The notes beneath the pieces were generated by a model, which was not told where the DNA came from, searched no databases, and saw only the letters and a list, made by a program, of their open reading frames with translations. Shown here in pieces: positions 1 through 64,000 of a DNA stretch of 64,000 bases. This DNA comes from Cercospora beticola (lineage: Eukaryota > Ascomycota > Dothideomycetes > Mycosphaerellales > Mycosphaerellaceae): positions 2,666,001 through 2,730,000 of the forward strand of contig NC_088939.1 in NCBI RefSeq assembly GCF_033473495.1, written 5' to 3'. How positions within the stretch are numbered: the stretch's first letter is position 1; the number at the start of each line of letters is the position of its first letter. Position numbers and translations under genes: made by a program.

Positions 1-665
1 ACGGTCTCATCAATCTCCACTTCACAGAAGAGATGTTGAATCAGAAATTTGCCAAGCAGCGGGCGATACAGCTCAAATACGATCCGGTGCACCAAGCCAA
101 GCTGAAGCGCAAGGACATCGAGAAACGCCGTGCTGAAGCTGAGCAAAATATGGACGAAGAGGAGGTTGCTAGATGTGACGACGAACTTCAGGCGCTCGAG
201 AATGGTGCTGCGAATGGAGGAACGAAGATCGCACCAAAGGTCAAGGCTAAGGATCAGGCCAGTCCTGCGAAACCCATGGCGCAGCATGAGAGTCTGGCCA
301 TTCTCAACAGGCAAAATCGGGCCAAGAATCAGCAAGAAGTCCGCCAGGCATTGATCAAGGAGCGACAGAAGATCGAGAGGGCCCGCAAAGAAGCATATGA
401 CAGAAAGACGGCAGAAGTGAGAGAAAAGGTGCACGCAAAGGCCAAAGCTAGACGATCATCACAAGACAAGGAGTTGTTCGGCGAAGACACTCCTGCCACC
501 AGCCGAGCGGGCACCCCGGCCACGAATGGCACTAGCACACCGAAGAGACGCACTGATATTCCGCTCAACGGCGCCGTCAAAGGTCCGATTGGCGCTCTCA
601 AGAAGAAGACAATGGATGATGATGTTATCGGCGGCCTCGACTTGGACATTGACATTGAGATTTGA
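1..665 (+). CDS. RTF1: RNA polymerase-associated protein Rtf1, C-terminal part (5' truncated by window edge)
   Basis: The frame is open from base 3, upstream of the first Met at 33, so this is the 3' end of a longer gene. About 221 codons are visible, ending in TGA. The visible part starts just after where the Plus3 domain would end. It is highly charged and coiled-coil-like (many K/R/E/Q, with an 'HESLAILNRQNRAKN' stretch), then an S/T/P-rich tail and an acidic C-terminus ending DLDIDIEI. Rtf1 is a Paf1-complex subunit that acts on elongating RNA polymerase II in the nucleus and promotes H2B ubiquitination and Chd1 recruitment. The identification rests on the resemblance of the NLHFTEEMLNQKF and LAILNRQNR segments to fungal Rtf1; the diagnostic Plus3 core lies outside the window. 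No intron is needed in the visible part. Confidence 0.75.
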   Translation, partial: GLINLHFTEEMLNQKFAKQRAIQLKYDPVHQAKLKRKDIEKRRAEAEQNMDEEEVARCDDELQALENGAANGGTKIAPKVKAKDQASPAKPMAQHESLAILNRQNRAKNQQEVRQALIKERQKIERARKEAYDRKTAEVREKVHAKAKARRSSQDKELFGEDTPATSRAGTPATNGTSTPKRRTDIPLNGAVKGPIGALKKKTMDDDVIGGLDLDIDIEI

Positions 666-908
666 GACTGGCATGAGGCAGCACGTTTGTAACATTGCGA
701 CATTGCGACACAAGTTCTTCCTCGGCCTACATGACTGCGATTTTGGGCTTGAGACGAGCTCAGGGCCGACGCAACTGTAAAAATAGAGCTTGTGGCTGAG
801 TTGCAACCATTTTTGAAGCGTTCTGAGCAAAAAGCAAGCAGCAGATCAAGAACACGAAGTCAGGTGGAGAGCGTGCGAAGAATCTTTCTCGCAGCAAATA
901 GAGGCTTG

Positions 909-1519
909 CTATGAAGTCTTTGAATGAACACACAACGCAATCCCTCCCAACACGAATCCCATTCCGAGCCAAGTGTCCCGTGATATGACTTTGCCATCTG
1001 CCCACCATTCTCCTAAGACAGTGAACAGGAATGCCAGTGAGTTTGTGATGGGAACTGTCAAGCTCAGTTCTGTATCGCAAAGGTCAGCAAAGGATGCATT
1101 CCAGCGAAGTCTTGGCAGAACGAAAGTGAATGGCAACAAACTCACCGGCCTGCCCTATCAACAAGAAAAACCAAATGCTACCCGTGACGTTCAACAACAG
1201 TGGGATCGCATATCTTGGACTCCTGAGTAGATCAATCACGGCGTAAGCAATTCCAAAGAACTTTCGTTTTATCCAGGGCACGTTTGGGTCCGTGAGGTAG
1301 GGTCGGGAAGGCTTAGGTGCAGCGTCTCGTAGGACTGCGGCTTTGCGCATGAAGGGTGTTGTTAAGCCCCAGCAGGCTCCGACCTGGAGGTTTGTGAGTT
1401 TGTGGTACGGAAATGGAGAGCTTGGAAGTTGGGTAGGTGAATACCATGAGGAAGCCGATGACCCAGCGCCAGATGGGCGGAGAGGAGGGAACTTCGAGAG
1501 TAGGAGCGTCGGGGTCCAT
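909..1519 (-). CDS. TMEM234-family small membrane protein (DMT-like)
   Basis: Three exons on the minus strand: 1445-1519, 1146-1383 and 909-1069, with introns of 61 and 76 bp (phases 0 and 1). The joined frame gives 157 aa. Family signatures are clear: VGACWGLTTPFMRKA near the start, a central membrane segment around PLLLNVTGSIWFFLLIGQA, then ELSLTVPITNSLAFLFTVLG and a last helix with GMGFVLGGIALCV. Human TMEM234 has the same order (GA.WG.T.PF, N.SGS, L..AVPI.NSL, GV.LCV). About four transmembrane helices are expected. The family resembles the drug/metabolite transporter fold, but no substrate is established. It is divergent from the coiled-coil gene that starts near 2009. The start at 1519 fits the family length. 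Confidence 0.85.
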
Positions 1520-2008
1520 AGCCTACGATGCGAATGATGAGATGCTGTTGATGCTCGGATGTGAATGGTTACATGTAGCCAGCAGGGGAAGTAGGACTGC
1601 GATGCTTGGCATTGTTCGGGCGAACATTTGATCCGTGCCGACGTCGCTTCCCGCAACAACACCTGCATCAACATCTAGACAACAAGCTCAAATGTCGTTC
1701 GCCTGTCTCAAGCTCTTACGAATTTGCCCGCACGCTATCGTTGAGGGACGCCTATCTCTCACTAACGTAAGCTTGCAGTCTTACATCGCGAGACAGGTGT
1801 CGCCGAAAGATTGCTCTCATCTTATGAACATGCAAAACATGCAGTCGCAGAAATTGGACATCAAGCCTCAGTTTCACCAGTTCCAGTACCCTATAAAGTA
1901 AAGCATACATGTGCTCTCAGGAGTCATCAGCACATCAGCTCTTCGATCGTCCTTGCAGTACCAAAATTTCTTCAGTGCCCAAGCACTACCAGATCACTAC
2001 ATCCCAAC
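1520..2008. promoter_or_regulatory. Divergent intergenic region between the TMEM234-like and coiled-coil genes
   Basis: About 490 bp serve as shared upstream sequence of two divergent genes. The coiled-coil frame is open from an upstream ATG at 1811, so part of this stretch could be its 5' coding region. No clear TATA box or repeat is seen. Confidence 0.4.
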
Positions 2009-3115
2009 ATGCAGAGACAATCTGAGATTGACAAGTTTCTCGCAGCCTTGTGCCACTGGCTAGCTGCCATTAACGATGGCATACCAGCTGATATGCATCG
2101 AATCGCAATGGACATGGCTCATCCTCATCTCTCGGTAGTCACCGTATCATCCAATATCGTAACACTCAGACAGCTGCTGAGAGACTATGAGTCTCGCGTC
2201 CATGAAGCGAAGTCGCAGTCGTCTCTCGTTGCGGACTTCTGCAGGCTCAATCAGCTTCTGCAGTGCGAATATGTGGAGCAAAATTCGAAACTAACCGCAG
2301 CAGCGGCCGAAAAAAAATCATTGACACTCAAGATAAATCGGCTGGAAGAGAAGTTGAGCAAGACTGAGGCGGAAAACGATCGATTGATCCGGCAAAAATA
2401 TCCAGCAAGACTCGGGCCACCACCTCACTCATCTCCGTGGTATGCTTTGGATCACGGCCCAAAGTCCCACCTGTCGCAAGTGCTGGACCGGCCCAAAGCA
2501 GCGAAGCGCGACTCCAAGTCGTCACTGCAGGACAACTCCAACTGGAAAAAGAAGTACGACGAGCTCTTACACAAATACAAGAAAAGTGAAGCCAACCTCA
2601 AGCAGCTGGCAACTGGCAGACAACGGCGAGACAGCGGGCTCGAGGACCAAGCGACGTCTTCGCATGATCGAGCTGCATCTGTTTCCTCCGACCCCCTAGT
2701 ATTACATACCGACCTCGAACGCAGCATTTCACGGCTCCGCGAGCAAAAAGACGACCAGCGCCAACGACTGACTCAGCTTAAAGCCAAGAACGAGGGGCTT
2801 CAAGCCGAGTTAGATGATCTGGAGCAAGACAAAGCAGTCCTGGAAGCCCAGAATGTTATGGCTAGTACCAAGCTTTCGATTGCGCAGCGAACGCAGACAT
2901 TGCTGCAGAAACAAGTGCGTACTCTTCAGCATGAGTGTGATGCTTTATGGGAGCACCTGATCTACATTGAAGCTGAAAGGGACGATGTTGGTGGAGAATC
3001 AGTGCAGAATCGAGGCGAGAAGGCTGGTGGCTGGGTACAACAGGCGGCCGCCGTGGTTCTGGGAGTGCTGCAAGAGGTGAACGAAAGACAAAAGATGTAT
3101 TACGTGCTACACTGA
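2009..3115 (+). CDS. Uncharacterised coiled-coil protein
   Basis: A single open frame of 368 aa from the ATG at 2009 (MQRQSEIDKFL). The frame is open back to an ATG at 1811 (434 aa), but the extra N-terminus is low in charge and unlike the rest. Residues ~120-180 and ~290-350 of the short form are heptad-rich, for example LKINRLEEKLSKTEAENDRL and LKAKNEGLQAELDDLEQDKA. They indicate two long parallel coiled coils separated by a Ser/Lys-rich linker. No catalytic motif, signal peptide or membrane segment is visible. A scaffold or cytoskeleton-associated role is possible from the coiled coils alone, but nothing identifies the family. The start is uncertain. Confidence 0.65.
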   Translation: MQRQSEIDKFLAALCHWLAAINDGIPADMHRIAMDMAHPHLSVVTVSSNIVTLRQLLRDYESRVHEAKSQSSLVADFCRLNQLLQCEYVEQNSKLTAAAAEKKSLTLKINRLEEKLSKTEAENDRLIRQKYPARLGPPPHSSPWYALDHGPKSHLSQVLDRPKAAKRDSKSSLQDNSNWKKKYDELLHKYKKSEANLKQLATGRQRRDSGLEDQATSSHDRAASVSSDPLVLHTDLERSISRLREQKDDQRQRLTQLKAKNEGLQAELDDLEQDKAVLEAQNVMASTKLSIAQRTQTLLQKQVRTLQHECDALWEHLIYIEAERDDVGGESVQNRGEKAGGWVQQAAAVVLGVLQEVNERQKMYYVLH

Positions 3116-3306
3116 TCATCAGAGGGGAGTTCGAAGAAAAGTCTTGTGTCAACAGAATTGCGTTTGTAACAGTAGATCTGCTGAGAAGGGCGTAAATGCA
3201 GCAGAAATCATTTCATTTTCATTAGAGCCAGCGATACCCAATGTAGTCCCGACTGCGGATCTACATCCGAATCTCGAGCATCAAACCCAACATATTACAT
3301 TAACGA

Positions 3307-6300
3307 TCATCCTTGTTTCATGTTCATGAACGTCCTGCACCGATTAGTGTTGTGGTCACAGTATTCGTTCGTTACACAGCGACTCCAATCGGACGAATGA
3401 ACGCAAGATCTCGTCAATGTCGGATCAACGCAAACACCTTGTTCGTCCAATCCCCCTCGCGTGCATTGCTCCTGCGGGAGACATTGAGTTGATTCTTCGG
3501 ATATTGTGCAACCGCGCTTCGGGATGCAGCGGCTATTGGATCCGCACGAAAACTCCCCGTGGCATTCAGTGAGGGAGCCATAATTCTTGCATACTTCTTG
3601 ACAACGACGTTGTCCGCTACCAACAGAATCACATGACTCGCCTAGGAGGCAATCGGTGGCGACAGAACATGACCGGTCTGGTGTCCGCTCTCGACAGCGG
3701 CCGGAGGCTCCGTGGCAGCCTTGGGTTGGCGAGCATCCGCTACGGTCTGCAAAAGTGCAAGTGCCTGGCGCCGGTGGAACTTGGCACACGAGGACACTCT
3801 CGACGCCGTTCACGAAATCCTCCTTGCATACTTTGCCGCTGGCACAGCCGGACGATGAGCCCTTTGTCTGACACCTCTGTTGGCAGTGGCCAATCAACCT
3901 GCCGAATTCGTCTAAACTGCGAACGCACAGTTCATCCATGAAGCATTATTGATGTGCGCCGCATGTTCGATCGTTTCTGACTTCGCAGGTCCGGGCCATC
4001 TCAGAGCAGCCTTCTCCTGCCAGACATTGACTCGAATCGTCCCGGTTACAGAAGCGAGCAGGTGGTGGTCCCGGTTGACAGAAGCCCTCTTGGCAATTCA
4101 GGCCGGATGCAGGACAGAGACCCATTGTCTGTTGGCAATCGACTCTGCAAAGGCCCGCGGACACAAGCTCACCGTACCAACAGCCTTCATCGGGAAAACA
4201 TGCGTCGCTATTCGAACACATGCGGTCCAATGTGCGCTCCTCGCAGAGGCCAGCGAGAACATTGCAGCCCTCTGTTTCCAAGCATGATTCGGAGCTCAAA
4301 GCCGTACACTTCCGTCTCAAGTCTTTCGGCTGGCACTTTCGGGGATAATCGCCTTCAGCGCATTCATGGTTGAACGGACATTGACTGTTATCGCCGCAAG
4401 CCTCAGGTGGATTTTGGCATTTTCTGTCGATGCAGCTTTGTGTTGCAGGACATCTGTCGGCGGTTTTGCAATATTGAAAGCCGTCGAAGCAGAAGCGGTA
4501 GAAAGTGTCACAAGTGCCAACAGAACACTCTGCTGACGAGGAGCATATTTCTCTGCAGCTCCCGTCGAGGCATCTTTCGTCCGTGAAACAACCATCGAAG
4601 CAAGAACGATTGGGCGTTCGCGGCTTGCACATTCCCTGTCCGACGGAATTTAGCAGACAACCCTCGTCCGCTAAACACTCGCCTGTGTTGCTAGCCGTGC
4701 AAAATCGTTGGGGCGGGCTCAAAGGCCTTGGTTTGCACGTCATTGGGTCCTCAGGTCTTGAGCCGGCGGCGCATATCTGATCGAAAGGACACTGATTATC
4801 TTGAAAGCAGGTCGAGGGAGGGTCTTGGCATCTTTTTCCAATGCAGCTCTGCGTTGACGGGCATGTCTCGGCGCTTTCGCAACGCTGGTAATCAAAACAG
4901 TATCCAGAGGGATTATCACAAGTCCCAACAGAGCAATCTGCGGATGTGGTGCACTTCTCTCTGCAGGAGCCCTCGAAGCAGTCTTCGTCCGAGAGACAAT
5001 TGTTAGGCTCAGTGGGACAAGAGCGACCGAGCGTGCGCGGCTTGCATTCTCCGTTGTAGCCCGCCGTCAGCAGACAGCCCTCGTCGCTAGAGCACACGCC
5101 AGTGTTGTAAAGATTACAGGAGCGTGTGGGCGGTGACACAGGCCTTGTCTTGCACGTCCTCGTCTCTTCCGGATCGCGAGTGGTTGGGCAGTATTGGCCG
5201 GCAGGACATACGGCGTCCTCGTCGCATGAAGCTGGTGGATTGCGACAGTTGCCAGCGATGCAGCTCTGCCCCTCTACACATTGCCCTGCGTTGTCACACT
5301 GCTTGTTTTCGGTGCAGACTCCAGATCCAGTAGCCCGATCGCACCACCACTTCTCCCCACATTCTGCATCGCCGCGGCATGTAGCTGGTAGAGTCAAACA
5401 AAGCTCTCCTATACAGTTTCTCCTTGGACTACCCGGGGCGCATTGCGAGGTGAGGGTACAAGTTGTCGCTGCTACACAGGTCATAGCTGAGCCACAGATC
5501 CAGGCTTGTCCGCATTGCGAATCAAGTGAGCAAGTAGCTGGACACTCGCCATCGTCGCGACAAGTGCTTGGCGGTGTCGAACAAGTGTTGCCGAGACAGC
5601 TCTCGGTGGCAGAGCAGTCGCTTGCACTGTCGCAACGCTTGGGTACAGGCACGCATGCTTGCTGTTCGCAGTTGAAGCCCGTTGGACATCCATTGTTGCT
5701 CGAACAGGCCGTTGGAAGACTTCGACAGAAGCCACGGAAACAAACCTTGCCGCTCCCCTGGCAAGTGCTTTGGTCAGAGCATACCGTGCCCTCGATGCAG
5801 CTAGATTGATCACAAATTCGTGCTTCGCCGCATCCAAGATCCGTATTACAGCTCGATGGCGTCGGTTTACAAACTTCCCCGATACATGATTCGCCGGAAC
5901 GGCACGTAGCACTAAATCTGCAAGTCCTTTGCGTGACTTCCTGGCAAATGCCTGTTCCTGGAGTCTGACCAAAAGGCTGACATTGTTGCCCAGCTGGACA
6001 AACAGGTGTGCCAAAGATGCATGTTTTAGGTTGACCGCAAACGCCATCGTTGCAAAGTTCTCCTGTCTTCGTGCATTGCGAAGTCATGGAGCATAATTGC
6101 GGGATCGGAACTATGCACACGCCTTCCAAACAAGTCGCCGGCGCATTACAAGGGTTGGTCTCAGAACACTCGGGCGGCGGTGGTACGCACACACCTTGCT
6201 GGCAGATTTTCCCGCCTGTACAGGCCTTGCTTTGCGAGCACTCGGGCTCAGGTATCGGTAGAACACACACACCTTCCTGGCAGCTCTTTCCGCCAGTACA

Positions 6301-7701
6301 AGCCTTGGTCTCAGAGCACTCGGGGTCCGGCAACACGCAAACGCCTTCCCGACAGATTTTCCCACCAGTGCAAGCCTTAGAAAGCGAACACTCGGGCTCA
6401 GGCGTCGGTAAGACGCACACACCTTCCTGGCAGATTTTCCCGCCGGTACAAGTCTTGCTTTGCGAGCACTCAGGTGTCGGCAACACGCAGACGCCTTCCT
6501 GGCAACTTTTCCCGCCAGTGCAAGCCTTAAAAATTGAGCACTCAGGCTCAGGCGTCGGCGGAGTCACGCACTTGTTATCAGTGGAGCAGATCTTTCCGCC
6601 TGAACAATCGATCGCAGTTCTGCACTCGTCCACGCAGCGGCCAGACTTGCAGACTTTTCCAGCCCTCGAACACTCGTTGTCATTTGTGCACTCAGGAGGT
6701 GTAACACAAACGTTGTTCTGACAAAGCTTTCCGATCTCGCAGTCGGAAGAGTCGCCGCATTCAACGCAGGTTCCGCTCTTGCAGCGCCTGGTCGTACCGG
6801 AGCACTATACTTGGTCAGTGATGCTACCTTTTACGCGAGTTGGAGGAGAGACTTACCTTCACATTGCACTTGCCGCAATGCAAGGGATCCGAAGCGTATG
6901 TGTCCTTCTTCTTGCAGCCGCCATCGCATAGCTCGAACCCCGAAGAACAGGTGACAGGCGTGGTGACACATTTGCCTTGCACGCACGATTGTCCGTCGGT
7001 GCACTTTGTGTTGCAATCTCCGCAGTGGTCTCTGTCTTTGGATAAGGATGTCTTGTACACGCAAACGCCATTGCACAACACTGCGTCCTCTCTGCATGGG
7101 GTCTTGCATTTGGAATTCTGGCATATAAGGTCGCCTCCGCACTATGAAGACCTGGTCAGTATGCTGGTGACGACGGTTGGTGGTTGGAAAAGAGATACCT
7201 TTTGTCCGCAGCCACCACAATGATTCTTGTCAGTCCTGCGATCGACACATGCGCCATCGCACCACCACTTCGTAGGCTTTGGGCAAGTCGGCTGAGGTGT
7301 CGTGCATTTCCCACCGATACATTTCTGCCCAGATCCGCATACGGTGCCACAGGTTCCGCAGTTGTTCTCGTCATTGCCCAGGCTCGCGCAGTAACCCCCG
7401 CAAGGCTTCCGGCATGTAGACTGGGGAAGATAGCATCTCGGTAACTTGTCGCATCTCTGCTTCACGCAATCGCAGATGGTCTTGATGACTTCGTACTTGT
7501 AAGCTTTAAGGCACTTGGGCTCTTGTTGCTATCGAATCGTTGGCTGGAGGGCAAGGAGGAGCAGTACTCGCGGGCCTGCTGGTTTTCCGATAGTAAGTTG
7601 ACGATGACCCTGTACTTTTGAGTGCATGGCGTCGCGTCCACGACGCCAAATGTAAAAAGCCAGAGAAGGCCCAAGGCCAAGGTGAGAGATACTCTCGTCA
7701 T
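3307..7701 (-). pseudogene. Large secreted Cys-rich repeat protein with an in-frame TAA (disrupted or readthrough)
   Basis: Minus strand. Exon 1 begins at ATG 7701 and encodes a signal peptide (MTRVSLTLALGLLWLFTF, cleavage near VDA-TP). Later exons are 7199 to ~7528, 6857-7141 and 6804 downward. The introns at 7142-7198 and 6805-6856 have consensus ends and are phase 0. The exon 1-2 junction near 7528-7590 needs a frame change and has no convincing donor. The rest is a chain of short Cys modules (C-x5-C-x5-C-x4-C and variants), including near-identical ~26-aa units (ECSxxKxCTGGKxCQEGVCV) encoded at about 6110-6560. An in-frame TAA at 3946-3948 stops the protein. The same frame continues for 210 more codons with the same module pattern (CFMDELC...GHCQQRC) to a stop at 3307. 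Intact length would be near 1,300 residues. No known function; a cell-surface or matrix protein is inferred. Confidence 0.75.
6110..6560 (-). repeat. Tandem ~78-84 bp coding repeats (Cys-rich units)
   Basis: Five to six consecutive copies of a unit coding for ECSxxKxCTGGKxCQEGVCV plus a short Pro linker (LPTPEP, LPDP, LPIPEP, PPPP). Copies are very similar at DNA level, which suggests recent expansion or homogenisation. They lie in the large third coding exon of the Cys-rich gene. Confidence 0.8.
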
Positions 7702-9748
7702 CTCGTGAGGAGAAAGCAATCAAACCGACACAACAAACACGACATGTACTCGTGGAGGCTGTTTGTCGCGCATCTTGTACGAGACGACAAACTCCTTGTC
7801 TTCCAGACACGCCTGACCGCGCTGGTGACACTGCGCCAGGCTTGGTCCTCGCGTTTTGAAAACGCTAGTCATGACTCCAGGCGTGGCAGTGGCCTGATCT
7901 CGAAGTTGCGAAGCGCCATTCTTCCAGGCATGATAGGCTACACACTATGGCGGTCGCTTAGAACTTCTCCCTCCCATCGCCAGATTGGGTCATGTCAAGC
8001 GACAAAAGCGGATGGCTTGCATCTGGACCTAGAAGCCGCTAGTTCTAGATGTGCCAAGATTTGCGGCGTTCTCCAAGATAGTCGGCGCGCAGAAGAGAAT
8101 GGTGCGTGCTTCAGCAGGCTCCGACTTGCACATAGATGAGCTCGCGGTGATGCAGAATCAAATGCTTGCTATGCGTCAAATTTAATCTTCTGTTTCACCT
8201 GCATCGAAGGATGATTGAAGCGTTAGGACTGTTTGCCGCCAAGCGCTGCGTCGAACTCAAACTGGACGCCTCATACCGGCCTCAAATTTAGTCTGCTCTG
8301 TTTGGGCAATTAGCGAAGGTACATCATACATGTTCACCACGTGGCTACAGCCGCATGAGACTCTGCCGGACAAGGTGAGCTGATGTGGTATGCCAAAGAC
8401 AGGCCTCAAAGTATCGCTCATCTTGGCAGGACTCTAGAACTCGGAGCGACAACGTCGTTGGAGGAACCATGCTTGTTGCCGCAGTACATGTTCAACTCCA
8501 AAAGTGGTATCATGAATTGAACGAGTCTCGCTGGGCAACCGCTGTGATTGCCACTCACGGAAGGTGAAGTTTCCCTGCGGAGAAAAGTCCGACGTTCTGC
8601 AGGCTGTTCGAGATACCTCCTCATTGGCATTTGTTGACCGGTCATTCCTATCTTGGGGAAACGTATAGCATCGAGAGACGAAGCCGGATTGCAGGAAGTG
8701 TTGAGCCATGTCGCGTGTGTGGTCCAAGCCGGAATCCATTAGTTAGAGAAAATGCTTGCTGAGGGTTCTGTGCTGCTCTTGCGTTGCCAACGAATGTTTC
8801 TCCCCAGATTCCGCCGGGGCTTAAGATCGCGATCCAGAATGCACTGTAATTAAGCCTAGACTCCTGTTCATCAACAAGCACAAGTCTGATAAACCATTCT
8901 CTCCATTTCAAGACACCACTTCCATTCGCCAGCAACGTGCCTGGTCTAAGACTCTCTCAACTGCGTCGCATGGTCCTCATGAAAGTCTGACGAAAAATTC
9001 TTGTCATACCTCTCGCTTGCCATCTTCAACGCGCCTCATCGCCTTTCATCCAATGCAATACGGACTCTATCAGCGGTTCTTTTCACATCACGCCCTACTA
9101 CAGTCGTTCCAAGCAACGAGAATACTGTGCCCCCTGGACTAGTGCTTGAAGATCGCGTTGGAGTCCCTGAACGGGGCTGGGTGGCCGATGATGCTCACGT
9201 TTTTAGGCGTTCTCGAGAGGCGTCTCGAGGCAAGTGTGGACATCGATGCTTGCCACATTCGACTGATCGAGTCTCCGAGACGCTGTGTCCAGGGTGATCA
9301 TTACTTGAATAGATCTCTTCGTCCTGAAAACGTTGCGAGAGCATTTGCACCGCGGTCCTTGGCCTCCACCACACCTTCAGTGCTGTGCTCACAGCGCCCG
9401 CTGCTATGGCGGGTTTGGAGTCGGAAAGGGAATTCGCACTGCCTCGTACCTGGCGCATGTGAACGAGCTATTTGAGATGCGCGAGAGAAGTGTGGATTGT
9501 TCTTGGAGATGGAGTACCTCCTAGGATCGAGTGAGGCAACGAGACAGTCTTGGCAGAGAGAGCAGGAGGCTTGGCGGGCCGAAACGCTTCGAAGCCCGCT
9601 CCTTCAGAACAGGCTGAATGCTGTTCATCATCCTTCGCAGCTGGCCGACGACACGTCCAGCAGTATCTCACACCAGCCCGCCCACCCTTTGCTAAGTATA
9701 CCATTTCTATTCTCTGTGTCCACCTCTCCTATCGAACAACTCATTACC
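7702..9748. other. Gene-poor 2-kb gap with no convincing gene
   Basis: Only short frames without recognisable domains or coherent exon structure are present. Two overlapping minus-strand frames (8648-8935 and 8434-8739) and plus-strand frames at 9001-9475 could be relics, but no splice pattern joins them into a sensible protein. The last ~250 bp are the likely promoter and leader of the dioxygenase gene. Confidence 0.5.
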
Positions 9749-10699
9749 ATGGCTCCTTCACGCGTCTCTCCATCCCCAGACTCCACCTCCGCTGGCCTCA
9801 CAGCCGACCGGAAACAGTTCTGGCACGAAAATGGCTATCTCCTCATACCCGACGCTCTCACTCCTAAACAAGTCTCTACCCTCCTCTCCGAATCCCAACG
9901 CATGCTCTCCGACTTCGACCTCTCCACCCATCCCATGACCCGCTTCAGCACAGGCGAAAAGTCCTCCCACGTGGGCGATGACTACTTCCTCACCTCTGGT
10001 GACAAGGTACGATTTTTCTTCGAAGAAGACGCCTTCGATCCTGCAACGAACGCTCTCTCGAAACCGAAAGAGAAAGCAATCAACAAGATTGGCCACTATC
10101 TTCACGAGCTCAACCCACACTTCAAATCCATTTCAATCAACTCTGCCAACGCGGCGATTGCGCGCGATCTGGGCTTCGAAGATCCCAGAGTGTTGCAAAG
10201 CATGGTGATCTGCAAACAGCCTGAAATCGGAGGCGCAGTACCTCCGCATCAGGATAGCGTGTTTCTGTACACGAATCCGCCGTCTGCAGTGGGGTTCTGG
10301 TATGCGTTGGAAGATTGCACAGTAGAGAACGGATGTTTGAGTTTCGCGCCGGGCTCGCATAGGAGAGCGCCAATCAAGCAGAGGTTTGTGAGGAAACAGG
10401 ACAACAGCGGGACGGAGTTTGCCGCGAATGAGAATGGCGAGGAATGGCCGAGGGAATTCGAGAAGCAGGATGGTGTAGGTCAAGACCAAGAGGAGTATGT
10501 GCTCGGAGAAGTGAAGGCGGGCACACTAGTGTTGATCCACGGGAATATCCTACACAAGAGCGAGAGGAATTTGAGTCAGAAAGGGAGGATGATCTACACG
10601 TTCCATATGATCGAGGGTGGGAATAAGTACGACGAAAGGAATTGGTTGCAGCCGCCTGAGGGTGGCTTCACAGCGCTGAACCAGTCGCTGGAAGCATAA
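9749..10699 (+). CDS. Phytanoyl-CoA dioxygenase family protein (PHYHD1-like)
   Basis: Intronless, 316 aa from the ATG at 9749 (MAPSRVSPSP). The frame is open upstream to 9497, but the extra 84 residues are unlike the family. This is a non-heme Fe(II)/2-oxoglutarate oxygenase. The proximal HxD ligands are in PPHQDSVFLY (~residues 165-175), followed by GFWYALEDCTVENGCLSFAPGSH. The distal His is in LVLIHGNILHKSERNLS, and the C-terminus has RMIYTFHMIEG and NWLQPPEGGF. These blocks match the PHYHD1 subgroup (VLIHGxxxHKSxxNxS, YTFHxxE, NWLQP). PHYHD1 proteins are active 2OG oxygenases whose in vivo substrate is not known. No signal peptide or obvious peroxisomal C-terminal signal is seen (ends SLEA), so a cytosolic enzyme is inferred. 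All iron ligands are present. Confidence 0.88.
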   Translation: MAPSRVSPSPDSTSAGLTADRKQFWHENGYLLIPDALTPKQVSTLLSESQRMLSDFDLSTHPMTRFSTGEKSSHVGDDYFLTSGDKVRFFFEEDAFDPATNALSKPKEKAINKIGHYLHELNPHFKSISINSANAAIARDLGFEDPRVLQSMVICKQPEIGGAVPPHQDSVFLYTNPPSAVGFWYALEDCTVENGCLSFAPGSHRRAPIKQRFVRKQDNSGTEFAANENGEEWPREFEKQDGVGQDQEEYVLGEVKAGTLVLIHGNILHKSERNLSQKGRMIYTFHMIEGGNKYDERNWLQPPEGGFTALNQSLEA

Positions 10700-11217
10700 G
10701 TGCAGACACGTGCGGGGTTAGGAGAAATGAGCACACGACAGTAGGTACAACAGTAGGTACGACTTAATGCGGAATGAGACATGACACGAGACCATGGCTC
10801 CAGGATGAACCGGGTCGGGAGCAGTTGGTTTTTTGCCTACATCTAGGCCCGTCCAGATGCGTCTTCGCACCGTGCACAGGCTTTCGAATTGGTCACAGCT
10901 ATCCATCTCGCTTCTCTGCAACACACCGAAGCGTTTTATCCGGCCACAAAATCTCAAGCCACTGGCGACGACATGCTATGCCAAACCACCGTCGAGCACA
11001 CAGTTCCAAATGAGGCAACTCAATGGTCCATACCCCGTCACCAGTGCACCTAGACGTCCAAAAACAGAGCTAGGCTGCTTCTTGGCAATGCCATAGCCAA
11101 ATCGCCGGCCATACATTCACCACTATCTTCGGAGAGAAGGACGTTGGCTGCGCACGTGAGCACCAGCAAGCAAAGACGATGGCCACGACAGAGCAACAAC
11201 GGGGAGGCTGCGAGCGA
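10700..11217. other. Intergenic region before the repeat-precursor gene
   Basis: Holds the 3' flank of the dioxygenase gene and the upstream region of the secreted precursor gene. No coding potential, tRNA or repeat is evident. Confidence 0.4.
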
Positions 11218-11227
11218 CTATATATGC
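11218..11227 (+). promoter_or_regulatory. TATA-like element (CTATATATGC)
   Basis: Lies about 85-95 bp upstream of the ATG at 11312 of the secreted repeat precursor gene, in an otherwise mixed-composition region. Position and sequence fit a TATA box of a regulated gene; this is inference only. Confidence 0.4.
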
Positions 11228-11311
11228 TGGTGCACGAGCCTGGATGAAGGTGAAAAACCAAAACAGACAATTCCACAGTTCATCTTCCATCCTCAACATT
11301 CATTGCCAACA

Positions 11312-12493
11312 ATGAAATGTACGTTCTTAATCCTCACTTCACCCTATCAACACATCCCAAACCACTTATATACCTCTTTCGTCCCATCAAAAAGTCCCCA
11401 AACTCCAGCTAACAAAGTCCTCCTCGCGCGTTAAGACTTTACTCTTTCTGCCCTACTTGCAATCGCCGCAAACACCGCGACAGCATCACCAATCAACGCG
11501 ATCGACCCTTTCCTCCTCGAACAGGCCATCGAATACAGCCTCGCAAAACGCAATGCCGAAGCAATTGGGGACAACCACGTGAACTTCGATAAAACACCCT
11601 CCCTTATCGAGCCATGGTGGAATCTGCCCCATATGTTAATTGATCACCAGAAAGCCAACAACAACAAGCGTAACCTGAAATCAATACTCCACGAGGACAA
11701 CTTCCTCGACGGACCAGGTGTCGCACCATGGTTACGCAACATGGGATGTCCCAAAGGCTCCGTCTGGTCACAAGAAGAATACACATGCACCTCTTCCCAA
11801 AAGAAAAACAGACGCGATGCAGAACCCCAAAACTTTCTTCCCTACATGCCAACAATCGTATTTCCCGAAGGATGGTGAAACACACCCGGACTACATATCC
11901 TAGCAAGTGATCAAAAGGAAAAAAGAGGAATCAACCAGCGCAACGCAGAAGCAGAAGCCGCGGCCCAAAATAATCTCCTCTACAAACCAACCATCGGAAT
12001 CCCCGAATGGTGGTGGCCCGAACCCTGCCCCAAAGGCACAATCTGGACAAAAGAAGCCTAGGGCTGCGTCTCCCCTCAGCAGAATCAGGAGAGGAAACGC
12101 AACGCAGCAGCAGCAGCAGCAGCAGACAATAACAATATCCTCTTCAAACCCACGATCGGAATCCCCGAACCATGGTGGAACACCAACAATCTCATCTTTG
12201 AAACGCTGCAAAACAAGGAAAAGCAAAAGCAAAAGCAAAAGCGCAATATCATGGTCCCTGCAGTCCAGCCCTCGTTGCATCAACTCGATATCTCAGACGT
12301 ACTGTGGAATCACCTCTTCCCTAACAATCCTCGTCCTCAGCAGCAGCAGCAGCAGCAGGAGAAGCAGCAGAATAATAGAATCCAACAAGAGAAGCGCGAA
12401 TCACTCATAACGATTGCACCGTGGTTGCAAGATCAATCATGTCCCTGGGGTTCGTCTTGGTCGAAGGAAGTATGGGGCTGTGTCAAAGCTTAG
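11312..12493 (+). pseudogene. Secreted Trp/Cys repeat precursor with Kex2-like sites, interrupted by in-frame TGA and TAG
   Basis: Exon 1 is only 7 nt (11312-11318). A 117-bp intron follows (11319-11435, branch GCTAAC, acceptor TTAAG). The joined start gives a signal peptide MKYFTLSALLAIAANTATA. The first stop (TGA 11876-11878) would leave a 149-aa secreted protein. The same frame continues 205 codons to 12493, broken once more by TAG 12059-12061. Both stops sit where the internal repeats have Trp: PEGW-stop-NT against PEPWWNT, and TKEA-stop-GC against SKEVWGC. Three copies of an approximately PW(L/W)...CP(K/W)G(S/T)xW(S/T)(K/Q)E...C motif occur (11720-11788, 11996-12067, 12410-12481). They are separated by dibasic sites, several followed by X-Ala pairs (AKR-NAEA, NRR-DAEP, RKR-NAAA). 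This resembles fungal Kex2-processed repeat precursors, including pheromone and RiPP-type ones. The mature peptide function is unknown. Poly-CAG/Gln and CAAAAG tracts lie in the linkers. Confidence 0.7.
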
Positions 12494-13077
12494 AAGAGGA
12501 CGTGAGGAGATGGGAGCCTGAGAAGGGGTTTCGCACGGGCGCGAATGGTGAGAGGGAGTGATGAAGGATGCGAAGCAGGAGGAAGAAGAGGGGGAAGCAG
12601 GTCTTCCGACTCTATCTCTTCCTCGACCGTTACATGTATCTTAGCTTATGATCATAACGATTGCAATGAGACTTGTGTCTGCGGGCGGACACAAATGATC
12701 ACACGACGCCCACTTTGTCAATCAAGATGAGAAACACTCAAGTAGGCCAAATGAAAAGTTCGATCAAGACCTAACAACAGTATTACATTCACAATTGGAT
12801 TTCATTGGTTGTAGTTTTTGTCTTTCCAGTCGTACTCATCTGATCTCATATCGATCGAATTCCCATTTTGGAAGATCGTTTTCATTTGATGCTCAAAACG
12901 CTAGTCAGAAAGCATCATCTCTAAATGTAGGCTTGCGCCCTCGTCCCAAACCGGCCACTGTTCGCGTGGCATGTGGCAGACCATAGACAGCTTGTGGGGT
13001 AGATGGTCTTCGGTACGCGCATGGCGGACCTTGTCCCTGCCAGACACCATCCATCATCGTCAATCGTAAGCGAGGAT
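12494..13077. other. Intergenic region between convergent genes
   Basis: 3' flanks of the repeat precursor (plus) and Cyp40 (minus). No gene or structured RNA seen. Confidence 0.45.
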
Positions 13078-14193
13078 CTACGCAAAAGCTTTGCTAAAGG
13101 CTTTGCGCTCCTTCGCCTTGCGATCAGCAGCAGCCTTCTTGACAGCGGCCAACTCGTTGTTGATCGCCGCATCGCTTGGCACGAGTTGATGAGCCTGCTC
13201 AAGGAACTGCTGTGCACCTTCTTCGTCCTTAGAAGCCTTCAGAGCGACACCCTTGCGGAAGAGTGCCTTCGCCTTCTCTGCGTCTGAGATGTTGGCCACG
13301 AGGAATGCCTTATCTGCCGAGTCGTATGAAGGTCTGTACTGGCCCAGCTTGAATTGCAGCAACGAGCTGTTGGTATGCAGCGAAACCTTCAGCTTGGTGA
13401 GCTGTGCGCCGAGATCTGCTGGATCGCCGTCGAGTGGTGTCGGGTACTCTTGCAGGTACCGCAATGCCTTCTGGTATTTGGACAGACCAAGCTCCAGCTC
13501 GCCAGCCTTAAATGCCTTGTTTCCCATCTCCTTCAGGTTCGTCGCAATCTCCACAATCTCCGTGCCCTTCCACTCCTCGCCTGCCTTCTCTTGATCTTCA
13601 GGGAAGTCCTCGTATGTGTCGCCAGTGCTATCAGGCGCCTTCTTCGTGAACTCCGAGATGTCAGTTCCTTCTGGCAGCTCGCCGCAGTCCTCGACGACAA
13701 CGTCCTTCTCTGGCTTGTCATTGCTGCCTGTCGGGTTGTTCTCCACCTCGCGCACAATGCTCTTTCCAGCAATCACTTCTCCAAACACGACGTGCTTTCC
13801 GTCCAAGTGTGGTGTTGGCACTGTCGTCACGAAGAACTGGCTGCCGTTGGTGCCTGGCCCGGCATTGGCCATGCTCAGCAAGAACGGCTTCTCGTGCTTG
13901 AGCTGGAAGTTCTCATCGTCGAACTTCTCACCATAGATGCTCTCTCCGCCAGTGCCGTTGCCCGCAGTGAAGTCACCACCCTGGATCATGAAGCTCTTGA
14001 TCACACGGTGAAATCCTGAGCCTTTGTAGTGGAGCGGTACTCCGGACTTGCCATTGCCCTTTTCGCCTGTGCAAAGAGCCCGGAAGTTCTCAGCCGTCTT
14101 TGGAACGATGTCATTGTAAAGCTCGAACACGACTTTGCCGGCTGGCTTGCCGCCAATGGAGATATCGAAGAAGACCTTGCTGCGTGGAGCCAT
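13078..14193 (-). CDS. CPR6: Cyclophilin-40 type peptidyl-prolyl isomerase with TPR domain
   Basis: Intronless, 371 aa from the ATG at 14193 ([15 protein letters not shown]). Residues 1-175 form a full cyclophilin domain: [23 protein letters not shown] contains the catalytic Arg, and [21 protein letters not shown] and HVVFGEV are intact. A linker is followed by a C-terminal TPR region of three repeats ([53 protein letters not shown]). This is the architecture of Hsp90 co-chaperones Cpr6/Cyp40. The protein is expected in cytosol and nucleus, binding the C-terminal MEEVD of Hsp90. The frame is also open upstream to an ATG at 14376; that 61-residue extension is Arg-rich with few acidic residues. 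The 14193 start matches the family length. Confidence 0.93.
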
Positions 14194-14644
14194 GGTGATG
14201 GCAGTCGGTGGTGGTTGACTTCGGGGATGTCGCAGTCGTCCAAGAAGAGTTGGGAGTCGAGTGGTCACCAAAAGTTTGTGTACAGTCGTCGAAGGAACAA
14301 AGTCAGTTTTTTGCGTTGTGCGAAATGAAGTCACAAACAAACTTCTCGAAAGTCGTGGAAGCTGTCGAAGCTGCACCTGCAGATCGCGAGGCTTGGCATG
14401 CCCCTCGTTCCTGCGCTAGTGGGCAAGGCGATGAAGTGGGGGTTAAAGTGAAGAATCAGTTGCACATAGGTTCAACGTTTGTGACATGCTACGATGCTGG
14501 CTACACCAACCCTCAGGACGCCATGCTCGGCCAACCACCAAACTGAAGTCTTTCTCATCGTAATCGTAACCAATCATCAATGCTCTGACTTTCTTCTCCC
14601 CATCTCAGGTATCGCGCTCGCCATGGAATCATCAAAGCTCACCC
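14194..14644. other. Spacer between Cyp40 start and trehalase end
   Basis: Upstream of the Cyp40 start (minus) and the 3' flank of the trehalase gene (minus). The first 183 bp keep the Cyp40 frame open. Nothing else is recognised. Confidence 0.4.
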
Positions 14645-17139
14645 TCAGTGTTGACCACTGTGAGCATATTGCACGGGTGCAGGATGATGCTCGATCGGCT
14701 TCTGCTCGACCGGCTTCTGCTCGACTGGCTTCTGTCCATTGGGAGCAGGGGTGTGTCCATTCGTCGCCTTGTCCTTGTGGAGGAAGTCGACTGGATCCTC
14801 CGCAGCCTCGGTCATCTTCTTGAAGGTGTCCCAGTCAGTGACAGCACCGAGGGCGCGCTTCATGTGAGAGTTGACAATTTGCAAGCCATAGACGTATGAC
14901 GCGTTAACCCAGCCGAAGCCTTCAGTTGCAACACCCTTGAAATCGCTGCCTTGGTTGCCGTATTCGGCTTCCACCTTGTGAGGGTCGATAGGTCGCGTCA
15001 CGTCGTACTTCTCAACCACAACTCCGTTGAAGTCCACGAATGCTTTCGTGACCATGTGAATCCAGCGATATGCAAGGCGCTGTGCTTCTTCTTCAAAGCC
15101 GTAGCGAAGGAAGCCTGTCCAGGCAAGAATCTGTTGTGGGGCCCAGCCGAATGGAAAGTCCCACTGCCGGTTTGGCCGATGCACGCCAACTGCGCCACGA
15201 CTCGCTTCAGTACCAGACACGAGGCCTCCATGGACTTCGAACTTGGGGAGAGCTTTGGCAACCATGATGGACGCCTGTCTTGGTGTGGCGGCTCCTGCCC
15301 ACATGGCCCAGAAAGTGGTTGCACTTTCGTAGCCGGTTTGCTGCTTCTTGACAGTATTGTAGTCAAAGAACATGCCCTTCTCCTCGTCCCACATGAGATC
15401 GTTCATGACCTTACGACGCTTCTTGGCTCGGCGATCCCACGTTGACGACGTTTCGAATTCGGGATGCCCGGGCATGCGCCACTCTTTTGGAACCTCGAGC
15501 CTGTCTCCAAAGAAGGCACGAATGGTGCGTGCAATATCGATCTCATACTTGTACAGACAAGAATTCGTGTCGACCGTGGCGAGGTTGGCGGCAACCTTTT
15601 CCAGGCGGTATGAAGTATCGTGCCCAGACTCTCGCACAGCTCGATCGTGAAGGAAATACTCGTCGAGTTCTGGTTCAAAGACATGGCCATAGTTGTAGGC
15701 GTGAACAAACTCCTTGAAACTCATCTTGTGCTTGTCGGCGTATGGCTGCAGGACGTGGACGAAGTGGGAAGCCTCAGTCTCCGGAGGAACCCCGAGTCCT
15801 CCTGGTCGATATCTCGACAGCCCAGATTCGGCGTCATAGCGCGGCGGTGACATCCATGTGGAATAGTAGTCTTTGATCGCTGCAAGTATGGCGTTTCGGA
15901 GAAAGTCAAGGCTGTCCGGCTCATGCTTGATGCGATCGTAGACACGAAGCGCCATGTCTGTAAGGAAGGGAGGCTGCGAGCGTCGCAGGTAGTAAGACCG
16001 GTTGGCGTTCAAGATCTTGCCGTAGTGTCGAATACAGAAGCAAAAGTGCTTCACCATGGCCTTGCAAAGGTCCTCGCGATCATTGACAAGTAAACCAAGT
16101 GTCTCCATGTAGCTGTCCCAGCCATACAGCTCATTGAAACGGCCTCCGGGCACTACAAAAGGCAGCCCTCTGTAGTCTGGCTCACCAGCGGGAGTGTCCT
16201 TGACGCGTTCCACTTCAATGGCGAGCAGACCTGGAGCTTCATTCAGGTCACGGACATATTCGTCATCGTCAGGGCCGCCTTCCTTGAGCCATTGAACATC
16301 AAGACGAATGTGAGGGTGCTCTTTGGCGACTCGCGTATAGTAGGCATACTGCTCTGGAGCGCCCGGTGGAATGTAGATGCGAGGACGAGGGTCGGACGTC
16401 CAGTCCTTCGGATCCTTTGCAACCGCCGCAATGTTGGACCCATCGATTCTCCGTGTGAGATTTGGCCAGAATTGATCCTTGATAAGGCGAGCCAGCCGAT
16501 TGACTGGGTTCTCGTTCAATCGAGCCTCATCGAGAACAATCTGTCTGCGTCCGAACTTTTTGGCTAGCCAGAGCTCTTGCAGCAGATTGCTGAGCATGTA
16601 TGTCCCGCGAACATCAAATCGCTTGTAGCCTCCCGACGCTGCTGTTCCCAAGTCGATCGTCTTGGGACCCGTGTCCTCAATGGTGATTTGGATGTTTGAA
16701 TCGGTGTCTTCGCGCGAGAGAAGCGTTTTGAGGGTGTCTTCGACGTTGATCAGGTAGCGACGTGGGGCATTACCCATTTGATCATGGCTCAGTCTTCGGG
16801 AAGGGGCATTGTAGTTATCCGTGCCTACCTTATTCAGGCCAGGATCAACCTGTGGCTGTCAGTACTGGTACAATGCTGCAAGCAAGCTGCTGAGTCGCTG
16901 CTAGGGCGGGAAAGGAATGTGCTTACTGCCGAGTAGGTGCGGCTCTTTGCAACCTTTCTAGGGTGGTGGCTCGCGCCATAGTAGACACTGGGCGCCGCAT
17001 AGGGATCGAGGTCGAGGGAAACGTGCTCCCTAGGTCGTGTCTTCTCCTCGTGAGGATTGTGTTGGGAATTGTGATGGGTATCGTTCGCGTGGGAGTCCTT
17101 CGCGGGATGAATTGACAATACCGATTCCTGCGAGCTCAT
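14645..17139 (-). CDS. NTH1: Neutral (cytosolic, Ca2+/PKA-regulated) trehalase
   Basis: Two exons, 16927-17139 and 14645-16849, with one 77-bp phase-0 intron (16850-16926); 805 aa. It hydrolyses trehalose to two glucose. GH37 signatures are present: [21 protein letters not shown] and [13 protein letters not shown] calcium-binding segment, [16 protein letters not shown], lies near residue 120, diagnostic of neutral rather than acid trehalase. The N-terminal regulatory part has a PKA-type site PSRRLSHD and a further KSRTYS site. In yeast Nth1, phosphorylation of such sites recruits 14-3-3. The residue blocks around the two signatures look complete. There is no signal peptide, consistent with a cytosolic enzyme. 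The C-terminal tail is longer than in yeast and carries a degenerate [11 protein letters not shown] repeat. Confidence 0.95.
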
Positions 17140-18342
17140 GCTACACTTGGACAGTGCTGTGGGCGAGGTCGTGGTGGTGCAGCGAAAAAGATGTCCGGAT
17201 GGAGGGGTCTGCGGCGTGCCCGTGGTGATTTAGGTGGGTTGGCTATGATGTAGAGTTAGCCAGACCCACGCGATCTCTTCGGGGTCCACTGCCGCGCGAC
17301 AAGGCTCCTGTGGCAGGCCAACGGCGCGGTTCCAGTGGAGACGATGTTCGGGACAACTGACCTGGAGTGACGTTGGAGTTCGCAGAGGGAGTCTGTGGCA
17401 ATCAATGGTGCTGGCGCGATCTGCCCGCATTCACCGCGACGAGGAGAGGCTGATGGGCGCCTTTTGAACAACAGTCACCGCAGCACGCGTCAAGCGCGCC
17501 TGTCCGAGAGCCGGCCACGAGGAAGGAGAAGCCGCTCGGTCAGCTGCGAACAATGAGCTCGCGCAGCGGGTGGCAAGATCGAGTGCGGAGCGGTGAAGCT
17601 TCCATCTGAGGACTTGCTTCTTCGTCGCTGCTGCTGTAAGGAGAGGGTGTGCCGTGCTGCGCGATGACGGGGACATGGCGAGAATAGGCGCATGCAGCAT
17701 TGGGGACGAGTGTGGAACAATGAACGTCGACATCTCAGCTGCCAGCAACAATGACGCCCATCCGCGTTGCACTCCCACACCTCGAGCACCCTGATCCATT
17801 CGACACGCGACCGCCTGGCCGTTTTCTTCACTTGTACCTCCTACATGGCGAAACCTTCTGCTGTACCTCGACAGATCGATACCCTACCACTACGATTGGC
17901 AGCTCTGGTATCACAGATGGCGTTGACCCGTGCTACCACAGTCGTCCATTTCGGGAGATCAGATGCACCTACCCTTCAAGGGCAATGCGATGCGATACCA
18001 CGATACCTCGAGCCATGTCTTGCAGGCAGATCGTATATGTATACATCTGCAGCTACCAGCGGATCATCTCGGACGCTGTTTCCATACTGGTCCTGCTAAT
18101 ACATCAGGCACCATGTGAACCTTCGTCGCCTCTCGCGCGTAGCAACCGCCAGAAGCAAATGGCAAGCCCGCCTGACAGCCACACGCCTGGTTGTTGTAGG
18201 ATCACCTCGCAAGCTTCTTACTCAGGCGATGGCGATTCGGCTTAGATACATCACAAGCCTCGGCTCATAGTTTTAGCGGGGCGAAGCTGTTGCATCTCAC
18301 AACATTCTTCCAGCACTTCTTTTCCCACAAACACACAATACA
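17140..18342. promoter_or_regulatory. Divergent promoter region of trehalase and an alpha/beta hydrolase
   Basis: About 1.2 kb without a convincing gene; frames here are short and mutually overlapping. One CCCCT core (stress-response-element-like, minus strand, 17203-17207) lies about 65 bp upstream of the trehalase ATG. Stress elements control trehalase in yeast, but a single pentamer is weak evidence. Confidence 0.4.
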
Positions 18343-19458
18343 TTGACCATGGCAGGCAGCAGTACATTCGCCTGGGCTCACGCCCTCCGCGTCGACTCCA
18401 CCAAATCGCCCTTCACCTCACCAATCGCAAACACTCACAAAGCCTTCGCAAACGTCAAACCCGTCTCCTGGAAACGATACAACATTGGCGGAATTCTGAC
18501 GACAGTCTACGGCATGGAAGAGCTTCCCCAACATCCCGAAGAAATCGTAGCATTCTGGCTATTACATGGAAGAGGTGATACACAAGATAGCATGGCATAC
18601 ACTGCTGCGGCATTGATTGAAGCGTGGAATTCTAAGAGGAAGTCACAAAGCCAGAAAGGCCTCATATGCGTCAACTTTGATCAACGGAATCATGGCTCCA
18701 GAATGGTTGAGAACGACAACAATGTATCGTGGAAACAGGGGAATCCGACACACGGGCAAGATATGTTCGCGACGTATGTCGGTACGGCCAACGATTTGAG
18801 TCTCCTCATTACCCAGATTCCCTCATACCTACCTTTCAAAATCCACGATCACTTCTGCGGAGGCGTCAGTCTAGGTGGACATGCGACATGGGTTGCATTG
18901 ATGAAAGAGCCTCGGATATCAGCTGGCATGGTGGTGATAGGTTGTCCGGACTACGTACGACTCATGACCGATCGAGCAATCCGGAGTAGAGTGCGAACAG
19001 CCATTGCATCTGATCCTCCGGGGAAAGATTTTCTGGGATCGAGCGATTTTCCGCAATCATTACTTGCGGCGATTGAACAGTACGATCCTGCCGGGATTTT
19101 GATGAGTGAACTGGATGTCTTCTCGGGTGACGATCATCTGCATCCTCCTTCGGAAAGGGAAGCGAAGGTTTTGAGGTCTGTGGTCGAGCGAACGTTGGCA
19201 GGAAAGAAGATCATTTGTTTGAGTGGAGGGAAGGACAAATTGGTACCGCCTGCACAGGGCAAGGTATTCCTGGACTGGTTGAAGAGGGGGATTGCTGAAG
19301 GTGGCTGGGCTGCAGATCAGGGAATTGTCGTTGAAGATGTTGTGGACTCGAGTGCTGGGCATGAATTTTCTGCTTTAATGAAGAAAGAGGCGGAGCGCTG
19401 GGTGTGCGAGGTATTATCGGATGATGACAGGCGGACGCATAGGGATAGCAAGCTGTGA
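18343..19458 (+). CDS. Alpha/beta hydrolase family protein
   Basis: Intronless, 371 aa; the start may be the second ATG (MAGSSTF, 18349). The alpha/beta hydrolase core is visible. An early strand and oxyanion region FWLLHGRGDTQDSM (~residues 69-83) comes first, then VNFDQRNHGSR. The nucleophile elbow is GGVSLGGHATW (G-x-S-x-G, ~residue 177). An acid residue probably lies in SGGKDKLVPPA (~residue 295), and the catalytic His in SSAGHEFSALM (~residue 347). The triad is therefore complete. There is no signal peptide or membrane segment, so it is probably an intracellular esterase- or peptidase-like enzyme. The sequence does not show the substrate. Confidence 0.82.
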   Translation: MTMAGSSTFAWAHALRVDSTKSPFTSPIANTHKAFANVKPVSWKRYNIGGILTTVYGMEELPQHPEEIVAFWLLHGRGDTQDSMAYTAAALIEAWNSKRKSQSQKGLICVNFDQRNHGSRMVENDNNVSWKQGNPTHGQDMFATYVGTANDLSLLITQIPSYLPFKIHDHFCGGVSLGGHATWVALMKEPRISAGMVVIGCPDYVRLMTDRAIRSRVRTAIASDPPGKDFLGSSDFPQSLLAAIEQYDPAGILMSELDVFSGDDHLHPPSEREAKVLRSVVERTLAGKKIICLSGGKDKLVPPAQGKVFLDWLKRGIAEGGWAADQGIVVEDVVDSSAGHEFSALMKKEAERWVCEVLSDDDRRTHRDSKL

Positions 19459-20438
19459 GGAGGTGGATACATCACTACCATCATCGCCGCACTCTGTTCT
19501 GTCGAGAACAGCGGAACCGAGCTCAATCCCAGAGGGAGAAACGTTGGTTGTCAGATTTTTCCGATGACTCCGGTCCGCCACTTCAGCTGAACCAAGCCAG
19601 TCAGTACGTTCGGAGTCTGGCATGGACCTCAGAGAGTACGATAGTGGTGCGCGGATGTCACGACGTCACGTTGACTTTCGCCGTGATCCAACGGGGTTGG
19701 ATTTTGCAGTATTCCGTGGCTCCGCTCTCAACACGCACCATGTCCGACGCTTCTGTGCATTCAGCTGCTGTTTGCTTCAGATGTTTGGAGAGAGAACTGT
19801 AATGTTCCCGCTCCAGTCAATCTGAGCGAGTCCCATCGATATCTTCTTGGAAGAAAAGCAGCCTTTTGTTGCTCCGTTGGCTACGATGGTCGCGGTCATT
19901 AGAGTTGGGCATTCGATACCAAATAGAGTATTTGCGCTCAGGTGGTATATTCAAGGCAAATAGTTATCTTGAACTGAATTGGACACTGTGGAGATCGCAA
20001 CGTGGTTTCCGCTTCTGAGGATTTGTTCTTCCCAACTTCTCATATTCAGTTCGTCGGTGCTGCGTTCTCGGGTGAAGGAGGTAGAACGTTGTCACTCCAA
20101 ATGTATCGATACGTCGGAAACAAGACGAATAGATCTAGCTCTCTCCACGAAAAGTGTGGATTTAAGGCAGTCCATGTGCAAAACTAGTCTGTTAGCGACT
20201 TTCAAATGATTCAGAGCGATCCAACAATCATCTATGGTCGTCGTGCTTCCACGAATGAACCGCCATCAAAGTCTTGTTCAACTTTTGATTCAGCCCTCTT
20301 CGCTTTCGTCCGTCCACCCGAGAATGCCGACCCCATCTCCCAGCCTCCTTGTAATCCCCCCTCTCGTTTCAAGCAGTGCAACATTTGAAGTCCTTGTACC
20401 ACCACCAAGACAATCTCCCACAAGAAACAGTCCGAGCC
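19459..20438. other. Intergenic region without recognised feature
   Basis: About 980 bp between two plus-strand genes. Only short frames, none with a recognisable domain or splice structure. No tRNA, repeat or terminator stands out. Confidence 0.4.
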
Positions 20439-20696
20439 ATGAGCGGCTTCAAGAAACTCGTTGGTGCGCAACAAAACTTGAGAAACTACCCAACGCCAAG
20501 ACTAACTTTCATTCAAGATCGCATCTTGACAAGCAAATACAACAAACCATTTCCAGTCACATTACTACCTTCAGCCATCGGGTATTATTTGGGCGTTCAG
20601 TCTGGCAAGAAACAAGCTGAGACGCTGGCCGAGTTTCGAAAGGTGCATGAGGAGAATCAGGCTATGTTGAAGGAGATTTCATGGAAGCAGAAGTAG
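20439..20696 (+). CDS. Very small conserved-looking protein, possibly mitochondrial
   Basis: 85 aa from the ATG at 20439 (MSGFKKLVGAQQNLRNYPTPRL); the frame is open 21 codons further upstream. It has a basic N-terminus and a short central hydrophobic stretch (PFPVTLLPSAIGYYLGVQSG) that could form one membrane helix. The C-terminus is charged and helical (KKQAETLAEFRKVHEENQAMLKEISWKQK). The shape is like small accessory subunits of inner-membrane complexes, but no family is recognised and the location is inference. The absence of low-complexity sequence and a compact ATG context support a real gene. Confidence 0.6.
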   Translation: MSGFKKLVGAQQNLRNYPTPRLTFIQDRILTSKYNKPFPVTLLPSAIGYYLGVQSGKKQAETLAEFRKVHEENQAMLKEISWKQK

Positions 20697-20864
20697 AGCT
20701 GTAATTCATTGGTTCTGGCGTGAGCTCTGAAGCCCCACCAACAAGTAATTTGATTCGTCACCGCTGCGGGGCGCTTTGAGAAGCGGTGTGCCAGAGCAAG
20801 GTTCGCACAGTCAAGATCAAGCTATCATATTGTCACAGATCTGCTGATTTGTCATCCTGCTATA

Positions 20865-21194
20865 GGCACTTTGGTGAGTACAGTCGAACCATCGTCTGTC
20901 ACCAACAATTGCTAACGCCTAATTAGGCGGAGTGGTTGTGAGTATACTCAACTGCCTACATAAATGCAACTTGTTCTAATGAAAATTTAGAACGCGCTGG
21001 CCTGCTATTGGAACTATACGACTCAGTCGTATTCAACTGTCTAGCCAGTTCCTTCGGGAGCGTGGTATGTTCTACTACATGATTCGTTCGACTTGAGCCG
21101 CTTCTAACTGTCTAATAGTGTTCGAATCACACAGGGTATGCCCTGCCACAACGTCACTTCACGATGTACAGTTTCTAACTGTTCAAAAGTGTCG
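20865..21194 (+). tRNA. tRNA-Ser(GCT) interrupted by a canonical tRNA intron and four spliceosomal-type introns
   Basis: Segments: 20865-20873, 20927-20937, 20991-21064, 21119-21135, 21190-21194. Joined and freed of the 35-nt anticodon-loop intron, they give an 81-nt class II tRNA. Acceptor GGCACTT pairs with AGGTGTC (two G-U pairs); T8 G9; D-stem GCG/CGC with GG in the loop; anticodon stem CTGGC/GCCAG, loop CTGCTAA, anticodon GCT. The long variable arm is TTCCTTCGGGAGC, the T-stem GTGTG/CACAC with loop TTCGAAT, and G73 is the serine discriminator. The canonical intron follows A37. The other insertions (53, 53, 54, 54 bp: 20874-20926, 20938-20990, 21065-21118, 21136-21189) start GTGAGT, GTGAGT, GTATGT and GTATGC. 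They end TTAG, TTAG, ATAG and AAAG, with GCTAAC, TTCTAAT, TTCTAAC and TTCTAAC branch-like sites. They lie between 9/10, in the D-loop, between 51/52 and between 68/69. Serine-GCU tRNAs carry a canonical intron in yeast too. Confidence 0.9.
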
Positions 21195-21215
21195 TCGAGC
21201 ATCATGCTTCAAATC

Positions 21216-21224
21216 TTTTTTTTT
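21216..21224 (+). terminator. Pol III-type T9 terminator after tRNA-Ser
   Basis: A run of nine T begins 21 nt after the mature 3' end. No run of four or more T occurs between 20865 and 21194, so Pol III could read through all introns and stop here. Confidence 0.7.
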
Positions 21225-21598
21225 GCTTTTTCAACGTTTAATATACACGTGGTGGTGTCGCTGGAGAAGCTGCATGGGGACGTAAGTGAACAAGCGAACA
21301 ATTCTGTTTTTGGACTTCGACTTTTAGCGTACACATCGACACCACTTCAGTGAATCACCTGTACAGGGCGATTACGCTTCATCTGAGACGATCAACGACC
21401 GTGCGTGGGATGTCAAACAAGACTCAAGAAACAATACTTCGAAGCGAACTAAATTCACTTCAATTTCGTACCTGCCCTATAATTTTGCCATCCTCCTCTG
21501 CCACATATGAACACGACAGCGCACTATCACAGCACACTTCCCTCGTTCCCATGAAATGACATGCCCCATTGCCAACCACCTTGACCAACTACATACAT
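21225..21598. other. Intergenic region
   Basis: 3' flanks of tRNA-Ser (plus) and of the membrane-protein gene (minus). Nothing further recognised. Confidence 0.4.
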
Positions 21599-22735
21599 TT
21601 ACAACCCCTGCTCGAGATGTTGAACCTTCTCTTTGACGGAGTTTCCACGAGCCCTGCCATTTCTGATCGCAACACTGCCCCCGCCGTCGATACTCATACC
21701 TTTCCGCATCCCATCCAGCTTGACCGAGAAAGCACGAGGTCTTGGACGCAATATGCATGAGATTATTTCAAGACTGTCCACCGACGAATGCTCGCTTGTC
21801 CGGACTTCATCCACAAGTGATTGTGGGGTCATGGGCGTCGTGAAAGGATGCCCGTCCGTTGAGGGCGAGGAGATGGTGTCCTCGCTTCCAAGGCTTGGAG
21901 TCTCGCCAGTATTGTGTTCTGGGGTATGAAGCTCTGACTTCAATTTTGTCGTTTCAGCAGGCTTAGCCTCGTCGCCGGACGGCTGGACAATGGCGTTTGC
22001 TTTAGTCGAAAGTCGAAGAGTTTTGATTCTCAAGGGCGACCCATCGCAAGTCATGTTGCCCGGCTTTGGAGCATGAGTCGGCGTGCTGATCGTCCTGGCT
22101 CGGAACCTGACCATGTCACGACGCTTTCCGAACGGATTGGCTCGAGCCAGCGCATTGCGAGTCTCCGAAGGAAGTTCAATTCCCATATTTCGCAATCTGA
22201 GTGGTGTTGCTGGCTGGCTGCAAGCACGTCTGGGCGTTACGGAAGAGGTGAGAGTCTTCGTGGTTCGACTTCTTCCTCGAGCCTCTTGAACAACTTCCTT
22301 TGATGTCTTGATCGTGACCAGGGGTCGTCTTCTGATGGTTTGCGGGAGCAACACACTTCGTGTGAGCAGGAACAATTGCGGCTGGAATGGATGACCACAT
22401 GTTCCGACCTGAACGAGATTATCAATTGCGTCGATCACTAAGATCCCAAGCAAATGTGTGCCCAGTATTGCGGCCGCGGTCAGCCAATTCGCAAGGTGTA
22501 GCTTGATCTCCGAGCCATGTCGATCGTGAATGAGAGATGGCGATTGAAATGAATTCCAGCTGCTGATAATCGCGACCAGTGCCAGGAAGATTTGGAGTCC
22601 TTCGATAGCAAAGGCGTGAGTGGCTACGACTTTCGACCTATATTTCGTGTTGAGATGAAGTCTAGCAAAATAGTTGTATGCCAGGCTACAAGCAGTCGAC
22701 CCGCCGATCAAGATGAATAAGAGTAGGACTGTCAT
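21599..22735 (-). CDS. Uncharacterised multi-pass membrane protein with long disordered tail
   Basis: Intronless, 378 aa. The N-terminal 125 residues contain three hydrophobic segments: MTVLLLFILIGGSTACSLAY, EGLQIFLALVAIISSW and AAILGTHLLGILVI. The remaining ~250 residues are hydrophilic, rich in Ser, Thr, Arg and Pro, and probably cytosolic and disordered. Several basic-directed phosphorylation-like motifs occur there (RRxS/T, RTIST). No family is recognised. The pattern of membrane anchor plus regulatory tail is what can be said. Confidence 0.65.
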   Translation of the reverse strand: MTVLLLFILIGGSTACSLAYNYFARLHLNTKYRSKVVATHAFAIEGLQIFLALVAIISSWNSFQSPSLIHDRHGSEIKLHLANWLTAAAILGTHLLGILVIDAIDNLVQVGTCGHPFQPQLFLLTRSVLLPQTIRRRPLVTIKTSKEVVQEARGRSRTTKTLTSSVTPRRACSQPATPLRLRNMGIELPSETRNALARANPFGKRRDMVRFRARTISTPTHAPKPGNMTCDGSPLRIKTLRLSTKANAIVQPSGDEAKPAETTKLKSELHTPEHNTGETPSLGSEDTISSPSTDGHPFTTPMTPQSLVDEVRTSEHSSVDSLEIISCILRPRPRAFSVKLDGMRKGMSIDGGGSVAIRNGRARGNSVKEKVQHLEQGL

Positions 22736-23086
22736 GCTGCTCAGCTTTGGAGAAGGAGGGAAATGTCTGCCGCACCATCAGGAAGTTCTGAGATTGCAAA
22801 ATGCAGCGTTTGCTACTCCTGAGACATCAGCCACAAACTCAAGACATATCCGTCGGATGTCTTCATCTGATACTGCTCAACATATCAGTAATGCATGCGG
22901 AAGTTGCATTTGCTGCCATGGATCTGGATTGGAGGAGCTAAAGTTGTGCGTGATTAGCATCGATCGACAAGGTCTGGAGGCCAGAAATCCATAACCTCCA
23001 ACTGGGAAATCGATGCGTGGTCACTGCAGCTCGCCGTCGCAAAGGATCAATTGGCAAAAGTTCCAGTGCATTGGCAAAAAGATTGT
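22736..23086. other. Intergenic region upstream of the membrane protein and 3' of the first tRNA-like gene
   Basis: No protein-coding signal. Includes the Pol III-type stop of the first tRNA-like unit (T5 on the minus strand, 23076-23080). Confidence 0.4.
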
Positions 23087-23185
23087 TGGAGCAGGCCCGA
23101 ATCGAACCGGCATCCCTCCCCCCGGCACCTGGACAGTCCAGGCAATAGGCCGAAAGGGAGTGTCTTACCGTTAGACCACAGCCCC
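23087..23185 (-). tRNA. tRNA-like gene 1 (identity unclear; extended anticodon-position arm)
   Basis: 99-nt unit on the minus strand. Acceptor GGGGCTG pairs with CTGCTCC except for one T-T mismatch, and A73 follows. D-stem GTCT/AGAC. The A-box-like TGGTCTAACGG and B-box-like GGTTCGATTCG are present, and T5 follows the 3' end. The T-stem has one G-G mismatch. The central arm is a CTCCC/GGGAG stem, then a GGC/GCC helix and an apical CCTGGAC/GTCCAGG hairpin. If this is an anticodon arm with intron, the loop reads TT-TCG-G (Arg-TCG), but the sister genes lack U33. The minus-strand TATA-like AGCATAATATA lies about 30 nt upstream (23213-23223). Confidence 0.6.
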
Positions 23186-23368
23186 TTTGATGGCAAGATT
23201 GTTTGCATCCAGTATATTATGCTAGCAGTGGAAGGTCCAGTTTGTGTCTTGGTCGAAGTCCGTTACATCTGCAGTGACCAGATCTGCTACACGGTCCTCT
23301 CCCGCATCAGAAGCACCAACATGGCAAAACAAATTTCGCTAGCTAGCAAGAAAGCAAAAGAATAGCGC

Positions 23369-23461
23369 TGGAGCTGGCCGGACTTGAACCGACATCCCAT
23401 CGAGCAAAGCGGGCTTCCCACTGAAAATGCTTGACGTATCTTACCATTGGACCACAGCCCC
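23369..23461 (-). tRNA. tRNA-like gene 2 (identity unclear; extended anticodon-position arm)
   Basis: 93-nt unit. Acceptor GGGGCTG/CAGCTCC is fully paired with one G-U, and A73 follows. D region TGGTCCAATGGTAAGAT; T-arm GTCGG TTCAAGT CCGGC. The central arm is CGTC/GATG, an A-C mismatch, AGCA/TGCT, then an internal loop with TTTTC and an apical AGTGGG/CCCGCT hairpin. No reading gives a normal U33-anticodon loop. T4 follows (23356-23359). The same AGCATAATATG-like upstream element sits at 23490-23500 with the same spacing as in gene 1. Confidence 0.6.
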
Positions 23462-23605
23462 CAGTGACAACGGGACGTCTTGAACGTAGCATATTATGCT
23501 CCTCAAGTGAGGATTGGTATTGTGAGCGACAAGCCTGAGGATGGTTGCAGTGACGCTGCGCTCGACCGATCAAGGATATGGCAAAAGGCAAAAAGACGGT
23601 ATCAT

Positions 23606-23696
23606 TGGAGCAGGCCAGAATCGAACTGGCATCCCTCCGGCAACTGGTCTCCCAGTTCAAAAGGCCAGGAAGATCTTACCATTGGACCACAACCCC
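23606..23696 (-). tRNA. tRNA-like gene 3 (identity unclear; extended anticodon-position arm)
   Basis: 91-nt unit. Acceptor GGGGTTG pairs with CTGCTCC except for one T-T mismatch, and A73 follows. D region TGGTCCAATGGTAAGAT; the T-arm GCCAG TTCGATT CTGGC is perfect. The central arm is CTTCC/GGAGG, a bulged T, GGC/GCC, the loop CTTTTG and an apical AACTGG/CCAGTT hairpin. T5 follows (23590-23594). The 5' flank shares TTTGATGGCA with gene 1, indicating duplication. Confidence 0.6.
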
Positions 23697-24014
23697 TTTG
23701 ATGGCATGGTGCTTTGTATCTCGTATGTGACACTAGCGTGGCGGGGCGCCGGATGTCAGTATTGCACTGAAGTAGTCGAGCTGTTCGGTCAGAGACAATG
23801 TGCTTGTGTCGTGCAACGGCAACAGGCGGCGATGAGGTATGAAGAGGTTGAAGAAGAAAGTGTCCCGAGTCAAATTTACCCGCTCTCTTGAGTCTTCCTA
23901 CAGGCACGGCTCAGTCCTACACAAAAGTAGCCTTCATTACACAACGCCTCGCTATGGACTCCCTTTTGAAACAAACCAATATGGCTTTTGTACATCACCT
24001 CATTCCAGACCTGA
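23697..24014. other. Intergenic region
   Basis: 5' flank of tRNA-like gene 3 and 3' flank of HAS1. No coding signal. Confidence 0.4.
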
Positions 24015-26164
24015 TCACCGCCTCACAGGCTTGCCTCCTTGGAACTTCCTCTTCTGTGCAGGCTGGCTTCCGTAATTCCTCCTCGCCTGATCAGGCTTCT
24101 TCATGCTGGCTCCAAGATTGATGTCGACCTTGGGAGGCACTGAGAATCCGAAACCCTTGGCCACTTTCTTGAGGTCAAGCTTGTGGATGTCGAACACTGT
24201 ACGAAGCGAGTGGGAAGCATAGGCCTGAAGATAAGATCTATAGCCATCTTTGGCAGACTGTGAAAATTGTTAGTAATCGCTATGCTCAGTCTTCCTTCCA
24301 AAGTACTCACCTTGTTCAAATAGTAGTTCTTGCCAATGAGCATCTCCAACTGTGACTGGATATCAAGAATCTTCTTTGGTGGGATCTCGAACTCGACAAG
24401 AGGCACCTTTGCCTCCTTCAGGTGCGACAAGAAACCAACTTCACTCGGCTGCAAGAACATCAAACTCTTTCCCTTCGCATTTGCACCTCGCGCTGTTCTG
24501 CCGACGCGATGAATGTAATCGCGAGGGTCATCCGGAGGATCGAACTGCACAATCCAATCTACAGCAGGGATATCAAGACCTCTTGCTGCTACATCTGTGC
24601 AGATGAGGGTTCCAGACTTGGCGTTACAGAATTCGAAAAATGTGTTCGTCCGTTTCTGTTGCTTTTGCTTGCCATGCAAATCGAGGACCGGCAGATCGAT
24701 GTAGTTGAGAAGTTCTGAGTAGTACTTGACGCAGTTACAGCTGCTGAAGAAGACAATGATCTTCTTCTGGGGATGCTTCTTGAGGAAGGTAAAGAGTAGG
24801 CGGAACCGCATATCGGAGTCGCAGATCACGTACCCTTGCTCCAACCCGGCGACTGTGCTGTGCTCTTCCTTGTCGTCCACGTTGATGTATAGAGGTCGCT
24901 CTCGAAGTGAGACTCTCGCAAGATCCGCAACCTTTGTCGTCTGCGTAGCGGAAAAGAGCATGGTTTGACGATCGTCCTTTGGTAAAATCTTGACAATCTG
25001 TCGCATCTCGTCCTCGAAACCCACTTCCAGAATTCGATCGGCTTCGTCAATGACAAGTGCCTTGACATTCTTGAACACAAACCCTGGAGTGTTCTGCAGA
25101 TGATCGAGCAAGCGTCCCGGCGTGGCAATGAGCAGATTCACACCCTTGGCCAGCTTCTCCGCCTCTGCCCTTCGGTTCGCACCACCAATGACAATGCCAA
25201 AAGTCTGTGAGTGGTGCTCCATGAGTTCTCGCGCGACACCAAAAATTTGGAGCGCCAGCTCTCGAGTTGGTGAGACCACAATCACACCAGTTCCGTTTCG
25301 CGGCTTGAATCGAAGACCATGCAGCAACTCTACGCAAGGTACAAGGAATGCCAGTGTCTTTCCAGATCCAGTCTTTGCGGCACCTAGCACGTCCTTGCCT
25401 GCCAATAGCGGGCCCATCGCCCTTCTCTGAATTTCTGTCATGTTCTCGAATTTCATGTCATTGATAGCGCGCATGGTCTTCTCACTCAGATTGACCTCGG
25501 AGAACTTCTTCGGCTCTTCGCTTGTACTGGGTAGCGATACACCGACTGCTGAAGGTAGATCGGCTGCTTCTTGATCCTCGTCCTCTTCTTCCACCTCAGA
25601 GTCTGCATCATGGCCGTTCGTTTGCGGTTGCTGCTCGTCATCTGATCCAAATGCGGCGAAATCGTCTTCGTTCTCGACATCAGCAGCACCAGCCTCTGCT
25701 GCAGCATCCTTCAATTCCTGGTTGACCTGCTCTTCTGCCTCAACCTCTTCCGCGTGTGCTTCCTCAACAGGCGCTTGCTCAGCTTTTGCCAGCGCTTTCA
25801 GTCGTCTCTTCTCCTCTTTGCGCTCCTGCTTCGACTTTTTCTTGCTGGGCTGCTCCTCTGGAGCAGAATCGTCGTCGGCATCGACGGGCGGTGTCACCTT
25901 GCGCTTCTTCTCCCTCACTGCATCGCCGTTGACAGCCCCGTCACTCTCATGCTTCCTCTTCTTGTGCTCCTTCTTAGACTTCTTGGCCGATTTTGCGCCA
26001 TTTTCGATGGGGTCCTCGCGCTCCATGGCGGGCGATGGCAAGCCACCAGACATCAAGGCTGGGTTGCCGGGTTTGTGGGAGTGCTTTCGCTTGCGCCTGG
26101 TCGATTCGCGGATATAGTCGTCGTCGTTTGATTCGGGCGTCCAAGAGAAAAGACGATCGGACAT
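24015..26164 (-). CDS. HAS1: DEAD-box RNA helicase Has1
   Basis: Two exons, 24311-26164 and 24015-24257, with one 53-bp phase-0 intron; 698 aa. Helicase motifs in order: a Q-motif region ending [15 protein letters not shown], motif [31 protein letters not shown] in [16 protein letters not shown] in LFSATQT, then [25 protein letters not shown] and HRVGRTARG. The C-terminal exon has [23 protein letters not shown], a Has1-specific block. Has1 works in the nucleolus on both ribosomal subunits (U14 snoRNA release, 25S maturation). The N-terminal ~210 residues are lysine-rich and acidic, longer than in yeast, with several nuclear localisation-like KKxK clusters. All catalytic residues are intact. 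Confidence 0.95.
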
Positions 26165-26830
26165 TGAGAGAATCGCTGGGATGCGCCCAGTACGCAGAGC
26201 AGTCGACCACTTTTTGAGTGGAGACGATCAGACCGAAAAATTGTCGGCCGATCGGCGAAAGTTCAAGCCGAGCTCCGCTGCACCCTCATTTTGGCTCTGT
26301 CTCTTCCCTCCTAACCTCCAAAGAACAACAACTCCCGCCGCGCCGCCCGACACCCTCACACCGACGCCGCAACAGGCGAAAGTCCTTCACGTGACCCACT
26401 GTTGAGTAACAGGTCCAAAGAGTGCAGTACTTCTTTGTCACGAACGAATCGATTCGACGGCGAATTGCTTCCTTTGATTCGGGGACCTTCGGTCAATCCA
26501 GGCGAGCATTGTTCTCTTCCTTTTCGAGCCTCAAGTCAAGCATTTTCAAGGCGAGCCATGATGGCGCCGTCGTACAGCGCCTGGACCAGTCCGCTTTGTT
26601 ATGCCTCCAGCACAATGAAATCAAAGACTATCTATAGCACCTCCCGTCGATCTCTTATACACCCCTTCGAGCCTACTCCCGATGCTCTCCTTTCTTTCTG
26701 CAACATACCACGCACCTTTTCCCAATCTCAGTTTCCTCCAAGGCCCATACTTGGGTATCTGCTGGCAGTACCTCCATAGTTTCAATCTCACACCGCGCTA
26801 CTATCCATTCCCACCAGCTTCACTGTCGCA
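26165..26830. promoter_or_regulatory. Divergent intergenic region between HAS1 and a zinc-knuckle gene
   Basis: About 670 bp, probably both promoters. No clear TATA box or repeat was identified. Confidence 0.4.
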
Positions 26831-28390
26831 ATGCCCCGCCCCGTGACTAACAATCCAAGGAACGACCGCAACCAGGGTCGAAGGAACAGTGGATCAAGGC
26901 AGAATGGCTCGAGGAACAACACGCCAAGGAATACTTCCCAAAACAGAGACCAACGTTGTTCTCTCTGCGACAAGACTGGCCACACGCGAGACAAATGTTT
27001 CAATAATCCCGCAAACTTCAAGTGCAAGAACGAGAACTGCAAGTCGCGCGGGACGCACGAGACTAAAGATTGCAAAATGCGCAACGGCAATAAGCGAGAT
27101 GGAGTGTGTGACCACTGTAATAAAAAGGGCCACTCAAGCGATGATTGCTACAAGAAACGATCTGGTGATGTGTCGATGACCTCTCCCACACATTCCTATT
27201 GTGCCCACTGCAATACGACCGACCACGCAACAAGTTCTTGCAGGGACGCGCTCAGCTTCAAGCGTTACAGCGAATCGCTGCTCAGGTGCGCTCGCTGTCG
27301 CGAAAAGGGCCACAGTCACGATGAGTGTCGAAACCCCGCCGGCAAACGATGTTCCAAATGCCTCTTTCTTGGACACGGGCGAGATAACTGTCCTGTGAGA
27401 CACAACAAGGATCTCAAGTCCCCTGCCACGCCTGCACGAAACGTATTTGCAACTATTGACGGTATGAAGGTGGACGGGCGATCCAGATTCCGCTTCGAGA
27501 AATATGAAAAGCTGCACAAAACCCAGCAGGAGCGATTGAAGCTTGAGAGACACTCCCATGATGTGGACTTTCAGAAGAGTCAGATGACCGAGGCACAGAT
27601 ATACCAGGCCGATCGAAGAATAGAGCAGCTTCAACGGTACATCGAAGCTGAAGAGCGAAAGATCTTCCCTCGCTCCCCGCGCTCGCGAATGGTCCAGGAT
27701 TATGACGTGGAGATGAGGACACCAACTCTTCCCGCCTTCGAGGACTATTATAGGCATACCTGGAATGGTCCTACCACGTATCCTTCTTACAGCATGACGC
27801 TTGGGGGTCGACGAGCATCCACGGTAGCCGCGAGACTTTCCCGGTGGATCACAAAGGAAGGTGGCAACGGGAATGATCCTGTCATACAGGAGAACACCTG
27901 GGCACAGCTCAAAGAGATGGAGAGACGGATTCTCAATAAGATCTCCAACTCTCGTCTGGGATATCGACATTCTGGTATCTGGAACAATTATATCACCCTC
28001 AACGAACTCGCAATCATGGAGGCCGGCGTCGTCACGCAAGAACGTATGAACCAGATCAAAAGGCTCCTTGTCCTGGGTGCCATAGTGTATCGTGATCCGA
28101 TGACTATGGCAGCAGTTTTCGGCCGCAAAGTCCCTTACTGCGCGAAGTGCGGCACCCGCGGAACGATCGTGAATGAGCACTTTGAACCCGTACCAGTCGA
28201 TGCTCCTGTCACCGAACTATATCTGCTACGGGATGTGGAGCACCCAGGATGGGGTCTCTTCATCGTCTTCCAATGCGAAGCTCGATGCACCGCCAAATAT
28301 GGCTATCGATTCGCACCGGTTCCCATCGAAGAGATGAACGGCAAAGACATCCAAAATGATCCAATGTACTATCCATACGGAGACATCTGA
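26831..28390 (+). CDS. Multi-CCHC zinc-knuckle protein
   Basis: Intronless, 519 aa. After an Arg/Asn-rich start, residues ~43-200 carry five C-x2-C-x4-H-x4-C knuckles: CSLCDKTGHTRDKC, CDHCNKKGHSSDDC, CAHCNTTDHATSSC, CARCREKGHSHDEC and CSKCLFLGHGRDNC. A sixth variant, CKNENCKSRGTHETKDC, has wider spacing. Such knuckles bind single-stranded nucleic acid in the Gis2/CNBP group and in retroelement Gag. No protease, RT or integrase follows, so this is not an intact retroelement. The C-terminal ~130 residues hold a CAKCGTRG pair and a folded-looking region (ELYLLRDVEHPGWGLFIVFQCEARC) that is not recognised. RNA binding is inferred. Confidence 0.8.
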   Translation: MPRPVTNNPRNDRNQGRRNSGSRQNGSRNNTPRNTSQNRDQRCSLCDKTGHTRDKCFNNPANFKCKNENCKSRGTHETKDCKMRNGNKRDGVCDHCNKKGHSSDDCYKKRSGDVSMTSPTHSYCAHCNTTDHATSSCRDALSFKRYSESLLRCARCREKGHSHDECRNPAGKRCSKCLFLGHGRDNCPVRHNKDLKSPATPARNVFATIDGMKVDGRSRFRFEKYEKLHKTQQERLKLERHSHDVDFQKSQMTEAQIYQADRRIEQLQRYIEAEERKIFPRSPRSRMVQDYDVEMRTPTLPAFEDYYRHTWNGPTTYPSYSMTLGGRRASTVAARLSRWITKEGGNGNDPVIQENTWAQLKEMERRILNKISNSRLGYRHSGIWNNYITLNELAIMEAGVVTQERMNQIKRLLVLGAIVYRDPMTMAAVFGRKVPYCAKCGTRGTIVNEHFEPVPVDAPVTELYLLRDVEHPGWGLFIVFQCEARCTAKYGYRFAPVPIEEMNGKDIQNDPMYYPYGDI

Positions 28391-29379
28391 AGCGCGACTT
28401 GGATGCGGGCTCACGACGAAGGAATAGGTGATTATCTGAAGCAACTTTTGCGTTTCCACAAAGCATAACTACATAATACTATCAACAAGTGAAGCCTCTG
28501 GCAGGCTCATTCCCCAAAGTTTTTTCTCCCTGCTTCTCATTCTAACTCCCATTCTAACATCCACTCTATGTGCGCGGTCTTCGCGCCTGTCCCAAACCGG
28601 CCTAACCAAAGGCAATGTTGCCCTCCTGTCGGCCGGACAAAGAAAGAGATGAGAATCTGAAATCAAAATCGCCACCAGCTCCCTTTGTCGATTCGTCGTA
28701 GCTGGTTACTTCCGAAACAGGATCCATCTAGCGAGATGGGACAAAGAGAACGAGCGATGTCATGTGTTACGGAAGAGGGATTGGGAACTGCCCTCGAGCA
28801 GTAGTACACCTCGTCCAGCTCGATTGTACTGTGTTGGTCTGTGCATGGGCTGGTCTGGTCTGTGCATGACCTCGCTTGGTCAGTGCGTTTGTGCTGAGAA
28901 TTGGATTGTTGATGAACGCGAGACCTCTACGTCAAAAAGCCATGCATTCTCAGGAAATGATATTCGGTGGAGAGCTTTGAAGCGACTTGCTGTTTACACG
29001 TCCAGGCAAAGGTCTTTGGAGATCGATCATCGATCAAAGATGGCCATCACTCAGCTTGATAAGACAATCGGAGAATTGAACGAAGAACAATGCTCAATTG
29101 ATCTGCTGCTTCTGAGTTCAGCAGAAGTACTATTGCAAACCTGTGAAGCTGTACTCGATCATAGAACATTATGCCGCAATGCTCTTCATCGTTCCTTTCT
29201 TTCACTCTTGCAAGCACAGCAGCTCCGTGCTGAATCTTCAGGGTATGGCATTACTGAAACCAAACCACTTTGCCTTTCACCAGAGCATACGTCTCAGTGT
29301 GTACGCCAACAACGCCAGAACACCGCTCGATCAAAGCCCGTCATGCCTCAAATCATTTGCGACCCGAGAAGCAAAGCAT
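28391..29379. other. Intergenic region between convergent genes
   Basis: About 990 bp. A plus-strand frame (28764-29480) runs through here and into the ISWI last exon, but it has no domain and skewed composition. No other feature is seen. Confidence 0.45.
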
Positions 29380-32300
29380 CTATTTCTTCTTTGGTCTGCC
29401 TCTGCCTTTCGCAGGAACGCTGCCAGAGCCGGTGGTATCGACGCTGCCAGCGCGCGAGGTGCCGTTGGGAGTGCCCTTGACTCCGTTGACAGCTTTGTTC
29501 TGTTCATGAAAATTAGCATCCACGTTTGACTCTCATCACGGCCGCATTCTAGAACTCACCTTGGCACCACCAGTCGAAGTACGACCCTTCTTCTTGGCCG
29601 GAGCCTCTTCCTCCTCATCATCTTCTTCCTCAACGGCTCGCTTGTTCTCCTTGTTGTTGCCACCTTCCATCTCACGCGTGACAGTCGTGATGAGCGTTGC
29701 GCAACGACGGCCAATTTCTTGCGGAGTCCTTGAGAGGAAGAACCAGTCAAAGCGAAACAGTGGGGACTCGCGAATTTCGTCGCGGATCTTCTCATACAGT
29801 CCCTCCGTATCGATTCCGTACTTGTTTAGCATGACCAGCAAGAATCGATCTTCCTCTTCGGTGTACACCTTCTTGTTCGTCGTGCTGACAGTGTAGTTAA
29901 GCTTCAGTTGTTGCAAAGGCACGCGGTACATGGCGAGTTTCTTCTTGAGCATTTCGCGCTGTTCAATGACTCTGGCAGCGCGTTGCTCACCTTCCTTGAT
30001 GGCCGAGACGTGCTTCTCCCAATTATGAATTTCCTTGTAGCGTTTCCAGAAGACCTTGGCGTACTCTTTCACTTCCTTAGGGTTCTTGGAGTCCACTTCA
30101 AGTGCAATGCCTTCATAGTCATTGCGACCATACTTGGCGCTACCATTGATGAATTGCTGGAAGTCACGCTTGTTCCAGTCACCGAAGCCCTCGGACGCAA
30201 GCTGCTCCTTCTCGGCAACCTCTTCTTCGGTCAAAGGCTCAGCATCGTCGATATTCTTTTGCTCCAGTTCTTGGTCCTGCATACGCTGGTCCAGAGTGTC
30301 TTCCTCTCCATCGGCAAGAGGCGCCTTGATATTGTTCTCCTTTCGAAACCAGGCGGTCTCTTTCTCCTGCAGGTCGCCAAGGCGCGGCGAGAAGAACTGA
30401 TAATCGTGCAAAGATTGTTGCTTGGGTGCCCTGGGAACTTTGGGCTTTGGATCGGGTCGAGGTCCGCCTGTCATCAGAGCATTGCGGTAGTACTTGTCCA
30501 TGGAGTAGGACTGCTCTTTGCGCTCACGCTTCGATGGGTTGATCCAGTTGAGCCCAATCTCCTTCTTCTTGTTGATGAAGCTTTCGCCGTTCCATTCATA
30601 AGCCGCGCCTGCTTCTGTATTGAATTTTTGCAGGTCGTCCAGACCAAGCTTTTCGTATTTGGAAGCCATTTCTTTCGTGCGCTCTTCGCCATGGCGTAGG
30701 ATCGCATCAAGGTCATCATCTGCTTCACCACCTTTGCCAAAGGCTCCATATCCGTCCTTCGACTCGAAAATCGTCTCTGCTCCGTGCTGAATCATGCCCA
30801 AAAGCTCATCCTTAGATGCAGCAGTCTTGGCCTGCTGCTGTGCACGTCCTTGCTGGATAACGAGCTGATCGAGACGAAGCTTCTGAGCTGCACGCTCCAG
30901 GACCTTCTCTTCGATGGCATTCTCGGTAATAAAGCGGAACACATGGACCTGCTTCTTCTGACCGATACGATGAGCACGATCCATGGCCTGCAAATCGGCC
31001 TGTGGGTTCCAGTCCGAATCGAAAAGCACAACAATGTCGGCTGTCGTCAAGTTGATGCCCAAACCACCAGCACGAGTTGTTAACAAGAACAGGAACTTTT
31101 CAGAGCCTTCCTTGTTGTAGTCGTCGATCGCCGCAATACGGTCCTCGTGGGCAGTCGAGCCATCAATACGACAGTATTTGTAGCCGCGCATGACAGAGTA
31201 ATCCTCGAGAATATCAAGAACACGCGACATCTGAGAAAAGATCAAGACACGACTGCCCTGAGCTTGCATTCGCTTGAGCAGCTTGTCAAGCATGACCATC
31301 TTCGCTGCATTGTTGACCAGATGCTCGTCAGTTGTGTATGGGGGACCAGGTTCGGCGCCATCGAAGAGATAAGGGTGGTTACAGCACTTGCGCAACTGCA
31401 TGACAATGTTGAGCAGACGAGTCTTGCTCTCCTTCTTGCCTGCAGCACCGTTGACAGCATCGATATCCTTCTCCAGAATGCTCTTGTACCACTTGATCTG
31501 CATCTCGCTCATTCCGACATATAGGTTGACTTCCTTCTTTGGTAGCAGGCTCTTCTCGACGTCAGACTTGACTCGGCGAAGCAAGAAGGGACGCAGGACA
31601 CGATGTAATTGCTGCACGACAGTGTCTTGATCGGCATCTTGATTGTTGAACCACGAGTCAAAAGCTTCGGCGTCTCCGAACACATCTGGTAGCAGGAAGT
31701 TGAGGAGTGCCCACAATTCGTGCAGGTTGTTCTGAAGTGGTGTTCCGGTGATCAGCAGTCGGTTTCTTGAGTTGAAGATTCGAATGATTTGTGCGAGGGA
31801 GGATTCCTCGTTCTTGATTCGGTGAGCTTCATCAATAATGATGTACTCCCATGCAAACTTCTTCAAGTGGCTCTTTTCACGAAGGATCATTTCGTAGGAC
31901 GTAATGCAGACGTCGAATTTCTCATCGACCAGTCGGTCTTGAATGAGTTCCTGACGTTCGTCTTTGGCTCCTTGCAAGACAAGCACGTTGATCTCCGGGA
32001 TCCACTTTGCAAATTCTCGCTTCCAGTTGTCCAATGTCGATTTGGGCACGGCGACGAGGTGAGGCCCCGTGATGCCTTGCAGAAATCGCAGGTAGCCGAT
32101 AAACGAGATAGTCTGCAACGTCTTGCCCAGACCCATCTCGTCTGCGAGGATACCCGAGATACCGTTCTCGTGCAAGCTGATCAACCAATTCAGACCAGCC
32201 ACCTGATAGTCTCGCATTTCACCACCCTGGATGTATTGCGGGCTTTCACGAAATATGGTGTGTTCGGTCTTGCCCTCTTGCTTGCCTTGTCGCAGCAACT

Positions 32301-32736
32301 CGGCGTCTTCTTCCTTTTCCGTCCGCCGCCGCCTATCGCCGCCGGCACCGCCCTTGCGCTTGTTCCCAGCCTGCGCGCGAGTAGCCTCTTCCTGATCCTG
32401 GCGGTCTATTTCCTGCATGATCTCGCGGATCTTGGGGTTTGGGTTCGTATCGATGAAATGGCGAAATAGATCCGTTAGGCCAAGCAGGTATCGAAATCGC
32501 TTGATCGAGTCGTCCTCCTTGCTATCGCCTAGCCGGTCATGCTTCTTTCCAAGCATGCTCTTCCTTAACGAATTGCCCTCCCATCGCTTCGAGCGTCCGT
32601 CCTTGGGAGCATCACCAGCGACACTGTTGGCGGTGCCTGTGGGGTTCGACTCGGAATCAGTGTAGTCGGGCGTGTCGAGCATCATGGCGTCGGGCATGCT
32701 GCCGTCGCCGACACCAAGTGCCTGTGAGCTCGCCAT
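29380..32736 (-). CDS. ISW2: ISWI-type chromatin remodeling ATPase
   Basis: Two exons, 29560-32736 and 29380-29499, with one 60-bp intron (29500-29559, phase 0); 1,098 aa. SNF2 ATPase: [16 protein letters not shown] (Walker A), [11 protein letters not shown] (DEAH-type), [10 protein letters not shown], then [31 protein letters not shown] and [10 protein letters not shown]. An AutoN-like basic region precedes the ATPase. The C-terminal half has the HAND-SANT-SLIDE order: [24 protein letters not shown] (SANT) and [17 protein letters not shown]...[14 protein letters not shown] (SLIDE). The last exon ends in an AT-hook-like [13 protein letters not shown] proteins slide and space nucleosomes in the nucleus. 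ISW1 and ISW2 are hard to separate without alignment, so the symbol is the nearer yeast name only. Confidence 0.93.
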
Positions 32737-33345
32737 GTTGGGCAGCAGAGCTGATGTGTGGTTGTCGTGTTTGCAGTCGCAACGCGACTGTTTGCGCCTG
32801 GGACGGCGGAATCCCTAGTCTCGAAACACTTTCCGCGCGTGCTCGACACGTCTGCGCGTCAGGTACGAACGTGTCTGGACGTGTTTGATGATTTGGATCG
32901 ATTTGGTGATGGTTGTGCGCGTGTTTGCGCGTGCAGAAGAGTGTTGCAGCACGGCAGGAGTGGGTGTGGAGGTGGAAAGGGCCAAACGGCAATGCAAGTG
33001 GCAGAAACGCGCGAGCCGTGAGCTTGTTACGTCGGCGAAAGCCTGCGCCGCCAAAACTTTGTGTGGCCCGTGCTTTGTTCACATGGTTTGCTCAATTGAT
33101 GATACACGAGACGATCAGCTGGAAGTGTACGCTTGAAGAACGACATCTGGATGCATAGTATAGCACTTCCTGCGCCGACTAACTGAGATTCATCACGACC
33201 CCTATCTGCAGAGTGAAAGCCTGTCGGTATGATCTAAATGCAGACTGTAGCCCTGCGCCCACTGGCGCCAGCTCGTCATTTTCAATGCATGCTGGTTTCC
33301 GAAAGCCTGAAATGCGCGCACAAATATGATATGGCCCAACGTCCC
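32737..33345. other. Upstream region of ISWI and 3' flank of the SH3 gene
   Basis: About 610 bp between two minus-strand genes. No recognised gene or element. Confidence 0.4.
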
Positions 33346-34229
33346 TTAAAAGATGGAATTGACAATGTTGCCACCAATCGTGGCACCGGCTCCGAAAATG
33401 GCCGCATTGCCCAGCTTCTTTCCAAACTTCTTGCCCATTTCCTGTCCTTTGCCCGGCACCTTGCCCTCGCCGTTGCCCATTTGACTCGTTTCAAGAGGCA
33501 TGTTGCCGTAGTTGTTGCCATAGTTGGGAGCCGGAGGTCCTCCAGGTGGCGCGCCCTTGTCGTCGACGACTTGAACGTAGCTGCGCGGGAAGATACCTTC
33601 CTGCCCAGTTCGCGTGTTCCGTCCCTTCCACCATTCGGCGTTCATGTATTCAGTTACTGTAATCTGTTTCGCAATCAAATATTAGCATGGGCCGCTATGT
33701 AGCTGCAGCAGTGAGCCGCATTCCTAGAATAACACTTACGTGGTCGTTCGGCTGCAGGGCCAAGTCGCCAGCATCCTCTGACTTGTAGACATATAACGCA
33801 GTAGCTTGTGCAAGAGGCGGGAAGTTCGCTGCTGGCGGAGGTGGAGGTACACTCTGTTGTTGGTATGGCGGGGGTTGTGGTGAAGGTGTGGGCTGGTAGA
33901 AGCCACTCTTTTCGTCGTGCGCGCCGTTTCCGTTCACATTCAGGTTGGCCATAGGTTCTGTAGGAGGAACTTGCTGTGCCCTAGCCGCCTCAACTGCTGA
34001 TGGCAGCGCACCGACCGATATGGGAGCGTGTAGAGCTGTCTGTGAGGGGATTTTTTGAAGAAGGTCGTTCAGTGTCTGTGGGGAGATGATCGAAGCATCG
34101 CATAGGTATTCGAGTTCCTTCTCATCGTCAGTATCAATCGTATGGGCCAGGACGTTCGCTACGCACTGCTTTGATGGTCCTGATGGAGCGATTGACCATC
34201 GCGGTTTGCATTTCCTCCATGCCGCCCAT
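33346..34229 (-). CDS. SH3-domain protein of the Lsb1/Pin3 type
   Basis: Three exons, 34167-34229, 33740-34117 and 33346-33663. The introns are 49 bp (34118-34166, branch CTGAC) and 76 bp (33664-33739). Joined length 252 aa. The N-terminus, MVNRSIRTIKA-ELEYLCDAS, matches the start of yeast Lsb1/Pin3 (INRSLTxIxxELxFL). The SH3 domain runs from ALYVYKSEDAGDLALQPNDH across the second intron to ITVTEYMNAEWWKGRNTRTGQEGIFPRSYVQVV. The WW pair, the PRSYV end and the ALYxY start are intact. A Pro/Gln-rich linker precedes it. The tail is Gly-rich with GNAAIFGAGATIGGNIV. Yeast relatives bind Las17 (WASP) and affect actin patches and prion formation; a similar cortical actin role is inferred. The start may be MGGMEEM or the next Met. 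Confidence 0.88.
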
Positions 34230-34670
34230 TGTAGCTGTTTGTTTGAGGTGGTTCAGCGACGGCGCACGCGCAGCAGTAAGCGGACACCTTGCGAGCGAGT
34301 TGCAAGGAGGTGGTAGGTACGAAGTGACGGCTCTCAGGAACCCGAGAAGTTGAAGGCCTGCGGACCCGCGAACGGCTTGAGGCTGACGTCGCAAGTGGCT
34401 TGGCCCAGGTGAACCCTGCATGATCGTAGTCGCGTCGCGTATGGCTGCCGAATGCCGACTTCACAATAATAAACACCTCAGTCGCCCTCTTCCATATGCA
34501 ATGTTCCGGCGCATTTTTGCACGAGCTCGACCGACGACTGATTGCCGCGCACGCAACGCGATGATTTCCAGACCTATGATGGCAGCAGCTGTCCGGTCCC
34601 GAGACTTGTCCTGGTGACAGACCTGCACGGAGCTCAGCCGCCGTGCAACACGACGCTTTTCGTGAATCCA
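34230..34670. other. Intergenic region
   Basis: Promoter side of the SH3 gene and 3' flank of the next minus-strand gene. Nothing else recognised. Confidence 0.4.
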
Positions 34671-35315
34671 TCAGCAGTCGAAGCCCATAGCTCGATATTG
34701 CGGCTTGCACGCCTCGCACGCAGTCATGTGAAGGTAAGCATTGCGATGACCCGTGTATCTCTCGACCGGAAATCGCACTTGGCAAGGCACTGGTTCGCAG
34801 ATCTCATCCTCTTCCCGCTCCCCTTCAGGCTCGACATCCACAGCCACAGCGGCCAGCGCGCCATCCGTGTCGGAGCTCCTTTCGCTTGAATCAACATCGT
34901 CGCAAGCTTTTCTCTCCGTTTTCGACTCGACTTCTGGCCCTCGAGACTCCAAGAATGCCCGGCAGGCATGACATGCATAACCGTGGAGATGCGGCAGGGA
35001 ACGATTTTCCGCTCGCTCTTGTGGCCACCAGCCGCCACAGAAGTTTCCATGATCCCCCGGGGTGTGGTCTGCAAGCATAGGTATTGGTTCCCGATGATCT
35101 AGAAGTTGTAACGAATCATAGTGCCTTGCCTGGGGCAATCCCCAGCTATCACGGCTGTATGAAGCTTGCTCTTTTTTCTGAACTGATGCGAAAGTAGCAC
35201 GGCGTGGTGCCGGGCTGTCAAGATAGCCGACGGCTGAGGGCGCGGCGTTGGTGCGTTCAAAGTTATCGGCGCATTTCGAATCCGATCGCACGTTAAGGTC
35301 CTCTGCGTTCGACAT
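34671..35315 (-). CDS. Small uncharacterised CxxC protein
   Basis: Intronless, 214 aa from the ATG at 35315. The N-terminal half is Ser/Arg-rich and probably disordered. The second half has spaced cysteines: NFCGGWWP, YACHACRAFLESRGPEVE, an acidic Ser-rich spacer, then PVPCQVRF and MTACEACKPQYRAMGF. The paired CHAC and CEAC motifs with nearby His suggest a small zinc-binding unit. No signal peptide is seen and no family is recognised. Whether the gene is real rests on the ordered Cys spacing and the clean frame. Confidence 0.5.
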   Translation of the reverse strand: MSNAEDLNVRSDSKCADNFERTNAAPSAVGYLDSPAPRRATFASVQKKEQASYSRDSWGLPQARHYDSLQLLDHREPIPMLADHTPGDHGNFCGGWWPQERAENRSLPHLHGYACHACRAFLESRGPEVESKTERKACDDVDSSERSSDTDGALAAVAVDVEPEGEREEDEICEPVPCQVRFPVERYTGHRNAYLHMTACEACKPQYRAMGFDC

Positions 35316-36077
35316 GATATGGATGGATTATTGATGCTAATTGCAATGAAGCACTCTGCAGGTAGACTACGGGCTTGGAGTGTTGAGTAGCCGGAGTGCT
35401 CGGACAGTCGATACAAGAGCGAGGGGGAAGGACGAAGTAGCGACTCTGCAAGCACGGCAGCTAAGGGTCTCGGTTTTGGTCGCTGCTTCTCGGTATCGGA
35501 GACAATTAAAGGTGGTGGCTCCCAAGAAAAAAAAAGCCTCTTTTGAGCCCCTGGGGGTGACTGACAACTCAATACTTGAGGACAGAATATGGGACAGACC
35601 AGTTCGTGGCCGCCGCGATGGGAACGTATCTTGCGCCCTGTCCTTCCGACGCATGCAGTGCTTCTGCAACATACTACTAACTATCGACAGACACTATTCC
35701 AATATATGTATATGAACCTGGCCATCATGAGCATCGTGAGCATCGGGCGAGGGATGAGACCATGCTCAAGATGTCGGCCTCAGGCAAGGAGAAGCTTCAA
35801 TACACCTCACTCGGCCGCACAATATCCACGCCGCTGCTCAGGACCAAATACTGCAAGCGTCCTCGCACAACAATACGGAGAACTTCACGCGATACAGGCC
35901 AGTGCATTGCCCGTGGGGTAGGTATGGGCGAAGTTCAGCCGAGACCGGCTCAATCGACCAAAGTTTATAATCACGGATGCAGCCGCGTTGTGGCCGACTA
36001 TATCAAAGTAGTGTCTTCCCCACTCTCGTTGTTTCTTTCTCGTCAGATTTTGTTAGATTCTCGATCAGTGGCCCAAG
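35316..36077. promoter_or_regulatory. Divergent intergenic region before the GH92 gene
   Basis: About 760 bp. Contains a poly-A tract near 35527-35536 and short frames only. It probably holds promoters for both flanking genes. Confidence 0.4.
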
Positions 36078-38779
36078 ATGCGGCACCATTGCCAGCGGTC
36101 CGCGGCCTTGTGTCTACTGACGACATGCACAGTCGCGCAAAATCAGCAGAACATGTCCGCACGCCTGACAGACTATGTTGATCCTCTCATTGGAACCGCT
36201 GGCTCGACTCCAGGCTCTGCAATCGCAGGCGGCAACTCATTCCCAGGAGCTACACTCCCATGGGGCCTCGCGAAGCCTGGCATCGATACGTCGTACTTGG
36301 GCGTTCCAAACGGTACGGCCGTAGATTGCAACGCAGGATACTCTCCACTCGGCAACGTGACTGGAATATCTATGACACATGTTTCGGGTACTGGAGGCGT
36401 CCCCACTTATGGGCTGATTTCGCAGATGCCATTGTACGGAGACTTGAGCGACATCAATTTGGCAGACAATACCACGTATTGGCAAAACAGAAGCTTAGGG
36501 GACGAGACAGCCACCGTCGGTCATTTCAAAACAGTTTTGCTCAATGGAATCGAAGTAGACATTGCAAGTTCACGCCGGGCTGGTCTCATCAAGTACACCT
36601 TTCCAGCATCGATCGCCAGCAATGCTAGCATATCTGGATCTACTCCCGAAATTGGAAAAACAGCGACAACAGAAGATGCACATGTCCTCGTTGATTTGAC
36701 ACACGTTCTCCCAGGCTATGGAACGCAAGCCTACTCGCAGAGGTACACTCACGGCACGCTGCACACTCGCACAGGCAAGAATGGGCAGCCATCGTACTCC
36801 GGATCCGCGACTTATACTGGAGGTTGGAGCCAACCTCAATCACATACACTTTACTTCTGCGGAAACTTCAGTGCGATAAATCTGGTGCCCAGCGATGCAT
36901 ACGTGACGCAAAACAGCAGAGATCGTGTGCCAGGCGCTGGAACCATAAATTGGCCGTATAGTCCGTCAGAGCCACCTGCGTTCAAGAATCGCCCGATTCC
37001 AAGGTCTTTCACCGAGTTTGAGGCATTTGCTGGCAATGGCATGGGAATTGGCGCGCTCTTCAGCTGGACGCCTGCGGCCAATAATGCATCCGCAGGTAGA
37101 GAAATCCTGGCCAGAATCGGCATCTCCTATATTAGCCACGAACAGGCCTGTGTCAACTCTGCAAACGAACTTCCTGCGAATCTGAGCTTTACTGACGTTG
37201 TCGAGATATCTCGAGAGGAATGGGAGAAGAAGATCCTAAGCACGATTGAAGTTGTAGATGATGGCTCTACTAGCAGTAGCAACACTACGCTCAAACGGAT
37301 GCTGTACACTGCACTGTACCAGACTGGCCTGATGCCCACTGACAAGACTGGCGAAAGTCCCGCTGGATACGATGGCATTCCATATTTCGACGACCACTAC
37401 ACTCTCTGGGATACGTACCGAAGTCTCACGCCACTATACCACTTACTCTACACTGAGACCTACTCTCGTGTTATCAAGGGTCTGATCTCTGTTTTCACGG
37501 TTGAGGGATGGCTCCCAGCTGGTCGCATTGCCAACTGGAACGGGCGAGTGCAAGGCGGTACTCATGCGGACATGGTGCTGGCTGACGCTTATGTCAAAAA
37601 CGGTGGCGAGCTAGCTGACGACATCGACTGGCATGAGGCTTATCGAGCAGTTCTGAACGACGCTCTCGCAGAGCCAGTGCACAACGTAGACACCGCAACC
37701 TTCGACGGCGCAACAAAAGAAGGTCGCGGCGCTCTCGACGACTACCTCTCCCTCGGCTTCATCACCCGAAACCACACCCGCAGCATTTCCCGCGGAGTCG
37801 AATACTCCCAAAACGACTTCTCCATCTACAGCATGTCCAAAACCCTATCCAACTCCACAACCCAAACCTCCGACTTCCTCAACAAATCCTCCTGGTGGCA
37901 AAATCAATGGTCCCAATCCGCCAACACCACCCTCTACATCCCCTCCATCTCAAACTCCACCACCAACACCACTTTCACCGGCTTCCCAGCTCCCCGCAAC
38001 AGCGACGGAACCTGGAATTTCACAGCCTACGACCCTCTCAACTGCGGCAGCTGCGGCTGGGCCGACGACATCTACGAAGCCAAACCCTGGGAAACAGCCT
38101 TCGGCGCCGCTCCCCACGACATGTCAACCATAATAAAACTCATGGGCGGTGAACAAAAGTTCATCCAGCGTCTTGATGCAAGTTTCATCCCCGGACTAGG
38201 CTCTTCTGTAGGAGCGAATAACGACGCAGGAACAGCGCTTTTCAATCCTGGAAATGAACCTTCGTTTTTGACACCATATCTGTATAATTATGTCTCTGGA
38301 TATCAATGGAAGACTGTGCACAGGACAAGAGAGATCGTAGATCAGTACTATTCGGATGAAAGGAATGGATATCCAGGAAATATCGACGGAGGAGCGCTGC
38401 CGAGTTGGTTGATTTTCGATTTGATTGGATTGGTGAGCATAATTCCTCAACTTCCAAGCACGTTCGCGCTAATCTTGATAACTAGTTCCCCGTTGCAGCA
38501 CAGCCCGTATACCTAATCGGCGCTCCTCGATTTTCATCACTTCGGATCAAACTCTTCACGGGCACGAAACGCGAGACAACGCTGAATATCACAGCGCCAG
38601 GCCTTTCTGATACGAACTTTTATCCTCAATCGATCACTTTCAACGGAAAGAATCACACTCGCAGCTGGTTGAGTCACGAAGAGCTCAGTCAAGGCGGCAA
38701 TCTAGTCTTCAACGTGGGACCTGAGCCTAGCTCATGGGACATTGGCGAAAGACCGCCCTCATTATCTGGCTGGTCATAG
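36078..38779 (+). CDS. GH92 alpha-mannosidase, secreted
   Basis: Two exons, 36078-38432 and 38486-38779, with one 53-bp phase-0 intron; 882 aa. A signal peptide-like start (MRHHCQRSAALCLLTTCTVAQ) fits secretion, and many N-x-S/T sites are present. GH92 blocks: YVDPLIGTAGSTPGSAIAGGNSFPGATLPWGLAKPGIDTSY, SMTHVSGTGGVPTYG, RMLYTALYQTGLMP, YFDDHYTLWDTYRSLTPLYHLLY and GGTHADMVLADAY. The C-terminal sandwich with VYLIGAPRF lies in exon 2. GH92 enzymes are calcium-dependent exo-mannosidases (mainly alpha-1,2) that trim N-glycans. At the site that usually reads G-N-D/E-D-x-G, this copy reads GNIDGGAL, so one conserved acidic residue is Ile. Activity is therefore not assured. Confidence 0.92.
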
Positions 38780-38856
38780 TTCAAACAATATTCCTTCGCC
38801 ACTATGGGCCCTAATTTACTCTACACCTGCTCCACGCTTATGTACAATGTCCTCAA

Positions 38857-40385
38857 TCAACGCTGTACGAACCCAAACTGCTTCTTGCCCTGGTCAAAAA
38901 TGGCATACATGCCCTTCAAGTGCGTACCACCATAAATCGAAAAGTTCATGTTTCCGCGCGACTGTATCCCACCGTATACCATTCCGCCACCAAGTTCTGC
39001 GTAGGCCAAGTCCGACTTATGCACCGAGAACTGCTGATCGCCAATTGCGAAGCTGAGATCGGGAAGTTTGGCATCTTTTGGAAAGATGAAACCGCCTTGG
39101 TCATTGTCGTAGCGGGAACCAGGCACTGCGGCGTAGATGTTCTTGCAGGTGGAGTCGTCGATGAGGCTCGGGTATGTCAGCTTGGATTCTAATTCTGTCA
39201 GGAGATCACTCCCCTACCTCAACGTTGTACCGGTGTCCATGATGGCTGTGTTGCCTGCAAGAGGTATGCTGCTTCCGTTGATGACCACTGAGGTTGACTT
39301 GACATTCCAGAAGCCATGCGAGTTGTCGATTGGTGTGTAGTAGATCGGCCGTCCCTTTACAAGATCGTTGTCGATGTAGCCAAAAGTGTAGCAATCCGGC
39401 TCGCTATCTTTAGTGCTGGTCAAATAGCAGGTGAAGAGCTCGCTGTCTTTGGGAATATCGGCTTGCATGATCATGTTCTCGACCGGAGTGTGCACTGGTT
39501 GCGGCTTGACAGTATTTATCGTTCCCTGTGCTCGTATTAATCCCAGCTTCTCCGTGATCGATGAGGAAGACTCACGAAAGCAAGTCCCAACAACCCATCC
39601 CCTTCACTCTGCTCAAAGCTCTGCGCCAAATTCTTCGCCAACTCAACATGCTGTCCCGTCACACATAATCCTCCAATCGACACATTGTCCGTCCCCACAG
39701 CACCATTCGCCGTCGACCCATCTCCATACTGAATCTGCCACGACATGCCACCCGCGTCTTTCTACGAACTACTCTTCGAGGGATCGAAAATTGCATGTCC
39801 TGTCTGCTGACCTTTTGTCTTCACATTGTCAGGTAGTAAAGTCGACCAGACCCAGAGGTCGGAAGATCCAGTGTCAAAATTGAGATTGAGACACTGGGCT
39901 GGAGTGCCAATGCTTACAGGTGCAAGGTACTCCGAATCGTTCTGTACATTCTCAGCGTCGAGATGACCTGTTTTGCCCGTGGAGTCCGGCTTCTTGACCA
40001 TTCGAGTCACGACGCGTGGGTGACTGGTGGTTGCCGTTGTCTTGTTGCCATCGTCTTTTCTTGGCGTCAAAGCATCGACGAGCGTCTGACTGGCTGTCTC
40101 GAGGCCATCGACGACTGCATGGATGATGGTAAAAGGAGTAGGTAAAGTCGGCGTGATCTCGTACTTGCGGCATAGACTGGCTAAGTCACCGAGGCCTTTG
40201 GGTTTGAATCGAGGATTGCGGACTAATTGGACTTTGCGAAGGCCTTGCAGTGGCGCTGTCGCGTGCGATACTGCTTGCGTGACGTTTCGTTGGGCCGTGG
40301 GATGTGGATGCGGATGGAGATTTTGGTAGGTTGAGGGTAGGTTGTGCTTCTGCTGATAGACGGTTTTGATATCTTCAATCGTCAT
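38857..40385 (-). pseudogene. Pepsin-family (A1) aspartic protease with an in-frame TAG
   Basis: Three exons, 39576-40385, 39218-39525 and 38857-39166, with introns of 50 bp (39526-39575) and 51 bp (39167-39217). The joined frame is 476 codons including the final TGA. Both catalytic sites are present: LNFDTGSSDLWVW and AIMDTGTTL. Other family blocks are YLAPVSIGTPAQ, WQIQYGDGSTANGAVGTD, GDGLLGLAF-GTINTV and YGGIQSRGNMNF. A TAG at 39762-39764 lies in the same frame, between DPSKSSS and KDAGGMSWQIQYGDGS. It cuts the protein before the flap, so only a truncated protein without the second Asp would be made. No intron can remove it, since the nearest GT..AG is 38 bp. No signal peptide is seen at the MTIEDIK start, unlike secreted relatives; an upstream exon could be missing. 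Confidence 0.85.
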
Positions 40386-40827
40386 CGCGCGAGGCTCTTA
40401 GGTTGTCGAAATATAAGTATCTGCAATGCGTTTGTCCTGTCCACGGGTTGATAAGTGATTGCTCGGCTTTGCAAGTGCGAAGACAGCAACTTCTTCAAAT
40501 GTGTGGAGTGCAAAGTAGGTACGGCCGACGTGCTGGGTAAGAGACAGTGGAAGGGAAGGAAAGTGCTAAAGCTGAACTCGACTGTTTCGAATTCATTGCT
40601 ATTTAAGCTACAGCTATGTCAGCAGCTGTCCATATTTACATGCCACGCGCAATGCGTGTCGCGATCAGCCTTCTGGTGCACTCAAGGCACCAGTCTAAGC
40701 CGAGCGCTTGGAGAGTATCTCCCTGAAGTCAGGAAATGTTGCTGTGAATCATTGCCCATCCATGCGCCTACGCTAATCTCATCATCTTGCAAAAAGAAGA
40801 AGTCGCAATCCCATGACTGCACATAGC
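40386..40827. other. Intergenic region
   Basis: Promoter side of the protease gene (AT-rich motif ATATAAGTAT at 40411-40420 close to its ATG) and 3' flank of the CCCH gene. Confidence 0.4.
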
Positions 40828-43800
40828 TTAGTCATGAATGTAACTGCATGCGTCCCCCTTCTGACATTTGCCCTCCTTGTAGAAGCGACAGACCTTGGTC
40901 TTGTAGTTGGGGTTCGTCGCCTGTGGATTTGCCGGCTGAGCAGCAAAGTTCTGCTGCTGCTGTGGCTGCTGGATCTGCGCCAAGATAGCAGCAAGATCGA
41001 TCTGTCCCGGTGGAGCAGCAGGCTGCGGCGGAGGTGGTGGAGGGGGAGGTTGGAAGCCATTTGCGCCCATGAACGGTGGAGCAAAAGCCGGCATTCCAGA
41101 TTGTGGTTGCTGATAACTCGTCGGCTGTGGAGCGAGTTGGCCTAGGGAAGCAAGAATAGCACCAACATCGATGGGCGCGGCAGCAGTAGGCTGCTGCTGT
41201 TGCGGCTGGCCACCCATGAAGTTTGGAAGTCCGAAGCCTGCGGGTGGTTGTGGAGGTTGCCCATACGCGGTTTGCTGGAAAAATGGCTGCTGACCACGTC
41301 GCGATGCGATCTCACGCGCACGAGCCATCCACTTGTCGTCAAGCGCACCAAACGCCCTAATCGGCTCGCCTTGGTCTCCGTTGTACGGGTTCTCGGGCTC
41401 CTTGGGGTTGGGTGGGATCTCGCTGCGGTCGCTGTAGAACTGCAAGAGGTTGTTATTCTCATACTGCTCGCGCTTGGCACGTTCGGTCGATTGCGGCTGC
41501 AGGGCGCCTCCGGCATAAGGAGCGTACGCCCGATCGCGCTCTCGCTTTTCGATCACGGTGAAGTCCACTTGGGATGGGGCTCGGAATTCGATGAGATTGG
41601 TACTCTCCTCAGCCTCGTCCTCGTCTTCGTCAAGATCCATAAGTTGGTGCTTCTGCTTGAGCATTCTGCCCTCTCCTGCGACATCAGACATGTCACGCAT
41701 CTGGCTCGAGTTGTGATCAATTTCCTCGGCAGGATCATGAGTGAAGTAACGTATCTGCACGAGATCTTCTCCAGTCTTGAAGGAAACATGCAGCTTCCGC
41801 CGCTGTTCCTTGCGCAAACGCTTGGCGCGCTCTTCTGGTGTCTCTTCTGGTCGCTGCGGGGTGGCTTGCTTTACAGGTTTAACCTCTTCCTTCTTTGGCT
41901 TGGCCAGATTGGCCATGGTCTCTGCGAAAGAAAATGCTGGCTTCGGTGTCGGAGCAGCGGCGTTTGCCCCAGGTGGTTTGGCTCCTGTAGTCTTCGCATT
42001 CCTCTCTGCATTCGAGGTGCCAGGCTTCTTGGCCGACTGCAGGCTTGAGAAGAAGGTAGAGGGCTTTGCAACGACAGCTTTCTTCGTAGGAGCCGTCGTT
42101 GCCGTCGTGGCTTTGCCGGCTTCCGTCTTCTTGACAACACCATTACCAGTGATTCGTGCGGTGGTAGCTGCGCCATTGGTCTTTGCTGCACCAGTTGCGA
42201 CCTTCTTCGCGGCTCCTCCATCAGTATTCGAAGCCGCGGCCGCCGAGCGTTTGACACCAGCCACCGGCTCTACCGTCGACTTCTTCGGCGGGCTGTCGGC
42301 TTTTGTGGTTGAAGTACGATCGCCAGCGGGCTTCTCATTCTTCTTGTTGGCCGCGGCCTCTTTGGAAGCAATCTCTGCATTCGCGAGAATCTTTTTCGCA
42401 AAGAATTGTGTCTTGGCATCTCCTTTCTTCTGTACTCGCGGCAGCACCTTTTCGAGATTGGTTTTCTCCAGCTTCTCTCGGGTGAGGGTGGAGCATGCAG
42501 CCATGAGCTCCAGAATGGCGCGAGATAGTGGTCCATTTTGATCTTCAGCAACGACTCGGTCGCGTAAGAACTGATAGAAAATGTAGACGAGTGGGAGTCC
42601 TTCGGCAAGTCTATGTGCGTTGATAGTCAGTCAATACTCTTATGGTGATGTGCAAACCCGAACCCCTCGTAACATGGTCACCCAAGCCCTTGTCAAAACA
42701 TTGTTACGGGCATGGATTGTATCGCCATCATTTCGCACGAGGCAAGCTGTCTCCGATCTGCAGGAGATAGAACGGCATGCACTGCACATCATGCCAGCTT
42801 ATATATATCGACTTCAGGCGCGCACGCTTGAAACACTGTCACGTTGATGGAGAATTCACGACGCGAAACTTGCACTCCCGTCATACAAAGTTGCCACGCA
42901 ACCTTTCCACGATGCATTGTCATAAATGCACTCTCGCCGCTAATGCTTCCGCCGCCGCTCAAAGAACAAAAACACAAGCAAGGAAATGGAAGTACTCACA
43001 GTTCGATAATGGCGCGGTGTCCATATTTGAATGCAGCCCGGAAGGCTGTCTCCGCCATGTCGCGCTGGTCCTTGACTCGACTCTTGAGCAACGGGAGCTC
43101 GCCGGTCTTCTCCTGCTTCTCCGCCTCGGTAAGAGCAGCCGTGTCGGTCTTCCATCGGTCCCGTATGGTTTTGATGATTTCCCAGAATTCGGCCATGCAC
43201 TTTCTTATCGTGGCACCATCGACTGATTTGCGCTTGTTGCGCCAAAGGGCCTTGATGACATCGTACTCTACGCCGCCTCTGGGGGAGTCGGGCCGCTTCG
43301 CCGGCAATGGTGAATCGACATCGTCATCTTCATCGGAGTAGTCGGACCCGTCGTCGGACGAAGATGAGTCGTCACTTGAAGATTGCTCGTACTTGATCTG
43401 CTCTCCGGAACTCCGAGATGCGGTAACAGTCTTGGACTTCTTGCCAATCTTAGCAAGTGCAGCAGGGTTGTTTGCCGCGAGTTTGCGTAGCTCATTCCGT
43501 GAGCGTCGATGTACGTATGCAGGGATGGCACTGCGTGTGACGTCCCATTCAATAGGTTCTTTTCCGATGCTAACAAATGCGCCATTGCTCATTCGCTCGG
43601 AGTTGGTCGCACGAGACAGCTCGTCGAAGTTGATGATCGAGAACATGCCAGCCGGAGCACTCTTCGGTATCGCACTAGCAAGCACTTTGTGATCAATTCG
43701 GCGAGCTGGTTGCTGAACAAGGGGCATTCTGTTCTGGTATGCGGCGTGAGCAGCTGAAGGCATGTAGTTGCCTTCATTCGGTCGCTGCTGGTGGTGGTTG

Positions 43801-44288
43801 AGAGCATGAGGAGCAATCGTGTTGGCGGCTTGTCCTGAAGAAACGAAGCCATTGTGGAAGGCCTGGCCATCATTTCCTTGGTTGAGATGTGGAGCAGCGA
43901 ACTGTTGTTGTCGATATGGGTAGGCCTGTTGAGCTCCGATGTTGCCGAAATTGGACTGTGTGAAGGCTCCAGGGCTCTGGTTTATCGATCTTCCGTATGG
44001 CGAGGAGGTCCCATCGTAGGCAGACTGAGCAGCGAGAGGATTGTTCTGCTGCTGCCAGCTTGGCACTGCGGGCGGGTGCTGCGCACGTGATTGATCGACG
44101 GAATTGAAGTTGCTGGCGTTTAGGCCCCAGCTAGCATCGTTGTTGGGATTGGAAAACTCGTTGCCACTCTGGAAGATGTCATATGAATTGTACTGCTGTT
44201 GACTATCGGCGAACAGAGCGTTGTTGGCATATCCATCATTGCTGTTCGGCATGCGGGAATCCATCTTCAAGAGAGTGTGAGGGTGCAC
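40828..44288 (-). CDS. Large CCCH zinc-finger protein with Gln/Asn-rich N-terminus
   Basis: Exons 43000-44288 and 40828-42610 join in frame (phase 2) across an unusually long 389-bp intron; 1,023 aa. The N-terminal ~200 residues are Asn/Gln-rich. A folded basic region then carries EYDVIKALWRNKRKSVDGATIRKCMAEFWEIIKTIRDRW. The junction gives a helical segment, KYGHRAIIEL-LAEGLPLVYIFYQFLRD, and LEKVLPRVQKKGDAKTQFFAKKI, resembling a TFIIS N-terminal-type helical bundle (inference). Ala/Lys-rich and Pro/Gln-rich regions follow. The C-terminus is one CCCH finger, CRFYKEGKCQKGDACSYIHD (C-x7-C-x5-C-x3-H), typical of RNA binding. The combination suggests a nuclear RNA-processing factor. The start may be MHPHTLL or the Met at 44264. 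A small extra exon inside the long intron cannot be excluded. Confidence 0.8.
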
Positions 44289-45269
44289 GGACCAGAAAGC
44301 GAAAAAGTGGAGCCTTCCTTTTTGGGCTCAGAGACACTTGCAAGATCCGAGTTGGGCCTGACTATTGCTGGCCGAGATGTCTCGCTGGCACGCCGCGGAC
44401 CATGTGCTGCTGTCCTGACACGCGCACCGCGCGCAGCTGGGCGCGGAACGGAGTGTCCGCGTGCGTGTCTCTTTGTCTCTGTAGCGTCTGTGGTGATGAT
44501 ATGTCTGTGGATGTGACAGGCGCAGACTCAGCCGCGACGACCCCTGGCTGCCCACGCAAAGGTGGGCGGAGGGCGTGAGGATGAGGATGCACGGCGCGAC
44601 TTAAAATGTCGGCGCCGGCCACAAGATATTTGGTGCAGAGAGTGCTTAGAATACTCCAGCCGTGACGAGCGCGGCGAGAAGTGCAAATTGCAGTCAGAAA
44701 GCGACAGACCAGCGCCTCACTGCGCGGACGTCGCAATTTGCTCAGAACGCAGACACGCTCTGCCGCCCGACACGCAAACCACGAGAACACGCCGGATTAT
44801 GTGCCTTGTCAAGCTCGCATCACGTACTCAACAGGAGGGTGCAGAAAGGATACTAAGGAGCGGACGGGTGCTGTGGTGGTGGTGGAGGTGGTGGAGGTGG
44901 TGCTGTTGTTGTTGTTTGCAAGAGGTGGTGGTTGTTGTTGGTGGAGAGAGAAAGAAGCGGACGAGGAAAGGCGGCATTCAAAACCACGGCGCCCGTGCGT
45001 GCTTGCGTAATTCTGGTCACGCACCACTTTCCCTGAGCCGGCCCGACCACTCGTCCGGCCACCAGCGACCAGCGCCTCACATGCTTTGTGGGCGCGCGCC
45101 GCATCCACCGAGGAGCCAGGAAAGTTGCACGCATTCACCTTGATACCACCTGTACACTCCTGCTCCAGACAACCCTTTCGCAGTCATCCTGTGCGTGTCT
45201 CTGCAGTAAAGCATATCACCTCCATGCGCTGAAACCGGACGGGGCTGTGTCGAACAGCCACTTGCCAAC
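44289..45269. promoter_or_regulatory. Divergent region between the CCCH gene and SLY1
   Basis: About 980 bp, the likely bidirectional promoter. Contains a GGT/GTT trinucleotide tract. Frames here are low-complexity products of that tract. Confidence 0.45.
44872..44945 (+). repeat. Imperfect GGT/GTT trinucleotide microsatellite
   Basis: A run of GTG/GAG/GTT triplets visible directly, read as purine-rich GGT then GTT units. It lies in the intergenic region upstream of SLY1. Confidence 0.75.
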
Positions 45270-47533
45270 ATGTCCACGCAGCAATCGCTTCGAGATCGCC
45301 AAGTAGGTCCGTATGCACCCTTCGTCGCAGCACTCATAGACGACATTCCTGACGACGTGCAGCCTCGATCGAGCGCATTCTGAACCTCAATCACACCACC
45401 GAATCCTCCGACTCCACGCTCGACGGCGCCGCGTCCAACGGATTGCTCCCAAAGTCAACACCTATCCTGAACGCAGATGGCGAGCCTATATGGAAGGTGC
45501 TGGTATTTGACACGCTGGGAAGAGATGTGATCAGCAGTGTGTTGCGGGTTCCCGATCTCAGGAGCTGGGGAGTAACAATACATCTGTATGTCGACAGCGC
45601 AGTGCATGGCGTGTCGCAACGAGTGCTGAGAGTCCAGCAGCAATAGCTGACAGTTGCATGTCAGGAACATCAATGGCCAACGACATCCGATCCCAGATGT
45701 GCCGGTGCTCTACCTCGTACAGCCCACGGCAGAGAACATTCAACGCATCACGCAAGATCTCCAGAAGGGACTCTATTCGCCCGCCTACATCAACTTCCTT
45801 TCGTCGATACCACGGCCTCTGCTCGAGGATTTCGCCACACAGACAGCTGAGGCAGGGACGGCGGAATGCATCAGTCAGGTCTATGATCAATACTTGAACT
45901 TCATCGTCAGCGAGCCGAACCTTTTCAGCCTCGGCATGGGCAAAGAGACGTATTGGACAATGAACAGTGCTCAAACAAGCGATGAGGATATTGACAACAA
46001 TGTCGATCGCATCGTCAGTGGTCTCTTCAGCGTTGCGGTGACGATGGGTAAGAGGTGCAAATACAAGCGAAGCATGCGAAGCTGACATCTGCAGGAACGA
46101 TACCCATAATACGATGTCCCAAGGCTGGAGCCGCAGAAATGATCGCCGCGAAGCTGGATCGCAAGCTCAGAGATCACATTTTGAACGCCAAAGACAATCT
46201 GTTTTCAGGCAAAGCAGCCGCTGCGAGTGCCACCTCGTCCCGCCCGGTCCTCATCATCGTCGATCGGAACGTGGACCTCGTGCCCATGCTCTCGCACTCC
46301 TGGACATACCAGTCACTGATACACGACGTACTCAACATGCACCTCAATCGAATCACCGTTGAGGTTCCGGCCGACGAAAGCAATCCGGCTGGTGGCAGCA
46401 CCAAGAAGTCTTATGACTTGACCGCCAATGACTTCTTCTGGAACAAGAACTCGGGCGCACCATTCCCACAAGTGGCGGAAGATATCGATGCGGAGCTCAC
46501 GCGGTATAAAGAAGACTCGACTGAGATAACAAAGAAGACCGGCGCCAGCTCGATCGAAGATCTCCAGAACGATACAAGCGCTTCTGCGCAGCATCTCAAA
46601 GCGGCAATCACACTACTTCCCGAGCTCCGCGAGCGGAAAACGACACTGGACATGCACATGAATATCGCCACAGCGCTACTTCAAGGCATCAAGGACAGAC
46701 AGCTCGACAACTACTACCAGCTGGAAGAGGACATCAAGAAGCAAACCAAGGCACAAATGCTCGAGCTGCTGAATGATCCTGATAAAGGGAAAGATCCTGC
46801 TGATAAGCTCCGTCTTTTCATTATATGGTTCCTGAGCACCGAAATTGAGCTATCACGCGCGGACATGGAGCAGTTTGAGGCGAGCTTAAAGAAAACAGGG
46901 GTGGACACACTACCATTGACATACATCAGGCGTGTCCGTGAGATAACAAGAATGACCATGATCTCATCAGCACCAACGCAACCAACACAACAATCTTCAG
47001 CATCCGCCGACCTCTTCCGCGGCTTCAGCTCGATATCGTCGCGCCTCACGGATCGTTTCAAAGACGCAGGTCTTGGAGCCAACTTCGACAATCTCATTTC
47101 TGGAGTCAAGAACTTCTTACCAGCAAACAAGGATCTCACGCTCACAAAGATCACGGAATCCCTCATGGACCCACAGAACGCATCGACGAGCGCCCTTCAG
47201 AAGACGGAAGGCTTCCTGTACTTTGATCCACGTTCTGCGAATGCCCGTGGAACAATGCCACCCAGTGCGAAGGACGCCCGCGCTGGAACTCAGGAAAAGC
47301 GCGGCATCGATCCTTCTTTCGGCCAGCGAAGGCAAGGGTTCAGCGAGGCTATCGTATTCACAGTGGGCGGTGGTAGCATGGACGAGTACGGCAACTTGCA
47401 AGACTGGGCGAAACGATCTGTTGGCACCGCAGGTGCTGTGAGCAGGAAGAAGGTGGTCTATGGCAGCACCGAACTGGTCAATGCCAGCAGTTTCTTGCAA
47501 GAGCTAAGCAAATTAGGTCGTGAGAGTTCGTAA
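45270..47533 (+). CDS. SLY1: Sec1/Munc18-family protein Sly1
   Basis: Four exons, 45270-45306, 45363-45585, 45665-46047 and 46095-47533, with introns of 56, 79 and 47 bp; 693 aa. The N-terminus joins as [17 protein letters not shown], a Sly1 hallmark. Further blocks: [105 protein letters not shown] and [20 protein letters not shown]. Sly1 binds the SNARE Sed5 (syntaxin 5) N-peptide and promotes SNARE assembly in ER-Golgi traffic. Length and motif order are normal, and the splice sites all give a continuous frame with CTGAC branch sites. The first donor (GTCCGT) is slightly off consensus but is required by the conserved reading VASIERIL. Confidence 0.95.
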
Positions 47534-48042
47534 TATAGACAGATGAAAAGCGCAGCCACGCATATGTTCGGCCTGCCTGCTCAATTCACTACACATGCTC
47601 ATCGTTGACACGTGAGCTCACGGGTAAATTGGGTTGTATCGACATGTACTTTGATCTTCGTCAAGACTGCAAGCCACCATCAGCTTACTTGCCGATCGCT
47701 AGGAGCGCAGTCCGTCGCTTCTTGGCAAATCCAGCATCCAGCATCTCGACTTTGCCCGGTTGCTCGTCTGCCTGCTCATCGTTTCCTCTTAGGAGCGTTC
47801 ACTTATCACTACCTCACATCCTAGCGACGTGTTTGGCGGCAGGTGCGCATGCGGATGAGATGACCTGCTCGCGGCTTCTCATCACTGCGCGCTTTCCGAC
47901 TTCCACCTAGTCAACCGCCGTTGCGGTTTTGCTCTGGATCGTCACCCAGATACCTTCAAACGCTTGCGCCGTCCCGCAGAGACCTGTTGCGACCTCACCT
48001 TAGCCGCTCCTTACGCTGCCGGAGTCGTGGCTAGCTTGCAGC
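47534..48042. other. Intergenic region
   Basis: 3' flank of SLY1 and promoter side of the Btz-domain gene. No gene recognised. Confidence 0.4.
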
Positions 48043-50199
48043 ATGGCCGCTGGACGTTCTCTCAAATCGCTTGTGAGTCGGCGGAGACGCGGGGACGAAG
48101 AGGGCGAGGACGATGAGGGGCCAGTCATGGTGGAGGACTCGCAAAGCGAGGGCTCGGTGTTGACCGACCTGGACGACGACGAGGCGGACGCGAGCAGCAT
48201 GGCGCAATCGAGCGCGGTGGAGGGAGGGGCGGACCCGGCGCAAGGCGAGGTTGTCAAGGCAGCAGCGGAGAAAAAGGCAAGGAAGCGGCCTGCAAAGAAA
48301 CAGAGCAAAGAGACGGGCTCTGCTGTGGACGATTCGCAGCCTCAAGCACAGCCTGCGTTCAAGCCGGCAGCAGATACGGAAGCAATGCTGAACGGGCCGG
48401 AAGTTGGTGGTCAGACTGGTCAAGAGGTCGTGGACTTTGAGAGCGCTGGTCGCAACGGAAATGTCAGTACGGACAACGCGGTTTCGACGCCAGTCATTGT
48501 ATCCACGGACAGGAGAACAGATTCGCCAGCTAATCGGCAAAGAAGAGAGCATGAGGAGTACAAGAAAAGACGTGACGCGGACCCATCATTCATACCGAAT
48601 CGCGGCAACTTCTTCATGCACGACACGAGAGCCAGTTTTGGGCAAAGCAACCTGCCATTTCGAGGGGCGTGGGCAGGTAGAGGCCGTGGAAGAGGCTCAA
48701 GCAACGCACCAGGACCTTTTCCGCCAGCCAACAACGCAATCCAGCAAGAGAAGGTGGCCGAAGGCCCATGGAAGCACGATCTGCACGATACTATCAACGA
48801 AGAGCCAAACATGACGAAGCAAAGCGAAATCTCGAGTGATCAAGCAGAGTCCGCGCGCATTTTCCCGAAAGCTGGCACATATCAAAGCAGCCACAAAGGG
48901 CCACATGCCAAAATCTCGTTCTCAAGCACTACCTTGGTTGGCAAAGTTCAGATTCGTGTGTACCTCCCAAATATGAAAGCCCCAATCACCTTTTCCGAGG
49001 TGCCATGGAAGCATTATACACGCCTACCGGATCATCGACCACCACTTCGCCGTGATAAACCCGTGCGCATCTCGATACCGGAGCACGTGCAGCGCTACAT
49101 CTTCCCATCATCGGAGCGGTCGTTCATTTTCATACCACGTCAAATGAGACCGAACCAACGTGGCTATGGTGGGGACAGATACCAGCGCAGTATTGGTGGC
49201 GTTGGCTACTCCAGCAGGAGGACCAGCATGTACGGTGGAAGCGTCTATGCTGGTAGTATTGCCCCCAGTCGACGGTCTTCCTTTGCCAGTGTTGCGCGAG
49301 AGAATGCTTTCTCTCCTGTGGGCTCGTATGTGGGCATGCCACCGACTCGACCGGTGGTCAGACTTCCCCATGGCTCGCAGTCACACTTCTCGGCTGCAAG
49401 CACGCCAATGGGTCCTCTTTCCGGTCACCACACCCCTACTGGCGTCCACATGCATACGTTTCCTCCGCCAGCTCAGCCACAATTCCAAGGAACTCCTACG
49501 ACGACGGTGCACCAACCTAGACCACAAAAGGCCATTTCAGTCACTGGAATCGAATCGCCTGCCATGCTCTCACAAGCTAATGGCCCATCAGAGCAGCAGC
49601 CTTTTGCCAATCAGCTGCCTGCGCACATGCATGAGCCGCCGCCATTGCCCCCGCCCTACTTTTCGCCGCGACAGCAATTCTCCTATCCGCCGCAGCACTC
49701 GCGCACTCCACTTTCTGGCATTCCGGAACAAGCTATGCATGCTCCTCCTTTTCAACCCATGATGCCCTATGCGCCGGCACCGTACTATGCACCATATCCT
49801 CCTCAACAACAAGGCTATTACTACCCACCTGGGCCCAATGGATTCAACTCTATGCCAATGTACATGCCGCCGCAACAAAATTACGCGATGTCGCCTCCTT
49901 CGGCCCCACCGCATCCGCCCGAGCAATCCACACCTCAGCAGCAACCCGCGCAGCTACCGGCGAGCGAACAACAATCATCTGGAATGGTGGCTCACGAGAG
50001 CAATGGTATGGTATTCTATATGCCAGCGTCTGAGGCACCTAGCCAAACTCAAGGCGAGAGCTACCAACCTGCGGAAAGCTTTGTCCCATCGTACGCAATG
50101 CCGGGCCTGCCACCTCCTACTCCTGCGCCCGAGTCGACATATTACTACCCTCCTCAAATGCCTATGCCGAACTACTATCCACCTCAAGCTCAGCAATAG
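48043..50199 (+). CDS. Btz (CASC3/Barentsz) domain protein, exon-junction-complex type
   Basis: Intronless, 718 aa. The basic/acidic start (SLVSRRRRGDEEGEDDEGP, then an acidic stretch with DLDDDEAD) is typical of fungal members. The Btz/SELOR domain spans roughly residues 170-260: RRDADPSFIPNRGNFFMHDTRASF, a Gly/Arg-rich FRGAWAGRGRGRGSSN, then GPWKHDLHDTINEE. In animals this motif wraps eIF4A3 in the exon junction complex, with the two parts (FIP.RG.FF.HD and W.HD) contacting the helicase. Here both parts are present. The C-terminal ~450 residues are Pro/Gln/Tyr-rich, probably disordered, and could phase-separate. A role in spliced mRNA fate is inferred from the domain. Confidence 0.85.
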   Translation: MAAGRSLKSLVSRRRRGDEEGEDDEGPVMVEDSQSEGSVLTDLDDDEADASSMAQSSAVEGGADPAQGEVVKAAAEKKARKRPAKKQSKETGSAVDDSQPQAQPAFKPAADTEAMLNGPEVGGQTGQEVVDFESAGRNGNVSTDNAVSTPVIVSTDRRTDSPANRQRREHEEYKKRRDADPSFIPNRGNFFMHDTRASFGQSNLPFRGAWAGRGRGRGSSNAPGPFPPANNAIQQEKVAEGPWKHDLHDTINEEPNMTKQSEISSDQAESARIFPKAGTYQSSHKGPHAKISFSSTTLVGKVQIRVYLPNMKAPITFSEVPWKHYTRLPDHRPPLRRDKPVRISIPEHVQRYIFPSSERSFIFIPRQMRPNQRGYGGDRYQRSIGGVGYSSRRTSMYGGSVYAGSIAPSRRSSFASVARENAFSPVGSYVGMPPTRPVVRLPHGSQSHFSAASTPMGPLSGHHTPTGVHMHTFPPPAQPQFQGTPTTTVHQPRPQKAISVTGIESPAMLSQANGPSEQQPFANQLPAHMHEPPPLPPPYFSPRQQFSYPPQHSRTPLSGIPEQAMHAPPFQPMMPYAPAPYYAPYPPQQQGYYYPPGPNGFNSMPMYMPPQQNYAMSPPSAPPHPPEQSTPQQQPAQLPASEQQSSGMVAHESNGMVFYMPASEAPSQTQGESYQPAESFVPSYAMPGLPPPTPAPESTYYYPPQMPMPNYYPPQAQQ

Positions 50200-50679
50200 T
50201 GAGGCGACTTGCGTAGGAAAGACTGTTCACAGCGATGGATCGGCTGCAGCCTTGATGACCTCCTGATTGAGAACACTCTGTTTTGGTCCCTTTTCTTATT
50301 GATATTCTGTGTTTTGTCGGCCTATCAGGCGCTGTTTGGGAAACTAGCAAGCATGGCGTTTTGTGTGTCGGTATGGCCGGCGTTGAAATAAGGAAAACGA
50401 TGGATGGTTTTTTGGTAGTCTAGTTGGAGATATCAAGCTCTTGTCTGCGAAATGGAAAGCTTTTCATGTTTTATTTCGCTGCGATTGTCGATCGGAAGGA
50501 TACATGAGTGACTGCTATGAATGTAGCGTGGACGGAACTGTGGTGCGGAAATGAGAGATGGTCATTGATATAGCTTGCTTATAGCTTGGTATTGGCGATT
50601 GCAGACGTTTACGACTTCTCGTACTGTTACTGTTCTACTTTATCTCGTGAACGTCTAACACTTCATCTATCTTATCTTG
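50200..50679. other. Intergenic region between convergent genes
   Basis: AT-richer 3' flanks of both genes; no recognised element. Confidence 0.45.
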
Positions 50680-51588
50680 TTAAACAGTAGTTACTGACTC
50701 TGTCTGCTGTTCTGTAGAGGCTGACTCCTTCAACTGTCGCTTCCGCTCATACCAAGCCGCTATCTCGCGCTCCACGGCTTCCAAGCACTCCTTCTTTCTA
50801 TATCGCTCCAAATCAGGCCAACCATGCTCGTAAAACACGCGCCGCAACCGGACATGCAGGTCTTCCGAGCCAGGAATAGTTGAGTCCCAAAGTCGTTTGT
50901 CGTCACATGGAAACCATTTCAGGCGCAAGAACTGATCCTTCAAAACTTCGAAGAAATGCGGTATCCACCATGCAAACGACGCACCTCGCCATTCGCGTTC
51001 GTTCTCTGGATAATCTCTCTCATCAACGACAGCCCGCTCATGGAGTAGATTCGGATCGTTCCAAATTGTATCCGGACAAAAAAGCCAGTAAATATATCCT
51101 TCGGCTGTGTCGAGATAGATTGTTGGGTCGTCTGGAGTATTATGGACGAGACTGATAACGTGTGGTGGGACTTCATCGGGGTTGTCTTCGGTCATTGATT
51201 TGACTGAACTGGCTTTGTAGCCGTCGTTCATACGAGAGGCGATCCAATTCCAATCTGCGAAGACGCAGGCTGGTGTGCTGTCGATTTCGTCGTAGTGGTC
51301 CATTTCGATGTAGGGTAGTTCGCGGAGCAGAGCACACACTTCTTCTGTTTTGCCTAGATTTGTTGTTATTGTTGCGGGGGTTATTTCTGGCCAGCCATCT
51401 TCCGGTGGTTCTATGATTCGGGCTTGGTCCATATACATTGTCGTTAAGAAATTGTAGTAGTCTCTAAATGCCTCGACTGTGTCTTCTCGGGAGTAGTTGC
51501 TGTATTCTTCGTATTCTTGGTCGTCGTCGGCTTCGTCGTCCTCGCCTTCCACGAATGTGACGTATCCTTCATCATTCTCTTCTTCCAT
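50680..51588 (-). CDS. Uncharacterised acidic fungal protein
   Basis: 302 aa from the ATG at 51588 (MEEENDEGYVTFVEGEDDEADD); the frame is open 36 codons further upstream. After an acidic N-terminus the protein is compact and Trp/Tyr-rich: AFRDYYNFLTTMY, ACVFADWNWIASRMNDGY, TIYLDTAEGYIYWLFCPDTIW, GASFAWWIPHFFEVLKDQFLRLKWFPCDD and a charged C-terminal helix EAVEREIAAWYERKRQLK. It looks like a single globular domain. The DTAEGYIYWL segment recalls SMI1/KNR4-like folds, but the similarity is slight and not relied on. No enzyme motif, signal or membrane segment is seen. Confidence 0.7.
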   Translation of the reverse strand: MEEENDEGYVTFVEGEDDEADDDQEYEEYSNYSREDTVEAFRDYYNFLTTMYMDQARIIEPPEDGWPEITPATITTNLGKTEEVCALLRELPYIEMDHYDEIDSTPACVFADWNWIASRMNDGYKASSVKSMTEDNPDEVPPHVISLVHNTPDDPTIYLDTAEGYIYWLFCPDTIWNDPNLLHERAVVDERDYPENEREWRGASFAWWIPHFFEVLKDQFLRLKWFPCDDKRLWDSTIPGSEDLHVRLRRVFYEHGWPDLERYRKKECLEAVEREIAAWYERKRQLKESASTEQQTESVTTV

Positions 51589-52601
51589 CGTTGTTCTGTG
51601 TTCGCGAAAGTTAGCTGGGGATGTGGTAGATAATAGAATATGAAGACAAGTCCAGGCAACGAAACTTTGTCTCACGGTTGCACGACTGTGCCGCAACTCC
51701 TCTGATTATGGAAAGGCTGATGATCGACTTGCCAAGGAACTTTGTCGTTGTCCTACAGCAAGACTCCAAGGCTTGGTGTTTGCTCACTGGTACTGTGCTG
51801 TGGCTCTCGTACATGATGGAACATGTCCAAGTGGACAAGATCGAGCAAGCTCGAACACGAACGTATGTGGCGATTGGAAGGAATGATGGGCTTTTTGCTA
51901 ATAGGGCATGTATCGCAGTGGAGGTCTGCAAGCCTGTTTCATCAAGTCGTCACTGGCATTTCAATAGCAAGCAGTATCTTGCGTTGATGGAGTGTAAGAC
52001 TGTAGAGGGGATCTGAGAGTGAAACGCGATGATGATCGCCCATGCCGTTACTTTTTCCGCACTGTTATCGGCTTATCGCACGCAGCTATGCTTAGCGTGT
52101 TTACCGGACATGGCGGAGTGAATGGCAAGGACGAACTCGCACATGCAAACACAAGTAGTTGGTGAATCAGCTCTCGGTGCACACGACATTCTTTTGCCTT
52201 CTTCTCGTTGCTTCGAGGCGTGCTTATACAACCGTCGAGACAGTGCTCGCTAGCTTTGTGCCACAACCGGTCAAGCTCGCAACTCGTGATCGACTCCACT
52301 TTCCGCCCCGGATTCACGCATCAGCTCTGGCTGCCTGCACGCCTCGTCTTGCCTCTCTCCTCTTCACCACCTCCGCCAGCACTGCTCCAACAACACCTCG
52401 CCCACCTGCAAACACCGAGCGGAGCAGGTTCTCCCTCCCTCCCGCCTGCCTCTCGCCTTCCTCCAGCTGCTTCTCGCCGCTTCGAGTCGACGCTCGGCCG
52501 GCGCCCGCCAGCAAACGTCATCACCGCCCTTCCAAACACAGCTCCCATCATCCGCACGCTCCGACCTCGACACACCCACAACCTACATCCGCGCCGCCAA
52601 C
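51589..52601. promoter_or_regulatory. Divergent intergenic region before the Nbr1-like gene
   Basis: About 1 kb. A CT-rich stretch (about 52330-52480) precedes the Nbr1 ATG, as is common in fungal promoters and leaders. No gene recognised. Confidence 0.4.
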
Positions 52602-55600
52602 ATGGCATCAACACACAACAGCAGCGCCGTGTCGCAGGACACGCTCATCACTATCAAGATCAGCGTCAACGAGCAGCTCAAGAAGCTGAAGCTGCCGCTG
52701 CGTGATCTGGGCGCCTCCGTGCTGCCGGACAAGGTATGCTCTCGCTCCCCCACCCCGTGCGACACCCGGGCGGCCTCAGCCCACAGCTGAACAACGGCGA
52801 CCTGGCCATCGAAATCCGAACAATGTGCTGACTCCACCGTGCTACAGCTTCGCCATGTGCTCGACATCAAGCCTGAGCAGCACGTCGTGCTCGAGCGCTT
52901 CTCCGACTCCGCCGGCGGCTACATCACCCTCGACCAGAGCAATCCTCAAGTCTTCAAGACACTGATCCGTGCAGCCAAGGCCAAGGGGAAGCTGCGCCTG
53001 AAGGCCACCGTGAGCCCTCTCGAGACTCCACAAGAAAAGGAAGCAGTTGAAGTCAAGGTGGCTCCGAAGCAGATGGATCCAGTCATTGTGCGTAGCTCAA
53101 TGCAACCGGCACAGGTGCTCCGCAGCATCCGCTCACAGCCAAACCAGGCTCCACAGCCACGCGAGTCCGTGTCTCTGGATCAGCGGTCCATTGGCAGCGG
53201 TATCTTCCAATTCCGCGATGCCTTGAACAGCCAACAGACGCTCGTTGGCAACGAAGCTCCAGTGCCACGACCATTCCTCGACCAGTCCGCTTTCCTGAAC
53301 CATTTGGCAGCTCCAGCTATGTCTCAAAAGCTGCCTCTTCGTCCACGCGAATCAGTCGACTCGGCCAAGCGACCCCACCGCGACGACTACTCGGTCTATT
53401 GCAACATCTGTGGTGTTGCTACCCCCGATGTTCACTACCACTGCAGTATCTGTGACGATGGCGACTATGACCTATGTCAAGGCTGCGTAGACAGCGGCAA
53501 TGCTTGCCCAGGCGAGGGTCACTGGCTGATCAAGCGCTTCTCCAAGAATGGCGCATACGTCAACAGCACCACTACACGCCTTTCATCTCAAGAATCGAAC
53601 GCTGCCCCGGAGGTCGTGGTCGAGCAGAAGAAGGAAATGCCAGGCACGTTCACAGATGATGTCAAGGCGGTTACGGTGGAGACTCGTATGCCAACACGCA
53701 CTTGCAACAATTGCGTGATCGTGCTTCCGGAACGCGAATTCGTTACTTGCGTTGCGTGTGAGGACTTTGATCTTTGCATCCAGTGCCACGTCGCCGACAA
53801 GCACGGTCATCACCCAGCTCACGCCTTCGAAGCTTCGACCGGTGAGACTATGCTGCCCCTGGCATCTCAGACCAAGTTGGCCCCAGGCCGCAACGTTCGC
53901 CACAACGCTATCTGCGATGGCTGCGACAAGACTATCTACGGTGTCCGCCACAAGTGCCTAAACTGCCCCGACTGGGACTACTGCAATGATTGCGTTGGCA
54001 ATGCATCGCTCAATCACCCATCGCATCGCTTTGCGGCGCTGTACCAGCCCATTGCTGACCAGAGCCCAAATGTGGTGCGCCACTTCGGCATCTACTGCGA
54101 TGGACCTCTGTGCAGCAAGAAGCAAGAGCCATCCTTCATCATCGGTGTCCGCTACAAGTGCACCATCTGCCACGACACGGATTTCTGTGCCTCTTGCGAA
54201 GCTCTCCCCGGAAATCACCACAACCGCACTCACCCACTCATCAAGCTCAAGACTCCCGTCCGCCACGTCAGTGTCTCTACCGAGAATGAGAACCAACGCG
54301 GTCACGTTCGCGTCATGGGAGACCGCGGTGCTACATCACTCAACGCTCCAGTCACTGCACCATCTCCAGTTCAGACTGTTGCTGAAATCAAGCCTACTGA
54401 GGTCAAGAAGGAGGCAGAGCCAATCATTATCCCCGTTAAGAAGTATGAGGCTCCTGTAGCTCCGCTCGTTCAGCCCAAGTCGCTCCTGCCATCGTCTCTG
54501 CTAGACGCACGCTTTGTGCGCGACACCATCGCCGACGGCACAGTGGTTGAGCCTGAGACTCGCTTCACACAAGTTTGGACCTTGAGGAACCCTGGTCCTT
54601 TCGCTTGGCCAAGTGGATGCAGCGTACGCTACGTGGGTGGCGACAACATGCTCAACGTCGACAACAGCCATCCAGCTTCTGTTGCCGCTATCAACGAGGC
54701 CACTGAGAGCAACGTCGTTGGCCGCGAGGTCGGCGTCGGAGAGGAGGTCGCCTTCAAGGTAGTCATGAAGGCTCCTGTCCGTGAAGGCAAGAGCATCAGC
54801 TACTGGCGTGTCAAGGCTGCCGATGGCACTCCCTTCGGTAACCGTCTGTGGTGCGACATTGAGGTCAAGAAGGCCGAGCAGAAGGTGGTGCCTGCTGTAC
54901 CAGTGGCGCCAATGGTTCCACGCATGCCCATTCGTGGTCAGAGTGGTACTCGCGCTACTGTGCCACTGTCACTGCGTGGACACCCACCAATGCCGTCAGA
55001 GCAGCCACCCGCGTACAACAGCATGGACGGTATGAACCTCTCTGCCCGTCTCGCCGTTATGCGCGAGCAGCAGAAGCAGCGTCGCGAGCAGATGCTAGCC
55101 GCACTCAATGCCCAGCGTGAGCAGCTCGTGTCTCAAGGCTTCAAGCGTGAGGATATGCCAGGCTGGGTTGGTCAAAGCAACCCGCAAATGGGCAAGGATG
55201 CTCTGCGACAGCGCGTAGCTCACATCAAGGCGAACATTCAGAAGACCCGTGACGAGCGTGAGAGACTGCAAGCCGAGCACGCGAGATTCGAAGCCGCGGC
55301 CGCCGAGAAGAAGGCCGAGGAGCAGACTGCCAAGGTCAAGCAGCTTGTCCAGGATATCGCCGAGCAGGCGGAGGCTGAGGTTCAGGCCGAGCTTGAGCGC
55401 AGCCAGATGGTCTTCCCCAAGCTTGACAAGGAGAGCCCAGCTAGCAGCACCTACGAGTCGGCCACGAGCAGCTCGCACAAGGGCAAGGCGGCATACGTTG
55501 AGAACGAAGACGGCGAGGTAGAGCGTTCTGCTACTCCAGCTCAAGCCTCGACTGCAGCTCCTGTTGTCACTTCGCCTTCCTTTGCCGGAGACGACTTCGT

Positions 55601-55727
55601 CGACATTGACGATGAGTTGGAGGTTCTGAGCGCCAACGACGAGGACAGCGAAGATGATGGCTTCTTGACCGACGAGGAGTACGACATTCTCGATGCTTCT
55701 GATCATGAGACTGTTGCTTCCCGCTAG
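52602..55727 (+). CDS. NBR1: Nbr1-type autophagy receptor (PB1, four ZZ fingers, FW domain)
   Basis: Two exons, 52602-52733 and 52848-55727, with one 114-bp phase-0 intron; 1,003 aa. Exon 1 and the start of exon 2 form a PB1-like domain (LITIKISVNEQLKKLKLPLRDL, then LRHVLDIKPEQHVVLERFSD). Four ZZ zinc fingers follow: YCNICGVATPDVHYHCSIC, CNNCVIVLPEREFVTCVAC, ICDGCDKTIYGVRHKCLNC and IYCDGPLCSKK with RYKCTICHDTDFC. The NBR1 (four-tryptophan) domain begins LDARFVRDTIADGTVVEPET and contains FTQVWTLRNPGPFAWP. A long coiled coil follows (~residues 750-860). The acidic C-terminus has EEYDIL, an Atg8-interacting-motif candidate (Y-x-x-L). No C-terminal UBA is seen. Fungal and plant Nbr1 proteins carry selected cargo to the vacuole; this role is inferred. 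Confidence 0.9.
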
Positions 55728-56689
55728 GTGGACATCGCTCCCCTGCACGCAGACTGACACATTACGAATCACACAAGAAGCGAAGACGAGCAAAAGCCTC
55801 CTGGCGCTCCCCTTTTAAGCAGAAATTGACACGCAAATTGTTTCATGGGTTTAGGTTTGGGACGGAAACGGACATGGCGAAGGTGGCGCAACGGTGCTGG
55901 GGTTGGACACAGTACTCTTGCTCCGACGTGCTACTACGTGCTTGTACTCTAATAGGACAGTAACGAATTCTCATACGACTTGTTGTACATTTCTCGTCTC
56001 AGATCTTGTAAGAAGTGCATGTTGTGACAGTCATGACAGCTTGGGTGCACAGCCCTTCGTCCCTGGTGACAGTCTCGGGTTGCAGGCGAAGTATCCTTCG
56101 CACAACTTCCAATGCCACGACGTCGACCTGTCCTCGCACATTGCCACAGTGTTCCCTGCACACTGCTGCTCGACCCATAGGTTGACAAGACGTTGATACC
56201 GAACTCGATAGGCCCATCACGGCATGTTCTCCACCAAGTTTGTCTCCGTCGATGTTTTGACGCCCTCAACGATGATAACAGAGCTGCAATTAGGACGAGA
56301 TGTGGAGAGAACAGAACGCTTGCGGTTCACGTAGAGTACACGAAGAAGTTGCGGCCCCGTGCTCGGAGGTAACCGCATACCAGTACAGTTGTCTCCTGTG
56401 CCCAGTCCACTGCGTTGCTGCAAGGGCGAGTGTCCATGAAAGTGCTCTAGAACTGAGGAACTACAAATTTGCACAGCAAATGCCGTGCTCCGAGGCTCAG
56501 TTGCAGCAGGCGGTTGCAACTGAAGAAGCAAGTTCGATTTGCGCTCATGCTCAGGTACGGCAGTCACTGCTTGGGTCACAGCAGCCTCCGTTTATGCCTT
56601 CCCAGTCCCACGCGTAGGTGCTTGGTACAGCGATCGCGTTTCTCCAACTTCTTCTTCGAATCATTTCATCACTCTACCTTGTCCACAAA
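55728..56689. other. Intergenic region
   Basis: About 960 bp between two plus-strand genes. Only short frames; no recognised gene, RNA or repeat. Confidence 0.4.
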
Positions 56690-58379
56690 ATGAAGTTGCC
56701 TTGGGCGGCTCTGGCCACACTTCTGGCTGTGGCTCTCGCGAGAAGAGATCCGACGAAATGGAATAGGAACGAGGTATCGCATCACTTGCCACGGCAAGCG
56801 CCCAATTCCGACCCTCCAGACTACGGGAACTCTTCTTCATCTGGAACCCCGATCATCGAGCAGACCGAGGCAGTCAAGAAATTCATCGTAAACGGCACTG
56901 CCATCCCAGAAGTCGACTTTGACATTGGCGAGTCCTACGCCGGTCTGCTGCCAATCGGTCCGGAGCAAGACGTCAGCGAACTATACTTCTGGTTCTTCCC
57001 TTCTTCGAATCCGGACGCTGGAGACGAGATCCTGATTTGGTTAAACGGAGGTCCGGGCTGCTCTTCGTTGGAAGGATTGCTTCAAGAGAATGGCCCATTT
57101 TTATGGCAATTTGGAACTTTCAAGCCGGTGAAGAATCCGTGGACCTGGGTCAATTTGACGAATGTGGTTTGGGTTGAGCAGCCTGCTGGGACTGGGTTCA
57201 GCATGCAAGGTGGGACGCCGCCTGCGAGAGATCAGATTGAGGTTGCGAAGCAATTGTTAGTGTTTTCTTGGCGAAGATGAAGCCATTTGTTTCGTGAGTG
57301 TATGGTGATGCTGACAATGGTTTAGCTTGGGTTTCTGGAAGAACTTTGTCGACACGTTTGGCTTGAAGAACCGCAAAGTCTTCATCACAGGGGAGAGCTA
57401 CGCAGGCTACTATGTGCCCTACATCGCTGATGCCATGCACAACGAGACGGACAAGGAATACTACGATGTCGAAGGGATCATGATCTATGACCCCGTCCTG
57501 ACTGATAACGTGGTCCATGGAGACATCCTCGCCGTGCCGTTCGTGGACCAATGGAGCGGGCTTTTCAACTTGAATGAGAGCTTCATGGAGGATCTTCACA
57601 GACGACACGAGTCCTGCGGATACCAGAGGTTCATCGAGGAAGCATACGTGTTTCCACCAAAAGGTCCGCTGCCCACACCTCCACATCGAGATCAGAAGAA
57701 TGTCAGCTGCCGTCTGGCCGGGGACGTGATAGACGCAGCCCTGTTGGTCAATCCATGCTGGGACCTTTACCACGTCGCCACCACTTGCCCACTTCTATGG
57801 GATGTCCTTGGATTTCCAGGTACCCTCGACTACGTTCCCGAAGGCGCGGACATCTACTTCAATCGCGAAGACGTGAAGAAGGCGATCAATGCACCCGATC
57901 GCGAATGGGCCGAATGCGTAGACGATGTCTTGAGACCAGACAACAGCCTTCCTTCGGCACAGAGTGTTCTCCCGCGCGTCATCGAGAAGAATCAGAGGAC
58001 CATCGTCGCTCATGCTGAGCTTGACTTTGTCGTGCTCAAGAATGGCAGCATCATCGCCATGCAGAATATGACTTGGAACGGTGCGCAAGGTTTTTCCAAG
58101 GCGCCTGAGGAATGGAATAAATTCTTTGTGCCGTATCATCCGAAGGCGAGCTTGAGTACTTTGGCCGGCGCTGGCTACTATGGATCATGGTATACGGAGC
58201 GTGGGTTGACGTTTGCGACGATCGACCTCAGCGGCCATATGGTGCCTCAGTATGCCCCGGCGGCTGCGTACAGGCATGTCGAGTTCTTGCTTGGGAGGAT
58301 TCCGGACTTGGGCGAGATCAGTGATTTTACGACGCTGAGGGGAGATTGGGGTAATGATGCGACTATGAGGTATTTGTAG
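56690..58379 (+). CDS. Serine carboxypeptidase (S10 family), secreted
   Basis: Two exons, 56690-57255 and 57326-58379, with one 70-bp phase-2 intron; 539 aa. The signal peptide is [17 protein letters not shown], followed by RRDP. S10 signatures: [21 protein letters not shown] (oxyanion and substrate-binding region), the nucleophile in [16 protein letters not shown], the acid probably in [14 protein letters not shown], and the His in [21 protein letters not shown]. The triad is complete. The intron join restores [15 protein letters not shown]. Several N-glycosylation sites are present. The enzyme would remove C-terminal amino acids in the secretory pathway, vacuole or outside the cell. S10 subgroups act at acid pH; the exact specificity is not evident. 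Confidence 0.93.
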
Positions 58380-58642
58380 GGAGAACTTGGATGCTTTGTA
58401 TTTGATATGGTGTTCATGTGGCGGGGTGAAGAAGTCCCCGCCTTTTTCGCGCGTCACGGAACGCGAAAATGACACGAATTTCAGCTTCCACTTCTTTCAC
58501 GCCGCCACTTCCTTATATGGTGAGAAAGCACTTCGTTCTTGCTGTTCGAGAAGAACATTCACGACTTTGTCCTGAGTTACAATCATCATGCGATATCACG
58601 TCTACTACAGCGATATAGCGTTGCACGATTACGGCTGATACA

Positions 58643-59787
58643 ATGCCGCCAACGGTAAGGTCATCGATCAACACTTTGTGAACGCCTACTGATGTTGGAT
58701 ACAGACACCGTCGCCGCATCGGTTTCTTCCTGGCCGCAGGCACAAATCGCCCGCCAAGGAAGACAAGAAGACCTCAAGTCTAGGAAGCTCACGAGGCGAT
58801 GGGTTCGATATACCGTCACACAAGCCAGCACCAAGAGCCAGCCAATTTAATGCAAAGCATGTACCGAAGAACAGAGGAGATGGTTTCGATGGCCCTACAC
58901 TCATACACAAGCCAGGCTCAAGTCAGTTCGCGCCGACTCCTCGCTTCAGCTCTGGACGGCCAGTATCATCGTTCCATGCTGCCAGTAATGAGCCGTCAGT
59001 TCAGCAAGACTTTGCCCAGGCGCTGAGGACTCCTGCAAAAGCTGCAGACGAGGTTGTGGATCCAGCTTCGCAAGGTCATGCTGGTGACGATGGCATGCTA
59101 GACCGTGAGGAGGAAGCCGCAGTGCCAACCACGGAAGGAGGCCACGAGCAGCGACAATGGACGCAGGATCTGCCTCACTCCCCGAAGCGTCGCAGAATAG
59201 ACGACTTGTCCGCCAGTTTCCAGGCTGCCTTAGATACCCCGGCCAGATCTACGATGTTCAAGCATCCGACCACGCCGGCGTCGGCTCTGCGTGCCGGGCC
59301 TCAACAGTTCTCTCGCGCATCAAGCATTGCTAGCTCGAGTGCTGACGACAGCACTACTGCTCGAAGACCTGCTTTTCTGCGATCCTCTCTCGCTCCGCCC
59401 GAGAACTTCGAGCCAGTTCCTGAAGCTTTCTCCCCGCATCGACGCGGCGAGAAGTTCGTGCCGGGTGGCATGGCGGCCACGTTGCAGCAGTGGGTCATTG
59501 AAGCTGGTCAAGCTGCAGCACACAGTAGGCGAGGTCAAGGATACCTTCAAGGCGAGAATTATGTGCATCGTGTCAAGGTCGCGTCGGTTGCTGGGCATGG
59601 GCCGATTTTGGTTGAAGGAGTACATCAAGATGAGAGTGAAGCTCGAATATTACTGATCATGGATGGGAAACGGAATTCGCGAAATGTGTCTCCGGACAGC
59701 ATCGTCGGTATCCGAGCGCCTTGTTGGGAGGTGGAGCTGGATGAACGCAGCTGGATTGTAGGTGTGGATTGGAAGACGTTGGCGTGA
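58643..59787 (+). CDS. Uncharacterised fungal protein with folded C-terminal domain
   Basis: A mini-exon of 12 nt (58643-58654, MPPT) and exon 58705-59787, with a 50-bp phase-0 intron; 364 aa. The first ~230 residues are disordered, Ser/Pro/Lys-rich, with repeated phospho-like motifs (TPSPHRFLPGRRHKSP, FAPTPRFS, LRTPAKA). A short DDLSASFQAALDTPAR element follows, then FEPVPEAFSPHRRGEKFVPGGMAATLQQWVIEAG. The last ~90 residues look beta-rich (YVHRVKVASV, GPILVEGV, ARILLIMDGK, GIRAPCWEVEL, WIVGVDWKTL), a pattern compatible with an OB-fold. A nuclear DNA-repair or telomere-type adaptor is possible but is inference. The tiny first exon is supported by consensus splice ends and an otherwise fully open frame. 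Confidence 0.75.
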
Positions 59788-60521
59788 GGCTGAGCCATTG
59801 TACGAGCAGGTGAGCAGGCATTCATGCTCGAGCCAGGATATCATGATCTCAATTCGCAGACGGGGAAGCAAGCTCCTCGCAAGGATTTCCAGGCAGGCAG
59901 ATTCAGGAGCCGAGTTTACTGCGCATTGCGTTGCGTAAACAATGCCAAGCCTCGTTGCAAATAGATGCTAGCGGCTGGCCCGAGACATCGATGATGCTCT
60001 AGAAGGTGTGTACACCTTCTGCGGAGATTCGGAGAACATTTCAACCTCCATCGGCAAGACATGTGTCGCAACAGCGTGCCACAGGCGAATGACAGATGAA
60101 GGACATGCGGTTGGGCGCGTTGTGCGGGACTGCAGGGGTGGAGAAGGCCCCGGCGCGTCGTACCAGCCACCGCGGGCGTGTTTGACAGCCACATTGCTGC
60201 AGCTATCTCGACCTTACCACTCTTTCCTCCTCTCCTTGCGCATACCCGCTCTGCATCTCATGTCCGATTGTGCTCTGTGAGACAGCAGTCCTCCTCGCGT
60301 GCTGTCCAACGTCGCTCGTTCCAGATCACACCGATTACCGTTCACTGCTGTCAGCAATGTGCTCGGATTAGAGTTGCCGTCTCCAAGCCACCGTTGCGTC
60401 AGTCAACAAAACACAGCCTTGCCAGCAACACGTTCGTTCGCACACACTCGACACTACACACATTGCTCGTGCAAGCTGTGACATTCATTTGTACACGGTG
60501 GCGGTCGATATGAGCACGAGA
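59788..60521. other. Intergenic region
   Basis: About 730 bp; 5' leader and promoter of the C2 protein gene. Nothing else recognised. Confidence 0.4.
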
Positions 60522-63168
60522 ATGGCCTCCAATGGCCCCCACGCAGCGGGCATCTTCGCCGACATGACGGTCGATGGACCGGAGATTGGAACGCTGGTGC
60601 TCGTGGTGGATCGAGGCAAGAACCTGCCGAACAGAAAGACGATGGGAAAGCAGAATCCATACTGCGCTGCAAGATTGGGGAAAGAAGCACGAAAGACGGA
60701 AGTGGATAAGAGAGGAGGGCAGACGCCGCGATGGTAGGTTGATCACGTCGGGAGCGTGGACTCGAGCAAGGCTGACAGAACGACAATGTAGGGACCAGGA
60801 GCTGCGGTTTACTGTTCACGACTCGCCGGATTACTACAAGCTCAAAATCTCCGTGTTCAACGAAGATAAGAAAACCGACTTGATCGGAGAAGCATGGGTT
60901 GAATTGGATCACATCATCACACCAGGAGGTGGGAAAGGCGATCTCTGGCAAGGTCTGACATGCAAAGGCAAATATGCTGGCGAACTGCGCTTGGAGCTTA
61001 CATACTACGATTCACGAGAAAAAGCCGAGCCGAAGCAAGAGACCATCTCCATGGCAGACGAGCTGAGACAACAGTATGGGACACTGAATCCTAAGGTCAA
61101 GAGGAGACCTCTGCCCAGCAATCCAAATGCGCCAGCCACGACTGATGTGGTAATACCGGACCGGCCTCTGCCAGGCCGAGCGAAGCATGGTCCTCGAGAT
61201 TTCCAGGTTGCTGGACGAATGGCCTCGGCTCCTTCATCGACGAAAACATTCAACTATCCGCAATCAGAGTCGACGTTGTTTGGGCAGAAGGGGTTGCAGG
61301 CGCTTTCGCAAAGTACTCCGCCCGCACCTCAGTCTCAACCAGAGCCTCCAGCGAACCAGCATTACGAGGAATATGAGCGGAACCCGGAGCCCGAGGTGTA
61401 CGATCCGTACGCAGCAGGGCCAGCGCAGCCTGACTTCTTACCACAATTGGGTCCAAGCGGACGTCAGCGTGGCTCAATGCCTCCTCAGGCTCGCTACGAA
61501 CAACAGCAATGGCCACAACATCAACCGCAGGCAATGCCTCGGCCGCTGAGCCACGCTGGTATCCCACATTCGCACTCTGCGCCGGCAGTACCAGTCACAC
61601 ATCAGATGGATCCGCAGGCATATGGCGACAGCTATCAGCTTCGAACCGATTATCCTGAGCCGATTCCTGATGTCGACTATCAGTATCAGCAGGTTGCAGT
61701 TGCTCGCCAGCGAAGACACGATGTGCCTCCTGGGTGGCAGGAAGAATTCAATGGAGCGAATGCTGAAAGGCAGGCATACGTCGAGGAAGATGTGGAGTCT
61801 TCACCGCCACCACCTCCGCCTATGCACAGTCACAGTGCACCCGTGGTGCCCCAGTACGAGTCACATCACAACTCTTCTCCCGTGGCTCGCTATGGCGCTA
61901 CGCCACCTACTTCACGACAGCATTATGTGCCCAACGCCTCACCTCTGCAAAGCATTGAGCGTGATTATGGCCCTCAGCAAACGCCTCCAAGCCAGAGCCG
62001 ACCACGAAGAGGCGAGTCTTTTGACGAATACGGAGGATATTCCCCATACCAAAGCAGTCATCATTCGACACCAAATTTGTCGTCACCCGTCGGTCAGCAG
62101 AGTCCCTCACCCTACGCTAGAACATCTCCGTACGGCAGACAAGTACCCGGGCGCAACAGCATCGCGGAACCTTATGGAACTCCCTCCCGACAGCCTCATC
62201 CTTTGTCTCAAGAGGTGTCGAGAGCACGAAGTCCCAATCCATATGGAACGCCTGAGCACCAAATCTCGTACAACCACTACGACCAGGGTCAAGATGGCTC
62301 AGTTCCGATGATCAAGCCTCGAGCGATATCTCCCGCGCCTCCGCCTTCGAAGCCAGCTTCGTCATCACGAAGTCCGTATAGCTTACAGTTCCCTGTGCGG
62401 GCGTTTGAGTCGTCAGATGCAAGCCCACTGTCAACCTCTGCTGCGAAGGTCAAGGCTGCGACGTTGCCACGAAAGTCGGTCTCACCTCGGCCATCGATAT
62501 CAGGCGGTGCCTCCTCACCAGCGCCTTTCTCACCGGATGACTTTGGGGCACACAATCCCGCTGCTCCGGCAAATGATCCGGCATCACGTAACGGACCTAT
62601 CGTGGGTTGGCATGGTCAGGAGATTGATCCCTCCGATCATCTTCCTGTCGATTCTTGGGCACCTGAGCCTGTCAAGAAAACACCCACGAAGACTTACGGG
62701 CTCGGCCGAGAGAAAGAATTTGGACCTCGCAGTCTCTCCAAGGATACTGTCATCAATGTCCGCATGAAGCCTGGGACCAATATTCCAGAGCAACAAGCAA
62801 GACCAGCCACATCGAGCAACAAGATCCGCGGTGTACTGAAGAAGGCTCAGCCACAGGCTCCACGATATGCTTCTGAGCCGCCAATGGACCTGCCGAGACA
62901 TCACGACAATTACTCTTCTGTTCCTGATCCTTATGAGCAACAGCAACAGCAATTCTCTCGATCATACCGTGAGGGTAGTCCTGCAGCGTATGGCCCTCCT
63001 TCCATTCCTCCCAAAGTTCCGCTGTCACACTCCCCTGGGGGAGTATATACCGAAGATGCGCTTTCAAGAGAAATCTCTAGCATCGATATTGGGGGGAGTC
63101 GGACGAGGACTTCGGGGACGGCGTTTGTGCCTGTGAGAAGTCATCGGGATCGCAACAGTTATTATTGA
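60522..63168 (+). CDS. C2-domain protein of the Inn1/Fic1 cytokinesis type
   Basis: Two exons, 60522-60733 and 60792-63168, with one 58-bp phase-2 intron; 862 aa from MASNGPHAAG (an alternative Met lies at 60510). Residues 1-150 are a C2 domain: GTLVLVVDRGKNLPNRKTMGKQNPY, GGQTPRW joined to DQELRFTVHDSPDYYKLKISVFNED, then DLIGEAWVELDHI and GELRLELTYYD. The remaining ~700 residues are Pro/Gln/Ser/Tyr-rich and disordered, with many P-x-x-P stretches as in SH3-binding tails. This is the layout of yeast Inn1 and fission yeast Fic1, which act at the division septum. A septation role in hyphae is inferred. The intron sits exactly where the conserved PRWDQELRF motif is split. Confidence 0.87.
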
Positions 63169-63625
63169 TTGATGCATGATGGGATGAACGAATCTTGAAT
63201 TGTTTTGTATAACATGGGTAGAGCACTTGGCAATTGGTTTGCATGTGACGCTGGCGTTGGGTTGGGTATGGCATGGAAAGATGGCTTTTTGTATGTGCAT
63301 TTGCATTGCGATACGAAAGGTTGATGCATTATGGCATTGAGAAGGAACGTAGATGGGATGAGTGTTGTATCACCAATCAATCATGATTAGAGCAACTGCC
63401 GTCAAAATGTCTCCGCTGCCTCATGTGAACAGAAGACATTCATCATTCTTCGCAAGACTGAACAAGATTGGTGATGTGTGTGTCATGTGTGCCATTTTTC
63501 ATTCGAATTTCTTATTCAAGCCATGATCACGTTGAGACATAAGTCTCTCACAAGAGAGTCGTTCCTCATCTCGATGTATCCCAATGCCATCTCTTTCTTT
63601 TTTCTTCTTGAGATCACAGATCCCC
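63169..63625. other. Intergenic region between convergent genes
   Basis: 3' flanks; includes a T-rich stretch at 63590-63608. No gene recognised. Confidence 0.4.
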
Positions 63626-64000
63626 TCAAGGCCTCTTCGTCTCCCCACCCTGCCTCACATTCTCCCGAATATCATTATCTCCGCCTCGGTTCGCTGCGTC
63701 AATTGCCGCTTTATCTTCCGGTCCGCCGGGGCCTTCGAAGTCTTTGGCTTTGGTTGGTCTGTGAGATTACACATTTATGTTAGCACAGCGGGAAACCTAA
63801 CCCTCTTCTCTATGACAAGATAGGGTTGATGGAAGGGAAGGAGGGCAAGCTAGTTTTGACTCACTGGCCGGTCTCCTTATTAATACTTCCGCCCTCATCA
63901 AGAGGAATCTCGCGGTTGTCTCCTGCACCTTGACCACCGATTTTGACGGTTGCGCCGGGGAATTTGGTTTCTACGTTTTCGTTTACGCCGGAGTCGTTGA
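63626..64000 (-). CDS. Small hydrophilic protein, C-terminal part (5' truncated by window edge)
   Basis: Minus strand. Exons 63865 to beyond 64000 and 63626-63758, with an intron of 106 bp (63759-63864; donor GTGAGT, acceptor CACAG, phase 2). The visible ~89 residues are highly hydrophilic, Gly/Asp/Glu/Lys-rich: NVETKFPGATVKIGGQGAGD, REIPLDEGGSINKETGQ, then KAKDFEGPGGPEDKAAID and a C-terminus GGETKRP. No domain is recognised. The composition suggests an intrinsically disordered protein. The N-terminus lies outside the window. Confidence 0.65.

Follow-up and report, generated by a model that had tools for sequence, protein, structure and literature searches.

A tRNA-Ser(GCT) gene with four putative spliceosomal introns, and similar introns in many tRNA genes of the same fungal genome

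The locus at positions 20865-21194 of the window (the whole stretch of 64,000 nucleotides analysed here, C5:2666001-2730000 of assembly G000) is best explained as a nuclear tRNA-Ser(GCT) gene containing four U2-type spliceosomal introns in addition to an ordinary 35-nt tRNA intron. Such introns appear to have entered many tRNA genes of this genome, whose maturation would then need the spliceosome as well as the tRNA endonuclease. Judged from sequence, we place the probability of this reading at about 0.92. The assembly spans 36.07 Mb in 10 contigs, and proteins encoded in the window are closest to those of Cercospora zeae-maydis (trehalase 95%, Sly1 98%, S10 peptidase 77%). The type of intron is ordinary; the new part is the class of gene that hosts it. 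We found no description of spliceosomal introns in nuclear tRNA genes in the open-licence PMC literature, judged by title and the start of the abstract.

The anatomy of the locus is given in Table 1. Joined in silico, the five exons give an ARAGORN call of tRNA-Ser(gct) whose 35-nt intron lies at 37/38. The first-pass annotation had read the five segments as a class II serine tRNA with this intron after A37, and the cloverleaf of the joined exons bears this out: the GCT anticodon, G73 and a long variable arm are all present and every stem is paired, with two G-U wobbles (2-71 and 6-67) in the acceptor. Direct reading likewise confirmed the four gaps described there, of 53, 53, 54 and 54 nt, with GTGAGT or GTATG starts, an internal CTAAC or CTAAT and AG ends. 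The boundaries are GT-AG in all four, and in each the branch A is followed by 11 nt to the end of the intron. These introns lie outside 37/38 and are therefore not of the canonical nuclear tRNA kind; we refer to them as ectopic. The further statement that no cloverleaf can form without splicing agrees with searches of the window, in which neither ARAGORN nor Rfam, at its gathering score, reports a tRNA at the unspliced locus.

Table 1. Features of the interrupted tRNA-Ser(GCT) locus, in window coordinates.
Feature	Position	Strand	Description
Exon 1	20865..20873	+	5' acceptor strand, positions 8-9
Ectopic GT-AG intron 1, 53 nt	20874..20926	+	between positions 9 and 10; GTGAGT...GCTAAC...TTAG
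Exon 2	20927..20937	+	5' D stem and most of D loop; A box core
Ectopic GT-AG intron 2, 53 nt	20938..20990	+	D loop; GTGAGT...TCTAAT...TTAG
Exon 3	20991..21064	+	remainder of D arm; anticodon arm, including the canonical intron; variable arm; 3 nt at the start of the T stem
Canonical tRNA intron, 35 nt	21008..21042	+	after A37 (37/38); ARAGORN
Anticodon GCT	21004-21006	+	tRNA-Ser(GCT)
Ectopic GT-AG intron 3, 54 nt	21065..21118	+	inside 5' T stem; GTATGT...TCTAAC...ATAG
Exon 4	21119..21135	+	remaining T arm, B box, acceptor 66-68
Ectopic GT-AG intron 4, 54 nt	21136..21189	+	3' acceptor strand, 68/69; 5' end GTATGC, 3' end AAAG
Exon 5	21190..21194	+	acceptor 69-72 and discriminator G73
T run, probable terminator for RNA polymerase III	21216..21224	+	sequence read directly; T run also 3' of both paralogues

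Further evidence comes from two other Ser(GCT) genes, L122 (C6:1977475, + strand) and L123 (C6:1925480, - strand), recovered by BLAST with a 351-nt genomic query from the locus; the 81-nt joined tRNA matched nothing as a query, its own exons included. The first-pass annotation had left room for other tRNA-Ser(GCT) genes, possibly intact ones. Other copies do exist; both are interrupted, and none was found intact in the searches made. Both share the exon structure of the window gene, and the mature tRNA of L122 is identical to that of the window copy. Introns 1-3 of L122 are 61, 50 and 56% identical to those of the window gene and intron 4 is 76% identical, where random pairs of tRNA introns give 57 ± 4% (300 pairs). 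The T stem of L123 reads AAGAG/CTCTT versus GTGTG/CACAC in the window copy, so that three pairs are changed on both sides, and two of these compensated pairs join exon 3 to exon 4 across intron 3. Furthermore, L123 is without intron 4, its exons being joined exactly (AGGTGTCG), giving four ectopic introns in the window copy, four in L122 and three in L123. Intron 2 sits at three places among the copies (after ...GTT, ...GTTAA and ...GTTAAC), with shifts of 2-3 nt that all give the same spliced sequence. Selection on the spliced product predicts kept exons, a compensated T stem, a shifted intron 2 and an exact absence of intron 4, a pattern that would be hard to obtain from a relic.

The seven paralogue introns, which were found by BLAST and delimited without regard to a branch site, begin with GT in 7/7 cases, end in AG in 5/7 and contain a branch-like site in 7/7, at the spacing seen in the window gene (10-11 nt); across the three Ser(GCT) genes the site is present in all 11 introns. 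The two exceptions to AG are both intron 1. At the junction that restores the cloverleaf, this intron ends ...CCCCAACG (ACG) in L122 and ...CCCTACGG (CGG) in L123, where the window copy has TTAG. In both paralogues a branch-like site lies at the usual spacing to the non-AG junction, and the next AG falls within exon 2, where its use would destroy the D arm. Either an unusual 3' site is used in these two genes, or the intron is no longer spliced and the copies are decaying. The canonical 35-nt intron is nearly unchanged while the GT-AG introns have diverged (34/35 positions identical to the window copy in L122, 35/35 in L123), which suggests a constraint on the canonical intron.

Could five short segments form a tRNA by a coincidence of flexible reading? 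Beyond the freedom of choosing GT and AG there is nothing to recommend this idea, and we give it practically no weight. To test this, a finder excised possible GT...branch...AG segments of 44-82 nt and scored the cloverleaf left behind; it required GT, AG and a branch-like site, placed 8-35 nt from the end at first and 9-14 nt in a tighter version. Between 20801 and 21300 it listed 8 candidate GT-AG introns, and with up to four removed at a time only the four-intron combination reached a cloverleaf score of 17 or more. Its score of 23.2 lies within the range of tRNAs read without ectopic introns in the same run (21.1-23.6), and none of 4000 dinucleotide shuffles of the locus reached 18.5, the best scoring 16.1. 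Across 144 sequences (345 kb, some overlapping; a non-random sample, most fetched for tRNA-like motifs), the finder gave 20 spliced readings, alternatives included, and none with reversed signals, as in an earlier reversed-signal run. The tighter version, applied to more loci, returned 21 spliced readings versus one with reversed signals, which scored 21.1 and is a poorer reading of an intact tRNA, L003 (22.8). The conservation of exons in the paralogues also argues against coincidence.

The first-pass annotation described this one gene; a wider census shows that it does not stand alone. Candidates were drawn from an Rfam tRNA search of the genome (30 matches; 62 of 905 candidates scored), from D-arm, T-loop and T-loop-plus-terminator patterns (20 regions from one set of matches and twelve from another, picked by eye) and from fetched flanks. 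This partial census contains at least 24 tRNA genes with ectopic introns, covering 16 anticodons and 37 introns. Besides the three Ser(GCT) genes, Arg(CCG) has three introns and Arg(TCT) two; one Phe(GAA) gene has two and another one, as do the two Leu(AAG) genes; three Thr(AGT) genes have one each at the same place; two Asp(GTC) and two Val(AAC) genes bear introns; and a single intron-bearing gene was found for each of Leu(CAG), Leu(CAA), Ser(TGA), Ser(AGA), Ser(CGA), Ala(CGC), Pro(TGG) and His(GTG). The introns interrupt the 5' and 3' acceptor strands, 9/10, the D stem and loop, 25/26, the variable arm, the T stem and the T loop, and none of the 37 lies at 37/38. After splicing, the cloverleaves score 21.9-24.0. 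A further 28 tRNA genes have no ectopic intron (31 readings, less two unspliced readings of the intron-bearing genes L068 and L145 and one doubtful case), so that near half of tRNA genes would be interrupted, a rough figure from an incomplete census. Within its scope, all copies found of Ser(GCT), Phe, His, Thr(AGT), Leu(AAG), Leu(CAA) and Leu(CAG) are interrupted.

Some positions recur between different tRNAs: the acceptor position 68/69 is used in both Ser(GCT) and Ser(TGA) L073, and a position in the T loop is common to Leu(AAG) L038 and Ser(CGA) L153. For the third intron of Arg(CCG) L079, two 3' ends score equally; the anticodon stem of Ala(CGC) L137 is imperfect (3.3 of 5); and the readings of His(GTG) L143, Asp L082 and Val L149 were made by eye and scored afterwards. 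For L025 (L025/L047) the ARAGORN call of Lys(ctt) was overridden in favour of Leu(CAG). Several candidates were set aside: L144, a doubtful case scoring 18.6 with two GT-AG introns and a 63-nt canonical intron; L075, scoring 19.7 with no ectopic intron; and alternative splicings of L079, L064, L124 and L025, together with the unspliced readings of L068 and L145. Among 32 D-arm pattern matches, 15 share GAGAGGTTAAAGCG, and at the 13 of these with loci neither ARAGORN nor the finder reports a tRNA.

As a class, the 37 ectopic introns measure 51-59 nt (median 54), although the first finder allowed 44-82 nt. Their 5' ends are GTAAGT (7), GTATGT (6), GTGAGT (5), GTAAGC (5), GTACGT (4) and others (10, including one GCAAGT), and their 3' ends CAG (20), TAG (10), AAG (5), ACG (1) and CGG (1). 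The boundaries, 36 GT and one GC at the 5' side and 35 AG at the 3' side with intron 1 of L122 and L123 as the exceptions, are partly finder-imposed: GT, AG and branch counts hold partly by construction for finder-found genes, but not for the three Ser(GCT) genes, nor for four genes (L038, L040 (= L073), L025/L047 and L026/L034 (= L067)) that had been read by eye before there was a finder. The GC-AG intron (GCAAGT...ACTAAT...CAG) lies in the D loop of tRNA-His(GTG) L143 (C7:2548670-2549110). For the branch site we tested YTRAY, which is looser than the fungal consensus RCTRAY given in PMC5832005. It occurs 6-36 nt from the end in 36 of 37 introns, the remaining one having none in that range, and 10-13 nt from the end in 35, with 24 at one distance; two counting conventions are in use, and the class-wide distance is one more than that counted for Ser(GCT). 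The window contains 505 other GTnnG...AG segments in this length range, and 15 of them have such a site. By protein alignment, five protein-coding introns in three window genes, a small comparison, measure 47-79 nt, are GT-AG and all have CTGAC 10-15 nt from the end. The tRNA introns resemble these but are tighter in length, with mostly CTAAC or CTAAT.

Copies of the same tRNA differ in whether an intron is present. The exons of the Ser(AGA) genes L068 and L088 are the same, and only one of the two genes has an intron, of 53 nt, placed two nucleotides short of the acceptor end. Pro(TGG) L145, with an intron, and L127, with none, have the same mature sequence by reading, all their differences falling in the canonical intron. 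Val(AAC) L148 and L149, with an intron, share 96% exon identity with L006, which has none, one difference lying beside the intron. Three Asp(GTC) copies with the same mature sequence by reading have no intron (L069), one in the T stem (L147) and one in the D arm (L082). Phe(GAA) L133 is without the D-arm intron of L124, a comparison that uses the finder and exon strings since this intron was misaligned in the alignment. The U3 intron of fungi behaves similarly, being present in one paralogue and absent from another in some cases, according to PMC5832005.

Several other accounts of these interruptions were weighed. The locus might be a relic, a tRNA pseudogene invaded by insertions, with another tRNA serving AGC/AGU codons. 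A review (PMC4090602) treats D- and T-arm insertions in eukaryotic tRNA genes as mostly pseudogenes, and the non-AG ends of intron 1 in the two paralogues would fit decay. Additionally, ARAGORN labels L026/L034 (C1:2334043, the same gene as L067) as Ser(gct) interrupted by an 88-nt intron; we overrode this label, and in our reading the gene is Leu(CAA) and contains a GT-AG intron and a canonical one. Against a relic, no intact Ser(GCT) gene emerged from the Rfam search (at the coverage stated above), the D-arm pattern, BLAST with the locus or an anticodon-arm pattern, which gave two matches, neither a tRNA. Exons are kept while introns drift, the T stem has changed in a compensatory manner, and the same anatomy recurs in 24 genes; we consider a relic very unlikely. 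Removal of the ectopic introns by the tRNA-splicing endonuclease through bulge-helix-bulge (BHB) motifs, as in archaea and the red alga Cyanidioschyzon merolae, is rated lower still. This system does remove introns from other arms, several per gene, in the cases described in PMC4090602. Nonetheless, among the 27 of 37 ectopic introns that entered our test (ten were added later, outside it), a near-full BHB was found in none and a 4-bp central helix in one, fewer than in shifted controls (2.8%), and the endonuclease would leave GT...CTAAC...AG unexplained. Boundaries, the branch site and its spacing, likeness to coding introns and lack of BHB motifs agree with the first-pass view of these stretches as probable mRNA-type introns, as do exon conservation versus intron divergence in two paralogues and presence or absence between copies.

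How the introns arose is a separate question, and an origin by multiplication of introner-like elements into tRNA genes, which is compatible with spliceosomal removal, is a possibility to which we give only about one part in five of our belief's weight, hence doubtful. In a related fungal class such elements mark the spread of newly acquired spliceosomal introns; PMC4457414 describes them from Fulvia fulva and Dothistroma septosporum, two related Dothideomycetes. The tRNA introns, unlike introner-like elements, have no family-level sequence similarity: over 666 pairs among the 37 compared, median identity is 0.56, only two pairs, both paralogous, exceed 0.7, and the highest value between non-paralogous genes is 0.69. 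Near-identical copies across unrelated genes, the mark of an introner, were thus not found among these 37 introns, and no recent burst of one element is seen in their sequences; they may be old, degenerate introner copies. The word tRNA is absent from the main text of the introner papers PMC4457414 and PMC9860276.

Spliceosomal introns in small structured non-coding RNA genes are not themselves without precedent. In a 2017 paper (PMC5832005), U3 and U6 are named as the sole small structured RNAs in which interruptions are known to be common. The introns described here resemble the short GT-AG introns of fungal U6 snRNA and U3 snoRNA genes; they differ in that their targets are tRNA genes, with up to four introns each. 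In the present genome the one U6 match over the cut-off is unbroken from end to end, and two 5S genes and the SRP RNA gene each align with their family over the full length without a break; a genome search for RNase P RNA gave no match. Among the polymerase III genes seen, ectopic introns are confined to tRNA genes. Nuclear rDNA of lichen fungi also carries spliceosomal introns, which yeast is reported to remove from polymerase I rRNA (PMC8527467). Both cases put a spliceosomal intron into the product of a polymerase other than polymerase II: rRNA and polymerase I there, tRNA here. Multiple tRNA introns besides 37/38 occur in archaea (Crenarchaeota), nucleomorphs and C. merolae, with BHB motifs guiding the tRNA endonuclease in archaea and C. 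merolae and a removal route described as unknown for the very short nucleomorph introns (PMC4090602). The present genes share with these organisms several non-canonical introns per tRNA gene, but differ from archaea and C. merolae in that BHB motifs are missing and spliceosomal signals are present.

Under our preferred reading, with spliceosomal introns in functional tRNA genes, polymerase III would transcribe the gene to the T run, and the spliceosome would remove the 53-54 nt introns by way of the 5' site, the CTAAC or CTAAT branch and the AG. Because the acceptor strands and the D and T arms are kept apart by introns, spliceosomal splicing should come before folding, trimming of the ends and export: the cloverleaf would form and the ends be trimmed only then, and the canonical intron would be cut by the tRNA endonuclease and the halves joined by ligase. 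The B box lies within one exon and the A-box core of the window copy is together except for its first base, so initiation by polymerase III might still be possible. In Thr(AGT), however, the intron splits the A box, and many ectopic introns lie in the D arm near or inside it, which should weaken promoter recognition by polymerase III and counts against the model. It is probable, with rather less assurance than the main reading, that about half of nuclear tRNA genes depend on the spliceosome, that splicing precedes folding and trimming, that intron gain and loss are ongoing, and that two paralogues may use a non-AG 3' site. Given that every copy found of the seven tRNAs listed above is interrupted, translation itself would then be strictly spliceosome-dependent.

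Nuclear tRNA splicing is taught as an enzyme system apart from the spliceosome. If the introns are real, essential polymerase III transcripts have become spliceosome substrates, tying protein synthesis to pre-mRNA splicing and providing a natural experiment on whether polymerase II and a cap are required for splicing. They also display introns being gained and lost in genes whose product has hardly a nucleotide free of structural constraint, and it is this constraint that makes the splice boundaries readable without RNA. The tRNAscan-SE 2.0 search for non-canonical introns is described for archaeal tRNAs (PMC8450103), so fungal genes of the present kind would presumably be missed by it, and the tRNA sets of such genomes may look incomplete.

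Finally, we record some observations on other tRNA loci. In the 40 nt upstream, CCAAT or CAATCA occurs at 12 of the 24 intron-bearing tRNA genes and at 6 of 27 others, with a background of 4.4% in random 40-mers of the window; it is a possible upstream polymerase III element. A tRNA-like family at window positions 23087-23696 (- strand), with further members at L125, L135 and L136, has ends that read roughly GGGGnTGTGGTCCAATGGTAAGAT ... TTCGAnTCTGGCCTnCTCCA and very different, sometimes long middles; members come in pairs or triplets, several lack a clear anticodon loop, and of those in the window two are called tRNA-Lys by ARAGORN and two tRNA by Rfam. Read by eye, L131, L138 and L152 are tRNA-like, with pairing ends, A and B boxes, long inserts in the anticodon region and no U33 at the expected place; the inserts are perhaps unusual introns. 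An A+T-rich, mitochondrial-looking cluster of tRNA-Ile, -Lys and -Leu at C2:3502591-3503121 (L013) lies in a 5.2-Mb contig, and is perhaps a nuclear copy of mitochondrial DNA.
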